Part shown: positions 1-64,000 of the stretch, in pieces | How the letters are laid out: each line of letters opens with the position of its first letter | How positions within the stretch are numbered: position 1 is the stretch's first letter | From: Clostridium rhizosphaerae | GTDB lineage: Bacteria; Bacillota; Clostridia; Clostridiales; Clostridiaceae | Reading direction: 5' to 3' | Length of the DNA stretch: 64,000 bases | Assembly (NCBI RefSeq): GCF_016765585.1 | Contig: NZ_JAESWC010000001.1 | Span: 496,001-560,000, forward strand | Notes under the pieces: generated by a model | The model's input: only the letters and a program-made list of their open reading frames with translations | Databases searched by the model: none | What the model was told of the DNA's origin: nothing | Translations under genes and position numbers: made by a program

Positions 1-27
1 AAAGTACTTAGTTATTTACCGCTTATG

Positions 28-1530
28 TTAAAGCTGTTTATGAAGTTCAATTAGGAAAACATCATGTGGCTTTAATAAAAACTGTCTGTTGAAAGCTTTC
101 GCATTTTTAATATACTTTATTGAGCCCTTAGGTCCATTATTTTTCTTTAAAATCTCCAATTCCTCACTAGTAGGACTAGCTGGCGCTCCATTATTACGCC
201 AGATATCAAATATAGATCCATTTTCTCTTCCAAATGCGTAGCTTATCACCCTGTAATCACCCTCAAGTCCATCTACGGATATCTCCACAGAGATATTTTT
301 TTCTTTAAATATTGAATACCGTTCATACTGAGTTAAGCCAGTTGTGTCACCAGTTGCAAAAGTTTCTTCATAATGACAGTAATTCCATATAAGTATTTGT
401 ATTTTATTCTCTTTTCTGGTTACAAAATAATTGTCTCCCCAGGTCAGCCTTTCATCACCTAATTTAGATAAAAACCAATATCCATAATATGAGGGCTTTT
501 TTAAGCCTTGAAAATTAATTAAACCAAAACCACCATGAAATATTGTAGATCCAGCGGCATTCTCCTCAAAAATATCTGTAAAGGTCCAAAAGCCTAATGA
601 GTCTACAAGACCAATGTTTTTTAAATTATTTTGTATAATAAAAGGCGCCATAAAAGCAGTATCATGTACCAAATCTCTAGGACTTGGAGATGAGTTCCAC
701 TCAGTAAGATGAATTTCTGCATTTTTATAAGATGATTTTTCAAGTCGTTCTTTCAACCAGCTTAAGTCTGTACGTAAGCTATTCTCATCTCTATACGCTG
801 TAACACAATTTCCCTCTGTATCTAATGGCCAGCTGTTGGGATATGGATGGGTTGATATAAAATCAACGGTCACATTGTTTTTGTCGCAGTAAGTTATAAA
901 ATTATCAACAATATCAGAAAACCCATCAGTGGCATGACCAGGAGCTGCTGGCCCCCCTACCTTTATGTTATTATTTATGGATTTAATTGCATTAACTGTA
1001 TATTCATACATTTTGCAATACTCTTCTAAGGTAGAAGCCCAAAAATTATCGTTGGGTTCATTCCAAACTTCAAAATACCATTTTAAAACTTCAGATATTC
1101 CATATCTATTTATAAAGTGTTTCACTAATTCCTTTATTAGATTTATCCACTTATCGTAATCTTTTGGAGGAGTTATATTTCCCTTCCACCAAAACTGATA
1201 CTTTTCACCAGATGCCAAATCGTAAGGCATAAACCCTAATTCTACAATTGGACGAATTTTATTTTCAAGCAAGAAATCAAAGAGTTCATCAACATATTGC
1301 CAGTTATATATTGGGTTTCCGTCCTTATTCTCACGATAAATCATGATATCCTCATGTAAAAGTCCATGGAACCTTATATATTCAAATCCAATTTCCTTTT
1401 GCAGTTCCTTAAATTGATTTCTCCAAGCTTCTCTTAAACCTTCTGCTGCCCGTCCAGCACAAATAACTTTGTGCCAATATGGAGCAAAAACTTCTCCAGT
1501 TTGATTTGCATTAAAAGATATTTTTGTCAT
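28..1530 (-). CDS. GH39 beta-xylosidase-type glycoside hydrolase
   Basis: Probable intracellular retaining beta-xylosidase of family GH39. Seen: a TIM-barrel-like protein with an acid/base motif VWNEP (Glu158 in my numbering) and a nucleophile motif HLTEWNSSP (Glu277), spaced as in characterised GH39 xylosidases; 500 residues is the normal family length, and there is no signal peptide. The frame is open to a GTG at 1542, but GGAGG lies just upstream of the ATG at 1530, so I place the start at 1530. It is the last visible gene of the minus-strand glycan operon and starts 11 bases after the upstream gene stops. The family is well supported; the exact sugar (xylose, arabinose or another) is not. 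Confidence 0.88.
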   Translation of the reverse strand: MTKISFNANQTGEVFAPYWHKVICAGRAAEGLREAWRNQFKELQKEIGFEYIRFHGLLHEDIMIYRENKDGNPIYNWQYVDELFDFLLENKIRPIVELGFMPYDLASGEKYQFWWKGNITPPKDYDKWINLIKELVKHFINRYGISEVLKWYFEVWNEPNDNFWASTLEEYCKMYEYTVNAIKSINNNIKVGGPAAPGHATDGFSDIVDNFITYCDKNNVTVDFISTHPYPNSWPLDTEGNCVTAYRDENSLRTDLSWLKERLEKSSYKNAEIHLTEWNSSPSPRDLVHDTAFMAPFIIQNNLKNIGLVDSLGFWTFTDIFEENAAGSTIFHGGFGLINFQGLKKPSYYGYWFLSKLGDERLTWGDNYFVTRKENKIQILIWNYCHYEETFATGDTTGLTQYERYSIFKEKNISVEISVDGLEGDYRVISYAFGRENGSIFDIWRNNGAPASPTSEELEILKKNNGPKGSIKYIKNAKAFNRQFLLKPHDVFLIELHKQL

Positions 1531-1541
1531 TTTATCCTCCA

Positions 1542-3842
1542 CTAAAACACTAAGGTTCCACTTGAATACGGCTTAAGAATTATCCTTTGGCAATTAATCA
1601 TTGCATTCTGTCCCAATACTTTCTCCATATCCCAAGTATTCTCTACCAGCACTTTTACTTCCGCTGAAAATTTAGTAGGGTTCTTTAATTCAACAACTAA
1701 TCTTTGCTCACTATTTTCAACCACTTTTGCTTCAATATGGTCGATAACACAAACGAATCCAGTGTCTTTCTGAATATATACACCTGGTACTTCCACATAG
1801 GTCAGCATATTAGAAACCTCACACCAACATGAACCACCAGGTATAGCACCGATATTTCCCTTCCCTTCCCAATCACTTGTATTAACTCTTTCATTCATCC
1901 AGCCGCTAGGTATATACTTACCATTACCACTGGCATCACCATTATACTCATCATTGTCAAAGTACCAAGAAATCCTTAATGGCTTGTCTTCTCTAGACAA
2001 ATGCTGTGAGATATTATGGGCTATTTCCTGTAAAAGCTCTAAATACAAATAGTTTCCTGTGGCTCTAAACAGCTTAAATAGTGAATCTCCCGACAAAGTA
2101 CAAATACCTGGCGCAGCATGCTTGTTTTGTACATTTGCCCAAACTGCTCCTGCAGAATGTCTTTCTAACTTTCCAAAAGGAGAACCTTCAGGGAATCTAT
2201 AGTCATAGGACATGCACCATGTAGCGCACTGGTTAGCTGCAGCTTCTGCCATACTTATCCATTTTTTCTCTCCTGTTGTTTCGTAAAGTACTATATAGGA
2301 TTCAAGAAGGGCAAAAGCTGCTTCACTATCAGGACACTGGCATATTTCTCCTGGAGCGCCATTTGTAATTCCTATTTTTGTGAAATTATCATAAAAATAC
2401 TGAGCAGATTCTTTTGCAGCTTTTAAATATATATCATTTTTTAAATATTGACCTGCTAAGGCAAGGGCTGCTGGTGCAATTCCTGCACTGGCAGTTCCAC
2501 CTATAACAATTTCTTCCTTTTCAATATCAACAAATTGACCGAATTGACCATAATTATTCCACAAGCGAACAAAAGCGTCACAAGCTTTTTTAAGTCCATC
2601 CTTCCATGAATCTGAAATTCTGCTTTCAAACCCTTTCCTATCCATCAGCATAAGCTGCTTAGTGATAAAATATACTACGTCAGCATTTTTTCTGAAAAGT
2701 ACAGTTGACTGGTTCTCTTGATTATTAAACCCATCTCCATAAGGCTTTCCCTCGTAAACAATTCCGTAAAATAGTCCAGAAGGTGCTTGAGCTTTTCTGA
2801 AAGCAAAATCTAAATTTTTTATAGACCGTTCTGTTGAAAGTTCATTTCCTTCAAATAACAATGGAAAGGAGTTCATTCCTCCTCCTACCCATCCTGTCTG
2901 CCACTGTCCAAATATACAGTCAGCCGTTGACACTCTATAAAACTCAAATTCTTTCTGCCAATTATCCTTGTTATACTTTCTATGTTGTATATCCCAGGCA
3001 CTTGAGAAAGGTATTTCATTGTGCAATGAAACCTTTCCAGTTAAGTCCTTTCTTATATTAATAAAATATTTAAACAGCTCAAGAATATCAGCACAATCAA
3101 AAAAATATAACCTGAACCTTAAAGTAATTTCATCATTTTCATGGAAGTCGTATCCTCTGTCATCAGATATTTTTTTAGTGGTACACATTCCATACTTATA
3201 ATCTTTTCTAACTGCGGGAGCTGAAAGTGATATTACAGCCTTAGTTCTATCTTCATTTTCCTCTATTGAGATTCCTGAATCTCCTAAGAAAGTCTCCTGA
3301 TTGCTTAGGAGAAAAAATCCTCTCTTCATACTTGCTGCATGAAAACCTATAGCAGGAGTAGCCATATCACCAGCACGGAGGTCTATCCTTGACATTCCAC
3401 TACCAATATTCAACCTTGGTACATCGGTTATTGTAATAGGAATATTAACTCCTATATCCTCTTCCTTTGTAAGCATGGGAGGATATGCTTGCTCTACGGA
3501 TTTAAATCTATTTCCGTTATATACTGCGGCGGGAATCAATACATAGTTTTCTTTTGACCAGTTATCTACGGCAATATTTACAGACATATTTGATTGCTCT
3601 AAATGACCTTTTATTAGCTTAAAAGTAATTTCTCCATCTATTGCCTCTTTATTATTGGATACCTCAGTAAACATATAACTAATATTCCAACATGAATCTA
3701 AAAAACAAACCTTATGGGTTTCATCCAATTCACATAAAGTGCTTTCATAACACTGTATTGGATGTGAACCATCATATTTTGTTATACTGATGCTTAGACT
3801 TGAATTATTCTTCACTAATTTTTCTAAATATAAATTTGACAT
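1542..3842 (-). CDS. Large six-hairpin glycosidase-like protein, function unknown
   Basis: A 766-residue soluble protein that I do not recognise at family level. Seen: an N-terminal half of about 300 residues that reads as beta-rich, then a helical half with repeated Trp/Gly-rich turns (for example QWQTGWVGGGMNS near residue 320), and a short beta-rich tail. That layout resembles (alpha/alpha)6 six-hairpin glycosidases. It has no signal peptide, so a cytoplasmic role is likely. It lies 12 bases after the GH38-like gene and next to the GH39 gene, with a clear AGGAGG site. Inference: it processes an imported oligosaccharide. A lyase or an epimerase-like fold would also fit the layout. The gene is certain; the function is open. 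Confidence 0.6.
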   Translation of the reverse strand: MSNLYLEKLVKNNSSLSISITKYDGSHPIQCYESTLCELDETHKVCFLDSCWNISYMFTEVSNNKEAIDGEITFKLIKGHLEQSNMSVNIAVDNWSKENYVLIPAAVYNGNRFKSVEQAYPPMLTKEEDIGVNIPITITDVPRLNIGSGMSRIDLRAGDMATPAIGFHAASMKRGFFLLSNQETFLGDSGISIEENEDRTKAVISLSAPAVRKDYKYGMCTTKKISDDRGYDFHENDEITLRFRLYFFDCADILELFKYFINIRKDLTGKVSLHNEIPFSSAWDIQHRKYNKDNWQKEFEFYRVSTADCIFGQWQTGWVGGGMNSFPLLFEGNELSTERSIKNLDFAFRKAQAPSGLFYGIVYEGKPYGDGFNNQENQSTVLFRKNADVVYFITKQLMLMDRKGFESRISDSWKDGLKKACDAFVRLWNNYGQFGQFVDIEKEEIVIGGTASAGIAPAALALAGQYLKNDIYLKAAKESAQYFYDNFTKIGITNGAPGEICQCPDSEAAFALLESYIVLYETTGEKKWISMAEAAANQCATWCMSYDYRFPEGSPFGKLERHSAGAVWANVQNKHAAPGICTLSGDSLFKLFRATGNYLYLELLQEIAHNISQHLSREDKPLRISWYFDNDEYNGDASGNGKYIPSGWMNERVNTSDWEGKGNIGAIPGGSCWCEVSNMLTYVEVPGVYIQKDTGFVCVIDHIEAKVVENSEQRLVVELKNPTKFSAEVKVLVENTWDMEKVLGQNAMINCQRIILKPYSSGTLVF

Positions 3843-3854
3843 TTTCCCTTCCTC

Positions 3855-6248
3855 CTATATCATAAAAGTTACAATACCATAACCTTCATCCTTCATTGTT
3901 TTAAAGCTTTTCTCTATATCTGTTGTTCTAATAAGGTCTAGTGTATAATTGAACTCTACGATACCTGATAAATCCATTTTGAAATTTGTTTCCCATGTAT
4001 TATTCATAATCCAAGAGTAAACATCTCTTTTATTGTTTTCTTCTTTATTATCACAAAGTATTATTGGATGATGTTTTAATTCTCCCATATATATAAGCGG
4101 TGCATCTTTTGTTTGAATCAAAATAGTATTTTCTTTTGATTCATAAACCAAACCATTATCTACAAGATAATATTCCATACAAGTACCTGGTATTTGATCA
4201 ATACCTGGGCGCATAATGGCGTCACTCTTATCTATATATAATGCTGCATCAAGATCATTCAATGTTAATGGAAGATAAATGCTTTCAATATCTGTAGATA
4301 ACGTTTTAGCTATTTTATATTTAAATTCTAATTTAGGAAGTGTGTTATAAAGTTTGATAACTACAGAGCTAAAATAGGTACCTTTGAGTTCATAAATAAG
4401 TTCTATTGTGGTAAATATTTCACCATTATTAATGAGTTTTACTTCTACTAATTGACCTATGTATTTTTTCGAATGAAGCCCTCTTATATTTCTTCCTAAA
4501 ATTCTTCTTTCTTCATAAACATTTGTTCTAATTTTAGTATTTTCATATATAGGAGTAAAGAATCTAGCATCTCCTTCTTTTAACATTTCTACATTATCTA
4601 CTTTATTGTAGAAAGATGTTACACCTTTACCTATTTCATAAGCTATTTTGAAATAGTCATTTTCTATTTGGTAAGGTAGTTTATAGCTTTTTGAATCATA
4701 GTTGTTCACTATATCCTTTATTCTTTCTGCACCAGCATGAGCTACTCTTAGGTTAGCTGTTTCTATTTTTGCAGCTGCCTGTTCATATATGTATACTTTT
4801 TCTTCATTAGCCTCAAAGGTATCTACGAAGCTTATAAGCACACCCCTTGGATGTGAAGATATTTGAGTCTTTATTTCTCGCCCTGTTGTTTCACAAATTA
4901 CTTTTACTTCTCCCTTGTATTCCCATGCTTCTATATAGAATTCCACAACTTTTTTGCCTTTTTTATCAGATACGTTGATTGCTTTTACTTTACCGTTTAA
5001 ATTATAATACCTAAGTTTATCTCCCCTGCTATGCATGATACGGTTTAAATTTTTAGCGGAGGCTTCATGTGCTTTAGAGGCATAGCTTGTTTTTCTAATA
5101 TCTAAGTTTTGCACCATAGTATCATAAGGATTTGTAATGGTAGCTGAATGTCCCCAGGTATGTTCTGCATATAAAAGCAAATTATCTTCTGCTTCTCTCA
5201 TTAAGGTCTTTTTACTTACCATATTTTGATTATCTAGTTTTTCACATAAATGGTACATTCTTTGAGCGTCTTTATAGTGTTTAACCCCATAAGGTGTACT
5301 TCCTACACCATTTGCCCACCAATCATTGAGGTCACCTTTGTAAACAGGTACATCTTTTACCTGGTTTTTAATATTATCATAAAATTCTTGAAGGGTTACC
5401 ATTTCTAAATGTATTTCATCGCCATAAGCTTCATTAAATGCTGCAATGGTTCTTATAATATCTGTATTTGGTGGTGCATTGTCACAAAATATTCCTGATA
5501 CACAAGCAGGGATAAAGTTATAGTTATAGCCATTTTCTTCACAGGATGTTAAGTACTTAACTATATTTTCTTTAAGCCTTTCAAGATGGGTTAATGGCTT
5601 TGTATTTTTACCAAAGTAATTTTCTGTCATAGGATTAAAATTATCATTATCAATTAAACCAAAGGCATTACCTAAGTTATAATGCTCTCCACTAAATACT
5701 AAAAGTCTTTTTCCTTCTTTATTTTCCCAGTAGTAAGGCTTTTGATTTTGATAAAGTGGATACATTCCATGATGTGTATGAATGTTTGTAAATAAGAACT
5801 CTATTCCATTATCTAAAAGCACATCAAGGGTTCCTAAAGATATGCCATTAACATCTGCATTCATAGCTGATTTAATATCTATACCTTGTGCTTTAAAGTG
5901 CTGAACCATTTCTTTTGTTCTTTTATTAAGCACTTTTTTATCTACTAAGTCGGTAAAATTAAGATAAGTTGCTGATAACCCTATATTGTTTGATTTAATC
6001 ATTGAATAAAAATCTTGTTTCTCTTCTTCTGTTGCTTCTTCTAAGAATCTTTCTACACAGTAGTAAGTTTCACAGTTCCATTTGAAACTTTTATCAATTG
6101 TCCCAACTTTGTGTCCTTCTTTTGCAATATTTACCGCGGTTCTAATATAGTCAATGTGGTTGTAAACTATTCTTTCTTGTAAATCTGTATAACCTATATC
6201 TGTATGTGAATGGTGCAATATATAAAAAGTCCATTTTCTGCCTAGCAT
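3855..6248 (-). CDS. GH38-like alpha-mannosidase family protein
   Basis: A 797-residue protein resembling the N-terminal catalytic domain of family 38 alpha-mannosidases followed by beta-sandwich C-terminal domains. Seen: an N-terminal metal-site motif HHSHTDIGYTD (His15, Asp17) and a candidate nucleophile in MNADVNG (Asp132), with no signal peptide. Known: GH38 enzymes use Zn bound by the first His/Asp pair and a catalytic Asp. It sits in the middle of the operon, between GH112 and the six-hairpin-like gene. The ribosome site AAGGAGGT is about 12 bases upstream of the ATG, a slightly long spacing. Specificity is not predictable, and the protein may be a divergent GH38 relative rather than a true mannosidase. 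Confidence 0.7.
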   Translation of the reverse strand: MLGRKWTFYILHHSHTDIGYTDLQERIVYNHIDYIRTAVNIAKEGHKVGTIDKSFKWNCETYYCVERFLEEATEEEKQDFYSMIKSNNIGLSATYLNFTDLVDKKVLNKRTKEMVQHFKAQGIDIKSAMNADVNGISLGTLDVLLDNGIEFLFTNIHTHHGMYPLYQNQKPYYWENKEGKRLLVFSGEHYNLGNAFGLIDNDNFNPMTENYFGKNTKPLTHLERLKENIVKYLTSCEENGYNYNFIPACVSGIFCDNAPPNTDIIRTIAAFNEAYGDEIHLEMVTLQEFYDNIKNQVKDVPVYKGDLNDWWANGVGSTPYGVKHYKDAQRMYHLCEKLDNQNMVSKKTLMREAEDNLLLYAEHTWGHSATITNPYDTMVQNLDIRKTSYASKAHEASAKNLNRIMHSRGDKLRYYNLNGKVKAINVSDKKGKKVVEFYIEAWEYKGEVKVICETTGREIKTQISSHPRGVLISFVDTFEANEEKVYIYEQAAAKIETANLRVAHAGAERIKDIVNNYDSKSYKLPYQIENDYFKIAYEIGKGVTSFYNKVDNVEMLKEGDARFFTPIYENTKIRTNVYEERRILGRNIRGLHSKKYIGQLVEVKLINNGEIFTTIELIYELKGTYFSSVVIKLYNTLPKLEFKYKIAKTLSTDIESIYLPLTLNDLDAALYIDKSDAIMRPGIDQIPGTCMEYYLVDNGLVYESKENTILIQTKDAPLIYMGELKHHPIILCDNKEENNKRDVYSWIMNNTWETNFKMDLSGIVEFNYTLDLIRTTDIEKSFKTMKDEGYGIVTFMI

Positions 6249-6336
6249 AATTTAGCTTCTTACCTCCTTATTCCATTAAATATATTCTTCATCATATAGA
6301 TTTATAAACCTTTTACCCATCTTACCTCTGGTCTCA

Positions 6337-8526
6337 CTATATCTCAAACCATCTGCACTCCATTGGCTCTAGCTTAATATTCATGCTATCATTGTCTCCA
6401 TAGTAAATTACTGTGTCCTGGCTTTCATAGGAATTATTCAAAACCATAAATTTTCCTGAACTTAAGTATGCATGACATTCAGTATTTATATTTGAGGAAT
6501 ACCATTTTTCCATCTCATTTTCTTTTCCTGCTACCCAATAAATAGCTCTAAGGAGAAGCCTGTTGTTTTCTGGTTCATATTCAAAACCTGAAAAATATGC
6601 CGAGCGCCCTTTACCATATGAATTTGCCGCAACCTGAACATAATCTCCGCTCATAGAAAGTATTTTTTCATCCTTTCCATTTCCGTAGACCCATGGTATT
6701 TCTTCACCAAAGCTAATTTTATTTGTTGTTACATCCTTCATTATAAAATGCTCTTCAGTACTCAACTGGCCATATCTAGGATAATTAAGGTAATATCCTA
6801 ACTCTCTCTCCACTCCAAGTATGTCAGATAATTGAAAGTACTTTCCTTGATGCTGACATGCAGTAGGTTCACCTATGCCAATAAATCCTCCGCCATTATG
6901 AACAAATTCCCTTATTCTTGAAACTACTGTTTCATCAAGCCAGTTTGCGCCACCGCTCCATGCAGTATTTGCTGCACCTACATTGATTATTACTCCAATA
7001 TCTTCAGGTATTCCATTTTCTTTTATATCATCAAAGCTTATATACTCAACTTCAAAAGGCATACCGCATAAACTTTCTTCTACCTGTCCACTTGAATATA
7101 TTGCCTTATAGCCTGAAGCACGGCCTGCACAGCCTGCATACCAGGCACGCAGTTTACCCCAGCAATTTAATACCGCCACCTTGAAAGGTGCGCTGTATGG
7201 CTTATCTCCATCTATATTTGAGTAGATTTCTCTAAACTCATCACATATTTTACCTACTCTTTCTACAAACTCTGGGAACTTCAACGCAAGCGATGGATAA
7301 CCACCATATCCCATCCTGTCCACAGGTTTCCTTGCAATTGCCCTTCTTCCTGCTAGCCAAGAAAAATTAAGCTCCTTTAAAGGATCGCCACCTTCAAAGA
7401 ATACATCTGGAAAGAAGTAAGGCATAAATCTAGCCTCTGTGTATTTAAGTCCTGGTATCTCTGAAAGCATTCTTATTTGTGCTCCATAGGAAACGGACCC
7501 TACTACTGCATCAAGGCCAATCTTCTTGAAATGCTTACCAAAGGGTTCAGTACCAATCCAATTATCTCCTAAAAACATCATAGCTTCTTTTCCATGCCTA
7601 TGTGCTATATCCGCACACTCTTTTGCTGCAGCAGCCACAAAAGCCTGCTGATAATCCATATAGTCAAGAAAATGCTTTGATGGAATCCTGAAAGGATTGT
7701 TGTAATAACCTTCATCAATAATATCTTCTGGTCTTAACTTATAGCCTTTTACCTCTTCGAATTTCTCCATTGCTATAGGACTTATACTGGAACCGTAACC
7801 AAACCAGTCAAAAAACTTAGGCATACCAAGTTGGTTATAAATAAGGGTAAAGTGATAGAAAAAAGTAGTGAATCTTACTACATCCGTATCTGGATGCTCA
7901 TTAAGCCAGTCCTCAAGATATTTAAGCATATTTTTTCTGGTTTCTTCATGGCATATATCACTTGATATCTCATGAGGTCTGTCGCCCCAATTATTTGTAA
8001 TATGGTTAAACATTTGTGTAGGATCCCAAACCATATATACAAGGAAGCCTACAGTGTAGTTATGATACTTTTTAGTATTACTGATTATTACCTTTCCCGT
8101 TGACTTGTCAAACTCCCAACACGAAGGATCAATTATCTCTCCTGTTGTTCGATCTATAACCTCCCACCACTCCTTAGGGTCATGCACAGTATCAATTTGA
8201 AACTGCTGATCAAAATATCCTGCCATTATATCTATTTCTAATGTATCTGCTGCAGCAGTATTGTACTCTGACATAAGATATAATTCTTGAGCTTGATCTT
8301 TATGCTCAGTTGCCCAAGCTTGATCTCCTCTTGTAGGAAAAAATGTAGAATACACTTTTTCAGCTAACTTTTTTATTTCATCCGGAAGCTTTGTGCCATC
8401 ACAATCTCTTACTGCATCGCAGCCCCATTTATCATAAAGCATTGCAATTTCTTTATCCATGCCTATTTCAGTAGGCAGCGTAACTTGACCTTTTAACTTT
8501 TTACAGTTTCCTTTCAAATAACTCAT
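6337..8526 (-). CDS. GH112 beta-galactoside phosphorylase (Gal-HexNAc or Gal-Rha)
   Basis: Cytoplasmic phosphorylase that splits a beta-galactosyl disaccharide with phosphate to give galactose 1-phosphate. Seen: it aligns by eye along its whole length with bifidobacterial galacto-N-biose/lacto-N-biose phosphorylase, including RFTTFFYHFTL, MFLGDNWIGTEP (Asp321 at the catalytic-acid position), RMGYGGYPSLA and GGGFIGIGEPTA. The 729-residue length is normal. Known: GH112 contains enzymes for Gal-beta-1,3-HexNAc and for Gal-beta-1,4-rhamnose, and I cannot separate these by eye. The ATG at 8526 abuts AAAGG with no spacer, whereas a TTG at 8517 is about 8 bases from the same site, so translation may start there. 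Confidence 0.9.
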   Translation of the reverse strand: MSYLKGNCKKLKGQVTLPTEIGMDKEIAMLYDKWGCDAVRDCDGTKLPDEIKKLAEKVYSTFFPTRGDQAWATEHKDQAQELYLMSEYNTAAADTLEIDIMAGYFDQQFQIDTVHDPKEWWEVIDRTTGEIIDPSCWEFDKSTGKVIISNTKKYHNYTVGFLVYMVWDPTQMFNHITNNWGDRPHEISSDICHEETRKNMLKYLEDWLNEHPDTDVVRFTTFFYHFTLIYNQLGMPKFFDWFGYGSSISPIAMEKFEEVKGYKLRPEDIIDEGYYNNPFRIPSKHFLDYMDYQQAFVAAAAKECADIAHRHGKEAMMFLGDNWIGTEPFGKHFKKIGLDAVVGSVSYGAQIRMLSEIPGLKYTEARFMPYFFPDVFFEGGDPLKELNFSWLAGRRAIARKPVDRMGYGGYPSLALKFPEFVERVGKICDEFREIYSNIDGDKPYSAPFKVAVLNCWGKLRAWYAGCAGRASGYKAIYSSGQVEESLCGMPFEVEYISFDDIKENGIPEDIGVIINVGAANTAWSGGANWLDETVVSRIREFVHNGGGFIGIGEPTACQHQGKYFQLSDILGVERELGYYLNYPRYGQLSTEEHFIMKDVTTNKISFGEEIPWVYGNGKDEKILSMSGDYVQVAANSYGKGRSAYFSGFEYEPENNRLLLRAIYWVAGKENEMEKWYSSNINTECHAYLSSGKFMVLNNSYESQDTVIYYGDNDSMNIKLEPMECRWFEI

Positions 8527-8678
8527 CCTTTCAAATAATCTTATTTATTATTAAAATAATTGGATAGCCTTATGGTAGCATGATGCCCATATGATAAAAA
8601 CATTTATAAAATTACATTTCTATAAATGTTAAAGAATGTACACTTCAAAATTAATACTTTTCTTTAAAATATAAATAT

Positions 8679-8719
8679 AATGCAAAAAGTGGTAGTATGA
8701 TCCCGCTACTCTTTGCATT
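8679..8719. other. Hairpin inside the 338-base gap upstream of the GH112 gene
   Basis: The gap 8527-8864 has no convincing ORF. It holds an imperfect inverted repeat: AATGCAAA-A-AGT (from 8679) pairs with the stretch ending CTTTGCATT (8711-8719), with G-U pairs and a short loop. On the operon (minus) strand no strong T-run follows, so it is more likely an attenuator, a processing or a stabilising stem than a full terminator. The rest of the gap is AT-rich and may contain an internal promoter for the enzyme genes. Confidence 0.4.
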
Positions 8720-8864
8720 ATGACTATTTTTTATTATAGTATACGAAGTATTTTTTCCTTTTTTTATAATTTAGTTTCTATCAAAACTTCACACTCACTA
8801 AGCCCTTGAGATGAAGCTTTCAATGCAATACTTCCTTGCTTTTCTATTCAATGGAATTTACTTT

Positions 8865-10142
8865 TTACTTTTCTTTTTTAAGTTCATTTATGTAATCTTG
8901 AACATTAATTATTTTATTCTCTAATCTAGATCTCTCTGCAGCTAAAGACATTATATGACTTTGAACCGATACACTTGCTGAAGTCACGCCTTCCACTTTT
9001 CCTTCATTCCTAACAAGCTCTACAAAGTCTCTCATTATACCTAAATCACCGCCGCCGTGACCATCTGCACTAACGTCTAAATTTATATCTTCCCTTTTTC
9101 CAGTTACAAAGCTTCTAACTTCAATCACATTTTTATCCAAGTCACATCTAATTTGTCCTTTTGTACCCATGAGCTTTATTGATCTCCCGCCTTCATATGT
9201 AAAGGCACACATAGTAAATACTGCAGTTACTCCATTTTCAAACTCCATATTTACTACTTGGTGATCAACAACATCATTGTCGCAGTGATAAACACATCGT
9301 CCATAAGGTCCTTCTTTTAGTGCTTTAAGTAATGCTTCCTCACTCGTATCAATGCTAACAACCTTTCTTATAACATCAGCCTGCCAATTATCTATCCAGT
9401 CAATATATATTTTAGGAGCATAGTAAGGACATTCCTTCTCTGCAGGACATCCATCAAGACATCTTAGAGGTGCTCCAGCTGGTGCCTCTTCTTTTTTGAA
9501 ATGACCTAATGAGCCGAAGGAAGAAATCTTGCTGCAATTTTCTCCAACTAACCATAATATAATATCCATATCATGACAGGATTTTGCCAAAATCATAGGG
9601 CTGGATTCTTTTGAATTTCTCCAATTTCCTCTTACAAAACTATGTGCTTGGTGCCAGTAAGCAACATTTTCTATTTGCTGTATTGACATAAGCTTTCCAA
9701 TTCTTCCATCCTCCAATAATTTTTTAATGGTTCTAAAAAATGGAGTATACCTTAGCACATGACATATTGAGAATACCCTGTTGTATTTTTTTGCGTATTC
9801 TCCCATTGAAACACATTCCATTGCATCATAGGACATAGGCTTTTCTAGCAGTACATGATATCCTTTTTCAAGTGCTTTAATTGTAGGCTCATAATGCATC
9901 CTGTCCTGGGTACATATTAATATGGCATCAGCCAGCTTAGGCTGTTCCATTAGCTCTTCCCAACTTTCAAAACAATACCTATCCTCAATTTTATGTAACC
10001 TTTTAAATTCTTCTCTTCTTTCCTTATCCGGTTCAGCAACTGCAACAAACTGAAGTTCCTCAGGAAACTTAATTGCATATGGAGCGTAAGCTCCCGCACC
10101 TCTTTGTCCTGCTCCTAATAAAACTGCTGTAACTTTTTTCAT
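8865..10142 (-). CDS. Gfo/Idh/MocA family NAD(P)-dependent oxidoreductase
   Basis: Sugar or cyclitol dehydrogenase-like protein. Seen: an N-terminal Rossmann glycine loop LLGAGQRGAGAYAP (residues 8-21), the family EKP signature (Glu100-Lys101-Pro102), and a catalytic-like KSCHDMD stretch (Lys187, His190, Asp193). Odd: a cysteine cluster LRCLDGCPAEKECPYYAP (Cys228, Cys232, Cys238) is inserted in the C-terminal domain; some members of this superfamily carry such an insert, possibly binding metal. Length is 425 residues. It lies between the ABC binding protein and the GH112 enzyme, so it probably oxidises or epimerises a released sugar. AGGATGGAGG precedes the ATG. Substrate unknown. Confidence 0.85.
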   Translation of the reverse strand: MKKVTAVLLGAGQRGAGAYAPYAIKFPEELQFVAVAEPDKERREEFKRLHKIEDRYCFESWEELMEQPKLADAILICTQDRMHYEPTIKALEKGYHVLLEKPMSYDAMECVSMGEYAKKYNRVFSICHVLRYTPFFRTIKKLLEDGRIGKLMSIQQIENVAYWHQAHSFVRGNWRNSKESSPMILAKSCHDMDIILWLVGENCSKISSFGSLGHFKKEEAPAGAPLRCLDGCPAEKECPYYAPKIYIDWIDNWQADVIRKVVSIDTSEEALLKALKEGPYGRCVYHCDNDVVDHQVVNMEFENGVTAVFTMCAFTYEGGRSIKLMGTKGQIRCDLDKNVIEVRSFVTGKREDINLDVSADGHGGGDLGIMRDFVELVRNEGKVEGVTSASVSVQSHIMSLAAERSRLENKIINVQDYINELKKEK

Positions 10143-10200
10143 TTAGATCCTCCATCCTATTGCTAAAATATTTTTTCTTAGGTTTTTATTGTTTAAAACA

Positions 10201-10252
10201 GTATAGTCTCCAATTTAAATGGCCTCTATGTCCTTTTAAATGAAGACTATAC
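10201..10252 (-). terminator. Long hairpin after the binding-protein gene (partial terminator)
   Basis: Outer arms GTATAGTCT (10201-10209) and AGACTATAC (10244-10252) are perfectly complementary, with further pairing inside between the ATTTAAAT-type segments. On the minus strand the stem is followed by CTGTTTT. It sits between the ABC binding protein and the oxidoreductase. Inference: it ends most transcripts after the transporter genes, so that the binding protein is made in excess of the enzymes, a common arrangement in sugar ABC operons. Confidence 0.65.
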
Positions 10253-10278
10253 ATAGTTCATTAATATATTAGAATAAA

Positions 10279-11820
10279 TTATTTACCGTTAACTTTTTTC
10301 CAAGTATCTAATTGTGCTTGCTTTTCTGCTAATATTTTATCTAAACCAGCAGTCTTAAGCTTTGCAACTAATTCAGGCTGATACTTGTCTGGATCAACGG
10401 AACCTGAGCTAAGTGCATAGTAAAATTCGTCAAGTACACCATTACAATTTGCAACTTCTGTCTTTACTTTATCCATACTAAATACAAATCCTAATGCTGG
10501 TGATCCTTTTGCATTCTTATTTAAATCTATCCATATCTTATTACCTTTGTCGTCTTTTTCTACACCTTTTGGCCAGCTCTCATCATAATATGAGTTACCC
10601 ATATATCCAAACTCCCATGCAGACCAAAGCTGATATCCACCATCTTTAAGAGTTTCAATTCTGTTATCGCCAACCTTATTATAATTCTTGCCCTCTACTC
10701 CCCAGCATAGAGTATTGTAAACTTCTTTATCTGTGTTAAGAAGTTCAATAAACTTCATAGCTCTCTCAGGGTTTTTAGAATTAGCTGATATTGCTAAAAG
10801 TGATGATGTTGCTTTATCAGTTGTAAGCATTGGTTCTACAAACTTTTGATCGTAAGATTCAACACCTGAAGGTCCAAACATTCTACCTTGGAAAGGCAAA
10901 CCTAACTTTTCATAATCTGTAGTTCCACTATCAATTTGTGCCCACTGAGTCGCATATTTACCAGCCTTTCTATCAGCCATAGTATCATTTAAGGTTGCTG
11001 CATCTTTTCTTATATATCCTTTTTGATACCAATCTCTCATAGTCTTAATATAATTTTTAAACTCTTGTGTATCATATTGATTAACTACCTTAAGGTCCTT
11101 ATCATTTAAATATATCCATCCTGGAGTTTTAGAATCACCAAGCGCTTCCATACCATACATGGTTGTCCCTGATATAAATGGATCACTCTTCTTAGCATAT
11201 TCAAAAGGTATTAAATTTGTCCCCTTTTTTACTTGTTCAAGAAGCGGTGTTAAATCGTTCCAACTTTTTGCATTTTTCCAGTCAAATTTGTATTTGTCTG
11301 CAATAGGCTTTTGAACAGAATATCCATATCCGGCAGCGTTCTGTTGGAAGTTTGGTACCGCATAGGTTTTCCCATTAACTTGAACTGATTTCCAGAAAGT
11401 ATCAGGTACTAAAGCTTTAGTCTTAGGAGCATATTTATCAATAAGTGGTGTTAGATCCTTGTATGCTCCTTTTCCAGCATTCTGAAAATAGTTATTTGTC
11501 CAAGCAGATGTAAAGCATAAATCAAAGGATTCACCAGCACCAACCATCATGCTCATTTTTTGATCATAAGCGCTCCAATCAACAAGATTAAGCTTAATTG
11601 TTGCGTTTATTTTCGGCTTAACTAATTTGTTTAAAGCGTCTTGCACGCCCTGAAGATCCTTTTGAGGTGTGTTTGGAAAATAAAAGCTGAGTTCCACCTC
11701 TTTATCAGTGTCTTTTGCATCGCCTGAAGTTTTGCTTGCTGAGTTACACCCTGTCAATAAAGTTGATGACACCATTACGGATGCCATAGCAAGCCCCATA
11801 AGTCTTTTAATGCTTTTCAT
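10279..11820 (-). CDS. ABC transporter sugar-binding lipoprotein (LplA type)
   Basis: Extracellular solute-binding lipoprotein for an oligosaccharide. Seen: a signal peptide with lipobox LLTGC (Cys25), a Ser/Lys/Asp-rich linker, then a family-1 binding-protein body; the C-terminal part reads like the DUF3502 domain of LplA-type proteins. Length 513 residues, as expected. GGGGG precedes the ATG. It is the third gene of the operon, after both permeases. Known: LplA/LplB/LplC-type importers usually lack a dedicated ATPase gene and use a shared MsmX/MsmK-like ATPase; none is encoded in this window. The ligand is probably the glycan cut by the downstream enzymes. Confidence 0.9.
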   Translation of the reverse strand: MKSIKRLMGLAMASVMVSSTLLTGCNSASKTSGDAKDTDKEVELSFYFPNTPQKDLQGVQDALNKLVKPKINATIKLNLVDWSAYDQKMSMMVGAGESFDLCFTSAWTNNYFQNAGKGAYKDLTPLIDKYAPKTKALVPDTFWKSVQVNGKTYAVPNFQQNAAGYGYSVQKPIADKYKFDWKNAKSWNDLTPLLEQVKKGTNLIPFEYAKKSDPFISGTTMYGMEALGDSKTPGWIYLNDKDLKVVNQYDTQEFKNYIKTMRDWYQKGYIRKDAATLNDTMADRKAGKYATQWAQIDSGTTDYEKLGLPFQGRMFGPSGVESYDQKFVEPMLTTDKATSSLLAISANSKNPERAMKFIELLNTDKEVYNTLCWGVEGKNYNKVGDNRIETLKDGGYQLWSAWEFGYMGNSYYDESWPKGVEKDDKGNKIWIDLNKNAKGSPALGFVFSMDKVKTEVANCNGVLDEFYYALSSGSVDPDKYQPELVAKLKTAGLDKILAEKQAQLDTWKKVNGK

Positions 11821-11877
11821 TATTATTCCCCCTAGATTTGTTATATTACTAATCCAGATTTCTCTGGTAATAGTCCG

Positions 11878-12765
11878 TTACTCTTTTACTGCGCCAATTG
11901 TAAGTCCCTTTTCAAAATACTTTTGGATGAAGGGATACGCTATTATTATAGGTGCTATTGCAAGAATACACGTAGCCATTCTAGCTGTTTCATCGGGAAG
12001 GTTTGTACCAACCTTTTCAAGCATAGGATTTCCCTGCAGGTAAGCAATATTATTCATAATTGATTGTAGAAGAAACTGAAGATCGTACAATTTATTATTA
12101 TTGATAAAAAGGGAACATGTCATCCAGTCATTCCAATAGAAAACAGCTACAAATAAACCAATAGTTGCAAATACAGGTTTCGAAATTGGCATAATTATCT
12201 TTAAAAATGTATTATACTCACTGGAGCCATCAATTCTTGCTGCTTCTATAATGGAATTTGGTACTCCTTTAAAGAAGTTTTTCATAATTAATACATTAAC
12301 TGATGACACAAGGTATGGAAAAATTAAAACAATTATCGTATCTTTCATATGCAAATATTTTGTTATCAATATATACCAAGGAAGCATTCCTCCAGAAAAT
12401 AACAGGCAGAAAAATACGAAAAATGAAAGTCCCTTATTATATTTCACTTCTTTTCTTGAAAGTCCATAAGCTAACATTGATGTTATATATAAATGAATAA
12501 ATGTTCCTACAACAGTTACTATAGTTGTAATCAAATATGCATTCAAAACTGGAGAATTTCCTGAAAAAATAAATTCATATGCCTTAAAACTGAATACTTG
12601 TGGAATAAGATGATATCCATTTTTATAAATCGAATTTTCATTAGACAGAGAAACAGAAAGTACCAACAGTAAAGGTAAAATACAGAATATACAAGCTATA
12701 ATAAAAACTAAATTTATAATAACATTTGCAATACTAAACTTTTTTCTGCTCTTCAAACTTCTCAT
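11878..12765 (-). CDS. Carbohydrate ABC transporter permease (LplC/YtcP type)
   Basis: Inner-membrane permease of a CUT1-type sugar importer. Seen: six hydrophobic segments over 295 residues and an EAA loop, EAARIDGSSEYNTFLKI, that docks the ATPase; the C-terminal end IGAVKE is typical of the family. It starts 12 bases after the partner permease stops and has a strong AGGAGG site, so the two are translated together. It pairs with the permease at 12778 and the lipoprotein at 10279. Confidence 0.9.
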   Translation of the reverse strand: MRSLKSRKKFSIANVIINLVFIIACIFCILPLLLVLSVSLSNENSIYKNGYHLIPQVFSFKAYEFIFSGNSPVLNAYLITTIVTVVGTFIHLYITSMLAYGLSRKEVKYNKGLSFFVFFCLLFSGGMLPWYILITKYLHMKDTIIVLIFPYLVSSVNVLIMKNFFKGVPNSIIEAARIDGSSEYNTFLKIIMPISKPVFATIGLFVAVFYWNDWMTCSLFINNNKLYDLQFLLQSIMNNIAYLQGNPMLEKVGTNLPDETARMATCILAIAPIIIAYPFIQKYFEKGLTIGAVKE

Positions 12766-12777
12766 ATATCTTTCCTC

Positions 12778-13764
12778 CTAATACAAAGCGCTGTCAGGAT
12801 CATACTTTTTGGCAAGCCAATTAGTAAGCACTACAAGTACAAATCCAACTATGGACTGATATAAACCAATTGCTGCAGTCATACCTGCATCATTCAATTG
12901 TCTTAATGACCTAAAAATATAGGTATCGATTACATCGGTTGTACTATATAATGTTCCTGAATCTTTTGGAAGGTTATAAAACAGTCCCCAGTCTCCCACT
13001 CCACCATAGAATATTTTACCTGCTTGTAAAAGGAACATAGTAATTACTATAGGAGCGATTAGTGGTATAGTTATCTTGAATGTTTTCTGAAGGCCAGTTG
13101 CTCCATCCATTTCAGCTGCTTCGTAGTAATCAGATGAAATACCTGTAATAGCTGCAAAAAATATTACAGACAGATAACCAACATTTTTCCACATATAAGA
13201 AAGCGGTATAATAAATCTCCAGTAAGAAGGCTCCATGTACCATTGAATAGGCTGCAATCCAAAGAACTGAAGAACATGATTTATTAATCCTCTATCCACA
13301 CTCAAAAATGAAAACAGCAAATATCCAGCTACTACCCATGATATAAGGTAAGGAAAAAGAATTATGCTCTTATATAAAGAAGAAAAAAATTTGTTTCTAA
13401 TTTCATTGAGCATTATTGCTACCAAAACTGCCAATCCAAGTCCTACAACTATAAATATAATATTGTAAAACAAGGTGTTAAACGTAACAGTAGCTACTGA
13501 TTGTGATTTGAAAAAGAACTCAAAATTTTTAAAACCTACCCACTTGCTTCCGAATATTCCATCTCTAGGATTGTAGTCTTTAAAAGCGATTACAACACCA
13601 AGCATCGGTAAATAGTACATTACTAATATAAATAGAAGTCCCGGAAGCATCATTAAATAAAATGCTTTATTCTTAGAAAGTTCTTTAAATAATCCATGAG
13701 GTAAAAGATGATGTGAAAACTTTCTTTTATTTTTGGGTACGTTTACTTTAGCCAAACTATTCAT
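12778..13764 (-). CDS. Carbohydrate ABC transporter permease (LplB/YteP type)
   Basis: Second membrane subunit of the sugar importer and first gene of the operon. Seen: 328 residues with six hydrophobic segments after a basic N-terminus, and an EAA loop EAAEMDGATGLQKTFKI. LplB/YteP-type permeases combine with LplC-type permeases and LplA-type lipoproteins. The start ATG has an AAGGA site. Transcription probably begins in the 307-base divergent region shared with the AraC-type regulator gene at 14072. Confidence 0.9.
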   Translation of the reverse strand: MNSLAKVNVPKNKRKFSHHLLPHGLFKELSKNKAFYLMMLPGLLFILVMYYLPMLGVVIAFKDYNPRDGIFGSKWVGFKNFEFFFKSQSVATVTFNTLFYNIIFIVVGLGLAVLVAIMLNEIRNKFFSSLYKSIILFPYLISWVVAGYLLFSFLSVDRGLINHVLQFFGLQPIQWYMEPSYWRFIIPLSYMWKNVGYLSVIFFAAITGISSDYYEAAEMDGATGLQKTFKITIPLIAPIVITMFLLQAGKIFYGGVGDWGLFYNLPKDSGTLYSTTDVIDTYIFRSLRQLNDAGMTAAIGLYQSIVGFVLVVLTNWLAKKYDPDSALY

Positions 13765-13814
13765 TTTTACTCTATCCTTTCATGTAATGTATTTTGTCAT
13801 CTAAATCTAAAAAT

Positions 13815-13842
13815 ATAGTAGCATGTGCTTTAAATTGAGCAA
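13815..13842 (-). promoter_or_regulatory. Putative promoter of the glycan operon
   Basis: On the minus strand TTGCTC (13837-13842) and TACTAT (13815-13820) are separated by 16 bases, about 50 bases upstream of the first permease gene. The -35 box is weak, as expected for a promoter that needs an AraC-type activator. The divergent region 13765-14071 contains no gene. I saw no clear CcpA cre palindrome in it. Confidence 0.4.
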
Positions 13843-14030
13843 ACAATAAAAACAATATAAATCTTCAAAAACATCAAATATCAATCTACAAATTTAATAC
13901 TTTTCTCTAAAAATTACATATTACCTTATTGAATTATCCCCTAATACCCATTGAAAACACTTGACTTGCTTCCATTTTAATGCCATATTTGCCTGCCATG
14001 TCTTATATTTATTTTTACTTTTTCCCATGA

Positions 14031-14036
14031 TATAAT
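14031..14036 (+). promoter_or_regulatory. Putative -10 box of the AraC-type regulator gene
   Basis: A perfect TATAAT lies 36 bases upstream of the ATG at 14072 and is followed by the GGGGG ribosome site. The corresponding -35 region is only T-rich and not convincing, so the assignment rests on the -10 box and its position. Confidence 0.45.
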
Positions 14037-14071
14037 GAATTCAATTAGATTACTAATGGGTTAGGGGGATA

Positions 14072-16450
14072 ATGTTGATAATTAGAAATATATCAAAAAA
14101 CTTTGGCTTCTATAAAAGATTGTTAATATATTTTTTCATTAGCATATCTGTATTAATATTGCTGATATCGTTTACCCTATATTTTTATTATTCAAATTCA
14201 GCTATGAAAATTCTTGAAAGTTCAAACACTAGATATCTCTCTCAAATAAGCTATAGTTCAACATACATGGACAATATGGCAAACAGCTTTTGTAAATCTG
14301 TTTATTTAAATAATTATACTAAAGCATTTATGAACAGTGATGCAGAAGACTTAATATCCTTAGGAAATACTAGTCGTACTTTGGATGCATTAACTGTCCC
14401 TAACTTATATATACATTCACTTTATATTTACAATAGGAAGCTTGATACCTTTATCTCTACTGATACAGGCGCCTTTTATAAAAGCTCTGATTTTTATGAT
14501 CAAGAAATTGTAAATATGATAAAAAACGACAAGCAAAACAAAACTTCTGAACTTGTGCCTTTTCCCCGAAAGTGTCCCACTCCTGCAGCCTATCATGAAA
14601 AATCTACGGATTTTACTAATACATATACTTATAAAATGCAAGATAACGATGCAAGTTCTGACGAAACACGGGGGGCCATCATTTTAAATATAAATTCAGA
14701 TTGGCTAAGAAATACAATGTTATCCTTAAATGATGGTTTTACCAGCAAGGACTGTGAGTTATTTGTTATTAATGAAGATGGTTTAGTAATAAACCATTCA
14801 AAAAGCGAAGACTTTATGAAAAATATATCCAACGAAGATTACATTAAACATATCTTATCTTCTAAAACACCATCCGGATCATTTATTCAAACTATTAATA
14901 GGAAAAAATACATATTTTCCTATGTATCTTCAAGTTCGCTCAAATGGAAATTTATTAGCATGACTCCATATTCATCTGTTTTTTCAAGCATTGATAAACT
15001 CAAATTAGTTACTGTCTTATTTTGTATTATGGTTTTAATTTTAGGACTTCTATTTTCCATTATAGCGTCAAAAAGGCTATATTTTCCTATTAATGCTCTT
15101 ACAAATAATATAAAGAAGAATTTTATTAATTTAAGTGCATCAGAAAATAATATGGATGAGCTAAACTTCATTTCCAACACCTTTATTAAAATATTTGATA
15201 AAGCTAATAAGCTGGAAAGTCTCCAAAATAATAATATTGAAAGTTTAAAAAATGATTATTTGAAAAAACTCTTAATTGGAAATGAATCTCTGTCTAAAAG
15301 CGATACTTCTAATAAAATAGATGAGCTTGGAATTTCGCTCGATTTTGAAAATGATATTCTTATCTCCATATTGAAGCTTGACCACTATAAAAAATTTATG
15401 GAAGAATTCGATGAAAAAGATAGGTCATTATACAAGTATGGAACTTTAAATATAGCCTATGAAATGATATCTAAACGCTATACCTGTGAAGTTGTAGATA
15501 TGGGCACTGATCACTTTGCCATTATTATAAATATTAATGAAAGTGGGGAAATGACTGAATCTATATATGATAATCTTAAGACTTTAGTTTTGGAAATTCA
15601 GGAATATGTAATAAAGTATCTTCATTTATCATTATCTGCTACATTAGGATATATATCACACGAAAAAAATACTATTACTTATGTATATAATAATACTTTA
15701 AATATTTCTATGTATAGGTTAAAATACGGACATGCTTCTATTATTACCCCGGCAGTTTTGAAGGATATTCTTACTGATAATTTCAAATTTCCTTCATCCA
15801 AAGAAAAAATAATTCTTGATTCTTTAAAGCTTGGTAATATAGAACGTGCGAAAGAAGCGTATTATGATATCATATCAACTATATCAAACTATTCCTATGA
15901 TAATATTATGGCTTCTATAATATACTTAATTTTTTCAATCTATAATACTACAAATAATTTAATTGAAAATAACCACGGAAGTTTTTCTAATGTTTTTACT
16001 AAATTTTTTAGTGAGGTAAGCAGTTACGAAACACTTGATGAAATCAACCAGACATTTATAAACATATTTTCGGAAATTACAAATGCAGAAGATACGATTA
16101 AATGCAATAAATCGAATATAATTGCAAAAAATATTATTGATGTTATTAACGAGAATTATCATGACAAAAACCTATGCTTAAACAGTATTTCAGAAAGACT
16201 TAATATGTCGTCTGTGTATATTGGCAGGTTATTCAAAGAAATAACAAGAAAGTCAGTTTCAGAATACATACTTAATGTAAGAATGGAGAAAGTCAAATAT
16301 TTCTTGGATAATACCAATTTGCCAATAAATGAAATTTTAGAAAGGGTAGGTCTGGAAAGATCCAACTATTTCTATACAACCTTCAAAAAATACTTTGGAG
16401 TATCATTGACTAATTATAAATTAGAAACATCACAAAAAAAATCAAAATAA
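14072..16450 (+). CDS. Membrane-anchored AraC-family regulator (YesN-like)
   Basis: One-piece sensor-regulator that probably controls the divergent glycan operon. Seen: a first membrane segment (about residues 18-38), an extracytoplasmic sensing region, a second membrane segment (about 298-318), a linker, and a C-terminal AraC double helix-turn-helix (about 690-785, including SVYIGRLFKEITRKSVSEYI and SNYFYTTFKKYFGVSLTNYK). The 792-residue length is typical of transmembrane AraC regulators found beside LplABC-type importers. GGGGG precedes the ATG. Inference: it senses an extracellular sugar or the loaded binding lipoprotein and activates the operon. Confidence 0.88.
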   Translation: MLIIRNISKNFGFYKRLLIYFFISISVLILLISFTLYFYYSNSAMKILESSNTRYLSQISYSSTYMDNMANSFCKSVYLNNYTKAFMNSDAEDLISLGNTSRTLDALTVPNLYIHSLYIYNRKLDTFISTDTGAFYKSSDFYDQEIVNMIKNDKQNKTSELVPFPRKCPTPAAYHEKSTDFTNTYTYKMQDNDASSDETRGAIILNINSDWLRNTMLSLNDGFTSKDCELFVINEDGLVINHSKSEDFMKNISNEDYIKHILSSKTPSGSFIQTINRKKYIFSYVSSSSLKWKFISMTPYSSVFSSIDKLKLVTVLFCIMVLILGLLFSIIASKRLYFPINALTNNIKKNFINLSASENNMDELNFISNTFIKIFDKANKLESLQNNNIESLKNDYLKKLLIGNESLSKSDTSNKIDELGISLDFENDILISILKLDHYKKFMEEFDEKDRSLYKYGTLNIAYEMISKRYTCEVVDMGTDHFAIIININESGEMTESIYDNLKTLVLEIQEYVIKYLHLSLSATLGYISHEKNTITYVYNNTLNISMYRLKYGHASIITPAVLKDILTDNFKFPSSKEKIILDSLKLGNIERAKEAYYDIISTISNYSYDNIMASIIYLIFSIYNTTNNLIENNHGSFSNVFTKFFSEVSSYETLDEINQTFINIFSEITNAEDTIKCNKSNIIAKNIIDVINENYHDKNLCLNSISERLNMSSVYIGRLFKEITRKSVSEYILNVRMEKVKYFLDNTNLPINEILERVGLERSNYFYTTFKKYFGVSLTNYKLETSQKKSK

Positions 16451-16451
16451 A

Positions 16452-16497
16452 ATAAGCGATAAATAATTTGTCATATTGACAATTATTTATCGCTTAT
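16452..16497. terminator. Strong bidirectional terminator
   Basis: Arms of about 20 bases beginning ATAAGCGATAAATAATT and ending TTATCGCTTAT flank a short loop. GTTTTTAT follows on the plus strand and TTTTATTTT on the minus strand. It ends the AraC-type gene and whatever is read from the decayed minus-strand fragment at 16508. Confidence 0.9.
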
Positions 16498-16507
16498 GTT
16501 TTTATAA

Positions 16508-16802
16508 CTACTTTTTTATATTATCAAACACTTTTTTAACTAATTCCAATTGATTCTCTCCTGCTTGGCAGCTTGAGAATTTGACCTCATTGTAAATATC
16601 TATCATTTCATCCAAATAAGCATTATTTTGTACATTTACTTTAGTTTCACCCTTTAACTCTGTAGCTGTCATGTAGGTCTTATAAATTCCAGCCTTTTCT
16701 GTTACTTTTTCAAAGTCTTTGAAAGGATTTAAAATCTTTTCTCTTAAACTACCCGATAATAGCACATCCACTACTTGCCCCAAGATCAAAAGCCAAAAAT
16801 TG
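16508..16802 (-). pseudogene. Decayed FGGY-type kinase fragment fused to an unrecognised tail
   Basis: An apparent 103-codon ORF (16508-16819) that looks degenerate. Seen: in a second minus-strand frame, 16752-16790 encodes FDLGASSGCAIIG, which matches the N-terminal phosphate-binding motif of rhamnulokinase/FGGY sugar kinases; that frame then meets TAG at 16749-16751. Removing one G would restore the reading into the long frame as IIGSLREKIL. No ATG and no ribosome site precede it. The remaining 70 or so residues (ending VKKVFDNIKK) do not look like a kinase and I cannot place them. Inference: the remnant of a sugar (possibly rhamnose) kinase gene after an internal deletion and a frameshift. 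Confidence 0.55.
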
Positions 16803-16899
16803 TGAACTGTCCCCAGCACACTAATTTACGAGTTAAATGCGGATTATATATGTTGTTATTACTAATTTTGTGCAATATTATGGAATTTTTTATAAAAAT

Positions 16900-16918
16900 A
16901 CTATATAATTTTTATAGT
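16900..16918. promoter_or_regulatory. Inverted repeat before the DeoR-type gene
   Basis: ACTATA (16900-16905) and TATAGT (16913-16918) form a perfect inverted repeat around an AT-rich spacer, and a TATAAT box overlaps it. Its place immediately upstream of the DeoR-type gene suggests promoter plus autoregulatory operator. AT-richness makes chance occurrence possible. Confidence 0.3.
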
Positions 16919-16962
16919 TTCAATTTTATACATAATCCTATATGAATATTGAGGTGAAGCTT

Positions 16963-17727
16963 TTGTTAGCTCAAGACAGATATAAAAAAATAATAGATTT
17001 ACTAGAAAGAAACCATTCAGTAAAGGTTTCTGACCTTACTCAGCTCTTCGGTGTATCCATTGAAACTGTTAGAAGAGATTTAGAATATCTAGAAGCTGAG
17101 GGCTGCCTTAAGAGAGTTTATGGCGGTGCAGTCTTAGAAAAGATTAATATAAAAGCGCCAGTTTTAAACATAAGGAAATATGAGAACATAGAAGAAAAGC
17201 AAGAAATTGCTAATATTGCTATGCGTTATATTACTAATGGCCAATCAATTGCATTAAATGAGGGCACTACAACCTTTGAAATCGCACGGGCAATAAAGAA
17301 CAATTTTCAAAAACTTACCATAGTTACTAATTCCATATCCATAGCCGCTGAGTTATCGGATATGAATAAATTTACAGTTATACTCTGTGGAGGAATTTAT
17401 AAAAGTGATGAGTTTTGTCTTGTTGGTGATTTAGCTCAAGATAATATTTCTAAGTTCCACATAGATACAACATTTATTGGAGTAAGTGGTATTTCTTTAG
17501 AAGCTGGCTTTACGGACTATAGATTTGATGAAATTCAAATTCAAAAAAGAATGATTGAATCATCAAACAAAGCAATATTAATAACAACTAGCAATAAATT
17601 TGAAAAATCAGCACTAATGAAAGTATGCGATTTAGATAAAGCTGAAATTGTGATAACAGATTCTAAATTAGAGCCCTGTTTATTAGATAAATATAAGAAA
17701 CATGGAGTTACTATTGTAAATAAATAG
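16963..17727 (+). CDS. DeoR-family transcriptional regulator
   Basis: Sugar-phosphate-responsive repressor. Seen: an N-terminal winged helix with VSDLTQLFGVSIETVRRDLEYLE and the family signature EGCLKRVYGGAV, then a DeoR C-terminal effector domain with NEGTTTFE and ILCGGIY. The frame opens at an ATG (16942), but GAGGTG lies six bases before a TTG at 16963, and starting there gives the usual family N-terminus (M)LAQDRYKKI, so I prefer the TTG. It is followed by a terminator, then by the MFS and PHP genes on the same strand, which it may control through a palindrome overlapping their promoter. Confidence 0.9.
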   Translation: MLAQDRYKKIIDLLERNHSVKVSDLTQLFGVSIETVRRDLEYLEAEGCLKRVYGGAVLEKINIKAPVLNIRKYENIEEKQEIANIAMRYITNGQSIALNEGTTTFEIARAIKNNFQKLTIVTNSISIAAELSDMNKFTVILCGGIYKSDEFCLVGDLAQDNISKFHIDTTFIGVSGISLEAGFTDYRFDEIQIQKRMIESSNKAILITTSNKFEKSALMKVCDLDKAEIVITDSKLEPCLLDKYKKHGVTIVNK

Positions 17728-17752
17728 AGCAAATTTAAATTCAATTATACAG

Positions 17753-17805
17753 ATGCAGTGATTTTGTATGTATTATATACAAGATATTACTGCATTTTAT
17801 TTTAT
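17753..17805 (+). terminator. Rho-independent terminator after the DeoR-type gene
   Basis: ATGCAGTGAT pairs with ATATTACTGCAT around an inner stem TTGTAT/ATACAA, and is followed by TTTTATTTTATATTTTTT. It separates the regulator transcript from the transporter gene. Confidence 0.85.
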
Positions 17806-17904
17806 ATTTTTTAATAAAACCAAAAATTGCTAGAAAAGTTTAACTATATTATGCTTTTATTTTTGTTAAAATCCACAAGAATACACAATACAAATCATTA
17901 TTAC

Positions 17905-17933
17905 TTGACATTGCATATAATACGTATTATTTT
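17905..17933 (+). promoter_or_regulatory. Promoter with embedded palindromic operator
   Basis: TTGACA (17905-17910) and TATTTT (17928-17933) are 17 bases apart. The spacer contains the perfect 14-base palindrome ATAATACGTATTAT (17917-17930). This is the expected place for a repressor site; the DeoR-type protein encoded just upstream is the natural candidate. Confidence 0.6.
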
Positions 17934-17968
17934 ATAAGCATAACACATAAAATGGAGGTACAACTATT

Positions 17969-19201
17969 ATGACAACATGTGCCATAAAAAAATGGCAGCG
18001 TAAGATTTTTGTATTATGCTGGATAGCCTATGCATCTATATACTTTGGGAGAGTAAATATCTCAGTAGCTATTCCTGCAATACAAAATTCTCTAAATTTG
18101 AGCAAAGCTCAGATAGGTATTATTGGCAGTTTATTTTTTTGGATTTACGGCGCCGGGCAATTAATTAATGGATATATAGGTGATAAAATAAGTAGTAGAA
18201 AATTTATGTTTATAGGATTATTTGTAACGGCTGTTTCTAATATTCTTTTTGGATTTTCTGCAAGTCTAATAATAATGTGTTTATTGTGGTCAATCAATGG
18301 ATATTTTCAGTCAATGATTTGGGGACCAATGGTAAAGACATTATCACATTGGCTGCCAGAGGAAAAACGAAGCAGTACAGCAGTAGCTATATCAACATCT
18401 ATGGTTGGAGGGTACTTATTATCCTGGGGACTTTCCGGGGCAATAATTTCACATTCCAGTTGGCAATGGGCCTTTTGGTTGCCAGGCTCAGTGATACTTG
18501 TCTATTCTTGTATATGGTATTTATGTATTAGGGATCATCCTAATGATGTGGGGCTTCAGTCGCCTAATGACCAAATAAGCAGTACTGTTGTTAAATCTAG
18601 TAAAAACTCAGAATCTTTGTTAACTATTATTAATAAATCAAAGCTATGGCTAATAGTTATAGCCTGCTTTGCTCAGGGAATTATCAAAGATGGTATCGGA
18701 CTATGGGGCCCAACCTTTTTAATGGAAACCCATAAAATAGATATGAAATCCACTGTTGGTTTAATTATGTTTATTCCTATTATGAATTTTTTTGGAATAC
18801 TTGCTGCGGGATGGCTTAATAAAATATTTAAAAACGAAGAAAAAATCCCAGTAATTATCCTTTTTTCATTTAGTATGGTATTAGTTTTTCTATTGGTTAA
18901 ACTAGGTGGAATTAGTATTATTCTAGCTGTACTACTTCTAGGATTGATTTCTTCAATGATGTATGGTGCTAACACTCTGCTATTAGGTATCGTCCCTATG
19001 AAATTTGCTAAATATAATAGAGTTTCTGCTATTGCCGGTTTTCTTGATTTTTGTTCATATGTTGCCTCAGGCCTTGCAGCTGCCCTAACTGGTTTTATAG
19101 TGGATTGGTGGGGATGGAATGGTATTTTAATCTTTTGGATAGGCGTATCACTAGCAGGCTTCATATCACTATTCATTAGTCTAATGAATAGTGATAAATA
19201 A
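17969..19201 (+). CDS. MFS transporter, organophosphate:phosphate antiporter-like
   Basis: Twelve-helix membrane carrier of 410 residues. Seen: the N-terminal part IAYASIYFGRVNISVAIPAI followed by GSLFFWIYGAGQLINGYIGD, and the RDHPNDVG stretch after helix 6, as in GlpT/UhpT/UhpC-type carriers. Known: this family exchanges organic phosphates (glycerol 3-phosphate, hexose phosphates, phosphoglycerates) for phosphate. GGAGG precedes the ATG. Gene order DeoR, carrier, PHP hydrolase suggests uptake of a phosphorylated compound followed by hydrolysis. Substrate unknown; a phosphate-free substrate cannot be excluded. Confidence 0.82.
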   Translation: MTTCAIKKWQRKIFVLCWIAYASIYFGRVNISVAIPAIQNSLNLSKAQIGIIGSLFFWIYGAGQLINGYIGDKISSRKFMFIGLFVTAVSNILFGFSASLIIMCLLWSINGYFQSMIWGPMVKTLSHWLPEEKRSSTAVAISTSMVGGYLLSWGLSGAIISHSSWQWAFWLPGSVILVYSCIWYLCIRDHPNDVGLQSPNDQISSTVVKSSKNSESLLTIINKSKLWLIVIACFAQGIIKDGIGLWGPTFLMETHKIDMKSTVGLIMFIPIMNFFGILAAGWLNKIFKNEEKIPVIILFSFSMVLVFLLVKLGGISIILAVLLLGLISSMMYGANTLLLGIVPMKFAKYNRVSAIAGFLDFCSYVASGLAAALTGFIVDWWGWNGILIFWIGVSLAGFISLFISLMNSDK

Positions 19202-19340
19202 AATATCGTAATCCATAAAAATGATGAGTTTATAAGAAGCCCTATGAACTAGCTAGTATTTGTTAAAAAATGCCAGTAGTACTGGAATCAATTCAATAGA
19301 CTGTTTAAAAACCAACTAATATTTCTAGGAGGATGTAATA

Positions 19341-20633
19341 ATGAGAACTGAGTTACAATGCTATGATATTTATCCAAAGGTGCTGTTAACTAAAAAGAAA
19401 ACAGTGATTACTATTGAAACACTAGATGAAAAATATAATTTTACTGGGGAAAATTATATAGTTAAGATTGTTCCAGTAAACCAAATAATGAATCATGAAT
19501 TTACAATGGAAAACACTATTGATACTAAGAATTATGATAATAAACTTGTATTTGAATACGAGTTTAAGAAAGAGCAGGAATATTATATTCGTTTATACAA
19601 AAAAGATAACTTAGTCCTTGGTGACAAAGGGATTCTTCAATTATCAGTTTATGCTGTAGAGCAAGATTTATATGAAAGAATACCTTTAAAGGGAGATCTT
19701 CATGTTCATAGCTGCAGGTCTGACGGAAAAGAATCTCCTGCTATAGTAGCATGTAATTATAGAAAACAAGGCTATGACTTCTTTTCACAAACAGATCATG
19801 GACAATATAATCCATCTGTTGAAGCTATTAATTCATTTAAAGATGTTAAAATTGATTTGAATATAGTAAATGGTGAAGAAGTACATTCTCCCGATAACTA
19901 TGTTCATATTATTAACTTTGGTTCAGAGTATAGTGTTAATGATATATACAGAGCAGACGAGAAAAAATATAGAAAAGAAGTAAATGAAATAATGGAAACT
20001 CTAACAGAACTTCCAAAAGATGTAGATAGATTTATATATGCTGCGTGCGTATGGGTATCCAACAAAATAAGAGAGGCCAATGGGCTTTCAGTGTTCTGCC
20101 ATCCGTTCTGGATTTCAAATACATATAATGTTACTCCAGAAATGTCAAGAGAGATATTAAATAATGGAGTATGTGATGCATTTGAGTTATTAGGTGGACA
20201 AACCGTGCACGAAAATAATATGCAAGTAGCTCTATATAACGATATTATGATAACACAAAAAAATAGAATTCCAATACTGGGTAACAGTGATTCACATGGA
20301 ACTATAAATGCTACATGGTTTGATATAGCTAAAACAATAGTATTTGCACATAAAAATGAAAAAAATGAGATTATAAAATCTATAAAAGATTTATATAGTG
20401 TAGCTGTTGATTCACCAAAAGGAGAATCTTATAGAGTTTATGGCTCATTACGTTTAGTAAATTACACAAGATTTTTAATGGAAAACTACTTCCCAATTCA
20501 TGATGAAATATGCATAGAAGAAGGAAGATTAATGAAAGAATATCACTTAAAGAGAGACGGAAGCAAGGAAGCATTAGAAAAATTAAGCGGCAGATGTGAT
20601 AAACTAATAAAGAAATATTTTGGGGTTATTTAG
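19341..20633 (+). CDS. PHP-domain metal-dependent hydrolase (CehA/McbA-like)
   Basis: Putative phosphoesterase of 430 residues. Seen: a beta-rich N-terminal domain of about 110 residues, then a PHP domain with the first metal motif GDLHVHSCRSDG (His121, His123, Asp128), QTDHGQY (Asp152, His153), FCHPFW and GNSDSHG. It has no signal peptide, so it acts in the cytoplasm. CTAGGAGG precedes the ATG. Its position 139 bases after the organophosphate-type carrier suggests that it works on the imported phosphate ester. PHP domains also occur in nucleases and polymerases, but the stand-alone form here fits a small-molecule phosphatase. Confidence 0.8.
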   Translation: MRTELQCYDIYPKVLLTKKKTVITIETLDEKYNFTGENYIVKIVPVNQIMNHEFTMENTIDTKNYDNKLVFEYEFKKEQEYYIRLYKKDNLVLGDKGILQLSVYAVEQDLYERIPLKGDLHVHSCRSDGKESPAIVACNYRKQGYDFFSQTDHGQYNPSVEAINSFKDVKIDLNIVNGEEVHSPDNYVHIINFGSEYSVNDIYRADEKKYRKEVNEIMETLTELPKDVDRFIYAACVWVSNKIREANGLSVFCHPFWISNTYNVTPEMSREILNNGVCDAFELLGGQTVHENNMQVALYNDIMITQKNRIPILGNSDSHGTINATWFDIAKTIVFAHKNEKNEIIKSIKDLYSVAVDSPKGESYRVYGSLRLVNYTRFLMENYFPIHDEICIEEGRLMKEYHLKRDGSKEALEKLSGRCDKLIKKYFGVI

Positions 20634-20638
20634 ATTAT

Positions 20639-20663
20639 AAAAAAAGTGGTCAGTCAAGACCAC
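20639..20663 (-). terminator. Terminator of the WG-repeat gene
   Basis: On the minus strand GTGGTC and GACCAC (20646-20663) form a six-base-pair stem with a six-base loop, followed by seven T residues. Confidence 0.8.
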
Positions 20664-20667
20664 CCGT

Positions 20668-20715
20668 AGGGAACGTGGATAGATCTGTGTAAATTCAAAT
20701 CTATTTACGTTCCCT
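20668..20715. repeat. Long near-perfect inverted repeat between convergent genes
   Basis: A 17-base arm beginning AGGGAACGT (20668-20684) and a 17-base arm ending ACGTTCCCT (20699-20715) differ only at two places that can form G-U pairs; the loop is 14 bases. It abuts the terminator of the WG-repeat gene, between convergent genes. It may act as a second, bidirectional terminator, although the T-runs are poor. Confidence 0.5.
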
Positions 20716-20724
20716 ATTCTTAAA

Positions 20725-21735
20725 CTATTCAACCTTCCAGATATACTCCCCTTTTTTATCAATATATCTTGTTCTATTTTCAAATAAAACTTTAGAAGCT
20801 CCATCTATAAACTTAGATACTTCATCAAAAACAGGATTTATAACAAAGTTTTCTTCCATGTCTATAAAGCCCCATTTGCCGTTAACTTCAACAGATATTA
20901 AACCTTCACTTACAACGTCAACATTATCATATTTTACAGCTATAACTTCTTTACCTTCTTTATTAATAAAACCATATTTATCTTCTATAGCAACAGCTGC
21001 AAGACCTTCATAGAAGCTGTCTGCCCAATCGTACTTAAATTCTATAACAGTTTTTCCTGAAGCATTTATATATCCATATTTATTGTTCAATTCAACTGCT
21101 GCTAAACCTTCGCTGAAATCATTAACTAAAGAGTACTTAGGCTTTATCACCATTTCTCCTTTATTATTTATATAACCATAATTTCCATTTACCTGAACAG
21201 CCGCCATTCCTTCACTGAAACCATGTGCATAATCATATTCAGGTTCTATAACTATTTTTCCGTTTTTATCTATGTATCCAAGCTTGCCGCCAAGCTGTAC
21301 TAGAGCTAAACCTTCGCTGAAATCATAAGCAGCTAAATACTCCGGCTCTATAACAATGCTGCCTTCTTTATTTATAAATCCCCACTTATAGCCTATTTGT
21401 ACAGCAGCAAGATCTTCCGCAAAACCATTAGCCTCATCATATACTGCTTTTATTTTTAGGTTACCCTTCTCATCTACAAAGCCTTTTTTACCGTTAAGCT
21501 CAACAACTGTGTAACCTTCACTGTACTCAAATACATCCTGAAATTCCTCTGAACTAACTATGCTGCCTGCTTTGTCTGTAAAACCAAAATTGTCTCCAAT
21601 TCCTATAACAGCCAGTTCTCCATAGAATTCCTCACCATATTCAAACTTTGGTTCTATAACTATTTTCCCTGTGTTATCAATATATCCATATTTTCCATTA
21701 AGCTTTATTGGATATAAACTTTTATTATCAGCCAT
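20725..21735 (-). CDS. WG-repeat protein
   Basis: A 336-residue protein made almost entirely of about ten WG (KWG) repeats of roughly 32 residues, each of the form GKYGYID..GK.VIEP.YD.A..FSEGLAAV. It has no signal peptide and no other domain. Known: WG repeats form beta-hairpin arrays thought to mediate protein binding; no enzyme activity is established. It is a single-gene unit with its own terminator, and its leader carries copy C of the dispersed leader repeat. AAGGAG precedes the ATG. Confidence 0.88.
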   Translation of the reverse strand: MADNKSLYPIKLNGKYGYIDNTGKIVIEPKFEYGEEFYGELAVIGIGDNFGFTDKAGSIVSSEEFQDVFEYSEGYTVVELNGKKGFVDEKGNLKIKAVYDEANGFAEDLAAVQIGYKWGFINKEGSIVIEPEYLAAYDFSEGLALVQLGGKLGYIDKNGKIVIEPEYDYAHGFSEGMAAVQVNGNYGYINNKGEMVIKPKYSLVNDFSEGLAAVELNNKYGYINASGKTVIEFKYDWADSFYEGLAAVAIEDKYGFINKEGKEVIAVKYDNVDVVSEGLISVEVNGKWGFIDMEENFVINPVFDEVSKFIDGASKVLFENRTRYIDKKGEYIWKVE

Positions 21736-21754
21736 TTAAAATTCTCCTTTCAGT

Positions 21755-21822
21755 TGAAACAATAGGTAGTTTAAGCCCCTCATTAACCCATTAAGGTCCA
21801 TTTAGGACTTCAACACCTTAAG
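21755..21822 (-). repeat. Leader repeat, copy C (before the WG-repeat gene)
   Basis: Read on the minus strand: GTTGAAGTCC-TAAAT-GGACCTTAAT, a GAGGGG stretch and TTAAACTACC, then the AAGGAG site of the WG-repeat gene. It matches copies at 40411-40490 and 45506-45585 but lacks their GCGAGCGGGAGCGAG core. The stem-loop with loop TAAAT is kept, with two G-U pairs and one mismatch. Confidence 0.6.
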
Positions 21823-21941
21823 TTGTTATATAATATATTTTTAGCATACCTTGCTGTCTTATATATTATTCTTTCTATATTTAAGTCCTATGACAATAAT
21901 ACATTATCATTGATTAAAAGGTCAAACTTTTAGCAAAATTG

Positions 21942-21974
21942 AAGCTGCCCGTATCATTTTAATACAAGCAGCTT
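21942..21974 (-). terminator. Terminator of the flotillin/ATP-grasp operon
   Basis: AAGCTGC (21942-21948) and GCAGCTT (21968-21974), with an inner GTAT/ATAC stem; on the minus strand it is followed by CAATTTT. It lies directly after the last gene of the operon. Confidence 0.75.
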
Positions 21975-21979
21975 TAAAA

Positions 21980-22573
21980 CTAATCTCCCAAGCTAAGCTC
22001 ACCCACATCCTTAATCTTATCCTTGCTTGAATAAATTATATAGTAGTAATGAGTCTTAACATCCTGATCCTTTTTATAAGTTCTTTTAAATGCTCTAACC
22101 TTGCCTTCAAGATTTTTATACTGAGAATTTTGTGCTTCATCTGTATACACTATATTAAAAAACTTTTTAGTAGCATCAATAGTATCTGAAGTCTGTCCGT
22201 CCTTTTCAGCCTGGAACCTTACATGAACTATATTATTCAAAGTGCCGGTTCCTGCATAATAGCCATCTAGATTTACTAAATTAGCCTCCTCCATAAATTC
22301 TTCTCCGGTTTGAGTGTAGCCTTCTAACGCCTCTACGTGTATTACCTTTTGACAACTGGATAACGCACCAACTGAAAACATTGCAATAATAAACAGAAAA
22401 AATCCCGCAAAGGCTAATGAGATCTTATTATTATTCTTTTTTACAGTCTTACTTCTTTTTTTAGGACTGTTTTGCTTTAGGGTGTTAGGATAATAATCAT
22501 TTCTGGGACTACTTTCCTTTAATGCATTAGGATAATAACCATTTCTTGTACCTTTATAATATTTCCCTTTCAA
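21980..22573 (-). CDS. Membrane-anchored protein of the ATP-grasp operon, unknown function
   Basis: A 197-residue protein with an unusual N-terminus: two imperfect repeats (NGYYPNALKESSPR and NDYYPNTLKQNSPK), a basic stretch KKRSKTVKKNNNK, one hydrophobic segment (about residues 52-71) and then LSSC, which could be a lipobox despite the long N-region. The remaining 120 residues are predicted outside the membrane and read as a small alpha/beta domain; I do not recognise it. It starts with TTG, six bases after GGGGG, and directly follows the ATP-grasp gene. The Tyr/Asn-rich cytoplasmic tail might be a modification target, which is inference only. Confidence 0.6.
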   Translation of the reverse strand: MKGKYYKGTRNGYYPNALKESSPRNDYYPNTLKQNSPKKRSKTVKKNNNKISLAFAGFFLFIIAMFSVGALSSCQKVIHVEALEGYTQTGEEFMEEANLVNLDGYYAGTGTLNNIVHVRFQAEKDGQTSDTIDATKKFFNIVYTDEAQNSQYKNLEGKVRAFKRTYKKDQDVKTHYYYIIYSSKDKIKDVGELSLGD

Positions 22574-22585
22574 AAAAATCCCCCT

Positions 22586-25030
22586 CTATTCTATAAATGC
22601 AGGAGTATAAATACATAAGTTTTGTGTTACGAACTTGCCAAGCCTTGTATATATTCCCGCAAATTCAGTTCCCGTTACATAAGCTCCAAAAATAGGATAT
22701 AATACATCCTGAAACTTATCTATATTATCATGAACAGTATAGTCAACATTAAGAGTATGAACTCTTCCCTGATATATATGATTTTCGTCCGGTATGTCCT
22801 TAAGCTCAAAAGCTAAATCTATGCCTCTTCCTTCTCTTGAAAGTATGGGCTTTACAATATAATCATAAGTTTCAAGCTTTTCTACATCAAGCGAAGTCTT
22901 TGGTATATATTTTGTTATAAGACGGCTTTCCTCTTCATTATAGAAACCTTGATTTAAAAACTCATACATAACTGCAAAAAAAGCCTTTGACTGTGAAATA
23001 ATAGTATGAGTCGGATTTATGGACAGTGTATTTTTAAGCGCTTCTTTTAAATCTGTCATCCCTTCTAAATCAAACCAATCCAGCGGATAATATCTATAAA
23101 CTGCATCCAGCTCTTTATTAAACAATGATATCTTCCCGCTATCAGACACGGTGCAGTCATATATAGTGCCAACAACAAATTCAAAAGGCAGCTCTTTTAA
23201 AGTTTTGTACAGGGTATTCGTAGTATACCAGTCTTCGTAGTAAGTACTTGATAAAATACCTATGGTTTTTATGCTGTGTACCTTTGAATAATCCTCCATT
23301 ATCTTTGTAAATTGCTTTATTATTTTGCTTTTAAGCTCCTCATTTGCACTGGACTTATTTATATTAAGTTCAGCTTTCATAATATTATCAATATAAAGGC
23401 TTTCAATAAGTCCTGCTGGAGTTTCTGAGTTTATCTCAAGAAGCTTTAAATTTCCGGAGAAATCTATTGCCCAATCCATTCTAGCTAAAAACACAAATTC
23501 CTCTGTAAACTTATACTTTAATATTTCCTTTAGATTCTCTATACCTAATATATCTGCAAAATAATCTATATTGTTGTATAAAAGAGATTGTGTCTTATGC
23601 ATTATAGAAGCCATTTTGCTAGTTGCCTCTTTAAGCTCCTCATACTTATTCTTTTCTAAAGTAATATAGTCAAGTCCTACATATTCAAAATTCTTTACAT
23701 ATCTTCCTGTAAAATCAGCCTCAAACATAGCCCTTTCAGTAATCTTATTCCAAAGCTTTTTTCGCTGTTTTTCGTCTAAAGCAGCAGAGTTTATTTTAAC
23801 TGCATCACTCTTTATGCCTATAGGAGTAATCCAGGTATAGTCGTCCGTAGTCAAATAATCACCGCTCCAGCGTATACAGCAGCCTGAAAGTTCATTATCA
23901 AATATAAAGCAGCCTATATTGGCAAAGGCTTTTGTAGGAATAACAAATTTCCCATCGGGAGTGTAGTAGGAATCACTTGGCTTAATTTCACAAAACTCTT
24001 GTATTATAAAATCCTTGCCACTTTCTAAAACATATTGAACACTTTTCTTCCATTCTTCTTCTGTATGAAGAGAGCCTATAAAAACATCTATACTGTATCT
24101 TCCATACACCGGTTTAAGTACAAGCTCGTTTTTGTGCTCTAATATATAATTTATCTTGGACTTATCAAATAGTTCTGTATGAGGTAAGGTTGCCGCTATA
24201 ATTTCCATTTCAAGCTCAGTCAGCCTTTTATCCTTTGCCTTAGTCAGCTGCCAAAGATATGTGTAAAGATTTTTGCACTGTCCAATTATAACTCTAGCAT
24301 CATTAGCTATATCTACTCTGCCTTTTTCAAAGACCTCAAGTATCTTATCAAAGTCATTTATTTCATAAGAAAACTCTGTAGGAAAGAGTCTTAAAATAAT
24401 ATCTATCTGTCTTTTAAAACCATATACCTGCTCATTTTCTACATAAAGATTTTTAGGTCCTACTCTTATGAACTCTACATTTTCTCTCTTGAGCTCCTTT
24501 TCCAAAAGATACATTATATGTGCCTCTTCAGCATGACAAGGATCTGATAGAAGAGCTATGGTATAGTTTTCTTTATGAGGCTGTGCTTTTAGAAGTTTTT
24601 CAAAGGCCTTTTTAAACCTATCTCTATATTCAAGATTTATATTATTATTAGCCTCCATTTCTCCTGTAGCTAATATTTCTCTTTGAGCACAAGGCTTGTC
24701 ATAATTGAATTCACTGTAGAAAACTCCGCCTTTAGCTCTAATAAAGCTGTCATATCTTACCCAAAAAGTATCTCCTAAAGGTCTTTTTAAATTTAGTATT
24801 TTATCCTTATATTGAAAGTCAGGTATAAAGCTCTGAAAATCCTTAAATTCATCGGTTATATTAGACATAATCCTATATACAAGCTTATTTAGTATTTCAG
24901 AACTGTCTTTAAATTCCTTGTACTCTTCCTTTGAGATATAAAAAGGAACAGTACAATAGATATCTTCTTTTCTAGTTGAATGAATCATATAATAATCAAA
25001 CAATAACTTGTCTGATAGTTTTCCGTACAT
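22586..25030 (-). CDS. Tandem ATP-grasp protein, glutathionylspermidine-synthase (YgiC) family
   Basis: An 814-residue cytoplasmic protein built from two copies of a pre-ATP-grasp plus ATP-grasp module. Seen: module 1 has FSEFNYDKPCAQRE (about 106-118), a Rossmann-like segment, and LVLKPVYGRYS (303-313); module 2 has LLEINSETPAGL (530-541), a second Rossmann-like segment, and VKPILSREGRGI (726-737). Module 2 is closer to the YgiC/Gss pattern. Known: this family forms amide bonds using ATP, and stand-alone YgiC-type members are uncharacterised or suspected peptide ligases. Neighbours: a Gly/Ser-rich exported protein, flotillin and an NfeD-type protein. It has no amidase domain, unlike E. coli Gss. 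AAGGGG precedes the ATG. Confidence 0.82.
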   Translation of the reverse strand: MYGKLSDKLLFDYYMIHSTRKEDIYCTVPFYISKEEYKEFKDSSEILNKLVYRIMSNITDEFKDFQSFIPDFQYKDKILNLKRPLGDTFWVRYDSFIRAKGGVFYSEFNYDKPCAQREILATGEMEANNNINLEYRDRFKKAFEKLLKAQPHKENYTIALLSDPCHAEEAHIMYLLEKELKRENVEFIRVGPKNLYVENEQVYGFKRQIDIILRLFPTEFSYEINDFDKILEVFEKGRVDIANDARVIIGQCKNLYTYLWQLTKAKDKRLTELEMEIIAATLPHTELFDKSKINYILEHKNELVLKPVYGRYSIDVFIGSLHTEEEWKKSVQYVLESGKDFIIQEFCEIKPSDSYYTPDGKFVIPTKAFANIGCFIFDNELSGCCIRWSGDYLTTDDYTWITPIGIKSDAVKINSAALDEKQRKKLWNKITERAMFEADFTGRYVKNFEYVGLDYITLEKNKYEELKEATSKMASIMHKTQSLLYNNIDYFADILGIENLKEILKYKFTEEFVFLARMDWAIDFSGNLKLLEINSETPAGLIESLYIDNIMKAELNINKSSANEELKSKIIKQFTKIMEDYSKVHSIKTIGILSSTYYEDWYTTNTLYKTLKELPFEFVVGTIYDCTVSDSGKISLFNKELDAVYRYYPLDWFDLEGMTDLKEALKNTLSINPTHTIISQSKAFFAVMYEFLNQGFYNEEESRLITKYIPKTSLDVEKLETYDYIVKPILSREGRGIDLAFELKDIPDENHIYQGRVHTLNVDYTVHDNIDKFQDVLYPIFGAYVTGTEFAGIYTRLGKFVTQNLCIYTPAFIE

Positions 25031-25044
25031 AATTTAACCCCTTC

Positions 25045-25383
25045 TTAACTTGAAGAACTTGATAGGTGTACTCCTGAGTATCCACTCTTTGAACCGGTTG
25101 AAGCAGTCCAACTTTTCCATCCTCCATTTGATATGGATTCATTGGAATTATTTATTGAGTAGCTGTGGAATATGAATGGAGTATGGAATCCCCCTCCACC
25201 AGACATTATTATTGGACTTCCGCTATTTTGCTGTTCCTGCTTTTGCATTTCCTCTTCATCAACTACTACCTTAGGCGGCTTTTTTTCACAGCCTGTTTCA
25301 AAAAGAGGATTTGCTAGTACCATAGATACTACCATAGCAAGAGCTACTGCCTTGGACTTTCCTTTATTCTCTTTTTCGCTCAT
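25045..25383 (-). CDS. Short exported Gly/Ser-rich protein (YgiB-like role suspected)
   Basis: A 112-residue protein. Seen: a charged N-terminus, one hydrophobic stretch (about residues 12-28), then ETGCEKKPP, a lipobox-like Cys with a non-standard -3 residue; an acidic Gln-rich linker; and a low-complexity Gly/Ser/Asn/His-rich tail ending GVHLSSSSS. Its layout recalls E. coli YgiB (DUF1190), the lipoprotein paired with the ATP-grasp protein YgiC. It overlaps the upstream gene by 20 bases and precedes the ATP-grasp gene by 14 bases, so the products are likely coupled. Inference: membrane-attached partner or substrate of the ligase. GGGGAG precedes the ATG. Confidence 0.65.
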   Translation of the reverse strand: MSEKENKGKSKAVALAMVVSMVLANPLFETGCEKKPPKVVVDEEEMQKQEQQNSGSPIIMSGGGGFHTPFIFHSYSINNSNESISNGGWKSWTASTGSKSGYSGVHLSSSSS

Positions 25384-26017
25384 TTAATATCTCCCCTATA
25401 TCAATCATGTTTACAGTAAAATCATTTTCTTTTAGATAATCTAAATAGCACTTTATATCTTCTTTTATATCTTTATCATATAAAAAACTAACTGATCTTT
25501 TGTTTAGTTTCCTTAGCATATCGATATCCGGCATCTCTTCTTCAGTTATTTCATACTGATTATTAAAAACCATAGGATTATTTATATCCATACCATTTAT
25601 ATATCTGTTCTTATCAAGTATAAAAGCCCAGCTTATTGGTTTTATAGGCTCAATTACATCCGCTGCTCCAACGAGTGTTTCAATAAGTCTATTATCTCCG
25701 ACTATGCCATAAGGATGAAAAAGGAAGTTATAAGACAGTATAGGACAAACCCTAAATTCATTGTTTAATACTACTGCCGTATTAATACCAAGCATGCTGT
25801 CTACATCTGCTATTAATATTCTATCTTCCTCAATATTTTCCTTTAAAGCCTTTCTAAGCTCATCTTTTATTTTAAAATCCTTATTTAAGTTTAACTCAAA
25901 GTCCTCCATATATTTTGCCGTAACAAAGGGTGAAGACTTAAACAAATATTCAAACTCACAAGAATTAGCAGTCCACTTTTTATATATTAGGTACCATTCT
26001 ACATTACTTAATCTCAT
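25364..26017 (-). CDS. Unknown conserved-looking protein of the ATP-grasp operon
   Basis: About 217 residues, soluble, acidic, with no recognisable motif. The open frame extends upstream, but the ATG at 26017 (MRLSNVEWYL) has GGCGG eight bases before it and overlaps the stop of the previous gene by 14 bases, so I choose it over the ATG at 26035. Seen: mixed alpha/beta composition with a Pro-containing middle (IEPIKPISWAFIL). It overlaps genes on both sides, which argues for tight co-expression with the duplicated small protein and the Gly/Ser-rich protein. No function is assigned. Confidence 0.6.
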   Translation of the reverse strand: MRLSNVEWYLIYKKWTANSCEFEYLFKSSPFVTAKYMEDFELNLNKDFKIKDELRKALKENIEEDRILIADVDSMLGINTAVVLNNEFRVCPILSYNFLFHPYGIVGDNRLIETLVGAADVIEPIKPISWAFILDKNRYINGMDINNPMVFNNQYEITEEEMPDIDMLRKLNKRSVSFLYDKDIKEDIKCYLDYLKENDFTVNMIDIGEILNERKRE

Positions 26018-26399
26018 AGTGTGTTCCGCCCTCATGAACAAAAGCAATTACAGGAAAAGTAGATACTATATGAGTCAGCCCTTCTTCCCCGGAAACTATT
26101 ATGTTATGCTCGTTAATAGCTTTTACCACTCCATTAAATTCAATTTCAGGGCTTGAACTATTATAAGCCTTTTCTGAATAGTATATATACACAGGCTTAA
26201 GCATATGATAGCCTCCAGCATAATCTCCATCATAAACTATAGAAACCACATTAGTCATTGGTATAATATGTTCATAGCCCTCATGGTCTTTTACAACAAG
26301 ATTATGGCCTGTAACCTTTATTATATCTCCCTTTAAAGTCACCTCTGGATTGCTATCATTATAGCTTCTAATTGAATTATATATATAAATATTGCACAT
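26004..26399 (-). CDS. Small protein made of an internal duplication, unknown function
   Basis: 131 residues formed by two copies of the same roughly 54-residue beta-rich unit: residues 5-58 (YIYNSIRSYNDSNPEVTLKG..) and 71-124 (YIYYSEKAYNSSSPEIEFNG..), each with a H-N-[LI]-[VI]-V turn followed by a segment ending V.[YH][DE]G. The fold may be a small barrel of the Sm/OB size class, which is inference. The frame opens at 26459, inside a hairpin; AAGGAG nine bases before the ATG at 26399 sets the start. It overlaps the next gene. Confidence 0.6.
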   Translation of the reverse strand: MCNIYIYNSIRSYNDSNPEVTLKGDIIKVTGHNLVVKDHEGYEHIIPMTNVVSIVYDGDYAGGYHMLKPVYIYYSEKAYNSSSPEIEFNGVVKAINEHNIIVSGEEGLTHIVSTFPVIAFVHEGGTHYEIK

Positions 26400-26432
26400 A
26401 GAACATCTCTCCTTCAATAAACTTTTACTTTT

Positions 26433-26462
26433 AAAATGCGTGACATATGCGTCACGCATTTT
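26433..26462. terminator. Perfect 12-base-pair hairpin inside the flotillin operon
   Basis: AAAATGCGTGAC (26433-26444) and GTCACGCATTTT (26451-26462) are exact inverted repeats around a six-base loop, between the flotillin gene and the duplicated small-protein gene. On the minus strand only a short T-run (TTTT) follows, so it may reduce rather than stop transcription into the ATP-grasp genes, or protect the flotillin mRNA end. Confidence 0.65.
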
Positions 26463-26478
26463 ATCATTTCTTATTCAA

Positions 26479-27951
26479 TTATTTTTCTTCTTTTTTAGTA
26501 TCCATATTTTCTATCTTTTTATTTAATAGATTCATGATATTAACTCCTGTTAATGCCTCAACAGTTTCTGGAAGCTGTGCCATTATATCAGTAACATAGC
26601 CTGTAACCTTGGAAGCCCCTTTTCCTTCACCGTTTCCGCTGTCAAGAATAACAATTTTTTCAGTTTTAGATAATGGCTCTGCAACAGCTTTTGCAATTTC
26701 AGGAAGCTTTTCAATGATCATTTGAGTCATAGCAGCATCGTTGTAAAGCTTAAATGCTTCTGCTTTCTTAGCCATAGCCTCAGCTTCAGCCTTACCTTTT
26801 TCTCTTATTATATCAACCTCTGCCATACCTTGAAGTCTTAAAGCTTCGGATTTTGCTTTACCTTCAAGTTCTATAGATCTTGCTCTTGCTTCTGCATCAG
26901 CAATTTCCTTATACTTTACAGAGTCTGCAACTTGTACTTGTCTAAACTTATCAGCTTCTGCCTGCTTTTTAACTGTAGCTTCAAGTTCTCTTTCTTTTCT
27001 TAAAGCTTCTTTTTCAGCAAGTTCTATTTCTCTTTCCTTCTTTGTTATTTCAACTTGTACTGCGGCGTCAGCAAGTTCCTTTTCTTTAAGCTTTCTAGTG
27101 ATTTCAACCTGCATTTGAGTTTCAGTAACTTCTCTTTTAACTTTGTTAGATTCAATTTCGTAAGCAAGGTCAGAAGTAGCCTTTGCTATTTCCTGATCTT
27201 TTCTATAAGCCTGAACCTTTAATTCTTTTTCCTTATTTGACTCAGCAATTTGAGTTTCTGATAAAATCTTAGCAGCCTCTCCAAGTCTTACAGCTTCTGC
27301 AGTTTTAATTTTTGTTTCTTTGTTCGCTTCTGCTTCAGCAATCAAAGCATCTCTTTTAACTGCTGCTATTCTTGGCTTACCAAGTGCTTCTAAATATCCA
27401 TTTTTATCTGCTATATCTTTAATAGTTAATACCTTAAGTTCAAGCCCCATTTGAGCTAAATCAAGAGCTGCAACTTCCTGTGCATGAGAAGCAAACTTTT
27501 CTCTGTCCATATATATTTCTTCAACTGTCATCTTAGAAACTATTTCTCTAAGCTTACCTTCAAGTACATTTTTCGTTGTATGCTCAATTACTTGAAGAGT
27601 ATGCTGAAGTCCATTTGAAGTATTAAACTGTTCAGCAGCTGACAAAATAGATTCAGTGTCCGACTTTACCTTAACAACAGCAACACCATCAGCTATTATG
27701 CCAACACCTTGACTGGTTAATGCACCATCAATACGAGTTTCTATTTGCATGTTTTCAAGTGAAATCTTATCTGTTCTTTCAAGCAGCGGAACAACAAATC
27801 CACCACCGCCTGTTATAACTCTTTTTCTAAGTCCTGTAACAACTAAGGCTTTGTCCTGCGGAACTCTCTTCCACATTGAAAATACGCTTAGGATTAATAG
27901 TATTATGACCCCCACTATTATTCCTGGAATAATAAGATTTGTTAAATCCAT
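26479..27951 (-). CDS. Flotillin-like membrane scaffold protein (YuaG/YqiK family)
   Basis: A 490-residue flotillin. Seen: an N-terminal membrane segment (about residues 5-27), an SPFH/band-7 domain (VPQDKALVVTGLRKRVITGGGGFVVP is split here only by reading; about residues 30-190), then a long Ala/Glu/Lys coiled coil rich in AEAEA and KAEAEA repeats (about 195-400) and a C-terminal tail. Known: such proteins organise functional membrane microdomains and are often encoded beside an NfeD-type partner, as here (24 bases upstream). Its linkage to an ATP-grasp ligase and a Gly/Ser-rich exported protein suggests a membrane-surface modification or stress system. GGGGAG precedes the ATG. Confidence 0.92.
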   Translation of the reverse strand: MDLTNLIIPGIIVGVIILLILSVFSMWKRVPQDKALVVTGLRKRVITGGGGFVVPLLERTDKISLENMQIETRIDGALTSQGVGIIADGVAVVKVKSDTESILSAAEQFNTSNGLQHTLQVIEHTTKNVLEGKLREIVSKMTVEEIYMDREKFASHAQEVAALDLAQMGLELKVLTIKDIADKNGYLEALGKPRIAAVKRDALIAEAEANKETKIKTAEAVRLGEAAKILSETQIAESNKEKELKVQAYRKDQEIAKATSDLAYEIESNKVKREVTETQMQVEITRKLKEKELADAAVQVEITKKEREIELAEKEALRKERELEATVKKQAEADKFRQVQVADSVKYKEIADAEARARSIELEGKAKSEALRLQGMAEVDIIREKGKAEAEAMAKKAEAFKLYNDAAMTQMIIEKLPEIAKAVAEPLSKTEKIVILDSGNGEGKGASKVTGYVTDIMAQLPETVEALTGVNIMNLLNKKIENMDTKKEEK

Positions 27952-27974
27952 TTTTAAATCTCCCCTTTTTATAA

Positions 27975-28583
27975 TTAATTTTTATAATTTAATGGTTCAA
28001 CATAAAATAAGTTATTTTTTATTTCGTATATTATTACATCTTCACCTTGTAAGACTTCTTTTTTAGCTATATGCTGAGCAGGAGCATTGTACTTCTTGCC
28101 ATTTACTACATAGGCTATAGTACCGTACCCTTCTTCAAGTATCGGCGATATAACCTTTGCCTGCATCCCAATAAGCTGTTTTCTAGAGAAGGCGCTTGTA
28201 TTTTGTGCTTTATAAAGAGGTACAACTATAAATTTATAAAGAATAAATGCTACTATTAATCCAGAAACAATAGCCATGACACATAATATTAACGCATTTA
28301 AATTATAATGAGTACCTATCATTCCAATTCCGCCAAAAACGGTAAGGAAAGAAACTATAGTTATAGGCTTTAAAGGAAACACTGCAAAAGTAGGGGGAGT
28401 CCCGCTTCCTTCTACATGAGTATCTAAATGTCCATGTCCTCCAAAATGAGCATCAAAATGCGTATGCATATTTGTATCTACATGGCCGTCGATATGAAGC
28501 AGCCCAAAAAGTCCGCCCATTAAGGAAGTAACTACGGTATAAATAACTCCTACCCAAAAAACAATAGTATACAATTGACTCAT
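27975..28583 (-). CDS. NfeD/YuaF-like membrane protein with a His-rich segment
   Basis: A 202-residue membrane protein. Seen: an N-terminal membrane segment (about 8-28), a segment at residues 30-56 with eight histidines interspersed with Asp, two further hydrophobic segments (about 67-115), and a C-terminal domain (about 135-200) reading like the NfeD OB-fold (GMQAKVISPILEEGYGTIAYV). Known: NfeD-type proteins pair with flotillins (YuaF with FloT, YqiJ with YqiK). The His-rich part suggests metal binding. It is the first gene of the operon; AAAGGGG lies about 13 bases before the ATG, a long spacing. Confidence 0.85.
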   Translation of the reverse strand: MSQLYTIVFWVGVIYTVVTSLMGGLFGLLHIDGHVDTNMHTHFDAHFGGHGHLDTHVEGSGTPPTFAVFPLKPITIVSFLTVFGGIGMIGTHYNLNALILCVMAIVSGLIVAFILYKFIVVPLYKAQNTSAFSRKQLIGMQAKVISPILEEGYGTIAYVVNGKKYNAPAQHIAKKEVLQGEDVIIYEIKNNLFYVEPLNYKN

Positions 28584-28788
28584 AAATTCATAAGCACCCC
28601 TTTCTTCTTCAATTAATTAAAAAAATTGTAAGTCTTCTCTATTTTAGTATAACATACTTTATTAGGTAATTTTTATAAAATTATCATAAAAGTTTAAACC
28701 TTCACAAAGTATATTGCTACTTTCAAATAGGGTTATCAAAGGTTTTGTAATATACAACATTGCATTATATAGTTATTAATAACTTTTT

Positions 28789-28814
28789 ATATGTTATAAT
28801 TTATTATAACATAT
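28789..28814. promoter_or_regulatory. Perfect palindrome in the flotillin operon upstream region
   Basis: ATATGTTATAAT and ATTATAACATAT (12-base arms, two-base spacer) lie in the 379-base gap 28584-28962, about 210 bases upstream of the NfeD-like gene. On the minus strand TATAAT (28803-28808) has a possible -35, TTGCTA, 16 bases upstream, so the palindrome overlaps a candidate promoter. The rest of the gap is AT-rich without a convincing ORF. Confidence 0.5.
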
Positions 28815-28962
28815 GTTACATAATTAGCAAATTCTTGAAAGACTAATTATGTTGAATTTAAACAATGAATTCTCCTAATAATAAATTTATTTATTATTAT
28901 CTTGTTAAGACTTTAATTATCTCACGCTATCTCTTGAAATCATCATAAATTACTAAATATTT

Positions 28963-29769
28963 TTATTTAGAAAACATATATATTAAAAACTTGTCAAACC
29001 GCTCTGCCCAATCTTTCTCATTGTGCTTTCCTTCGTTAACTTCTAAATACATAATTTCTTCATTCGGCTTAAGGCCCTTTTTATTAAGCACTGATACCAT
29101 ATCTCTTGCATCATCAACCATATCAATTACTCCATTATTATTCCTATCACTTGTTTCCTCTGCCGTACCTGCATCAATCCATATTTTTAAATCCTTCTTA
29201 TCACCATTATATTTTTCTATTTCCTTTATAATTTCACAGGAGTTCCACCAAAATGATGGTGAAATCGCTCCTATCTTTTTGAAAACGTCACTATAATTCC
29301 AGCCTATATAAAATGAAATCAGACCACCTAAAGAAGAACCAGCTATAGCAGTATTATATCTATCCTTTAATGTCCTATAGTTGCTGTCTATATATGGCTT
29401 AATCTCTTGAATAATAAAGCTTGCATAATCTCCCCCTCTGCCGCCGCTTTTAAACTTTTCTACGTAACTTGTCGTATACTCATTTATTCTTCGCTCATTA
29501 TTATAAATTCCAACAATAATAATATCTTGTATTTTATTTTCCTTAATAAGCCTGTCTGTAGTTTCTTTAACCCTCCACTTAATATCGCTTCCATCATCTA
29601 TACCTGTAAAAAGATTTTGTCCATCATGCATATAAAGTACAGGATAGCTTCTGTTATCATCTTCTTTATAAGATTCAGGAAGATAGACTGCTATATCTCT
29701 TTTATTATTCATAATTCTAGATTCAAAATTCTTTATAAATACAACTTCCGAACCATCTGTTTTATGCAT
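28963..29769 (-). CDS. Alpha/beta-hydrolase esterase (PF00756 type)
   Basis: A 268-residue putative esterase of the enterochelin-esterase/antigen-85-like group. Seen: YPVLYMHDGQNLF near the N-terminus, the nucleophile elbow AGSSLGG (Ser in GxSxGG), an Asp-rich region IDAGTAEE, and a His near the C-terminus (EGKHNEKDW) that completes a triad. It has no signal peptide. AGGAGG precedes the ATG. It sits downstream of the amidase-domain gene but is separated from it by a strong terminator. Substrate unknown; cell-wall or siderophore esters are possible. Confidence 0.85.
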   Translation of the reverse strand: MHKTDGSEVVFIKNFESRIMNNKRDIAVYLPESYKEDDNRSYPVLYMHDGQNLFTGIDDGSDIKWRVKETTDRLIKENKIQDIIIVGIYNNERRINEYTTSYVEKFKSGGRGGDYASFIIQEIKPYIDSNYRTLKDRYNTAIAGSSLGGLISFYIGWNYSDVFKKIGAISPSFWWNSCEIIKEIEKYNGDKKDLKIWIDAGTAEETSDRNNNGVIDMVDDARDMVSVLNKKGLKPNEEIMYLEVNEGKHNEKDWAERFDKFLIYMFSK

Positions 29770-29818
29770 ATATTTTCCTCCTAACCGGTTATAATTATCT
29801 TCTATTATATAACAAAAC

Positions 29819-29855
29819 AGCAGTTATGCTAAAAGTTTACTTTAGCATAACTGCT
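29819..29855 (-). terminator. Terminator of the amidase-domain gene
   Basis: A 15-base-pair stem (AGCAGTTATGCTAAA against TTTAGCATAACTGCT) starts four bases after the amidase-domain gene and is followed on the minus strand by TTTTGTT. Confidence 0.88.
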
Positions 29856-29858
29856 ATT

Positions 29859-30971
29859 TTAATAGTGTACACGTACAAGCCAGAATTTTATTTTTTTATC
29901 ACTCCAGCCTAAGTCCCAAGGCACATTATATCTATCTGTATTATGACAAGTAACTAAGGTATAACCTCTGGAATCAGAGCCTGTTACCATAGAAATATGA
30001 GTTATATCACCCTTCTTTTCATAAGCAACAAAATCTCCGGGCAAAAGTTTGTAGGAAGCTTTATAAACCTTATCATAATCTCCGTAAGCAATTAGCGAGG
30101 CTCTTCCGCTGTATAGCATATACCTCTTAAAACCATCTGCATTTAACCAAGCTCTTGTGGCACCTCTTCCGTCATAATTCCAAGCGCCATTCTTTTTAAA
30201 CTTAGCCCCTTCAAATAAAATTTGAGAGGCAAAATTAGCACAATCTCCTCCCTGAGGATTATAATTTCTATACTTTGGATTATACTTAAATCCATACTGT
30301 TCCTCGCTTGCTGCGCCACAAAATTGCCTAGCATAATCTACAGCCCTTATTCTTCTTTCATTTAATTGCTCTGAGTCTCTGCTTCCCTGAGATAAAATAT
30401 GCTGCTTTATGTTATCTGCTTTAATATTATCTAAATTTAAGGAATCGGCAAACGGATCATTATACCACTCTTTTTCTATAATCCATGCTCCATCCTTATT
30501 CTGAAGATTTATAGTATGGTATGTTCCAATTCTTGATGTGTTGATAACTTCCGGCTGATTTTCATAAACGTATTTATACTCAGTAGAACAAATTAAATAT
30601 GATGAAAACCTGCTTCCGCTCCCACTGATTTTTTTAAATACTACTTTAGGATTTATTTCAATAAATTTAACACCTTGCTTTTCTGCCCAGTTTCTTACGT
30701 ATTTAACCTTTCTCTGCTCATATTCATACGCCCAGGTCCCATATTTAGTATTAGTGTTATACATAGATTGAATAAATTCTAAGTCTCCATCAATTATAGC
30801 CTTGCTTTTCTTTTGAAAGATGTCTTCTATTGCCTTTTTAGCTTCTTCCTTATCTGATGCCTTTGCAAAAACCTGATATTTTGCCCACATAGTGGTCAAT
30901 GGTAAAATGATAGCTATTATAATCAAACCTGTAGTGATTTTTTTAAACTTATTATGCTTAGAAAAGTTCAT
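29859..30971 (-). CDS. Exported amidase-domain protein (PF12671 type)
   Basis: A 370-residue exported protein. Seen: an N-terminal hydrophobic signal/anchor (about residues 12-32), a middle region of about 150 residues of NTF2-like appearance, then a C-terminal putative amidase domain with the Cys motif NPQGGDCANFASQ, a later His in GDITHISMVTG and an Asn/Asp turn in VTCHNTDRYN, consistent with a Cys-His papain-like active site. Known: this domain is common in Firmicute spore or wall proteins and is related to NlpC/P60 hydrolases. It belongs to a short run of envelope genes. AAAGGAG precedes the ATG. Confidence 0.85.
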   Translation of the reverse strand: MNFSKHNKFKKITTGLIIIAIILPLTTMWAKYQVFAKASDKEEAKKAIEDIFQKKSKAIIDGDLEFIQSMYNTNTKYGTWAYEYEQRKVKYVRNWAEKQGVKFIEINPKVVFKKISGSGSRFSSYLICSTEYKYVYENQPEVINTSRIGTYHTINLQNKDGAWIIEKEWYNDPFADSLNLDNIKADNIKQHILSQGSRDSEQLNERRIRAVDYARQFCGAASEEQYGFKYNPKYRNYNPQGGDCANFASQILFEGAKFKKNGAWNYDGRGATRAWLNADGFKRYMLYSGRASLIAYGDYDKVYKASYKLLPGDFVAYEKKGDITHISMVTGSDSRGYTLVTCHNTDRYNVPWDLGWSDKKIKFWLVRVHY

Positions 30972-31088
30972 ATATTAATACTCCTTTTCCCATAGATTTG
31001 AAATTAATTATAATAATGCTATTATAATGCTTTTATTATTCCCTCATTATCCTAAATCACTTGTGTCAATTTAAGGTAATTTATTATT

Positions 31089-31118
31089 AAAATAGCTGCC
31101 CAATTGGGCAGCTATTTT
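31089..31118 (-). terminator. Terminator overlapping the M15 peptidase stop codon
   Basis: A perfect palindrome with 13-base arms (AAAATAGCTGCCC / GGGCAGCTATTTT) and loop AATT. It contains the TAG stop of the minus-strand peptidase gene (31112-31114) and is followed by AATAATAAATT. Confidence 0.85.
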
Positions 31119-32029
31119 AAAGCTTCTTCAATATTCCTTATATAAATTTTTATTTTTTCATCTTCCTTAGGAAAACCTTCATACCAATTACTTCCCACTT
31201 CATTTTTAAAATACCTTGCCTTCATTATTATCTCCGGTCTGTATTCAAAATGAAGTATATCAAAATGCCCCCACTTTCCGCCCCAAACAAAATTGTTTTT
31301 TTCAAAAACCTCAACAACTTCCTTAGAGTAAGATAATAGCCTTTGCTGCCCTTGCTCTGGAGATGCCCACTTCCAATAATCTCTCTTATCACTTGCTAAA
31401 TCTATTGCAATACCATAAGAATGAGGGCTTAATCTTCCCGTTCCTGATATTAACCTATAATTATAAGTACCTTGGCATGGGGCTAAAAATCCTCCTATTT
31501 TCTTATTTGTTTTTGCAAGTTCTAAAAGCTCTTTAGAAGCAGCTTTTAAGTTTTCTGCCGCTTTATTATTTTTATTGAATCTATATACTCCATAACCTGT
31601 ATTAACTGACATCATATTTTTTTCTATCTGCTGCCTGGAACTCCCATAAACATCATTAATAAGTTCATAATCCCTTGAACGGCCAGGATCAAAATTTTTA
31701 TCCATAAGCTTTGTAACAGAACCTAATGGATAAACCTGTTCAAGCATATCCTGCAGGTCTGGATTATTCAGCTTTTCATCAAAGCTTTTCTGCCTTTTAT
31801 CATCATAAAGTATTTTTCTGCCTGACTTCATCACAAGATATACATGTTCCTTGTTATCTTTTTGAACTCCCTGCACATATTCAGGATATGCCATCATTAA
31901 AGCCAATAAATCCTGCTTCATCGTTGCAATATAGTTTTGATTTTCAATTTTATTATTTGCTGCCTTAACAGCGCATACATTGTTTGAAATGAAAAAAACT
32001 GAAACTAATAATGCTGCCAACTTTCTCAT
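31112..32029 (-). CDS. Exported M15-family D-Ala-D-Ala carboxypeptidase/endopeptidase
   Basis: A 305-residue secreted zinc peptidase acting on peptidoglycan stem peptides. Seen: a signal peptide (MRKLAALLVSVFFISNNVCA), then the M15 signature SPHSYGIAIDL (His and Asp metal ligands) and a second motif WGHFDILHFEYRPE that gives the third ligand and catalytic residues. The N-terminal 130 residues are a lineage-specific extension. It has its own terminator. GGTGAGAAT precedes the ATG. The choice between VanY-like carboxypeptidase and L-Ala-D-Glu endopeptidase is open. Confidence 0.87.
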   Translation of the reverse strand: MRKLAALLVSVFFISNNVCAVKAANNKIENQNYIATMKQDLLALMMAYPEYVQGVQKDNKEHVYLVMKSGRKILYDDKRQKSFDEKLNNPDLQDMLEQVYPLGSVTKLMDKNFDPGRSRDYELINDVYGSSRQQIEKNMMSVNTGYGVYRFNKNNKAAENLKAASKELLELAKTNKKIGGFLAPCQGTYNYRLISGTGRLSPHSYGIAIDLASDKRDYWKWASPEQGQQRLLSYSKEVVEVFEKNNFVWGGKWGHFDILHFEYRPEIIMKARYFKNEVGSNWYEGFPKEDEKIKIYIRNIEEALK

Positions 32030-32118
32030 ATTCTCACCTTAATTCATTTTTTAATTTCACTTTATATGCTTGCCAGGCTTAATAAATTATATGTACCTAA
32101 AATCTAACAAAAATAAAT

Positions 32119-32143
32119 AGAGCCCTACAAAATATAGAACTCT
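32119..32143 (-). terminator. Terminator after the CmpB-type membrane gene
   Basis: A nine-base-pair stem with two G-U pairs on the minus strand (AGAGTTCTA against TAGGGCTCT), followed by ATTTATTTTTG, located 17 bases after the gene end. Confidence 0.7.
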
Positions 32144-32159
32144 ACCTTAAATAAAAATA

Positions 32160-32933
32160 TCATTTTTTTATATTTATCTTATCTATTCTCTTCTTAATTT
32201 CCTCTATAGCTCCTTCAAATCTCTTAGAAGTTAAATGAGGATATGCTCGTAACAGTTCTCTATGTCTTAAGCTTACTCTCTTTGCAAGCCTGTCCTTAAT
32301 ATCTCCAAGATAATTTATTCTCTGCTGGATTGTTAAAATAGTTTCCTTACTTAATCTTGCTTCTATTAATTTATCTATATTTATTTTTGTTTCTGATATT
32401 ACATCCTGAATTTCAATAAATAACCTTCTAAAGGTGATTAAGCTATTTATAGTTAGGGCTATATCAACTATTATAATAATTAATAATATATTATATAATA
32501 CTTGTCCAAAATTATTTAAAATCCAATATGTAAAATTAGAAATTATAGGATTGATAATTTTCATGAAGAAAATAGCTAACAGCCCCCAAAAAAGTGAAAA
32601 TCTTAAGCATATATATCCCTTAAAATTAAACTTTTCTGTTGAGTAGTCCCACCATTTTGTATGAAAAAACAGCTCCATTAAAAATCCAGTTATCAGCTCT
32701 ATTAGAGTGGCTGCAACAGCACCACCCATATACACATAAAATATATTGCTGCTTATTGATGTTAAAGTTAAAATTAAAAGTACCGATGTAGCTCCATAAA
32801 TAGGACAAACAGGTCCATATAAAAAGCCTCTATTCACAAATCTTTTTTCAGTATATATGTGATAAATAACCTCTAATGTCCAGCCTAGAAAGGAATATAC
32901 TAAAAAAGAGTAAAATATATAGTAATAGTTCAT
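32160..32933 (-). CDS. PF06541-type membrane protein (ABC_trans_CmpB-like)
   Basis: A roughly 257-residue integral membrane protein. Seen: five or so hydrophobic segments with the family pattern FLVYSFLGWTLEVIYH, RGFLYGPVCPIYG and LMELFFHTKWWDYS, then a basic cytoplasmic helical tail (LTSKRFEGAIEEIKKRIDK). Known: annotated as a putative type-IV ABC transporter component, but no partner is established. The frame opens at a GTG (32945); GGGTGGGG lies six bases before the ATG at 32933, which I prefer. No transporter ATPase is adjacent. Confidence 0.8.
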   Translation of the reverse strand: MNYYYIFYSFLVYSFLGWTLEVIYHIYTEKRFVNRGFLYGPVCPIYGATSVLLILTLTSISSNIFYVYMGGAVAATLIELITGFLMELFFHTKWWDYSTEKFNFKGYICLRFSLFWGLLAIFFMKIINPIISNFTYWILNNFGQVLYNILLIIIIVDIALTINSLITFRRLFIEIQDVISETKINIDKLIEARLSKETILTIQQRINYLGDIKDRLAKRVSLRHRELLRAYPHLTSKRFEGAIEEIKKRIDKINIKK

Positions 32934-33004
32934 ATCTAACCCCACCCATAATTTATATAAATCATAGATATATTAAAACACTAATACTTAAATTTTTCCA
33001 GTAA

Positions 33005-33355
33005 TTATTGCTTTGTATTTGCATTATGATTCTTGTTTTGAAATTGTTTAATTTCCCAATCAATAACAAAAGTTAATACAATTCTTATTAGTACTACAGC
33101 TCCAAGGATATATAAATCATTCATAGTATGAATAATTACAGTCTTTATGATTTCGCTTGCAAGCTTAAATTCTATTGCAAGAGCTACAGATTCTGCAAAA
33201 TCAATCTTTATCTGATTTTTATTGGGATTAGTTATAGTTTTAAGATAAATATAAAACGCCTTAATAGTTGCCACAACTATTATAAAAATTCCGATCAACT
33301 CAAGTGAATGAATTATATAAGGCACAATAGCTTTAATCAAATATTCAAGTTCCAC
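33005..33355 (-). CDS. DUF1622 family small membrane protein
   Basis: 116 residues with three hydrophobic segments and the pattern IDFAESVALAIEFKLASEIIKT followed by VLIRIVLTFVIDWEI, typical of DUF1622 proteins. Function unknown. It starts with GTG eight bases after GGAGG. It lies upstream of the PF06541-type gene on the same strand and may be co-transcribed with it. Confidence 0.82.
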   Translation of the reverse strand: MELEYLIKAIVPYIIHSLELIGIFIIVVATIKAFYIYLKTITNPNKNQIKIDFAESVALAIEFKLASEIIKTVIIHTMNDLYILGAVVLIRIVLTFVIDWEIKQFQNKNHNANTKQ

Positions 33356-33423
33356 TTATTTAGCCTCCATTACAATTTTATCTGATTATAATATGTGCCA
33401 ATTATTTTTCAATTATTAGTATA

Positions 33424-33464
33424 AAAAATGCTGAGCATATGTATCTCCTATGCCCAGCATTTTT
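33424..33464 (-). terminator. Terminator of bdhA
   Basis: A stem formed by AAAATGCTGGGCATA and TATGCTCAGCATTTT on the minus strand, immediately after the bdhA stop codon, followed by TTTTTTAT. Confidence 0.88.
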
Positions 33465-33465
33465 A

Positions 33466-34629
33466 TTAAAAAGCAGCTTTAAATATCTTTAGTACGTCTT
33501 CAGCTTCTAATGGCCTAAAGTTTCCAAGAGTGCCTCTTCTAACAGCCTGCTTTGCCATTTCTTCAAGCTTTTCCTCACCTATTCCTACTTCTCTAAGTGT
33601 CATAGGAATATCCAAAGATTTAAAGAATTCTCTTGTTTTGTTTATAGCTTCTTTAGCTATTTCATATTTATCTTTGCTTGAATCGATGTTCCAAACATTA
33701 ACTCCGTATTCAACAAATTTATCTACAGTCTTATCACTTAAAACATATTCCATCCAAGCCGGTGTCAATATTGCAAGCCCAACTCCATGAGTAATATCAT
33801 AGTAAGCACTTAATTCATGCTCCATTGGATGAACACTCCAGCTTGTTGCTTTACCATAAGTTAAAAGTCCATTTATTGCAAGACTTGAAGTCCACATAAG
33901 ATTTGCTCTTGCTTCATAGTTTTCCGGCTCATCCATTGCTTTTCTTCCATAGTTAATGCAAGTCTTAAGCATTGCTTCAGCCATTCTATTTTGAAGGTAA
34001 GCACCTTCTGTAAGATTAAAATAAACTTCAAAAATATGACTCATTATATCTGCTGTTCCTGCTGCTGTTTGATTTTTAGGAACTGTAAAAGTATATGTAG
34101 GATCTAATATGGAAAATTTTGGTGCCATATCAGGATGTCCTGTTCCTAATTTTTCATTAGTTTCCAAGTTTGTAATTACTGCTCCGGCATCCATTTCTGA
34201 GCCTGTTGCTGAAAGTGTTAATATACTTGCAACTGGAGTTACTTTAGTTATCTTTCTAGGGTCAAGCACTAAATCCCATGCATCACCCTCATAGTTAGCT
34301 GCTGCCGCTATAACCTTTGCGCAGTCAATAGAGCTACCTCCCCCTACCGCAAGAACCAAGTCTATATTATGCTCCTTACAAAGCTCAGCACCTTTTCTAA
34401 CGCTTGTTACTCTTGGATTTGGCTCTATGCCTGGAAGCTCCCAGTAACTTATATTGTTGCTCTTTAATAGCTCAATAACCTTATCGTATAAACCCATCTT
34501 CTTTATGCTTCCTCCGCCGTAAGCAATAAGTACTTTGGAGCCATAATTCTTTATTTGTTCTGGAAGTACCTTTACTTGATCCTTTCCAAAGAAAATTTTA
34601 GTTGGAATTGAGTAATTGAAATTTATCAT
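33466..34629 (-). CDS. bdhA: NADH-dependent butanol dehydrogenase (iron-containing ADH)
   Basis: A 387-residue group III iron-dependent alcohol dehydrogenase that reduces aldehydes such as butyraldehyde. Seen: nearly continuous resemblance by eye to clostridial BdhA, including FNYSIPTKIFFGKDQV, the nucleotide-binding AVGGGSSIDCAK, and metal-ligand motifs AGTADIMSHIFE (Asp, His) and HPMEHELSAYYDITHGVG (two His). AGGAG precedes the ATG. It is a single-gene unit between two terminators. Known: BdhA/BdhB-type enzymes act in solvent formation; cofactor preference cannot be read directly, so the NADH label follows the relatives. Confidence 0.92.
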   Translation of the reverse strand: MINFNYSIPTKIFFGKDQVKVLPEQIKNYGSKVLIAYGGGSIKKMGLYDKVIELLKSNNISYWELPGIEPNPRVTSVRKGAELCKEHNIDLVLAVGGGSSIDCAKVIAAAANYEGDAWDLVLDPRKITKVTPVASILTLSATGSEMDAGAVITNLETNEKLGTGHPDMAPKFSILDPTYTFTVPKNQTAAGTADIMSHIFEVYFNLTEGAYLQNRMAEAMLKTCINYGRKAMDEPENYEARANLMWTSSLAINGLLTYGKATSWSVHPMEHELSAYYDITHGVGLAILTPAWMEYVLSDKTVDKFVEYGVNVWNIDSSKDKYEIAKEAINKTREFFKSLDIPMTLREVGIGEEKLEEMAKQAVRRGTLGNFRPLEAEDVLKIFKAAF

Positions 34630-34672
34630 TTTTACTTTCTCCTCTCAGGTTTTATAAAAAATATTATAAAAT

Positions 34673-34704
34673 GGAACTCTCAGCTATTTTCTGCCGAAAG
34701 TTCC
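34673..34704 (-). terminator. Terminator of the ABC exporter operon
   Basis: A 12-base-pair stem with two G-U pairs on the minus strand (GGAACTTTCGGC / GCTGAGAGTTCC) and an eight-base loop, followed by ATTTTATAATATTTTTT. Confidence 0.85.
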
Positions 34705-34724
34705 ACTATTATTACTATTATTTA

Positions 34725-36674
34725 TTATACTGCTTCGCTATCTAAATTAGCACCAGTAAACTGACTGTTATATAAATCAGCGTAAAATCCGCCTTTTTCA
34801 AGAAGCTCATGGTGATTTCCCTGCTCAATAATTGTTCCATTATTCATAACAAGGATTAAATCAGCATCACGAATAGTTGAAAGTCTATGTGCTATAACAA
34901 AGGAAGTTCTTCCTTGCATTAGGTTATTCATAGCCTTTTGTATTTGAACTTCTGTTCTTGTATCAACTGAAGAGGTAGCTTCATCAAGTATTAATATAGC
35001 AGGGTCTGCAAGTATTGCACGAGCTATTGTTAAAAGCTGCTTCTGACCTTGTGATATATTGGAAGCCTCTTCATCTAATACTGTATTATAGCCTTCAGGA
35101 AGAGTTCTTATAAAGTGGTCTGCATGAGCTGCCTTAGCTGCTTTAACAACATCTTCAAAGCTAGCACCCTTACGTCCATAAGCTATATTATCTTTAATAG
35201 TTCCATTAAAGGACCAAGTATCCTGAAGTACCATACCAAACATTGTACGTAGGTCACCACGCTTCATATCTCTTATATCTAATCCATCAATAGTAATCCT
35301 TCCGCCTTGAATTTCATAGAAACGCATAAGAAGATTTACCATTGTAGTTTTACCTGCTCCAGTTGGCCCAACAATAGCAACAGTTTGACCAGGTTTAACT
35401 TCTATATTCATATCTTCCATAAGAGTAACTGTCTCTTTGTAACCAAATTTAACATGCTCAAATCTAACTTCACCCTTTGGAGCTTTAATTAATTTAGAAT
35501 TTTCCTTTTCGGGAACTTCTTCAATTTCATCTAAAACTTCAAAAACACGTTCAGCAGCTGCAACTGTTGATTGAAGGATATTAGCTATATTTGCAGTTTG
35601 AACTATAGGCTGACCAAACTGTCTTGAATATTGAATAAATGCTTGAATATCACCAACGGTAATTTTACCTTTGGTTACATATATACCACCAACTACTGCT
35701 ACAAGTACATATCCAATGTTGTTAACAAAGTTCATCATAGGCATTATAATACCCGAAACAAACTGTGCCTTCCAGCCTACATTAAACAATCTATCATTTA
35801 TATCATCAAATTCTTTAATAGCCTTATCTTCATGACCAAAGGCCTTTACAATTTTATGCCCAGTATACATTTCTTCAACATGGCCATTTAATTCTCCAAT
35901 AATTTTTTGCTGCTCTGCAAAAAACTTTTGTGAATTCTTGGCTATAGTTATTGTTATTAAAACAGATATCGGCAGTGTAGTTATAGTAACAAGTGTGAGT
36001 ACTGGACTTATTGTAAGCATCATTACTATTATACCTACTATTGTTACTACAGAAGTTATAAGCTGAGTTAAACTCTGCTGAAGAGTTGAAGCAACCGTAT
36101 CTAAGTCATTAGTAACACGACTTAATATTTCACCATGAGTACGGGCATCGAAATATTTAAGAGGAAGTTTATTTAGCTTGTCATTAACATCCTTACGCAT
36201 ATCAAATACGGTATTTTGCGCAACACTAGACATAATGTACTGCTGAATATAATTAAATAACGAGCTTATTAAATATAATCCTATTAATATAACTACTATT
36301 TTCCCTATATAATCAAAATCCACCTTAGGAACTTCCATTTGCTTTAGCTTGTTTAATATGCTTGGGTCTGCTCCTTTTTTTACTGCTTCTGCCGCCTTTG
36401 ATATCTGAGCATAATACATATATCTTCCCATTAGGCCCTCAAAAAGCTTTGTTGTCGCTTTACCCATAACCTTAGGGCTTACTATACTGAATACTGTACT
36501 TATAATAGCAGTAATAAATACCGCTATAAGGTTAAACTTACGAGGCAGCAAGTATTTCATAAGTCTTCTTATTGTCCCTTTAAAGTCCTTCGCTTTTTCA
36601 ACTGCTCGGCCCATTGGTGGTCCACCGCCCATAGGACCTCTGCCTGCTGGTCTTTGCTTATTATTCTCACTCAT
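34725..36674 (-). CDS. ABC exporter half-transporter, catalytically complete subunit
   Basis: A 649-residue fused membrane/ATPase subunit of a heterodimeric multidrug-type exporter. Seen: a Pro/Gly-rich N-terminus, six membrane segments, then Walker A GPTGAGKTTM, signature ISQGQKQ and Walker B ILILDEATSS with the catalytic Glu, and an H-loop AHRLST. The partner gene lies 21 bases upstream. The membrane domain has an extra loop between the first two helices (about residues 70-125). Inference: with its partner it exports drugs or lipids under MarR control. AAGGGAGG precedes the ATG. Confidence 0.9.
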   Translation of the reverse strand: MSENNKQRPAGRGPMGGGPPMGRAVEKAKDFKGTIRRLMKYLLPRKFNLIAVFITAIISTVFSIVSPKVMGKATTKLFEGLMGRYMYYAQISKAAEAVKKGADPSILNKLKQMEVPKVDFDYIGKIVVILIGLYLISSLFNYIQQYIMSSVAQNTVFDMRKDVNDKLNKLPLKYFDARTHGEILSRVTNDLDTVASTLQQSLTQLITSVVTIVGIIVMMLTISPVLTLVTITTLPISVLITITIAKNSQKFFAEQQKIIGELNGHVEEMYTGHKIVKAFGHEDKAIKEFDDINDRLFNVGWKAQFVSGIIMPMMNFVNNIGYVLVAVVGGIYVTKGKITVGDIQAFIQYSRQFGQPIVQTANIANILQSTVAAAERVFEVLDEIEEVPEKENSKLIKAPKGEVRFEHVKFGYKETVTLMEDMNIEVKPGQTVAIVGPTGAGKTTMVNLLMRFYEIQGGRITIDGLDIRDMKRGDLRTMFGMVLQDTWSFNGTIKDNIAYGRKGASFEDVVKAAKAAHADHFIRTLPEGYNTVLDEEASNISQGQKQLLTIARAILADPAILILDEATSSVDTRTEVQIQKAMNNLMQGRTSFVIAHRLSTIRDADLILVMNNGTIIEQGNHHELLEKGGFYADLYNSQFTGANLDSEAV

Positions 36675-36695
36675 ATTTTAGCCTCCCTTCTGCTC

Positions 36696-38423
36696 TTAAG
36701 CTAATTCCTCTTCACTAAGCTGTGAAGATACAATTTCACGATAAATTTCATTGCTGGCTAAAAGTTCTTTATGATTTCCGATTCCTGCAATCTTACCTTC
36801 ATCTAAAACTATAATTCTATCTGCATCCATTACTGTACTTACTCTTTGTGCAACTATTATAACTGTAGCGTCTTTAGTTTCATCCTTTAGCGCTCTTCTA
36901 AGCTTTGCATCCGTTTTAAAATCTAGAGCTGAGAAGCTATCGTCAAAGATATATATTTCCGGTTTTCTAACAAGTGCTCTTGCTATTGAAAGTCTCTGCT
37001 TTTGTCCTCCAGAAACATTATTACCACCTTGAGCAATAACCGATTCGTAGCCTTCTTTTATTTTAGAAACAAAGTCTGCTGCTTGAGCAACTTCTGATGC
37101 ATGTTTTACTTCTTCATCTGTAGCATCTTCTTTACCATACTTAATATTTTCGGCTATGGTTCCTGTAAAAAGTACGGCCTTTTGAGGCACAAAACCTATC
37201 TTGCTTCTTAAATTCTCTTGTGTCATCTCACGAATATCTACCCCATCAACTAAAATACTTCCGCTTTGAACATCATAAAAGCGTGGTATTAAACTTATAA
37301 GAGTAGATTTACCTGAACCAGTACCGCCAATTATAGCGGTTGTTTCTCCCGGCCTTGCGCTAAAGGTTATATCCTCTATAGCTGGCTGCTCTGCACCAGG
37401 ATAACTAAAGTTAACATTCTTAAATTCTATATAGCCTCTTTCTTTATCTGCTTTATCAGCACTCTTAGGATCAACGATTTCTGGTTCCATATCAAGTACT
37501 TCATTAATTCTTTCAGCTGAAGCTTCAGCACGAGGAATTAGTACAAACATCATAGCAAGCATTAGGAATGAGAACATAATCTGCATAGCATATTGTATAA
37601 AAGCCATCATATCTCCAACCTGCATATCGCCATTGTCTATACGAATGCCCCCGAACCAAATAATAGATACACTTGTAAGGTTCATAATAAGCATCATAAT
37701 TGGCATAACAACAGCCATCATTTTGTTAACCTTAATAGCTGTGTTAGTTAAATCAATACTTGCTTCCTCAAAGCGTACTTTTTCATCCTCTTGTCTATTA
37801 AAAGCACGTATTACTCTAATACCTGTAAGATTTTCACGTAAAACAAGATTTATTTTATCAATTTTCTTCTGCATTAACTTAAATAAAGGTATTGCTGTTT
37901 TAGCTACAAAAAATATTACAAGCCCTAAAAGAGGAATAGCAACAGCGAGCACCCACGTTAATTGCTTATCCTTTGTTATAGCCATTATAATACCACCAAT
38001 TGCCATTATAGGGGCATAAATCATCATTCTGAGCGCCATTACTGTTACCTGCTGAATTTGAGTAACATCGTTTGTGGTTCTTGTTATCATTGATGAAGTT
38101 CCTACTTTATCAAACTCATGTAGCGAAAAGCTTTCTGCTCTTGTAAAAATATTCTTCCTCAAATCATTTGCAAAACCAGTAGCTGTTCTAGAAGAAAGAT
38201 AGCTTGCTGAAATCATGCATACCGCCCCTCCAAGTGCTACAAGAAGCATAAAACCACCTATTTTCATAATATAGACTGAGTCACCATTAACTACACCGTT
38301 ATTAATGATATCAGACATTAATGTAGGTAAGTATAAATCTGCCATTGCTTGAAAAAACAAAAGCACTAAAATAGCGCCGATATAACTTGAGTACGGCTTT
38401 AAAAATCTAAATAGTTTAGCCAC
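36696..38423 (-). CDS. ABC exporter half-transporter, degenerate Walker B subunit
   Basis: A 575-residue partner subunit. Seen: six membrane segments, Walker A GGTGSGKSTL, an intact signature VSGGQKQ, but Walker B reads IYIFDDSFSALD, with Asp in place of the catalytic Glu, and the H-loop position reads AQRVST (Gln replacing His). Known: many heterodimeric exporters keep one degenerate ATP site, so this is expected rather than a defect. It starts with GTG after AAGGAG and follows the MarR gene. Confidence 0.9.
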   Translation of the reverse strand: MAKLFRFLKPYSSYIGAILVLLFFQAMADLYLPTLMSDIINNGVVNGDSVYIMKIGGFMLLVALGGAVCMISASYLSSRTATGFANDLRKNIFTRAESFSLHEFDKVGTSSMITRTTNDVTQIQQVTVMALRMMIYAPIMAIGGIIMAITKDKQLTWVLAVAIPLLGLVIFFVAKTAIPLFKLMQKKIDKINLVLRENLTGIRVIRAFNRQEDEKVRFEEASIDLTNTAIKVNKMMAVVMPIMMLIMNLTSVSIIWFGGIRIDNGDMQVGDMMAFIQYAMQIMFSFLMLAMMFVLIPRAEASAERINEVLDMEPEIVDPKSADKADKERGYIEFKNVNFSYPGAEQPAIEDITFSARPGETTAIIGGTGSGKSTLISLIPRFYDVQSGSILVDGVDIREMTQENLRSKIGFVPQKAVLFTGTIAENIKYGKEDATDEEVKHASEVAQAADFVSKIKEGYESVIAQGGNNVSGGQKQRLSIARALVRKPEIYIFDDSFSALDFKTDAKLRRALKDETKDATVIIVAQRVSTVMDADRIIVLDEGKIAGIGNHKELLASNEIYREIVSSQLSEEELA

Positions 38424-38454
38424 AAATAATCATCTCCTTGTCCTTAATATCTAG

Positions 38455-38907
38455 TTATACATTTTCTTTTTTATTGCTCGCTTCAATAAGATTATCACGC
38501 ATCTGCATGAACATTCTTCGAAGTAGTGCCTTTTCTTCTTCTGTAAAGTTGCTGAAGCATTCATCACTTATACTGTTTACAATCTCCATTGACTGCTTGC
38601 AAATCTCTCTGCCTTTTTCAGTTATGTAGACCCTGGAAATACGTTGATCCTCAGAATCCTGTTTTCTGGTAATAAGTTCAGCCTTCTCCATTCTTCCAAT
38701 CATAACTGTAATTGTTGCAGGCTTTATAGCCAGCTTTTCTGCTAACTCTTTCTGACTTTGACCGTCTTTAAAATTCAGAGCCATAAGAAGCGGCGGCTGA
38801 CCTGGGTAAATATTTATTTTTTCAAGATATGTATGCATTCTTTTGTGCTGTAACTTGATTACTTGAAAAAACAATGCAAACAGTGAATCCTTATCCCATG
38901 AAATCAT
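38455..38907 (-). CDS. MarR-family transcriptional regulator
   Basis: A 150-residue winged-helix repressor. Seen: the recognition region SQKELAEKLAIKPATITVMIGRME followed by a wing, RKQDSEDQRISRVYITEKG, both typical of MarR. It is the first gene of the operon with the two ABC subunits and presumably represses it until a ligand binds. TTAG-N4-CTAA-type sites lie 24 and about 74 bases upstream of its ATG. GAGGAGAG precedes the start. Confidence 0.92.
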   Translation of the reverse strand: MISWDKDSLFALFFQVIKLQHKRMHTYLEKINIYPGQPPLLMALNFKDGQSQKELAEKLAIKPATITVMIGRMEKAELITRKQDSEDQRISRVYITEKGREICKQSMEIVNSISDECFSNFTEEEKALLRRMFMQMRDNLIEASNKKENV

Positions 38908-38930
38908 TTATCAATCTCTCCTCAATTTAG

Positions 38931-38992
38931 TTAGTCGCCTAAACATGTTATTATATTATCACCACTATATTTTTTAGTCAATAGTTGTCTAA
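38931..38992. promoter_or_regulatory. Two MarR-type operator-like sites in the divergent gap
   Basis: TTAGTCGCCTAA (38931-38942) and ATAGTTGTCTAA (38981-38992) match the TTAG-N4-CTAA form of SlyA/MarR sites, with one mismatch in the second. On the minus strand TTGACT (38976-38981) and TAATAT (38953-38958), 17 bases apart, form a possible promoter between them. The divergent gap 38908-39208 has no ORF and may also serve the reductase gene at 39209. Confidence 0.5.
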
Positions 38993-39208
38993 TTATATTT
39001 AATATTTGTTAATAAAATAAGTATAAGTATTGATATCACTACATTCTTTAAATTTATTACATCCTAGTTATTCGTTTACATGAATATTTTGATCAAGAAA
39101 ATATTTTGTTAGCCAGCTAAATTTATTTGTCTTATTGTTCATTCATTTATATTTTTATATAATTATTGTTGTGTTAACCACAATAATTATACAGAAAGGA
39201 CTTAATAA

Positions 39209-40297
39209 ATGAAAAGATTATTTGAGGAAACCAAGTTAGGAAACATAGCAATAAAAAATAGATTTATCAGAAGTGCTACATGGGAGAACATGGCTGATAA
39301 AGACGGCCATCTTACAGAGAAGCTTTATGATACTTATAAAGTCTTAGCTTGCAATGAGCTTGGTCTTATTATTACAGGATATGCTAATATCGTAAAGGAA
39401 GAACAGCCTAATCCTGGAATGATGGGCATCTATAATGATTCCTTTATTTCTGAATATAAAAAGCTTACAAATATCGTTCATACGGGCGGTTCAAAAATAG
39501 TTCTTCAAATTGCTTATGGCGGAACAAAAACTACCTATAATGTAGGTGAAAGAATTATTTATGCTCCAAGTGAGGTACCTGAAATAGGAACAAAGGTCAC
39601 AGGCAAAACTATGACTAAGGAAGAAATAGACTATATAGTTAATGCTTTTGCAGAAGCAGGAAGACGTGCAAAAGAATCTGGTTTTGACGGGGTAGAGATA
39701 CATGGTGCTCATACTTATCTTATAAATCAATTTTTAAGTCCTTATTATAATAGACGAACTGATGAATATGGCGGCAGCTTAGAAAATAGAATGAGATTTT
39801 TATTAGAAATTTATTATAAAATGAGAGAAAAGGTAGGGAAGGATTTCACTATTTTAGTTAAGCTTACTGCAACTGAATTTTTTGAAGGCGGACTAAACTT
39901 TGAAGAAACCAAGGAAATTTGCAGAAAGCTTGAAGAGGCCGGAGTTGATGCAATAGAGCTTTCAGGAAATGTGCATGGTAAAGCAAGAAATATGGCAGGA
40001 GAAGTTTATGATAATTACGCCATACAAAAGGAAGGCTATTTTACTGAATATGCAAAAATAATAAGTGATGAGCTTAAAATACCTATAATCACAGTTGGTG
40101 GCTTTAGAGATATTAATTCTATAGAAAAAGTTCTAAATGAAACTAATATTACATATTTTGCTTTATCAAGACCATTGCTTGCTGAACCTGACTTAATCAA
40201 AAGGTGGAAAACAGGGGATAGAAAAAGAGCCATATGTGTAAGTTGTTCAAGATGCAGAACCCCTGAGGGAAATTACTGCACAGTATTTAATAAGTAA
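39209..40297 (+). CDS. NADH:flavin oxidoreductase, Old Yellow Enzyme family
   Basis: A 362-residue FMN-dependent ene-reductase-like protein with a TIM barrel. Seen: IKNRFIRSATWENMA, the active-site HGAHTYLINQFLSPYYNRR and EYGGSLENRMRF, and the C-terminal PIITVGG and LSRPLLAEP segments. Odd: it ends soon after a four-cysteine stretch CVSCSRCRTPEGNYC that recalls the Fe-S binding part of longer family members, but the NAD(P)H-binding extension is absent. It is divergent from the MarR operon. AAAGGA precedes the ATG. Substrate unknown. Confidence 0.9.
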   Translation: MKRLFEETKLGNIAIKNRFIRSATWENMADKDGHLTEKLYDTYKVLACNELGLIITGYANIVKEEQPNPGMMGIYNDSFISEYKKLTNIVHTGGSKIVLQIAYGGTKTTYNVGERIIYAPSEVPEIGTKVTGKTMTKEEIDYIVNAFAEAGRRAKESGFDGVEIHGAHTYLINQFLSPYYNRRTDEYGGSLENRMRFLLEIYYKMREKVGKDFTILVKLTATEFFEGGLNFEETKEICRKLEEAGVDAIELSGNVHGKARNMAGEVYDNYAIQKEGYFTEYAKIISDELKIPIITVGGFRDINSIEKVLNETNITYFALSRPLLAEPDLIKRWKTGDRKRAICVSCSRCRTPEGNYCTVFNK

Positions 40298-40410
40298 TAT
40301 ACAGAAAATGAACTCAACTTATAAATAATAAATATTTTGTGAAAACATTTATTAAACTAAGTTATTTGTATTGTTTTATGATATATTTTAACTATAATAA
40401 CGAAAGTCAT

Positions 40411-40490
40411 ACAGAGGTTGAAGGTCTAAATGAACTTTAACGACCAATTTTCGAGCGGGAGCGAGAGTTTTAAATTACTCAGTGTTTCCC
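40411..40490 (+). repeat. Leader repeat, copy A (before the lactonase gene)
   Basis: Begins ACAGAGGTTGAAGGTC, has loop TAAAT and GAACTTTAAC, the GC-rich core CGAGCGGGAGCGAGAG and the end AAATTACTCAGTGTTTCCC, ten bases before the AGGAGG site of the lactonase gene. It is about 80-85% identical by eye to copy B and keeps the first stem with one G-U pair and one mismatch. The region 40298-40510 has no ORF. Confidence 0.7.
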
Positions 40491-40510
40491 ACTAAAAGGA
40501 GGAATTTCAT

Positions 40511-41563
40511 ATGAATAATAAAAAATTTAGAGCCTACATCGGAACTTATACTAAAGGAGAGAGTAAAGGCATTTATACCTTTTCATTTGATTCTAATACC
40601 GGAAAAATTGATAATATATCATTAGCAGCGGAAGCTTCTAATCCTACATACTTAAACATTTCTAAGAATAACAAATATTTATATTCTGTTATCAAAGTAA
40701 ATGATAAGGGCGGTACAGCTGCATATTCTATTGATGATAATACAGGAAAACTTAATTTCTTAAACTATGAAATAGAGCTAGGCAGCTCACCTTGCTATGT
40801 AAGCTTAGACAGCAAGGATAACTATGTTTTATCAGCAAACTATCATATGGGAACTGCAGAAGCTTTTCCAATTAATGAGGACGGAAGTATACAATCTTAT
40901 TCTTGTAAAGTTCAGCATGAAGGATCAGGTCCAAATAAAGACAGACAAGAAAAGGCACATGCTCATTTTGCACAGCTCACACCTGATGACAAATATTTGT
41001 GTGTAGTAGATCTCGGGATTGATAAAGTTGTCATTTATGATTTTAATAAAGGAACTTTAACAAAGTCTAATGAAATAATCTTCAAACCTGGCTCTGGCCC
41101 AAGACATATGTCATTTCATCCTAATGGAAAATTTGCCTATGTCTTAACTGAGCTTAGTTCTGAAGTTTTAGCTCTTCAATATAATTCTTCCAATGGAAAC
41201 TTTAAAGAAATTGGATATTTTAATGCTTTACCAGAGGATTTTAGCGGAGAAAGTATCGGAGCTGCAATCCATATATCTCCTGATGGAAATTATCTATATG
41301 CCTCAAATAGAGGGCACAACAGTATTGCAATATTTAAAATAGATGCCGGTTCGGGAAAACTTTCACTGATTGAACATGTTCCTACAGAAGGAGATCATCC
41401 TCGCGACTTTGAAATAGATCCAAGCGGAAACTTCCTACTTGCTGCAAATATGAATACAAATAATATCGTAGTATTCAGGATAGATAAAAATACAGGAAGG
41501 CTCAACAAAACTGGACATTCAATTTCAATGCCAAGTCCTGTATGTATAAAATTTTTATTGTAA
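40511..41563 (+). CDS. PF10282 lactonase (6-phosphogluconolactonase-like beta-propeller)
   Basis: A 350-residue seven-bladed beta-propeller lactonase. Seen: start AYIGTYTKGESKGIYTF, repeated blades such as LGSSPCYVSLD, PGSGPRHMSFHPNGKF and EGDHPRDFEIDPSGNFL with the family His and Arg residues. It has no signal peptide. Known: relatives hydrolyse 6-phosphogluconolactone; others act on further aldonolactones. Proximity to the galactonate locus (convergent) suggests galactono-lactone or phospho-lactone as a substrate, which is inference. AAGGAGG precedes the ATG, directly after a leader repeat also found before the PTS IIB gene. Confidence 0.85.
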   Translation: MNNKKFRAYIGTYTKGESKGIYTFSFDSNTGKIDNISLAAEASNPTYLNISKNNKYLYSVIKVNDKGGTAAYSIDDNTGKLNFLNYEIELGSSPCYVSLDSKDNYVLSANYHMGTAEAFPINEDGSIQSYSCKVQHEGSGPNKDRQEKAHAHFAQLTPDDKYLCVVDLGIDKVVIYDFNKGTLTKSNEIIFKPGSGPRHMSFHPNGKFAYVLTELSSEVLALQYNSSNGNFKEIGYFNALPEDFSGESIGAAIHISPDGNYLYASNRGHNSIAIFKIDAGSGKLSLIEHVPTEGDHPRDFEIDPSGNFLLAANMNTNNIVVFRIDKNTGRLNKTGHSISMPSPVCIKFLL

Positions 41564-41568
41564 TTATT

Positions 41569-41602
41569 AAAGGTGCTGTCTTCTAATAGACAACACCTTT
41601 TT
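41569..41602. terminator. Bidirectional terminator between convergent genes
   Basis: AAGGTGCTGTCT (41570-41581) pairs with AGACAACACCTT (41588-41599) with one mismatch, followed by TTTTTC on the plus strand and TTTAATAATT on the minus strand. It ends the lactonase gene and the galactonate operon. Confidence 0.85.
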
Positions 41603-41616
41603 CACTGAGTCTTTAA

Positions 41617-42441
41617 TTATAATATAAACTTTTCAATAGCCTTGCCGACTCCTGAGTTAATATTGGTATCAGTTACATAATCAGCCATAGCTTTTAATTC
41701 TTCCGTTGCATTTCCCATCGCTACCTTCAGTCCTGCCGCGTTAAACATGGAGATATCATTTTCGCTGTCCCCAATACACATTATCTCTTCCTGACTTATT
41801 CCTAATATTCTGGCAAGAGCTCTAATACCAGTTCCCTTTGTCATTCCTTTAGTCATTACTTCAAGGTTATCTGCCTTTGAGCTTGATATCTCAAGTCCGT
41901 CAAATTCCTCAAGCTCCTTTCTGGCTTTTTTAATTGTTTCTTTACCATTTTTAGAAAACATTAAAACTTTAAGCAAACCTTCCTCATAGATATCATAAAT
42001 TTCCCTAAGATTTTTATGAACTCCAAACTTAATCTTAAGTTCCTCAGAAACGGTTTTATTTGCCAAAACATGATTATTCGTTGGAGGAAGCTCATAATCT
42101 GTAATAACTCTGTCAAAAGTATTAAAATTTATATCTAATTTATATCTTTCAATAACATCGCAAATCTTATCAAAGCCTTGTCTATCTAATGGACGCTCAA
42201 AAATTGCTTTTTCTCCATCTATTTCTCTAATATATGCTCCATTAGAGCCGATAATAGACACATTAATCCCAGCTTTACTGGCGTGAAGCCTTGCGGAAGT
42301 AAACATTCTTCCGGTTGTGAAAGCTATGCGAATACCTTTATCTACTGCTGCTTTTAGAGCTGCCTTGTTTTTTTCTGATATCTGACAATCATTATCCAAT
42401 AAAGTTCCGTCTAAATCAATGCAGATTAGCTTATAGTTCAA
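41617..42441 (-). CDS. Cof-type HAD-IIB sugar phosphatase
   Basis: A 274-residue haloacid-dehalogenase phosphatase. Seen: motif I IDLDGTLLD, motif II FTTGR, motif III Lys within the cap-following segment, and motif IV CIGDSENDISMF. Known: Cof-type HADs dephosphorylate sugar phosphates and cofactors with broad specificity. It is separated from the dehydratase gene by a MITE-like element, so it may or may not belong to the sigma-54 transcript. It starts with TTG after GGGGGTG. Confidence 0.88.
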   Translation of the reverse strand: MNYKLICIDLDGTLLDNDCQISEKNKAALKAAVDKGIRIAFTTGRMFTSARLHASKAGINVSIIGSNGAYIREIDGEKAIFERPLDRQGFDKICDVIERYKLDINFNTFDRVITDYELPPTNNHVLANKTVSEELKIKFGVHKNLREIYDIYEEGLLKVLMFSKNGKETIKKARKELEEFDGLEISSSKADNLEVMTKGMTKGTGIRALARILGISQEEIMCIGDSENDISMFNAAGLKVAMGNATEELKAMADYVTDTNINSGVGKAIEKFIL

Positions 42442-42459
42442 AAAAACACCCCCTAAATT

Positions 42460-42612
42460 TAATGTAGAATGTAGAATTAAGAATATAGAATGAATGAAGA
42501 AAATCCCTTTACAGGGATTTTCAAATCAGAAGGTGCTTCGCACCGATATTTAATTAAGCTTTGCTTGCAAAGCTTCCTTCATTCTAAATTCTACATTTTA
42601 CATTCTACATTA
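42460..42612. mobile_element. MITE-like non-coding element with terminal inverted repeats
   Basis: About 153 bases bounded by TAATGTAGAATGTAGAATT at the left and its complement (ending TTACATTCTACATTA) at the right; the matching region continues inward to GAATGAAG/CTTCATTC with a small indel. Inside are further perfect stems: GAAAATCCCT/AGGGATTTTC, GGTGC/GCACC and GCTTTGC/GCAAAGC. No ORF is present. A separate ATTTTGC/GCAAAAT stem follows just outside. It sits between the HAD and dehydratase genes. Confidence 0.7.
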
Positions 42613-42629
42613 TTTTGCGAAGCAAAATG

Positions 42630-43775
42630 TTACCATTCCGCAATAGTTCCGTCGTAGTTTTTCCACTTAGGATTAGTCCAGTTAAGACCTTCAAGTGCAA
42701 CTTTTTCAACGAAATCTTCATCAATTTCTAGTCCAAGGCCTGGCTTAGTTGGGATATTTACATAACCATCCTTGTATTCAAATATCTCTTTATTCTTAAC
42801 AAAGTCTAGAAGATCGAAACCTTTATTATAGTGTATCCCTAAGCTTTGCTCTTGAATAAATACGTTTGGAGTACATACATCCATTTGCAGTGTTGCTGCA
42901 AGAGCTATTGGCCCGTATGGTGCATGAGGTGCTACCGCAATATCAAAAGCTTCGGCCATTGCTGCAATTTTTCTTCCTTCAAGTATACCGCCTGTTAAAG
43001 CTAAGTCTGGCTGAATTATATCTATAACACCATTCTTAAGAATATTTTTAAACTCCCATCTAGTGTACAGTCTTTCACCTGTTGCAAGAGGTGTCGAAGT
43101 ATATTTTGCTACTTCAGCAAAAGCTTCTTCATTTTCTGGAAGTACAACCTCTTCAAGGAACATTAATTTATATGGATCAAGTTCTTTTGCAAGAACCTTT
43201 GCCATTGGCTTATGAACTCTTCCATGGAAGTCTACACCTATATTTAAGTCATAACCTACTGCTTCTCTAATTGATGCAACTCTATCTACAACTGCCTGAA
43301 CCTTCTTGAAGGAATCTATATAGTGAAGCTCTTCAGTTGCATTCATTTTAATTGCCTGGAAACCTCTTTCTTTTCTATCAAGAGCTTCTTTAACAACCTC
43401 TGAAGGTCTGTCTCCGCCAATCCAGGAATAAACCATTATCCTGTCTCTAGCTGCTCCCCCTAGAAATTCATACACAGGAATATTGAAGGCCTTTCCTTTT
43501 ATATCCCAAAGTGCCATTTCAATTCCGGAGATTACAGTCATGTTGATTGGGCCGCCTCTGAAGAAGGAGCGGTAAAGCTCCTGCCAGAGTCTTTCTATTT
43601 CAAAAGGATTTCTTCCTATAAGGTATTTACCCATTTCATTGGCACCAGCAACAACTGTTTCTGTCTTTGTTCCTGATATAAGCTCGCCCCATCCATCTAT
43701 TCCTTCGTCTGTACTAATTTTTATAAATATCCATCTTGGTTTTATTTTGTATACTTTAACTGCTGTTATTTTCAC
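42630..43775 (-). CDS. dgoD: D-galactonate dehydratase-type enolase-superfamily enzyme
   Basis: A 381-residue mandelate-racemase-like dehydratase that converts an aldonate to a 2-keto-3-deoxy sugar acid. Seen: continuous resemblance by eye to E. coli DgoD, including KITAVKVYKIKPRWIFIKI, GVDFHGRVHKPMAK (metal Asp, catalytic His), MFLEEVVLPE and TGERLYTR (metal Glu residues), and APHAPYGPIALAA (catalytic His). It starts with GTG after GAGGTG. Odd context: the locus has a PTS and a KDPG/KDPGal aldolase but no KDGal kinase, so the enzyme may act on 6-phosphogalactonate. Activity on another aldonate is possible. Confidence 0.88.
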   Translation of the reverse strand: MKITAVKVYKIKPRWIFIKISTDEGIDGWGELISGTKTETVVAGANEMGKYLIGRNPFEIERLWQELYRSFFRGGPINMTVISGIEMALWDIKGKAFNIPVYEFLGGAARDRIMVYSWIGGDRPSEVVKEALDRKERGFQAIKMNATEELHYIDSFKKVQAVVDRVASIREAVGYDLNIGVDFHGRVHKPMAKVLAKELDPYKLMFLEEVVLPENEEAFAEVAKYTSTPLATGERLYTRWEFKNILKNGVIDIIQPDLALTGGILEGRKIAAMAEAFDIAVAPHAPYGPIALAATLQMDVCTPNVFIQEQSLGIHYNKGFDLLDFVKNKEIFEYKDGYVNIPTKPGLGLEIDEDFVEKVALEGLNWTNPKWKNYDGTIAEW

Positions 43776-43796
43776 TTATATCACCTCGAATTTATC

Positions 43797-45173
43797 TTAT
43801 ACTGCTTCTTCTACTACTTCGTTTTTAGCTTGTTTTTTCTTCTTTATAACTTCAATGTAAACCCAAATTGCTATAAATGCTGCAAAGAATACTGGTAGGG
43901 TTATAATTAAGTTTCCTGTAAACACCTTATAAACTATAAAGCTTACTGTTAAGCTTGTTGCTGCGAAGGAAGAAATAAGCGCTCCTCCTGCCATTCCTAA
44001 ATCTATACCTGTAGATTTTGCAAGATTTGTTAATACTGGTGCTGTGTTAGTACCCGCAAGAAGTATTGCTCCTGTACATGCAAGACCTATGATAATGTTC
44101 TTTACAAGATTTCCTTCTGTTAATGCAACTACCATTGCTACTCTGAATGGAACAACTGCCAAGTCAGCAAATGGAAGCATTCTGTTTCCTGGAAGGATAA
44201 CTGCCATAGCTATTGTTAAAGGTATTACTATTAAAGAAGTTGTTATAACTTCTGGATTTCCAACTACAACTGCTGCGTCTAATCCTATTAAGAATTTTCT
44301 TCCCTTGAATTTTTCTTTTGTAAACTTCTTAGCTGCTTCTGATATTGGCATTAAACCTTCCATGAATAAGGAAGTCATTTTTGGTATAAGAACCATTACT
44401 GCTGCCATGTTAACTGCTATATTAAGAACTTTTGTAGTGTTGTATTTAGCTAGAGCTCCAATAACTCCTCCAAGGATAAGTCCCATCATCATTGGTTCTC
44501 CGAATAATCCTAAATACTTCTTAGCATCTTTAACGCTGAAGTTTAATTTATTTATTCCTGGAATTCTATCTAATAACCAGTTTAATGGTGCTGCAATTAC
44601 TAAAGATGAAAGTGCAGACATTGTTGGAAGTGATACTCCAGGAAGTCCAAAGTAGTCACTAACAAGGTTTTCTGACCAGTCTGACATTTTAAATGCTATA
44701 ACTGCCATTGTTATTGCTGCAGCTATACCAAGAATAACGTTCTTTGTTACAAAGTAAGTCATTATACCAACTATAGCCATATGGTGATAATTCCAAATAT
44801 CAACGTCTAGTGTGTTTGTCTTCTTAAGAACAAGCATTACGATGTTAGTAAGTAATATTGCAAATATTAATATTGGTATTATTGGTGATGACCAAGTTAC
44901 TGCTGCTATAGCTCCCCAGCCTATATCAAGTGTATCTAGTTTTATACCGAAGTTTTTAACCATTGCCTGAGCAGCTGGTCCAAGGTTTGAGGAAAGTAAA
45001 TTTATAACAAGTTTGATACCTGCAAAACCTATTCCAACTAATAAACCGGATCTAAAAGCCTTTCCTGGCTTAACTCTGAAGATAAGTCCTATAATTAATA
45101 TGATTACTGGAAGCATTACAGTAGGGCCTGCGTCATTTAGCACTACCTGAAATATTTTATAAAGTTCCTGCAT
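43797..45173 (-). CDS. PTS galactitol-family IIC membrane component
   Basis: A 458-residue PTS permease of the galactitol (Gat) family. Seen: about ten hydrophobic segments, the N-terminus LNDAGPTVMLPVIILIIGL, and loops such as DIGWGAIAAVTWSSP. It works with the IIB and IIA proteins encoded upstream. Known: this family imports galactitol and related sugars, and some members serve aldonates. The dehydratase and aldolase neighbours suggest galactonate or a similar acid sugar. AAGGGGG precedes the ATG. Confidence 0.9.
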   Translation of the reverse strand: MQELYKIFQVVLNDAGPTVMLPVIILIIGLIFRVKPGKAFRSGLLVGIGFAGIKLVINLLSSNLGPAAQAMVKNFGIKLDTLDIGWGAIAAVTWSSPIIPILIFAILLTNIVMLVLKKTNTLDVDIWNYHHMAIVGIMTYFVTKNVILGIAAAITMAVIAFKMSDWSENLVSDYFGLPGVSLPTMSALSSLVIAAPLNWLLDRIPGINKLNFSVKDAKKYLGLFGEPMMMGLILGGVIGALAKYNTTKVLNIAVNMAAVMVLIPKMTSLFMEGLMPISEAAKKFTKEKFKGRKFLIGLDAAVVVGNPEVITTSLIVIPLTIAMAVILPGNRMLPFADLAVVPFRVAMVVALTEGNLVKNIIIGLACTGAILLAGTNTAPVLTNLAKSTGIDLGMAGGALISSFAATSLTVSFIVYKVFTGNLIITLPVFFAAFIAIWVYIEVIKKKKQAKNEVVEEAV

Positions 45174-45205
45174 TTGTAAATCCCCCTTTTATTATTAAAA
45201 TATTA

Positions 45206-45484
45206 TTATTTTAAGGCATTAATAATTTCTTTTATTGTTTCCTCTTCACCTATACCAGTTAATAATGATATAGCTCCTATTACAGGAATATTAACTTCTG
45301 CTCCTGTAAACTTTCCTGTAGTAACTAAAAGATCATAGTCTGAAACCTTTGATGATACTTCTAAAAGCTTACACTGGTTAACGTTTACGTTTATTCCATT
45401 CTCTTCACAAGCCTCTCTGATTTTCATTGCCACAACTGTTGATGTTGCGATTCCGTTTCCACATGCTACTAATACTTTTTTCAT
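45206..45484 (-). CDS. PTS galactitol/lactose-type IIB component
   Basis: A 92-residue phosphocarrier. Seen: an N-terminal phosphorylation loop VLVACGNGIATSTV with Cys8, followed by a Rossmann-like fold of normal length. It passes phosphate from IIA to the sugar bound by IIC. AAGGAGG precedes the ATG. A 145-base gap containing copy B of the leader repeat separates it from the IIA gene, unusual within a PTS operon. Confidence 0.92.
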   Translation of the reverse strand: MKKVLVACGNGIATSTVVAMKIREACEENGINVNVNQCKLLEVSSKVSDYDLLVTTGKFTGAEVNIPVIGAISLLTGIGEEETIKEIINALK

Positions 45485-45505
45485 TTTTTATTTCCTCCTT
45501 ATAGT

Positions 45506-45585
45506 CGGAAGCACTGAGTAGTTTAAATCACTCGCTCCCGCTCGCAAATTACTCGTTAAAGTCCATTTAGGACTTTAACCTCCGT
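45506..45585 (-). repeat. Leader repeat, copy B (before the PTS IIB gene)
   Basis: On the minus strand: a perfect stem GTTAAAGTCC-TAAAT-GGACTTTAAC, then GAGTAATTT, the core GCGAGCGGGAGCGAG, then AAACTACTC, which can pair with GAGTAATTT, and CAGTGCTTCC, about 13 bases before the IIB ribosome site. It is the best-formed of the three copies. It lies inside the operon, between the IIA and IIB genes. Confidence 0.7.
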
Positions 45586-45629
45586 ATATTTATATTTTTA
45601 TATTCTTTTCTTCTTATCTTCTTATCTTC

Positions 45630-46097
45630 TTAAGCTATTAAATAAGGTTCCAGCTTATTTATTACTTCATCTGTTGAAGGTGCTTCAACAATTTCCCTTA
45701 GTACTTCTGGATTTTGAATTAATTTAACAACCCTTTGAAGCATTTCAATGTGCCCATGAGGTTCACTTAATGCAAGCATTATAATTACACTAACATCTAA
45801 AGATTTATCTGGATCCTCCATGGATTTAAATTCTACCGGCTTCCTTAAAACTCCAATGGCCAAGGTCGCCTTGTTTACTAAATTGTGATCCGCATGAGGT
45901 ATTGCTATTTTTATATCTGCTGATGGAAGTCCTGTTGGATATTCTTCTTCTCTATCTAAAATAGCTTTTTGATACCCTTCCTTAACATATCCTTTTTCTT
46001 GAAGTTTTGAGGATAAAAACTTTAATACTTCTGTATTACTTGAAAACTCTAAATCCTTAAAAACTAAATCTTTTGCAAAATCTATTCCTGCGCTCAT
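45630..46097 (-). CDS. PTS IIA component, fructose/mannitol (galactitol) type
   Basis: A 155-residue PTS phosphocarrier. Seen: the active-site His in KIAIPHADHNLV and the fold pattern YPTGLPSADI. It accepts phosphate from HPr and donates it to the IIB protein. It follows the aldolase gene by 11 bases with an AGGAG site. It probably also phosphorylates or reports to the LevR-type activator encoded upstream, as is known for PRD regulators. Confidence 0.92.
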   Translation of the reverse strand: MSAGIDFAKDLVFKDLEFSSNTEVLKFLSSKLQEKGYVKEGYQKAILDREEEYPTGLPSADIKIAIPHADHNLVNKATLAIGVLRKPVEFKSMEDPDKSLDVSVIIMLALSEPHGHIEMLQRVVKLIQNPEVLREIVEAPSTDEVINKLEPYLIA

Positions 46098-46108
46098 GTC
46101 TATATCTC

Positions 46109-46726
46109 CTAGTTTATTTTTTCTTCAAACTCTTTAAGGGAATTAATTAATCCTTCAAGGTTTTCATTTTCAATATCTTCTTTATTAAAGACACCTGAGC
46201 CTATTCCTAAGAAATCTGCTCCGTCTCTAAAGAAATCTTTTGCATTTTCCTTTGAGACACCGCCCACAGCCATCAATGAAAGTTCTCCGAGTGGAGCTTT
46301 TACATCTTTAAAAAATTTTGTTCCACAGCTTATTGCTGGAAACACCTTAACTATATCTGCTCCATATTCAAAAGATTTATATATTTCCGTAGGAGTCATT
46401 GCTCCTGGTACTGATATAACTGAATTTTCCCTGCAAAGGTCTATTATTTCTTTAGAAAGCATTACTGGAGAAAGAATGAATTTTGCACCTGCATTTATTG
46501 CTGCTTCTGCCTGTTTAACTGTTGTTACAGTTCCCGCACCAACATACATAGTGTCTCCAAATTCTTTTGAAAGCTTACTAATTGTTTCTACTGCGCCTTC
46601 AGTATTCATTGTTATCTCTACAGCTCTGATATTACTTTGAACTAATGCTTTCATAACTGTTCTTGCTTGATTATAATTGTATCCACGCAAAATAATAGTG
46701 ACCTTTGGGAAGTTTTTGATATCCAT
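46109..46726 (-). CDS. KDPG/KDPGal aldolase (2-keto-3-deoxy-6-phosphogluconate/galactonate)
   Basis: A 205-residue class I aldolase that cleaves 2-keto-3-deoxy-6-phospho sugar acids to pyruvate and glyceraldehyde 3-phosphate. Seen: AVEITMNTEGA (general-base Glu), VGAGTVTTVKQAE and the Schiff-base Lys in ADIVKVFPA, plus AVGGVSKEN phosphate binding. First gene of the operon; AAGGAGG precedes the ATG, and a sigma-54 promoter lies about 35-50 bases upstream. Galactonate specificity is inferred from the dehydratase. Confidence 0.9.
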   Translation of the reverse strand: MDIKNFPKVTIILRGYNYNQARTVMKALVQSNIRAVEITMNTEGAVETISKLSKEFGDTMYVGAGTVTTVKQAEAAINAGAKFILSPVMLSKEIIDLCRENSVISVPGAMTPTEIYKSFEYGADIVKVFPAISCGTKFFKDVKAPLGELSLMAVGGVSKENAKDFFRDGADFLGIGSGVFNKEDIENENLEGLINSLKEFEEKIN

Positions 46727-46758
46727 TTTATCAACCTCCTTATTGTCACTATTATAAA

Positions 46759-46776
46759 TAGCAATTATGATGCCAA
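46759..46776 (-). promoter_or_regulatory. Sigma-54 (-24/-12) promoter of the galactonate operon
   Basis: The minus-strand sequence TTGGCATCATAATTGCTA has GG and GC dinucleotides exactly ten bases apart, close to the TGGCAC-N5-TTGCW consensus. It lies in the 51-base gap between the LevR-type regulator gene and the aldolase gene, with the aldolase AAGGAGG site downstream. A dedicated sigma-54 activator with an intact GAFTGA loop is encoded immediately upstream. Confidence 0.8.
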
Positions 46777-46777
46777 C

Positions 46778-49705
46778 TTATTTGGCTGGTATTGTATTTT
46801 TAAATAAAATATTTGATATTTCCTCTTTATCTTTTGCTTCCCTTATCCTTTTGAGTGCGTCAACACTAGATATTATCCTGTATAACTGCTCAAAATAATC
46901 TTTAGAATCTTCTTTTAGAGCAATCATAAAAATTAAATCCACATTATTAACCCCATCCCAATTTATAGGATTGGCCAGTTTTGTAATAGCAATGGTTGGT
47001 TTTGTAACATACTTGCTATCTCCATGCGGGATAGCTATACCCCCTTTTAGATAGGTAGTGCCTAAAGCCTCTCTTCTGTAGACACTTAAAAGAAAACCTT
47101 CTTCTACATAACCTTCTGTGATTAAATTCTCTGCTATCTTATCTATAACTTCATCCTTATATTTATAATTTTCTTCAGGAAGAATAACATCTGGTGGTAT
47201 TACCTCTGATAATCTGTTGATAAATATGTTTTCATTTCTTATTACTTTTTTAAGCCTGCCAATCAACTTACCTGTTATTAGTCCCTCAACAGATATAAAA
47301 GGAATATCCTTAAGTTCTGGATTTATAGTTCCTACTATTGCAAGCACCTGCTTTGTTCTCGAAATTCTATCAATAGTAGCTGCAATATCATCATTATTCA
47401 TATATCCTAAAGGTATTATATCAACATCTCTGACACTTTCACCTAAAGAATTCTCAATATATTCCTTAACCTTCGCTGCTGAACCTTCACCCGTTATACA
47501 TAAGGTAATTATAGCCTTGCCTTTATCCTGCATATCAACTTTAGAATACCTATAAGGATTATCTTTATTATCTATTTCATCTGCGATACTGTCTAAAGTA
47601 TCCTCAGGAAGAATGGCTCTCCTTACACATTCTAATACCATCAGAGTATCTACTCGTCCAATTACTCTGGTTGGAATTCCTGTTTTGGCAGTTATTATGT
47701 CTCCAAAAGTTGTTAAGGAACCCATATCTACAAGTATAATGCATCCTTTACCTTGGTTAATCTTTTGAACAAGCTTAGTAGTTCTCTCAAGCATTATATT
47801 TGGTGAATCACTAAGGTCCATTTCAAGCCCCACAGCATGATTAACCCCAAGCAGTCTGTTAGCTACCTCTGCCATTCCACAGGCTACCCTTCCATGAGAT
47901 AAAACTATTACTCCAACTCGCCCTTCCTCTAGCTTGCTTTCTTCCTGAAAATGCTTTAGATACATTGCAATAAAGCCAATTTCATCTTCTGGCAGTTCTA
48001 TCTTTAGTCTATTGTTGATCAGTTCTCCAGCCTTCTCAGAAGCTTTATACTCATTGCTGTACTTATCTTTAACCATATTTAAATTAGGATTTACTATTTC
48101 TCTCCTATTCAATATCCTGTCATAGGTTGAACTTAAATGGATTGCAAGAGGATAAATAACTTTTCTTTGTAGGCCATTTATATATTTTTTAGCTAACTTA
48201 TAAACATCCTCAGTAATTTTAAGCATATCTTCGCCAATAATATTCACAATTTCTTGGGTATTTGAAGCTGCTAAATTAATAGAAGATGCAAATCTCATAA
48301 GTTCATCCTCTACTTGTTGACCTATTACCTTATTAATATCCTTATCACTATAGCCATCAGATTTAAGCTCCTTGTATTTATCTTCAATAAACTGATATAT
48401 ATTATCCCTTTCAACCGAGCTATACTGGTCTTTATATAAAATCTCTACACCTTTAGAAGATACTATAATATTCTCTTTAGTAAATCGCTCAAGCTCTTTA
48501 CTATTTATGGTGGCAGTTAAGACCTGTTCTTTTACATGATCAGGCACATGCTGAAAGTTTACTCTTACATTTTCTTTATTATTTAAAGTAGAATGCAAGA
48601 AACCTCTAGCACAGCAAACCTGAATATCACTTTTGAGCTGTCCTATATTTCCGGGACAGTCATAGGTCATAAATGCTTTAATAACATCTCTTCCTACAAA
48701 GATATCTTTGCCAAGCCGTACACTTTCATTTAAAAAGAAATTTTTCACTATATGAAATCTTTCATCATAAGCCCTATCTTTTACAGAAGGTATTTCAATA
48801 ACCATAGGAATTCTTCTTCTGAAGGTTAAAAGAAGTGAGCTCTCCGGACTCTCAGTGGTTGCTGCTATAATCATTAGTTTGCTTTCTCTAGTTACTTCTG
48901 TTTCTCCAAGTCTTCTAAATTTTCCTCTATCTATTAGATAGAAAAGGATTTCCTGCCCTTCAGAAGGAAGTCTGTGGATTTCATCTAAAAATAGTATTCC
49001 CCCATTACAAAGCTCAACAATTCCCTTTTTATTTTCATTTGCTCCTGTAAAAGCTCCTTTTGCATAACCAAAAAGCTGAGATAAAAGCAGCTGAGGATTA
49101 TCTGCATAATCAGCACAATTAAATAACATAAAAGGAGCATCCTCTGAAAAGTTTTTAGTAGTTTTGGCAAACTCATACATAACTTCAGCCATGTAACTCT
49201 TTCCTACTCCAGAAGGTCCTAATAATAATGTATGAAGACCATGAGGAGGGTATAAAATTGCAGCTTTCGCCTGATTAATCTGAAGCTTTAAACTGCCCTC
49301 ATGGCCTATTATAACCGAAAAAGGATCATCAGAATTTTTTGATTCAATCACTTGCTCTGTCTGAAGTTCACTAACATCTGAGCTTTTATTTATATTTTCT
49401 TTTTCTAAAATATCTATAACTTCCTTTTTAACACTTGCTGCTGCATATCTTGCTAAATTATATCCTTTTTCATTTAACTCTTTTGCAAATGCCCTATCAG
49501 AAAGCTTGATATCTTTTCGTAAGATCTCTAAAGCATCTTTAACTATAAATTCTTTTCTTCTCTGTCTTGAATCTGGAATATCATATTCCTTTCTATATTC
49601 CGTTACAGTTTCTCTTAAGACACCAAGTTTATTTGCTATCTCTTCATCAGTTAATGGATTTTTCTTATCTTCAGCTTTTATTATATCTAGAATGTTGTAT
49701 TCCAC
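46778..49705 (-). CDS. LevR-type sigma-54-dependent activator with PTS domains
   Basis: About 975 residues. Seen in order: an N-terminal helix-turn-helix (about 1-50), an AAA+ sigma-54 interaction domain (about 130-400) with GPSGVGKSYM, the sigma-54 contact loop KGAFTGANE and FLDEIHRLP; a PRD with YPLAIHLSSTYDRI; a mannose-type IIA domain VIVLSHGRVACGMAE; a galactitol IIB-like domain with LCITGEGSAAK; and a fructose-type IIA domain GGIAIPHGDSKY. Known: such activators are phosphorylated by PTS proteins. The frame opens at GTG 49714; AGGTG precedes the GTG at 49705, which I prefer. Target: the sigma-54 promoter just downstream. Confidence 0.9.
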   Translation of the reverse strand: MEYNILDIIKAEDKKNPLTDEEIANKLGVLRETVTEYRKEYDIPDSRQRRKEFIVKDALEILRKDIKLSDRAFAKELNEKGYNLARYAAASVKKEVIDILEKENINKSSDVSELQTEQVIESKNSDDPFSVIIGHEGSLKLQINQAKAAILYPPHGLHTLLLGPSGVGKSYMAEVMYEFAKTTKNFSEDAPFMLFNCADYADNPQLLLSQLFGYAKGAFTGANENKKGIVELCNGGILFLDEIHRLPSEGQEILFYLIDRGKFRRLGETEVTRESKLMIIAATTESPESSLLLTFRRRIPMVIEIPSVKDRAYDERFHIVKNFFLNESVRLGKDIFVGRDVIKAFMTYDCPGNIGQLKSDIQVCCARGFLHSTLNNKENVRVNFQHVPDHVKEQVLTATINSKELERFTKENIIVSSKGVEILYKDQYSSVERDNIYQFIEDKYKELKSDGYSDKDINKVIGQQVEDELMRFASSINLAASNTQEIVNIIGEDMLKITEDVYKLAKKYINGLQRKVIYPLAIHLSSTYDRILNRREIVNPNLNMVKDKYSNEYKASEKAGELINNRLKIELPEDEIGFIAMYLKHFQEESKLEEGRVGVIVLSHGRVACGMAEVANRLLGVNHAVGLEMDLSDSPNIMLERTTKLVQKINQGKGCIILVDMGSLTTFGDIITAKTGIPTRVIGRVDTLMVLECVRRAILPEDTLDSIADEIDNKDNPYRYSKVDMQDKGKAIITLCITGEGSAAKVKEYIENSLGESVRDVDIIPLGYMNNDDIAATIDRISRTKQVLAIVGTINPELKDIPFISVEGLITGKLIGRLKKVIRNENIFINRLSEVIPPDVILPEENYKYKDEVIDKIAENLITEGYVEEGFLLSVYRREALGTTYLKGGIAIPHGDSKYVTKPTIAITKLANPINWDGVNNVDLIFMIALKEDSKDYFEQLYRIISSVDALKRIREAKDKEEISNILFKNTIPAK

Positions 49706-49747
49706 TTTTATCACCTACAATACACTTGAGCTGCTATTATAAACAAA

Positions 49748-50569
49748 TTATAATGCATTAATTATCTCTTGTACCCATCTACATAAATCTGTTGCAATTC
49801 TATTTGCTGTTTCTACTACTCTTTCATGTGAATGTTTTACTTTCTGTATCCCTGTTGCCATATTTGTTATACAGGCTATTCCAAGTACATCTATACCTAA
49901 ATAATTAGCTGCAATAGTTTCCGGAACAGTAGACATTCCTACCGCATCAGCTCCCATTCTTCCAATCATGGTTATTTCAGAAGCTGTCTCATAATATGGT
50001 CCTGAGAATCCTGCATAAACACCTACAGCGTGCTCAATATTTAGCTCTTCAGCTATACCTTTTGCCTTGTCTATAAAGTTAAGCTTATAAGGCTCTGACA
50101 TGTCAGGGAATCTTACTCCAAATCTTTCATCATTAGCTCCCATCAAAGGATTATCTCCCATTAAGTTTATAAAATCTTTAATAAGCATTAATGTGCCTGG
50201 CTTAAAGCTTGTATTTATACCACCGCAGGCATTTGTTACGACAAGCTTTTTAATACCAAGCTTCTGCATTACATAAACAGGATAAGTAACTTCCTTCATT
50301 GTATAGCCCTCGTAATAGTGAAATCTTCCCTGCATTATAAGTACTGTTTTCCCTTTAATATCTCCAAAAACTAATCTTCCTTCATGACCTGCTACTGTTG
50401 ACTGTGGAAAATTTGGTATATCCTTATAATCTATGTATTGCTTGTTTTCTACTACATCAACTAAGTTTCCAAGCCCTGAGCCAAGTATAACAGCTATCTC
50501 TGGCTTTAAACTTACTTTACTTTCTATGTATTTAACTGATTCCATAACTTTATCAAACATATTATTCAT
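49748..50569 (-). CDS. punA: Purine nucleoside phosphorylase, trimeric type
   Basis: A 273-residue phosphorylase that converts purine (deoxy)nucleosides and phosphate to base and (deoxy)ribose 1-phosphate. Seen: ILGSGLGNLVDVV, the phosphate-binding VAGHEGRLVFG and MQGRFHYYEGY, TNACGGIN, GFSGPYYETASEI and VGMSTVPE. Length and motifs fit the low-molecular-mass trimeric type. GAGGG precedes the ATG. It lies downstream of the glycerate kinase gene on the same strand; a functional link is not evident. Confidence 0.93.
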   Translation of the reverse strand: MNNMFDKVMESVKYIESKVSLKPEIAVILGSGLGNLVDVVENKQYIDYKDIPNFPQSTVAGHEGRLVFGDIKGKTVLIMQGRFHYYEGYTMKEVTYPVYVMQKLGIKKLVVTNACGGINTSFKPGTLMLIKDFINLMGDNPLMGANDERFGVRFPDMSEPYKLNFIDKAKGIAEELNIEHAVGVYAGFSGPYYETASEITMIGRMGADAVGMSTVPETIAANYLGIDVLGIACITNMATGIQKVKHSHERVVETANRIATDLCRWVQEIINAL

Positions 50570-50629
50570 ATTTTTTCCCTCGCTTTTATTAAAATTAAAT
50601 TAATATTACTTTATTGCATTGTATATATA

Positions 50630-51772
50630 TTATAACAAATTAAACACTCTGATAATATTTTCTGAAGTTTTTTCTAGATTTTCTTGCCCTTTCATTAAAG
50701 CTTCTTCTAAAGAGGTTACACCTTTCATTATCCCAAATACAGCATCAATACCTTTTTCATAGAGAATATCTATGTCATCTGAAACTCTGCCTGCTAAAGC
50801 TATTACTGGTTTATTATATTTTTTTGCAGTAGCTGCTACACCTATTGGTACCTTTCCATAGTGAGTTTGAAAGTCAATACTTCCTTCGCCAGTCCAAACC
50901 ATATCAGCCTCTTTAATTTTTTCTTCGAGATGTGAATACTCTATTACCATATCTATTCCCTTTTTCAAATTTCCATTTAAAAAGGCCATAAGTCCTGCTC
51001 CGAGACCTCCAGCCGCTCCTGCTCCCGGCACTTCTAGTACATCTTTTCCCAGCTGTTCTTTTATTATACGAGAATAATGATATAGATTATTATCCAGAAT
51101 TTTAATCATTTCATGGTCAGCCCCCTTCTGCATTCCAAATATGTTAGCTGCTCCTCTTTGTCCGCACAAAGGGTTTGTAACATCGCAAGCTACATCAATT
51201 AAGATTTCACTTAGTCTAATATCAAAATTCGATAAATCTATTTTTGAAAGCTTCCCAAGTTCTCCGCCTCCATACCCTATTTCATTACCAGCCCTATCTA
51301 GAAGCCTTCCTCCTAATGCCTGAATCATCCCAGCTCCACCGTCATTCGTAGCACTTCCTCCTATTCCGATTAAAAGCTTTTTTACTCCTTTATCTAAACA
51401 AGCTTTAATTAGCTGGCCTGTTCCATAGGTTGTTGTAATAAGCGGATTTCTTTTTTCTAAAGGTACCAGCTGAATTCCACTTGAACTTGCCATCTCAAAT
51501 ACACCCGTTTCTTCATCTCCTAGAATACCATATCGTGCTTCAACTTCATTACCTAGAGGACCAATTACCTTAATGGAATATGCTTTTCCATTAGTTGCAT
51601 CAACTAATGCCTGCATTGTACCTTCACCACCATCGGCCATTGGAACATGAACACAATTTATTTTATCCGAAGCCTTTTTTATGCCTCTTTCCATAGCTTC
51701 ACAAGCCTGCTTTGCTGTCATACTCTCTTTGAAGGAATCCGGAGCTAAAACAATAGTTATATCCTTTTTCAT
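50630..51772 (-). CDS. Glycerate kinase (GlxK/GarK family)
   Basis: A 380-residue kinase that phosphorylates glycerate. Seen: the N-terminus VLAPDSFKESMTAKQA, PMADGGEGTMQAL, LLIGIGGSATNDGGAG and PGAGAAGGLGAGLMAF, and the C-terminal VWTGEGSIDFQT, all typical of this family. Known: most members make 2-phosphoglycerate. GGAGG precedes the ATG. It could serve hexarate or galactarate breakdown, but nothing in the window supplies glycerate directly. Confidence 0.93.
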   Translation of the reverse strand: MKKDITIVLAPDSFKESMTAKQACEAMERGIKKASDKINCVHVPMADGGEGTMQALVDATNGKAYSIKVIGPLGNEVEARYGILGDEETGVFEMASSSGIQLVPLEKRNPLITTTYGTGQLIKACLDKGVKKLLIGIGGSATNDGGAGMIQALGGRLLDRAGNEIGYGGGELGKLSKIDLSNFDIRLSEILIDVACDVTNPLCGQRGAANIFGMQKGADHEMIKILDNNLYHYSRIIKEQLGKDVLEVPGAGAAGGLGAGLMAFLNGNLKKGIDMVIEYSHLEEKIKEADMVWTGEGSIDFQTHYGKVPIGVAATAKKYNKPVIALAGRVSDDIDILYEKGIDAVFGIMKGVTSLEEALMKGQENLEKTSENIIRVFNLL

Positions 51773-51978
51773 TTAAAACCTCCATAATTGGCTGCAAAAA
51801 TATATCACATACCTTCAATATAATATACTATTTAATGCTTTTCAAAACTTTTTATAAATTTATACAGCATTGTTGTATGATTATACAAAATTGTAATTTT
51901 TTAGAGGATTTTAACAATCGTTTACATAATAATATAGTGGGAAAAATTTTTATATTTTTGACGAAGGAGTTGGTCTTA

Positions 51979-54282
51979 ATGTTTAGTCTTACTAACGCGA
52001 CTACCTTTGAGATAGTTGCTATTTGGTGTGTTTTACTTATAGCATTTTTAGGCTTAGGTTACGCTTTAATGCTTAGAAGTCAGATTCTCAAGTATGATAA
52101 AGGTACCGCTAAAATGCAGGAAGTTTGGGGCGCAATTAAGGAAGGTGCTGATGCTTATCTTAAAAGACAGTTAAGAACTATTGTGCCTCTAATTATTGTA
52201 CTTACTTTCATTTTATTTCTTTCTGTTTATGTAGTTCCTCCTTCAGAAGAAGCTATGACCCGCTTTGCCGGCAAATCTGAAGCTTCTGTAAAAATCATTA
52301 TAGGTGTTGGGCGTGCAATCGCTTTTGTTATGGGTGCCTGTTTCTCACTAATGGTTGGACAGTTCGGTATGAGAATGGCTGTTGAGGGAAATGTACGTGT
52401 TGCTTCTGCTTCCACCAGAAATTTTGGTGAAGCTCTTAAAATTGCTTATAGAACTGGCACTATTACAGGGATGCTTACAGATGGTCTTGGACTTCTTGGT
52501 GGAACCTTAATATTTATGGTATTTGGTGTTTCTGCTCCTGACGCTCTCTTAGGCTTTGGCTTTGGCGGAACCCTCCTGGCTCTTTTCATGAGAGTAGGCG
52601 GGGGTATTTATACAAAAGCTGCTGACGTAGGTGCGGATCTTGTTGGAAAGGTTGAAGCTGGTATTCCAGAGGATGATGAAAGAAATGCAGCCGTTATAGC
52701 TGACCTTGTTGGTGATAACGTTGGCGACTGTGCCGGTATGGCAGCAGACATTTTTGAATCTTATGAGGTAACAATAGTTTCAGGTCTTATACTAGGTCTA
52801 GCACTTATGAACCTTAATCATGGTGAGTTAAAATGGATTGTTTTCCCTCTACTAGTTAGAGGTATCGGTGTTCTTTCTTCAATAATTGGTACTTATATTG
52901 TAAAAGGTTCTAAGGACTTAAAAAATAATAATGCAATGGATTCTATAAATAAAGGCTTTCATGTGTCTGCAATAATTAGCTTAGCTTCTTTTGCTTTACT
53001 GGCACACTTCTACATGAATGAATGGAAAGCTTTCTTCTCAGTTGGTGTAGGTATTGTACTTGCACTAGTACTTGATGAAATCACAAAATACTTTACTGAT
53101 ACTCACTATAGACCAGTTAAAGATATTGCAGCTGCTTCAAAAACAGGTTCAGCAACGCTTATCTTAAGAGGTCTTGCTGAAGGCTTTGAAAGTGCTGTTT
53201 GGCAGACAATAGTTATCGCTATTACAATACTAACTTCACTGCTTATATATAATGGAATGGGAATAACTTATGTCTTATATGGTGTTGCTATGACCGGTAT
53301 AGGTATGCTTACTCTTACAGGAAACAATGTAGCCATGGACTCTTTTGGGCCGATTTCTGACAATGCAAATGGGATAGGTGAACTTGCCGGACTTGATAAA
53401 AAAGCAAGAAAGGTTATGGATCATCTCGATGCAACAGGAAATACAACAAAAGCTATTACTAAAGGTGTAGCTATAGGTTCAGCTGTTATTGCCGCTGTTT
53501 CCTTGTTTGGCTCTTTCTTAACTGATGTAACTAAAATACAAGGTCAGATGAAGGTTAGTGAAGCCTTAAGGCTTGCATCTACAGGAATTCGTGTATCCGA
53601 GCCCATAGTTTTTATAGGAGTATTAATCGGAGCTTGTATACCTTGGCTTTTCTCTTCCTTGATAATTAATGCAGTAACCCGTGCTGCTTCAAAAATTGTT
53701 GAGGAAGTCAGAAGACAATTTAAAATACCAGGCCTTATGGAAGGCAAGGTTAAGCCAGATTATCAAAATGCAGTTGATATATGCACAGTTTCAGCTCAAA
53801 GAGAGCTTATAGGGCTTGCTCTAATAGGTATATTAAGCCCTCTTGTAGTGGGAATTTTGCTTGGCGTTGAATCTCTAGGCGGCTTCTTAGCTGGAGTTAT
53901 AGTTTCAGGACAGCTACTTGCAGTATTTATGGCTAATACAGGCGGCTCTTGGGATAATGCTAAAAAGACTATAGAGGATGGACTTTATGGAGGCAAAGGC
54001 TCAGAAGCTCATAAGGCTGCCGTTGTAGGCGACACAGTAGGCGATCCTCTCAAAGATACTGCTGGTCCTGCACTAAACCCTATGATAAAGGTTATGAACC
54101 TTGTATCCTTGCTTGCTGCTCCAGTGCTTGTGCAGTATAAAGCTTCGGATTGGGGAATGATAACTACCTTAGTTATCTGTTCTGTAATAGTAATTGTTTC
54201 AGTGCTTTACTCTAAAAATGGAGGATTTAAATTTCTTAAGGGTAATACAGTAAATACAAGCGGTAAAACAATAAATAAATAG
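51979..54282 (+). CDS. hppA: Membrane-bound ion-translocating pyrophosphatase, K+-independent type
   Basis: A 767-residue integral membrane pyrophosphatase that pumps ions using PPi. Seen: about 16 hydrophobic segments, the substrate motif KAADVGADLVGKVEAGI.PEDD and later DNVGDCAGMAAD, and the C-terminal GGSWDNAKK and HKAAVVGDTVGDP.KDT. The diagnostic GNTTKAITKG has Lys and Thr at the positions known to replace K+, so it should be K+-independent. The frame is open from 51835, but GAAGGAG precedes the ATG at 51979, so the upstream 48 codons are leader. Ion type (H+ most likely) is inferred. Confidence 0.92.
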   Translation: MFSLTNATTFEIVAIWCVLLIAFLGLGYALMLRSQILKYDKGTAKMQEVWGAIKEGADAYLKRQLRTIVPLIIVLTFILFLSVYVVPPSEEAMTRFAGKSEASVKIIIGVGRAIAFVMGACFSLMVGQFGMRMAVEGNVRVASASTRNFGEALKIAYRTGTITGMLTDGLGLLGGTLIFMVFGVSAPDALLGFGFGGTLLALFMRVGGGIYTKAADVGADLVGKVEAGIPEDDERNAAVIADLVGDNVGDCAGMAADIFESYEVTIVSGLILGLALMNLNHGELKWIVFPLLVRGIGVLSSIIGTYIVKGSKDLKNNNAMDSINKGFHVSAIISLASFALLAHFYMNEWKAFFSVGVGIVLALVLDEITKYFTDTHYRPVKDIAAASKTGSATLILRGLAEGFESAVWQTIVIAITILTSLLIYNGMGITYVLYGVAMTGIGMLTLTGNNVAMDSFGPISDNANGIGELAGLDKKARKVMDHLDATGNTTKAITKGVAIGSAVIAAVSLFGSFLTDVTKIQGQMKVSEALRLASTGIRVSEPIVFIGVLIGACIPWLFSSLIINAVTRAASKIVEEVRRQFKIPGLMEGKVKPDYQNAVDICTVSAQRELIGLALIGILSPLVVGILLGVESLGGFLAGVIVSGQLLAVFMANTGGSWDNAKKTIEDGLYGGKGSEAHKAAVVGDTVGDPLKDTAGPALNPMIKVMNLVSLLAAPVLVQYKASDWGMITTLVICSVIVIVSVLYSKNGGFKFLKGNTVNTSGKTINK

Positions 54283-54294
54283 TTCTAAATATTT

Positions 54295-54325
54295 GAGTGT
54301 CTTTTTAGTAAGACACTCTATTTTT
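54295..54325 (+). terminator. Terminator of hppA
   Basis: GAGTGTCTT (54295-54303) and AAGACACTC (54310-54318) form a perfect nine-base-pair stem followed by TATTTTTAT. Confidence 0.88.
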
Positions 54326-54396
54326 ATATAAGTTAATTTTATTAAAAAAATAGGTAAAAATAAGATTGGTAAATAATATTACGAAGGAGAAAACTT

Positions 54397-55803
54397 ATGA
54401 GTATAGAAGGATTTTATTTAATGCCTCATCCACCAATTGTTGTTCCTGAAGTAGGCAAAGGAGAAGAAGAAAAAATATCTGCTACAGGTCAAAGCATGCA
54501 CGAGCTCGGAAAAGAAATCAAAGAAATAGCTCCAGATACAATTATTGTTGTTACACCTCACGGTACAATGTTTCAAGACGCCATAGCACTTGCTTACGAA
54601 GAGAAGCTTCGTGGAAGCCTTATAAATTTTGGAGTGCCTAATGTCACACTAGAACTCTCTTTAGATAAGAAGCTTACTAACAAAATTCATCAAATAGCAG
54701 CTGAAAATAATATTCCTGTTGTTATGGCTAATAATGAACTGTTAGAGATGTATGAAACTTCAGTTACAATAGACCATGGAGCTTTAGTTCCTTTATATTT
54801 TATTAATGAGCATTATAAAGATTTTAAGCTTGTTCACATTACCTACGCTCCTTTTAGCGATATTGAGCTATACAAATTTGGTATGATGATAACTAAAGCT
54901 GTAGAGGAAGTAAATGAAAAAGTAGTATTTATAGCAAGTGGTGATTTGTCTCATAGGTTAAAAGAAGAAGGTCCTTATGCTTACAGCCCTTATGGAGAAA
55001 AATTTGATAAGGAGTTTCTTGAGCTTTTAGAAAAAGGTGATATATTAAAACTATTTGGCATGGATAGAGAAACGGTATGTAATTCGGGAGAATGCGGAAG
55101 GCGTTCTGTATTCATAATGCTTGGAGCTCTGGAAGGAAAGAGGTTTAACGGCAACTTATTAAGCTATGAAGGAACCTTTGGAGTAGGCTACGGCGTAATG
55201 AAATTTAATGTTCTATCAGAAGATTCCTCAAAGCTTAAAGATATAGAAAATCTAAGAAAACTTAACCATAAGAAAAAGCTTCAACAGACTGATCCCTATG
55301 TAAGACTTGCACGTGAAAGCCTTACAACTTATTTAACTAAGGGCATAGAGCTTAAAACTATTCCTGACTATATTCCCGAGGAAATGAAGAATATAAGAAG
55401 AGGAGTTTTTGTCTCTCTAAAAAAGTATGGCGAGCTTAGAGGATGTATAGGAACAATCCTGCCAACAACAAATTCTGTTGCAGAAGAAATAATAAGAAAT
55501 GCTATTGAGGCTGGAGTAAATGACCCAAGATTCAGTGAGGTTGAAGAAGATGAACTTTTAGATATAGACTTTTCTGTAGATGTTTTGACAGAGCCTGAAC
55601 CAGCAAAAAAAGAAGAGCTTAATCCAAAGGAATATGGAGTTATAGTAAGAAGCAGAGGCCGCTCAGGACTTTTACTTCCGGACTTGGAAGGAGTAGACTC
55701 TGTAGATGAGCAAATTTCCATTGCCCTTAGTAAGGCAGGTATAGACCTTTATGATGATTATACTCTGGAAAAATTCAGAGTTATAAGACACAAAGAAGAC
55801 TAA
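54397..55803 (+). CDS. LigB-like dioxygenase fold fused to AMMECR1 domain
   Basis: A 468-residue two-domain protein of the AmmeMemoRadiSam system. Seen: residues 1-270 resemble the class III extradiol dioxygenase (LigB/Memo) fold, with MPHPPIVVPEVG, VVTPHG, TIDHGALVPL and FIASGDLSHRL; residues about 295-468 are an AMMECR1 domain with RGVFVSLKKYGELRGCIGT. Known: AMMECR1, a Memo/LigB protein and a radical SAM enzyme recur together, and the pathway is uncharacterised. The radical SAM partner follows after about 20 bases. GAAGGAG precedes the ATG. Confidence 0.9.
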   Translation: MSIEGFYLMPHPPIVVPEVGKGEEEKISATGQSMHELGKEIKEIAPDTIIVVTPHGTMFQDAIALAYEEKLRGSLINFGVPNVTLELSLDKKLTNKIHQIAAENNIPVVMANNELLEMYETSVTIDHGALVPLYFINEHYKDFKLVHITYAPFSDIELYKFGMMITKAVEEVNEKVVFIASGDLSHRLKEEGPYAYSPYGEKFDKEFLELLEKGDILKLFGMDRETVCNSGECGRRSVFIMLGALEGKRFNGNLLSYEGTFGVGYGVMKFNVLSEDSSKLKDIENLRKLNHKKKLQQTDPYVRLARESLTTYLTKGIELKTIPDYIPEEMKNIRRGVFVSLKKYGELRGCIGTILPTTNSVAEEIIRNAIEAGVNDPRFSEVEEDELLDIDFSVDVLTEPEPAKKEELNPKEYGVIVRSRGRSGLLLPDLEGVDSVDEQISIALSKAGIDLYDDYTLEKFRVIRHKED

Positions 55804-55823
55804 GGCTTAAGGATGTGATATTT

Positions 55824-56678
55824 ATGAAAGAAAAAGCTATGTTTTTTGAAAAACTAAAAGATAAAATACATTGTTATCTTTGCCCTCATAATTGTGTAAT
55901 TGAAGATGGTCATGTTGGAAAGTGTCAAGTCAGACTGCATGAAAACGGAGAACTGTTCAGTATAAACTACGGTATGATTACTTCAATGGCGCTAGATCCC
56001 ATTGAGAAAAAGCCCTTGCATTATTTTAAGCCAAACAGCTATATATTGTCTGTTGGAAGCTTTGGCTGCAACTTCACCTGCAGCTTCTGCCAAAACTATA
56101 CTATTTCACAATATATCCCTCCGAGCCAGTTTATGTCTAAAGAAGACTTAGTAGAAACTATACTTAATGCAGAGGATAATATAGGAATAGCTTTTACCTA
56201 TAATGAGCCCAGTATATGGTATGAATATGTCTATGATACTGCAAAATTATTAAAGGAAACTGATAAAAATAAATCTGTAGTCTTAGTCACAAATGGATAT
56301 ATAAGTGAAGAACCTTTGAAGGCGCTTCTTCCCTATGTAGATGCTATGAATATAGACCTTAAAGCTTTCAGTAACAGGTATTATAATGATATATGCGGCG
56401 GCAGCCTAAAGCCTGTCCTTAAGACCATAGAGCTTTCTGCAAAGTCCTGTCATGTAGAGATAACAACCTTAGTTGTAAGCGGTGAAAATGACAACATAGA
56501 TGAAATAGGAGAATTATCAAGCTTTCTGAGCAATATAAATAAAGATATCCCTCTTCATCTTACAAGATACTTTCCTAGATATAAGATGAAGAGTCCGCCT
56601 ACAGACATAGACTTTATGTATAAGGCTGAAGAAACAGCTAAAAAATATCTTAACAGGGTTTCTCTTGGGAATATATAA
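55824..56678 (+). CDS. amrS: AmmeMemoRadiSam system radical SAM enzyme
   Basis: A roughly 284-residue radical SAM protein related to pyruvate-formate-lyase-activating-type enzymes. Seen: an N-terminal Cys pair region CYLCPHNCVIEDGHVGKC, the cluster motif GCNFTCSFCQNY (CxxxCxxC), AFTYNEPSIWYEY and VTNGYI. The N-terminal cysteines suggest a second metal or cluster site. The frame opens at GTG 55815, but AAGGA spaced ten bases before ATG 55824 makes that start more likely. It is coupled to the LigB-AMMECR1 gene. Substrate unknown. Confidence 0.9.
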   Translation: MKEKAMFFEKLKDKIHCYLCPHNCVIEDGHVGKCQVRLHENGELFSINYGMITSMALDPIEKKPLHYFKPNSYILSVGSFGCNFTCSFCQNYTISQYIPPSQFMSKEDLVETILNAEDNIGIAFTYNEPSIWYEYVYDTAKLLKETDKNKSVVLVTNGYISEEPLKALLPYVDAMNIDLKAFSNRYYNDICGGSLKPVLKTIELSAKSCHVEITTLVVSGENDNIDEIGELSSFLSNINKDIPLHLTRYFPRYKMKSPPTDIDFMYKAEETAKKYLNRVSLGNI

Positions 56679-56682
56679 ATGA

Positions 56683-56706
56683 TAGGCCGTATACAAATAC
56701 GGCCTA
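56683..56706. terminator. Hairpin between the convergent radical SAM and ABC genes
   Basis: TAGGCCGTAT (56683-56692) and ATACGGCCTA (56697-56706) form a perfect ten-base-pair stem with loop ACAA. It includes the stop codon of the minus-strand ATPase gene. T-runs are weak on both sides, so termination strength is uncertain. Confidence 0.65.
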
Positions 56707-57474
56707 CCCCTTCATAGCTTCAAATAAGTCTTGAGACTCTTTTGTAGCAGCTTCAACTATTCTATAAAAAAATTCTCTTTGAGTTAAACCTTCTCTTTCA
56801 ATTGTCTCTTCAATCTTCCCGTCTCTTAATAGTATAAGTTTTTTAGCATAGCTAGCTATCATCGCATCATGAGTAACCATCAATATTGTTATTCCCTCAT
56901 TTTCGTTAAGCTCCCTTAATATCTTTAACAACTCATGTGAGTTCTTTGTATCAAGGTTTCCTGTAGGCTCATCTGCTACTACCATCTTAGGCTCTGCAAC
57001 TAATGCCCTAGCAGAAGCAGCCCTCTGTCTTTGGCCACCTGAGCATTCAACTGGGAACTTATCCAAGATATCAGAAATGCCAAGTTTCTCAGCTATAACA
57101 GCAACCCTTTCATTTATCTCTCTTTCAGGCTTTTCTGCTAAAGCCAAAGGTATTCCTATGTTTTCTCTTATGGTAAGTGAATCAATAAGATTAAACTCCT
57201 GGAATATAAAACCTAAGTTTTCATATCTGAACTTTCCTAAATCAAACTCATTCATAGATCGCACATTAATATTGTTTATTTTAACTGTTCCGGAGGTAGG
57301 CATATCAATTGTTGATAGGTTGTTTAAAAGAGTTGTTTTTCCGGAGCCTGAAGGACCCATAATGCATATATAATCCCCTTCATTTATAGATAAATTTATA
57401 CCATCTAAGGCCTTAAATTTGTTTTTATCTCCATAAAACTTTATCAAATTTTTAGCAGCTACTACTTCGCTCAA
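56704..57474 (-). CDS. ABC transporter ATPase (BceA/MacB-like)
   Basis: A 256-residue ATPase. Seen: Walker A GPSGSGKTTL, Q-loop FIFQEFNLIDSLT, signature CSGGQRQRAASARALV, Walker B MVVADEPTGNLD and H-loop VTHD. The closest pattern is the ATPase of bacitracin/antimicrobial-peptide resistance (Bce-type) and LolD/MacB systems. It starts with TTG after GGGGGAG. It is encoded 16 bases after the permease gene. Confidence 0.9.
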   Translation of the reverse strand: MSEVVAAKNLIKFYGDKNKFKALDGINLSINEGDYICIMGPSGSGKTTLLNNLSTIDMPTSGTVKINNINVRSMNEFDLGKFRYENLGFIFQEFNLIDSLTIRENIGIPLALAEKPEREINERVAVIAEKLGISDILDKFPVECSGGQRQRAASARALVAEPKMVVADEPTGNLDTKNSHELLKILRELNENEGITILMVTHDAMIASYAKKLILLRDGKIEETIEREGLTQREFFYRIVEAATKESQDLFEAMKG

Positions 57475-57490
57475 ATTAGTTCTCCCCCTA

Positions 57491-58759
57491 TCAAATAAAT
57501 TTAAAAATCATATTTTTATAGATTTTATAAGAAGCTAGTGACGTAATAAGTAATACAATTACAAATGCTCCTGCTAGGAATAAAGCTAATGTAATTCCTA
57601 TAGCCCCTATCTTTAAATGAGTAAAAAGCAGAATAATCACATGAATAAGAGGCACTCCTAAAACAACAGAAAAAAACATAAAATTCTCTTGTTTTATAAT
57701 CTTTACAATTTGATCTGAAGTATATCCAATCAGCTTTAGCTGTTTAAAGCTAGTTTTTCTATTAAAAGCCTCAATTAAAACCTTGTATATCATACTCATA
57801 GATATTAAAAACAGTATAACAACATATGAAAATATACAAACCAACTTTACTCTAGGAGAGGAACTGTATCCGCAAATAAATGATATAAGAATTACTATAG
57901 AAACTGCTAACAGAACTATCAAATAATTAGCCTTTCTAAGAGAATAATGCAGATTACTTAGAGCTACTAACTTTATTTTATTGTGTATATATCTTTTCTT
58001 TTTCAGTTTAAGCACTAAATTAGGTAAGAAATATCTTATAACTCCCTGAGTTCCATAAGTAGACAAGATTATGGCATAACAAACCGTGAAGGAAGGATTA
58101 TCTTTACCTAAATCTAAAAAGATTAGAAGTATAGGTAATAAGTAGATAATTAGATATATAACCCTTGGGATTTTCATTGTTCTCCTATCCGGTTCATAAA
58201 CTTGTTTTTCTATAGTCAGCAGTTCTTTAATTTCTTTTCTATAGGCATAACCGGTGTTTACAAGCAGTAAAAATATAAACTGTATAGCTATGACGCATAC
58301 AGTACAAACAAAGCCCATCCCGGAAAACTCCCATAAGCTTCCTTTCATATCTAAAGCCTTATGCATTATAGCTGTAAAAATCGGCATTATAGCTGTACCC
58401 AATACCAACCCTATTGGAAATGCTATTAATATGATCATTAAAGTTTGATAGAACAAATACTGTGAAAGCTTATACACATTTATTCCACCTAATGCTGCAA
58501 TAGCTATCTCTTTAGTTTTTGACATAATAAAATATGTGTTAGCAAAGAATACAAACAATGCCGCTATTACGATTACTACCAACGCTATAATTTCGTATAT
58601 AACAGCATCATCATTTTGCGATGAAGTAAAGTTTTTACTAAAGGTAACGTTAAAAAAATTAAATACTATAGCAGTTGAAAAAACTATTGCTGCTATAAAG
58701 AAAATACACTTTCTAAAATCCAACTTAAGCATCTTAAGTGAAAGCTTGTAAATCCCCAT
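57491..58759 (-). CDS. FtsX-type ABC permease, short BceB-like
   Basis: A 422-residue membrane protein with ten hydrophobic segments by eye, the topology of BceB-type permeases. Odd: BceB proteins are usually about 620-670 residues, with a large extracellular domain of about 200 residues between helices 7 and 8; here that loop is only a few residues (GYSSSPRVK). The peptide-sensing domain is therefore missing rather than the gene being cut, since both ends look normal. GGGGGTG precedes the ATG. A two-component system lies about 3.5 kb away on the same strand, but a link is unproven. Confidence 0.85.
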   Translation of the reverse strand: MGIYKLSLKMLKLDFRKCIFFIAAIVFSTAIVFNFFNVTFSKNFTSSQNDDAVIYEIIALVVIVIAALFVFFANTYFIMSKTKEIAIAALGGINVYKLSQYLFYQTLMIILIAFPIGLVLGTAIMPIFTAIMHKALDMKGSLWEFSGMGFVCTVCVIAIQFIFLLLVNTGYAYRKEIKELLTIEKQVYEPDRRTMKIPRVIYLIIYLLPILLIFLDLGKDNPSFTVCYAIILSTYGTQGVIRYFLPNLVLKLKKKRYIHNKIKLVALSNLHYSLRKANYLIVLLAVSIVILISFICGYSSSPRVKLVCIFSYVVILFLISMSMIYKVLIEAFNRKTSFKQLKLIGYTSDQIVKIIKQENFMFFSVVLGVPLIHVIILLFTHLKIGAIGITLALFLAGAFVIVLLITSLASYKIYKNMIFKFI

Positions 58760-58879
58760 ATATTACACCCCCAATTAAGCATTATATGAAAATTATATAA
58801 TATTTTACAATTAGTTACTATGAAATTTGTATTATTAGGATACAATATATTATATATAAATTATAGGAGAGTGATATTA

Positions 58880-59140
58880 ATGAAAACTGTAGTTATGCTT
58901 ATTACTGATTGGTGACCATACTGCAAAAAAGCTGACTCCTGGATGGAGGAATTAATTAAAGAAAATCCTGAATACTCTAAAGTTGAAATCAGAGTAATCG
59001 ACGAGGAGAAAGAACCTGAAGCAGCTAAAAAATATGACTACTATTATGTACCTACATATTATGTTGGTGAAACAAAGGTTCATGAAGGAGTTCCTACAAA
59101 AGAAATAATTAAAAATGTTTTTGATAAGGCACTTGAATAA
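58880..59140 (+). CDS. Selenocysteine-containing thioredoxin/glutaredoxin-like protein (in-frame TGA)
   Basis: An 86-codon gene whose 12th codon is TGA (58913-58915). Reading it as selenocysteine gives MKTVVMLITDW-U-PYCKKADSWMEE, a UxxC redox motif in the usual place after the first beta strand of a thioredoxin-fold protein, followed by RVIDEEKEPEAAKKYDYYYVPTYYV (cis-Pro in VPTYYV). AGGAG lies ten bases before the ATG at 58880. A CTCC-TGGAT-GGAG stem-loop just downstream of the TGA fits a bacterial SECIS. A conventional gene caller would start at 58943 and miss the active site. Redox role is inferred; the SelA-D machinery is not in this window. Confidence 0.88.
58936..58948 (+). promoter_or_regulatory. 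Candidate bacterial SECIS stem-loop
   Basis: CTCC (58936-58939), loop TGGAT and GGAG (58945-58948) form a compact hairpin with G at loop positions 2 and 3. The loop lies about 25 bases after the TGA, within the 16-37-base window known for bacterial SECIS elements. It is inside the coding sequence, as expected in bacteria. Confidence 0.7.
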
Positions 59141-59145
59141 AATAA

Positions 59146-59170
59146 AAAAAACCTCAAAGCTGAGGTTTTT
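59146..59170. terminator. Bidirectional terminator after the selenoprotein gene
   Basis: A-rich flank, ACCTCA (59151-59156), loop AAGC, TGAGGT (59161-59166), then TTTTTTT. On the minus strand the A-tract becomes a T-tract, so it can also end the chemoreceptor transcript at 59176. Confidence 0.9.
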
Positions 59171-59175
59171 TTATT

Positions 59176-60630
59176 TTATAAATTTTTTGCCATGTCTTTA
59201 AGCTTTTCGGCCAAATTAAGCAAGTTATTGTTTATAGAAGAAATGTTATTCATAGAAGAAGTCTGTTGTTCAACTGAGGCTGCAACCTGCTCCGTGCTTG
59301 CAGCACTTTCCTGAGCGGATGCTGACAGGCTCTGAAGAATATTGATAATATTATCTTTTTTCTTATTCATAACTTCCCCGGATTTATTTAGGTCCCCAAC
59401 CTTTATACGTATATCTTCAACGGCCATTGCAAGGCTGTCAAATATGCTTTGTGTACTCTGTATAGAGTCAGTTTGAGATTCTATAATCCTAGTTGTATTT
59501 TCCATACTATTAAAAGCAGATTTCATATTGTTTTGAAGCTCTTCAATTATTTCATTTATTTTTTTTGATGATAAAGATGATTGTTCTGCAAGCTTTCTGA
59601 TTTCATCTGCTACTACAGCAAATCCTTTTCCTGATTCGCCAGCTCTTGCAGCTTCTATGGCTGCATTTAATGCTAATAAATTTGTCTGCTCTGCTATAGA
59701 AACAATAACATTACTAGCAGCGTTTATTTCTCCGGCACTAACATTTGTATTCTCTATTATATTTTCAAGTGATTTTATAGCCTCATTACTTTCGTTGGTA
59801 TTATGCATTAAATCTGAAAGTATATTGACTCCCTTATTTTTCAGCTCTTCAGTTTTGTCGGTAACAGTTCTCAATTCTGCTGAGGATTGAACCATTACTT
59901 CTATATCTTTTGCAATCTCCTCAGAATCTCTAGCACCTGACTCTGTATCCTCTGCCTGAACAGAAGCACCCTTTGCTATTTCTTCAATTACATTTGAAAC
60001 TTCTTCTGAAGAAACAGCCACCTCTTTTGTTGCTTCATTAAGGATAACAGCAGAACCAGCCAACTCCTCTGCAGTTTTTACTAAAGCCTCTAAGAGCTTT
60101 CTGCTGCTTTCTTCGTTTGCTTTTATTTTACTTATATAATCACTATTTTCTTTATTTGATCTTCCAATAATATAGGTATTTATATACTGAACTATAGAGG
60201 TAATTAAAACTACTACTATAGTTACTACTAACTGTGAATCATGGAGCTTTCCATTTATAACATTGATGCTATTAGACGCTAGAACAACTGCAACAGTAAA
60301 GGTAGTAAGCTTAATCTCTCCATAAATGCCAAACATAACCAAGAGAGGGAATGCGAAAGTAAAAGCAAGTGAATCCTCAGTTGATATGGTTGTAAAAAAG
60401 TTAGTAGCCATAAATGTAGCTGCTAAAAAATATTTAATCTTTGTATCATAGGGATTTTTTTTGTATTGTATTATTGAAAATATAAGAGTTACTACTGAAA
60501 TGGCTATAAAGATATATACTATGTATGGCACATTCTTTACAGTAAAAGCCGTAAAAGCAGAAAATGCACAAAGTACAGAACAAAGTACTAACAGGTTTCT
60601 ATTTGCAGATTTAATAAAATTTTGATTCAT
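59176..60630 (-). CDS. Methyl-accepting chemotaxis protein with multi-helix membrane sensor
   Basis: A 484-residue chemoreceptor. Seen: about six hydrophobic segments in residues 1-160 with no large extracellular domain, then directly (no obvious HAMP) a cytoplasmic signalling domain with the conserved hairpin tip [34 protein letters not shown] split here across lines of the family motif, and paired coiled coils rich in Ala/Ser/Glu. It probably senses a membrane or intracellular state. GGGGGG precedes the ATG. Confidence 0.9.
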
Positions 60631-60737
60631 GATGCCCCCCTAATTGTTAAAGTATGTTAATTAGTATTTTACTAATTTATCGTTTCATTATAGTAATACT
60701 TTATATTGCTTTTATATATTTTGTAAGCTACTTTAAA

Positions 60738-61934
60738 TTATTTAGTATGAGTTCTTTTTCTGGAAATCAATAAAGCTGCATTTGCAATTACTAATATACT
60801 TCCGAGCATTGCTAAGCACTTGAAGGCTGTAGTTAAGTTAAATTTATCCCCGATAAGCCCAATGAAAGGAAATAAAGTTATCATAAAAAAGCTGAACACC
60901 ATGCTTGCAAAAGAAAGTATAGTCGCTCGATTCTCGCTTGGAATCATCTTATTTATATAGTCACTCATGGAAACATATATAATTTCTTCTGTGATCATCA
61001 AGAGTATAAAAAACACATAACTATATTTACTTAGTGCTACTCCCCATATACATGCAACAGTCAAAAATGGAACTATAAGAAGCAGTCCCTGCTCTTTGAT
61101 CTTTTTTTCTATGCTATGGACCTGGGTTGCCAACAAAGCAACAGTCAATGAAGAGATCGCATAGATTATTCCTATTGTCCATTCGGTATATCCATTTCCT
61201 TTAAGATAATTCTGAAGATAAAAGAAAATACATGTACAAAAGGCCATAATAACCTGAGTAAACAAAATCAAAAACCCTACTTTAGGCTTGCTTATAACAA
61301 CCTTTATGCTTTCCTTTAATTGGTTTACAAAAATATTTTCTTTCTCTTCTTTAGAATTAATCCTTCCTATATTTGGCTCTTTAAAAGTTAAAGACTGAAC
61401 TATAGTTATTATTCCGATAACAACTGTAAGAAGAAAGGCAATATTATAGCTCTTTGTTGCAAGGTATCCACCAACAAAGAAGGATATAATACCTGCAGCT
61501 TGATAAAAAAGTTCCTTTTTGCCATTTACCTTCATGTAGGTTTCTTCCTCACCTATCTCCTTTAAAGAATCATAAATCAAAGCATCTCCTGCACCAGATT
61601 CAAGATTATATGATAACGCCGTAAACACAAAAGATATTGCAAACCATAAAAAACTATTTGCAGATAGAAGTAATATAACGCTTATCAAGGAAAAAACTCT
61701 TCCCATTATTCTGCTGATTTTTCTGCCAAACAAATCTGCAACAGCTCCCGTTGGTACTTCCATTAAGAAAGATGTTGTATGAAATATGGTTTCTAAAAGG
61801 CCAAGCTGCGTGAGGCTCATACCTTTACTTGCAAGGTATATCATCCAAATTCCTCTTGTAAAGTCTAAGCTTTGCAGCAGTGTGAATATATAATTTTTAT
61901 AAACATTTCTCTTCAATCTAATATTATTTTCCAT
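60738..61934 (-). CDS. MFS transporter
   Basis: A 398-residue carrier with about twelve membrane segments. Seen: the motif A-like loop GAVADLFGRKISRIMGR after helix 2 and the acidic loop ESGAGDALIYDSLKEIG that is typical of a Firmicute MFS subgroup annotated as drug or multidrug exporters. AAAGGAG precedes the ATG. It lies downstream of a 36-codon ORF that has its own terminator. Substrate unknown; export of a small molecule or peptide is possible. Confidence 0.85.
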   Translation of the reverse strand: MENNIRLKRNVYKNYIFTLLQSLDFTRGIWMIYLASKGMSLTQLGLLETIFHTTSFLMEVPTGAVADLFGRKISRIMGRVFSLISVILLLSANSFLWFAISFVFTALSYNLESGAGDALIYDSLKEIGEEETYMKVNGKKELFYQAAGIISFFVGGYLATKSYNIAFLLTVVIGIITIVQSLTFKEPNIGRINSKEEKENIFVNQLKESIKVVISKPKVGFLILFTQVIMAFCTCIFFYLQNYLKGNGYTEWTIGIIYAISSLTVALLATQVHSIEKKIKEQGLLLIVPFLTVACIWGVALSKYSYVFFILLMITEEIIYVSMSDYINKMIPSENRATILSFASMVFSFFMITLFPFIGLIGDKFNLTTAFKCLAMLGSILVIANAALLISRKRTHTK

Positions 61935-62000
61935 AACTATTCTCCTTTTAAACTGTGATTTTTGATAAAGCTCCCACCCACCACAGCGCGTTCAAAAGGC

Positions 62001-62036
62001 ATAAAAATACCCCTAAGCAGAATTTTACTTAGAGGT
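62001..62036 (-). terminator. Terminator of the 36-codon ORF
   Basis: On the minus strand ACCTCTAAG and CTTAGGGGT form a nine-base-pair stem with one G-U pair and a ten-base loop, followed by ATTTTTAT. It lies about 50 bases after the small ORF and before the MFS gene. Confidence 0.8.
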
Positions 62037-62086
62037 GAATATTATCTAAAAATATAGGTTTGAAAGTAAATTTCTACATTATCAGG

Positions 62087-62197
62087 CTAATTATATTTAA
62101 TTTTGGACGCACTTTCCCCATGTGTCCCAAAATTACCTGTAATAGCATGAGCATTAGCCATATATTCAAGCATGCTTAACCTGATAACAACTGACAT
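62087..62197 (-). CDS. Candidate 36-residue peptide, unknown
   Basis: A small ORF in the 341-base gap 61935-62275. Seen: ATG at 62197 preceded at the ideal distance by AAGGAGG; 36 codons; stop TAG; its own rho-independent terminator downstream. The peptide begins MSVVIRLSMLEYMANAHAIT and ends GESASKIKYN; it has no Cys, an amphipathic N-terminal part and a Gly/Ser-containing C-terminal part. I do not recognise a family. Inference: a signalling or ribosomally made precursor peptide, possibly exported by the adjacent MFS carrier, although no modification enzyme is next to it. Confidence 0.55.
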   Translation of the reverse strand: MSVVIRLSMLEYMANAHAITGNFGTHGESASKIKYN

Positions 62198-62275
62198 TTA
62201 CTTAACCTCCTTACTAAACTAAATTTATATATCTCAATCATCGTACCATAATTTACTATTATAATCAATATATGT

Positions 62276-63523
62276 TTAATACCTAAGAAAAGTAATTATA
62301 AACTTAGTCCCTAAACCTACCTTGCTTTGCGCTTCAATCAAACCATTGTGTGCTTCTACAATAGATTTAGCTAAAGCTAATCCAATTCCAACCGAATCTG
62401 TTTTTCTTGAGGTTTTAGCTTTATAAAATCTCTTAAATATATTAGGCAGATCTCTTTCATCTATGCCTTCTCCAGTGTCCTCTATTATTACTCTTCTATA
62501 GACAGGATTTTCTATTAGGTCTATAGTTATTATCCCTCCGCTAGAAGTATGCTCAATACCATTTTTAATAATATTTATAAGAGCTTCTTCAAGCCATAAT
62601 CTATCATGTTCTAAATATATATCATAATTACCTTTACAAATTATTTTAACATTATTTTTTGATGCTCTGCTGTCTAATGCATCTACAGCCTCTTCAACAG
62701 TTTCATTTAAACTCTGATTCTCTTTGTGCAGTTCTATTGCCTTAGCATCAAGCTTTGCAAGTTTTAACATACTTTGTATAAGCCAATTCATTCTACTGAG
62801 CTGATTTTGATTACTTAACAAAAAAGTTTGTCTTTGCTCTTTATCTAATTCCTTAGTAAGCATAATATCATTGTACACAATCATGGAAGATAAAGGAGTC
62901 TTTAGCTGATGAGATATATCGGATAATAAATCAACTAAAAACTGTTTTTCCTTTTTAAGCTGGCTTATATTATTTCTTATTATCTCTCTCATAGAATTAA
63001 AGGAAACCGCAAGCTTTGAAAAGTCCCCCTCTTTATTTTCATTAATCACTATATCATAATTCCCATCAACAACCTTTTTCGCAGCTAACGTTAATCTTCT
63101 TATTCTGCTATAAAAATATCCATACTGAATATAATTAAACATAAAAAGTATAAATGCCAATATTGTAAAGATACAAATAATAAAGGTTTTATTTTGAAAG
63201 CTGATTGTATTAATATATGGGAAAAGTTCATTTTCCAGATCCTTTGTTATTCCATATTGTTTTAATGTATCTTCTCCTTTTGCAGCTTCCTCTTTAGAAA
63301 TCTCTTTTGTAATTAAAGGAACTATTTCTCCCTCTAATTCAGGATTTTTTTCTATAATTCTTGCTGTAACAGCTCCTAAACTTCTTGTATAATCTCTTTT
63401 TAAGCCATCAGTGTATGACTTTAGGACAGTAGATGTAATAGCTAGAAATAAAGCAACAGTAAATAAAAGAGTGAATGAGCTTATCTTTAATTCAGGATTA
63501 CTAAAATATTTCTTTGAAATCAC
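62276..63523 (-). CDS. Two-component sensor histidine kinase
   Basis: A 415-residue membrane kinase. Seen: a first membrane segment (about 14-33), an extracytoplasmic region of about 80 residues, a second membrane segment (about 113-131), HAMP, HisKA with DISHQLKTPLSSM (phospho-acceptor His), then N-box INIIKNGIEHT, G1 DTGEGID and a G2-type VGIGLALAKS. It starts with GTG overlapping the stop of the response regulator (GTGA), so the two are translationally coupled. It differs from BceS-type kinases, which lack an extracellular domain. Confidence 0.92.
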   Translation of the reverse strand: MISKKYFSNPELKISSFTLLFTVALFLAITSTVLKSYTDGLKRDYTRSLGAVTARIIEKNPELEGEIVPLITKEISKEEAAKGEDTLKQYGITKDLENELFPYINTISFQNKTFIICIFTILAFILFMFNYIQYGYFYSRIRRLTLAAKKVVDGNYDIVINENKEGDFSKLAVSFNSMREIIRNNISQLKKEKQFLVDLLSDISHQLKTPLSSMIVYNDIMLTKELDKEQRQTFLLSNQNQLSRMNWLIQSMLKLAKLDAKAIELHKENQSLNETVEEAVDALDSRASKNNVKIICKGNYDIYLEHDRLWLEEALINIIKNGIEHTSSGGIITIDLIENPVYRRVIIEDTGEGIDERDLPNIFKRFYKAKTSRKTDSVGIGLALAKSIVEAHNGLIEAQSKVGLGTKFIITFLRY

Positions 63524-64000
63524 TGTGAAGCGACCTCCTTATTCCACTTGTATCCAAGTCCTCTTTGTGTAATTATGTATTCAGGTTCCCTTGGATTATC
63601 CTCTAGCTTTTCTCTTATCCTCTTTATATAAACTGACAGGGTGTTTTCATCAAAGAACACCTCTTCAGCTTCAATAAGTTCCTTCAATATTTCATCCCTT
63701 TTTACGATTTCACAAGGCTTTTTCATAAATATTAATAGCAGCTTGTATTCTTGAGCAGTAAGGATGATATCTCTATCATTTTTCTTTACTGACGCAGCTG
63801 ATATATCTACTGTTATATCTCCACTTTTCAGCTTATTTCCTGCAGAAGTGTTCCTTAAGTTACGCCTTAACAATGCTTTAATCCTTGATAGTAATTCTCT
63901 TACTCTAAAAGGCTTTGTAATATAATCGTCTCCTCCAATTTCAAGTCCAAGCACTACATTAACTTCTTCATCAAGAGCTGTTAAGAACATAACAGGAACA
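63520..64000 (-). CDS. OmpR-family response regulator (5' end beyond window)
   Basis: Partial gene, cut by the right edge of the window. Seen: the frame is open through 64000, where it reads VPVMFLTALDEE, the end of the receiver domain; then GGDDYITKPF with the conserved Lys, a linker, and a winged-helix DNA-binding domain ending EPEYIITQRGLGYKWN. The phospho-acceptor Asp lies outside the window. The stop is TGA. It is the partner of the kinase gene that it overlaps. Target genes are unknown. Confidence 0.9.
   Translation of the reverse strand, partial: VPVMFLTALDEEVNVVLGLEIGGDDYITKPFRVRELLSRIKALLRRNLRNTSAGNKLKSGDITVDISAASVKKNDRDIILTAQEYKLLLIFMKKPCEIVKRDEILKELIEAEEVFFDENTLSVYIKRIREKLEDNPREPEYIITQRGLGYKWNKEVASQ

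Follow-up and report, generated by a model that had tools for sequence, protein, structure and literature searches.

An ORF check recovered, on the minus strand of the window (the whole stretch of 64,000 nucleotides of Clostridium rhizosphaerae DNA analyzed here), each of the seven genes that a sequence-only reading had placed there. They form two blocks, a flotillin/NfeD-like pair and a ligase core (Table 1). For D, the start at 26399 (131 aa, behind AAGGAGAG) is favored over that of the 151-aa ORF by homologues and by the ribosome site; for U, homologues favor the start at 26017 (217 aa) over that of the 227-aa ORF. Alignment A2 bears out the claim that the cluster includes a duplicated small protein, as D is made of two copies of one unit. 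No Pfam family exceeded its cutoff for the 197-, 112-, 227-, and 151-aa proteins.

Table 1. Features of the flotillin/NfeD-like pair and the ligase core in the window
Feature	Coordinates	Strand	Evidence and remarks
NfeD/YuaF-like membrane protein, 202 aa	27975..28583	-	ORF; weak PF01957; facultative neighbor, non-core
Flotillin, 490 aa	26479..27951	-	Band_7 and Flot; facultative neighbor, non-core
Hairpin between flotillin and D, 13 pairs	26432..26463	-	Fails terminator pattern in coding direction
D, small protein, two copies of a ~60-aa unit	26004..26399	-	Alignment A2; ORF open from 26459
U, protein without hydrophobic segment	25364..26017	-	Alignment A1, hydropathy; ORF open from 26047
GS, exported Gly/Ser-tailed protein, 112 aa, predicted substrate	25045..25383	-	ORF conserved beside ligase
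GS C-terminal tail (SGYSGVHLSSSSS), predicted recognition and modification site	25048..25086	-	Tyr position
Ligase N half, residues 1-430, GspS-like ATP-grasp	23741..25030	-	CP_ATPgrasp_2 1.1e-11; hhalign
Ligase C half, residues 431-814, YgiC/YjfC-like ATP-grasp	22586..23740	-	GSP_synth 4.5e-42
T, membrane protein, partner in one clade	21980..22573	-	Hydrophobic residues 49-78
Terminator-like hairpin behind the last gene	21942..21974	-	15 pairs, then T-rich tail

The hairpin at 26463-26432 has a folding energy of -20.6 kcal/mol, against -12.9 for shuffled sequences (z -3.0). Hairpins lie between flotillin and D in all four cases in which the two genes are adjacent (z -3.0 in the window, -4.8 in G090, -2.2 in G030, and -1.3 in G066). 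Only one of the four (G030) fits the terminator pattern in the coding direction, so flotillin and the core may share a transcript, and one operon may extend across both.

Composition and distribution of the ligase core

Our analysis shows that the conserved unit of Clostridia and their kin consists of a two-headed ATP-grasp ligase with D, U, and GS, in many cases alongside DUF350 or another membrane protein. Scanning contigs with a single protein returned no loci, and scanning with an alignment returned 47; the 57 distinct loci considered below are those obtained after removal of duplicates between genome sets and named records. Left out of the alignments were L037 (from A3; peptide frame disturbed) and L038 and L048 (from A5; ligase short or truncated where the contig ends). 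In all 57 loci, the ligase has U and a GS ORF beside it, and the GS ORF lies directly upstream of it every time (with a disturbed frame in L037), which agrees with the proposal that a short Gly/Ser-rich exported protein is the fixed partner of the ligase. D was found in 55 loci, missing from L044 and L048. This gene order is far above chance and is kept across very diverged loci.

The core is patchily distributed, occurring in 32 of the family's 146 genomes. Across the order, U was found in 49 of 225 genomes, and across the phylum in 4 of 398. In places the ligase tree departs from genus labels, with members of g31 and of g18 falling into different clades. A DUF350 gene is near the core in 27 of the 57 loci and T is present in 23. 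The window's core has no DUF350 gene nearby; one short DUF350-like stretch exists elsewhere in the same genome, away from the core.

Residues Y22, D81, L125, R148, NNQY162-165, P173, K195, D197, and Y201 of U are invariant (alignment A1, 32 rows; numbering of the 227-aa ORF). Among the members of the D alignment, 6 of 30 match DUF6897 weakly (best E value, 2.4e-4). Because no convincing family was found in Pfam or PDB for the alignment members of U, D, and T, the roles given to these proteins below are guesses. T has a single hydrophobic region and probably an extracytoplasmic domain. Two candidate relationships were rejected: U is not a relative of YjfK/DUF2491 (hhalign probability, 0.1%), and T shows no similarity to the membrane protein encoded behind the ligase in deep clades.

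The two-headed ligase and the tail of its partner

In the 814-aa protein, Pfam places CP_ATPgrasp_2 at residues 117-350 and GSP_synth (PF03738) at residues 448-813 (145 bits; cutoff, 29.3), and the families over cutoff are GSP_synth and two CP_ATPgrasp families. The N and C halves are homologous to each other (hhalign, 6e-29). The C half matches YgiC (7uk8, 4e-15) and YjfC (7uk6, 1e-9), and GspS and trypanothione synthetase also appear in the match list. The double ATP-grasp protein described in the sequence-only reading is therefore of the YgiC/YjfC/GspS kind, with two homologous halves.

In the alignment with GspS, C-half residues R517, D519, E532, N534, E599, K682, K727, R732, and R796 correspond to positions 316, 318, 330, 332, 391, 498, 533, 538, and 598; all nine are identical to GspS and invariant in 30 of 30 ligase rows. 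N-half residues R92, D94, E107, N109, E168, E169, K253, K306, R311, and R387 are likewise invariant in 30 of 30 rows. The GspS positions that were checked are ATP/Mg and catalytic residues. By alignment, both halves keep these positions, and the C half is, on its profile matches, a relative of the Escherichia coli peptide-spermidine ligases YgiC and YjfC. The idea that the ligase also exists as two separate genes was rejected, as the six distant matches (L137-L142) are proteins of single-domain size in other contexts.

GS proteins are 93 to 154 aa long; they begin with a basic, hydrophobic N terminus, contain a run of acidic residues, and finish with a Gly/Ser tail whose last residue is Ser, Gly, or Ala. 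A Tyr lies 10 to 12 residues from the C terminus in 55 of 56 (the exception is L136). Among the rows of A3, this Tyr is present in 31 of 31 (shuffled tails: mean, 4.2; maximum, 10) and the full tail motif in 30 of 31 (mean, 6.6; maximum, 14); the motif is absent from all 344 non-GS ORFs in these loci. An acidic pair occurs within residues 29-80 in 52 of 56, and the alignment shows this acidic part shifting in position and differing in length whereas the C terminus is fixed. The strict lipobox pattern is present in 42 of 56 and absent from 14, 6 proteins having no Cys in residues 15-60; the window's GS has ETGC, which is not a canonical lipobox.

The window's GS matched no Pfam family at an E value of 1, and DUF1190 was absent among the families matched by the 31 A3 members at an E value of 0.1. 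Because hhalign, in addition, aligns GS to YjfM at the signal region only, GS was rejected as a plain DUF1190 member, and common descent of the GS and YjfM/YgiB tails is unsupported.

Similar tails accompany single-headed relatives of the ligase in Proteobacteria and Actinobacteria (the plasmid loci, 11 in number, were hand-picked for variety among 30 listed of 147 records). In 11 of the 13 outside loci examined, a Gly/Ser-tailed protein is encoded at or near the ligase, and none was seen in the other two; in Paracoccus (L190), a pattern search of unannotated sequence revealed no plus-strand lipoprotein. Ten of the 11 tails have Gly-aromatic-Gly 11 to 25 residues from the C terminus, and that of Tsukamurella has GLG. 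The Arthrobacter tail GGFGSGAKGGSVGG resembles the clostridial SGYSGAKGGSSSS. One gene separates the tailed protein from the ligase in Vibrio, and the tailed protein follows the ligase in Sulfitobacter. In E. coli, YgiC (386 aa) and YjfC (387 aa) are annotated as peptide-spermidine ligases, and the pairing of YgiB with YgiC, on which the sequence-only reading had drawn, is confirmed there.

Proposed function and competing explanations

The ligase lies next to GS, whose tail resembles a recognition tag, and this suggests an enzyme that attaches some group to that tail. We give an even chance to a clostridial unit that pairs a peptide-tail ligase with a substrate of its own, in which the ligase would amidate the tail of GS, perhaps with a polyamine. 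Before export, U and D would help to offer the GS tail to the ligase in the cytosol; the ligase would activate the C-terminal carboxylate with ATP and couple it with an amine, a polyamine such as spermidine being the likeliest. A second bond could be made by the other head, either by adding an amino acid before the amine or by using both ends of the polyamine. Modified GS would then be exported and, outside, might work at the membrane with T (with DUF350 in other clades), flotillin and the NfeD-like protein being at most loose helpers.

The identity of the amine is a guess. A spermidine synthase is encoded in the window's genome, and two genomes with the core (G067 and G101) lack a strong match to this enzyme. 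Such a synthase is found in 30 of 32 core genomes and in 30 of 39 core-less ones (39 of the 114), a difference that is not significant (P = 0.10), and polyamine synthase was rejected as a core-linked trait. A bolder version, which we regard as a long shot, is that each head joins one GS C terminus to one polyamine end, such that two membrane-anchored GS proteins would be cross-linked tail to tail via spermidine, much as trypanothione is but at the level of proteins. In its broader form, this idea would have YgiC-type ligases place an unrecognized C-terminal polyamine tag on exported proteins of three phyla.

It is also conceivable, albeit unlikely, that the ligase makes a free small molecule (a peptidyl-polyamine or a glutathionylspermidine-like thiol) and that GS serves only as its carrier or sensor or as a partner at the surface. 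The product of GspS is itself a free conjugate, the matches of the ligase include GspS and trypanothione synthetase, and two heads would suit a two-step synthesis. However, the GS ORF lies beside the ligase in every locus, a mere partner would not need a nearly fixed distance from Tyr to the C terminus, and the neighbors shared by the family loci included no conspicuous additional synthesis enzyme.

A third explanation concerns the flotillin/NfeD-like pair, which had been taken to form one microdomain-based system with the ligase. The 490-aa protein has Band_7 (1.9e-25) and Flot (5.3e-8) domains over cutoff, scoring 445 bits against the NCBI FloT model NF058507 (cutoff, 700), and in all 10 places examined elsewhere flotillin follows an NfeD-like gene. 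The NfeD assignment is weak, since the 202-aa protein matches PF01957 below cutoff (E value, 0.0034) and YuaF (2k14) with an E value of 0.27, unrelated chains ranking higher. The pair stands beside the core in 4 of the 57 loci. Among the 32 core-bearing genomes, 18 lack this flotillin (at an E value of 1e-60), 10 have it elsewhere, and 4 have it adjacent; the 10 places examined, out of 31 flotillin genomes without adjacency, all have unrelated neighbors. These counts do not support flotillin and NfeD as fixed parts of one ligase system, and flotillin was rejected as a constant member of the core. Synteny, proposed earlier as the check, holds for the ligase core and mostly separates flotillin from it, yet not always, so the refuting pattern named with that check, the two sets of genes invariably apart, is not what is seen.

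That NfeD, flotillin, and ligase act together as a machine nevertheless has points in its favor. Section 19 of PMC11237479 reports PspA genes near flotillin genes, and GSPS-like ATP-grasp genes near those for PspA or band-7 proteins, and plasmid pQBR103 carries an SPFH gene two genes past that of a single-headed ligase relative. On the ligase tree, flotillin must have become adjacent on at least two separate occasions, which makes a loose tie possible; the intervening hairpins allow a shared transcript; and flotillin is more common in genomes with the core (14 of 32) than in others (21 of 114; P = 0.005, kinship ignored). Given how rarely the genes are adjacent and how many core genomes lack this flotillin, we consider such a machine improbable, and the flotillin genes appear mostly to be just neighbors, at most a loose helper of the core.

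Still less probable is a graspetide, in which the ATP-grasp enzyme would make ester or amide bridges between the acidic stretch of GS and Ser or Lys side chains. The acidic pair and the Ser-rich tail would fit, but graspetide ligases are another ATP-grasp kind (RimK-like), the enzyme here matches GSP_synth and CP_ATPgrasp, and it is the C terminus of GS, not the shifting acidic stretch, that is fixed. In addition, the main text of a graspetide survey (PMC8939145) does not contain the terms glutathionyl, YgiC, or circularly. A defense or toxin-like module, which the patchy spread and a ligase tree at odds with genus labels (as transfer would give) might suggest, is hardly credible, as PADLOC matched none of the seven proteins and the core order is kept across very diverged loci.

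The literature consulted, the primary enzymology study aside, names no natural substrates for peptide-spermidine ligases of the YgiC/YjfC type. A tail counted from the C terminus and similar in style across Clostridia, Proteobacteria, and Actinobacteria is a concrete candidate for both the protein substrate and the site. If the tail-ligase reading is true, bacteria amine-tag exported proteins at the C terminus, and the two-headed enzyme of Clostridia would represent a new design on this theme.

Comparison with known systems

The flotillin/NfeD-like pair resembles YuaF-FloT of Bacillus subtilis and YqiJ-YqiK of E. coli, whose genes lie about 10.6 kb from ygiC; unlike these, the window's pair only neighbors a ligase core, and its flotillin does not reach the FloT equivalog cutoff. 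Operons of PspA/CesT-Tir, band-7, and GSPS-like ATP-grasp proteins were described by Ravi et al. in 2024 (PMC11237479), and the portions considered here share with our loci an ATP-grasp peptide ligase, DUF350, an exported lipoprotein, and sometimes a band-7 protein. Section 19 of that paper describes no tandem ligase, no U- or D-like proteins, and no substrate with a C-terminal tail.

With E. coli GspS and trypanothione synthetase, the clostridial ligase shares the ATP-grasp fold and the catalytic positions; unlike them, it has two heads and no recognized amidase domain, and its substrate is likely a protein. The closest parallels are yjfIJKLMC and ygiBC of E. coli. YgiC and YjfC are single-domain enzymes (~390 aa), whereas two ligase heads are fused in the clostridial enzyme; GS has roughly half the length of YgiB and YjfM and no DUF1190 match; and U and D stand in place of YjfI, YjfJ, and YjfK, U not being similar to YjfK. 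In common with these systems, the checked catalytic residues are identical, a DUF350 member (as in yjfLMC) is near many of the clostridial cores, and the ligase gene lies directly behind that of an exported protein whose Gly/Ser tail has an aromatic residue near its end. The tail of GS, with its aromatic residue and its Gly/Ser ending (a feature defined in this analysis), is thus like those of the DUF1190 proteins YgiB and YjfM.

The core gene cluster and its distribution

The seven ORFs on which the sequence-only reading was built are all present where it had placed them, on the minus strand (ORF check). The window occupies bases 496001-560000 of contig C1, in a genome of 4.85 Mb with one GSP_synth match. 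In a Pfam search, flotillin and the ligase gave clear matches and NfeD a weak one, while none was convincing for D (a small protein), U (a protein without a hydrophobic segment), GS (a short exported protein with a Gly/Ser tail), or T (a membrane protein found behind the ligase in one clade). Behind T, the window and one other genome (G090, locus L032) encode a WG-repeat protein; phmmer found no such nine-repeat protein in the other 30 family loci fetched.

Genes of the window, listed from upstream to downstream
Gene	Strand	Length	Position
NfeD-like	minus		
Flotillin	minus		
D	minus	151 aa ORF; 131 aa from probable start	start probably 26399
U	minus	227 aa ORF; 217 aa from probable start	start probably 26017
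GS	minus	112 aa	
Ligase	minus	814 aa	
T	minus	197 aa	
WG protein, nine repeats	minus		20725-21735

The ligase is found in 32 of the 146 genomes of the family, its closest relatives being those of a same-genus genome (69%) and then of C. acidisoli and C. akagii (63%), and U occurs in 49/225 genomes of the order and 4/398 of the phylum. We compared 57 distinct loci, 25 of them beyond the family set. U and a GS ORF adjoin the ligase in all 57, including L048, where the ligase is truncated by the contig end; D was found in 55 and T in 23. A DUF350-like gene lies near the core (D, U, GS, and ligase) in 27 loci, full-length and upstream of D in 8 and half-length in 19. The half-length form (~69 aa) replaces the full-length one in the C. 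beijerinckii clade (L112, L117, L119, L122, L134, L147, L151, and others), and in L117, L119, and L122 it is followed by the gene for a large exported protein (686 aa) that we take to resemble an M13-type metallopeptidase. In C. magnum the GS frame is disturbed (L037:9727-10122), which removes the Gly/Ser tail from the reading frame; intact copies occur in relatives. In one genome, two additional ORFs, one presumably resolvase-like, separate ligase and T (L039:5521-7518), which adjoin each other in close relatives.

Because the ligase tree (55 rows) departs in places from genus labels, with members of g31 and of g18 in different clades, the core likely moved between lineages by transfer. Genus g31 has ligases in two well-separated clades (L033/L034 versus L056/L058), which suggests that the whole core was transferred.

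A two-headed ligase and the tail of GS

When the C half of the ligase was ranked against the PDB, YgiC (7uk8, E 4e-15) came first, followed by YjfC (7uk6, 1e-9) and then glutathionylspermidine synthetase (GspS). The N half matches circularly permuted (CP) ATP-grasp families, and the two halves are homologous (hhalign 99.8%, 6e-29). Eight clostridial C halves were aligned with YgiC, YjfC, and GspS; all sequences are identical at the GspS positions R316, D318, E330, N332, E391, K498, K533, R538, and R598, which we take to be ATP, magnesium, and catalytic residues. These nine C-half residues and the N-half residues aligned with them are invariant in 30/30 ligases of an alignment covering 30 of the 57 loci. 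Because the catalytic positions are invariant in both halves, a single ligase chain apparently carries two working heads. A profile search of genome contigs matched both halves in 41 of 47 loci, all from Bacillota according to their record titles, and one half only or mostly in the other 6. Single-domain CP-ATP-grasp-like proteins occur in Obscuribacterales and Blastocatellia (L137, L139, and L141), where the next gene presumably encodes a glutamate-cysteine-ligase-type enzyme.

GS proteins are 93 to 154 aa long, with a basic, hydrophobic N terminus and, in 52/56, an acidic pair within residues 29 to 80. A strict lipobox pattern is found in 42/56 (the GS of the window, with ETGC, fails it), and six of the 56 have no Cys in residues 15 to 60, suggesting that lipid anchoring is common but dispensable. 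The last 40 residues contain 36% Ser and 19% Gly, the final one being Ser (42), Gly (12), or Ala (2); a clostridial example ends in SGYSGAKGGSSSS. Tyr is present 10 to 12 residues before the C terminus in 55 of the 56 proteins, L136 being the exception. In the GS alignment Tyr occupies this position in 31/31 rows, versus 4.2 rows on average and at most 10 when the tails were shuffled (500 shuffles), and a broader tail motif is present in 30/31 GS proteins versus 0/344 other ORFs of the same loci.

GspS itself attaches spermidine to the C-terminal Gly of glutathione. In E. coli, YgiC and YjfC are annotated as peptide-spermidine ligases, as they are reportedly called in the title of a 2023 paper. 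GS would fit as a protein substrate, because it is encoded beside the ligase and has a conserved residue counted from its C terminus. From the observed gene pairing, intact active sites, and tail conservation, we infer a reaction in which the ligase would amidate the C-terminal carboxylate of GS; the amine, a timing of the modification before export, and roles for U, D, T, and DUF350 are likewise conjectural. The second head might serve (i) a two-step tag or (ii) a polyamine bridge using both ends. Spermidine synthase is present in the genome of the window and in 30/32 core genomes versus 30/39 core-less genomes tested, a difference that is not significant (p = 0.10).

Flotillin and NfeD as neighbours of the core

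Flotillin and NfeD adjoin the core in 4/57 loci (the window, G090, G066, and G030), with a gap of ~2 kb between NfeD and flotillin in G066. Of the 31 genomes with a non-adjacent flotillin, 10 were examined (7 of these 10 core-bearing): NfeD precedes flotillin in 10/10, and the genes flanking the pair are unrelated. Each of the four genomes with adjacency has a hairpin in the flotillin-D interval (z -3.0, -4.8, -2.2, and -1.3); because only one of the four fits the terminator pattern, flotillin and the core may share a transcript. On the ligase tree (55 rows), the adjacency label requires at least two changes. Flotillin is somewhat commoner in core genomes (14/32 versus 21/114, p = 0.005) and, by genera, in 8/13 with the core versus 8/33 others (p = 0.036), kinship being ignored in both comparisons. 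The sequence-only reading had joined flotillin/NfeD, the ATP-grasp ligase, and the Gly/Ser-rich protein in one microdomain system. The recurring adjacency partly supports a tie between them; the 4/57 adjacent loci and the unrelated flanks speak against one machine, and we read flotillin/NfeD and the core as a loose, recurring neighbourhood. On plasmid pQBR103 (L182), a single run of genes encodes YjfI, PspA, a rhomboid protease, DUF2491, DUF350, DUF1190, a ligase, a membrane protein, and an SPFH protein, a further tie of SPFH proteins to the YgiC-type ligase family.

Similar tails and related operons outside Clostridia

Our outside sample comprised 13 ligase loci, two from E. coli plus eleven plasmid loci chosen among the matches listed (30 of 147 records). 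In 11/13, a Gly/Ser-tailed protein is encoded next to the ligase gene or close by, with one gene in between in Vibrio and downstream of the ligase in Sulfitobacter; none was seen at the ligase locus in Azospirillum or in an unannotated Paracoccus stretch. Ten of these 11 proteins have Gly-aromatic-Gly at 11 to 25 residues before the C terminus, the Tsukamurella tail having GLG at -19 instead; the Arthrobacter tail ends in GGFGSGAKGGSVGG. Judged by sequence, the clostridial and outside tails are alike in position, composition, and motif only, and common descent is unsupported, because the DUF1190 profile did not match GS and hhalign did not align the tails. Ahead of two actinobacterial YgiC-type ligases, Gly/Ser-tailed lipoprotein-like proteins (L185:4396-4893 and L189:2271-2774) are annotated as tRNA-dihydrouridine synthase, a label that looks wrong.

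Operons joining GSPS-like ATP-grasp ligases, DUF350, DUF1190, and PspA/CesT or band-7 proteins have been described (Ravi et al. 2024, PMC11237479). Apart from that paper, neither the clostridial unit nor the tail idea is treated in the titles and abstract starts of the mostly open-access literature on flotillin/NfeD with ATP-grasp, CP ATP-grasp, and DUF1190, or among the matches listed for YgiC/YjfC, likewise mostly open access. Compared with the operons in section 19 of PMC11237479, the clostridial unit differs in its tandem ligase, U, D, and minimal peptide, whereas its kind of ligase and the DUF350 gene of 27/57 loci are shared with them and place it within their circle.
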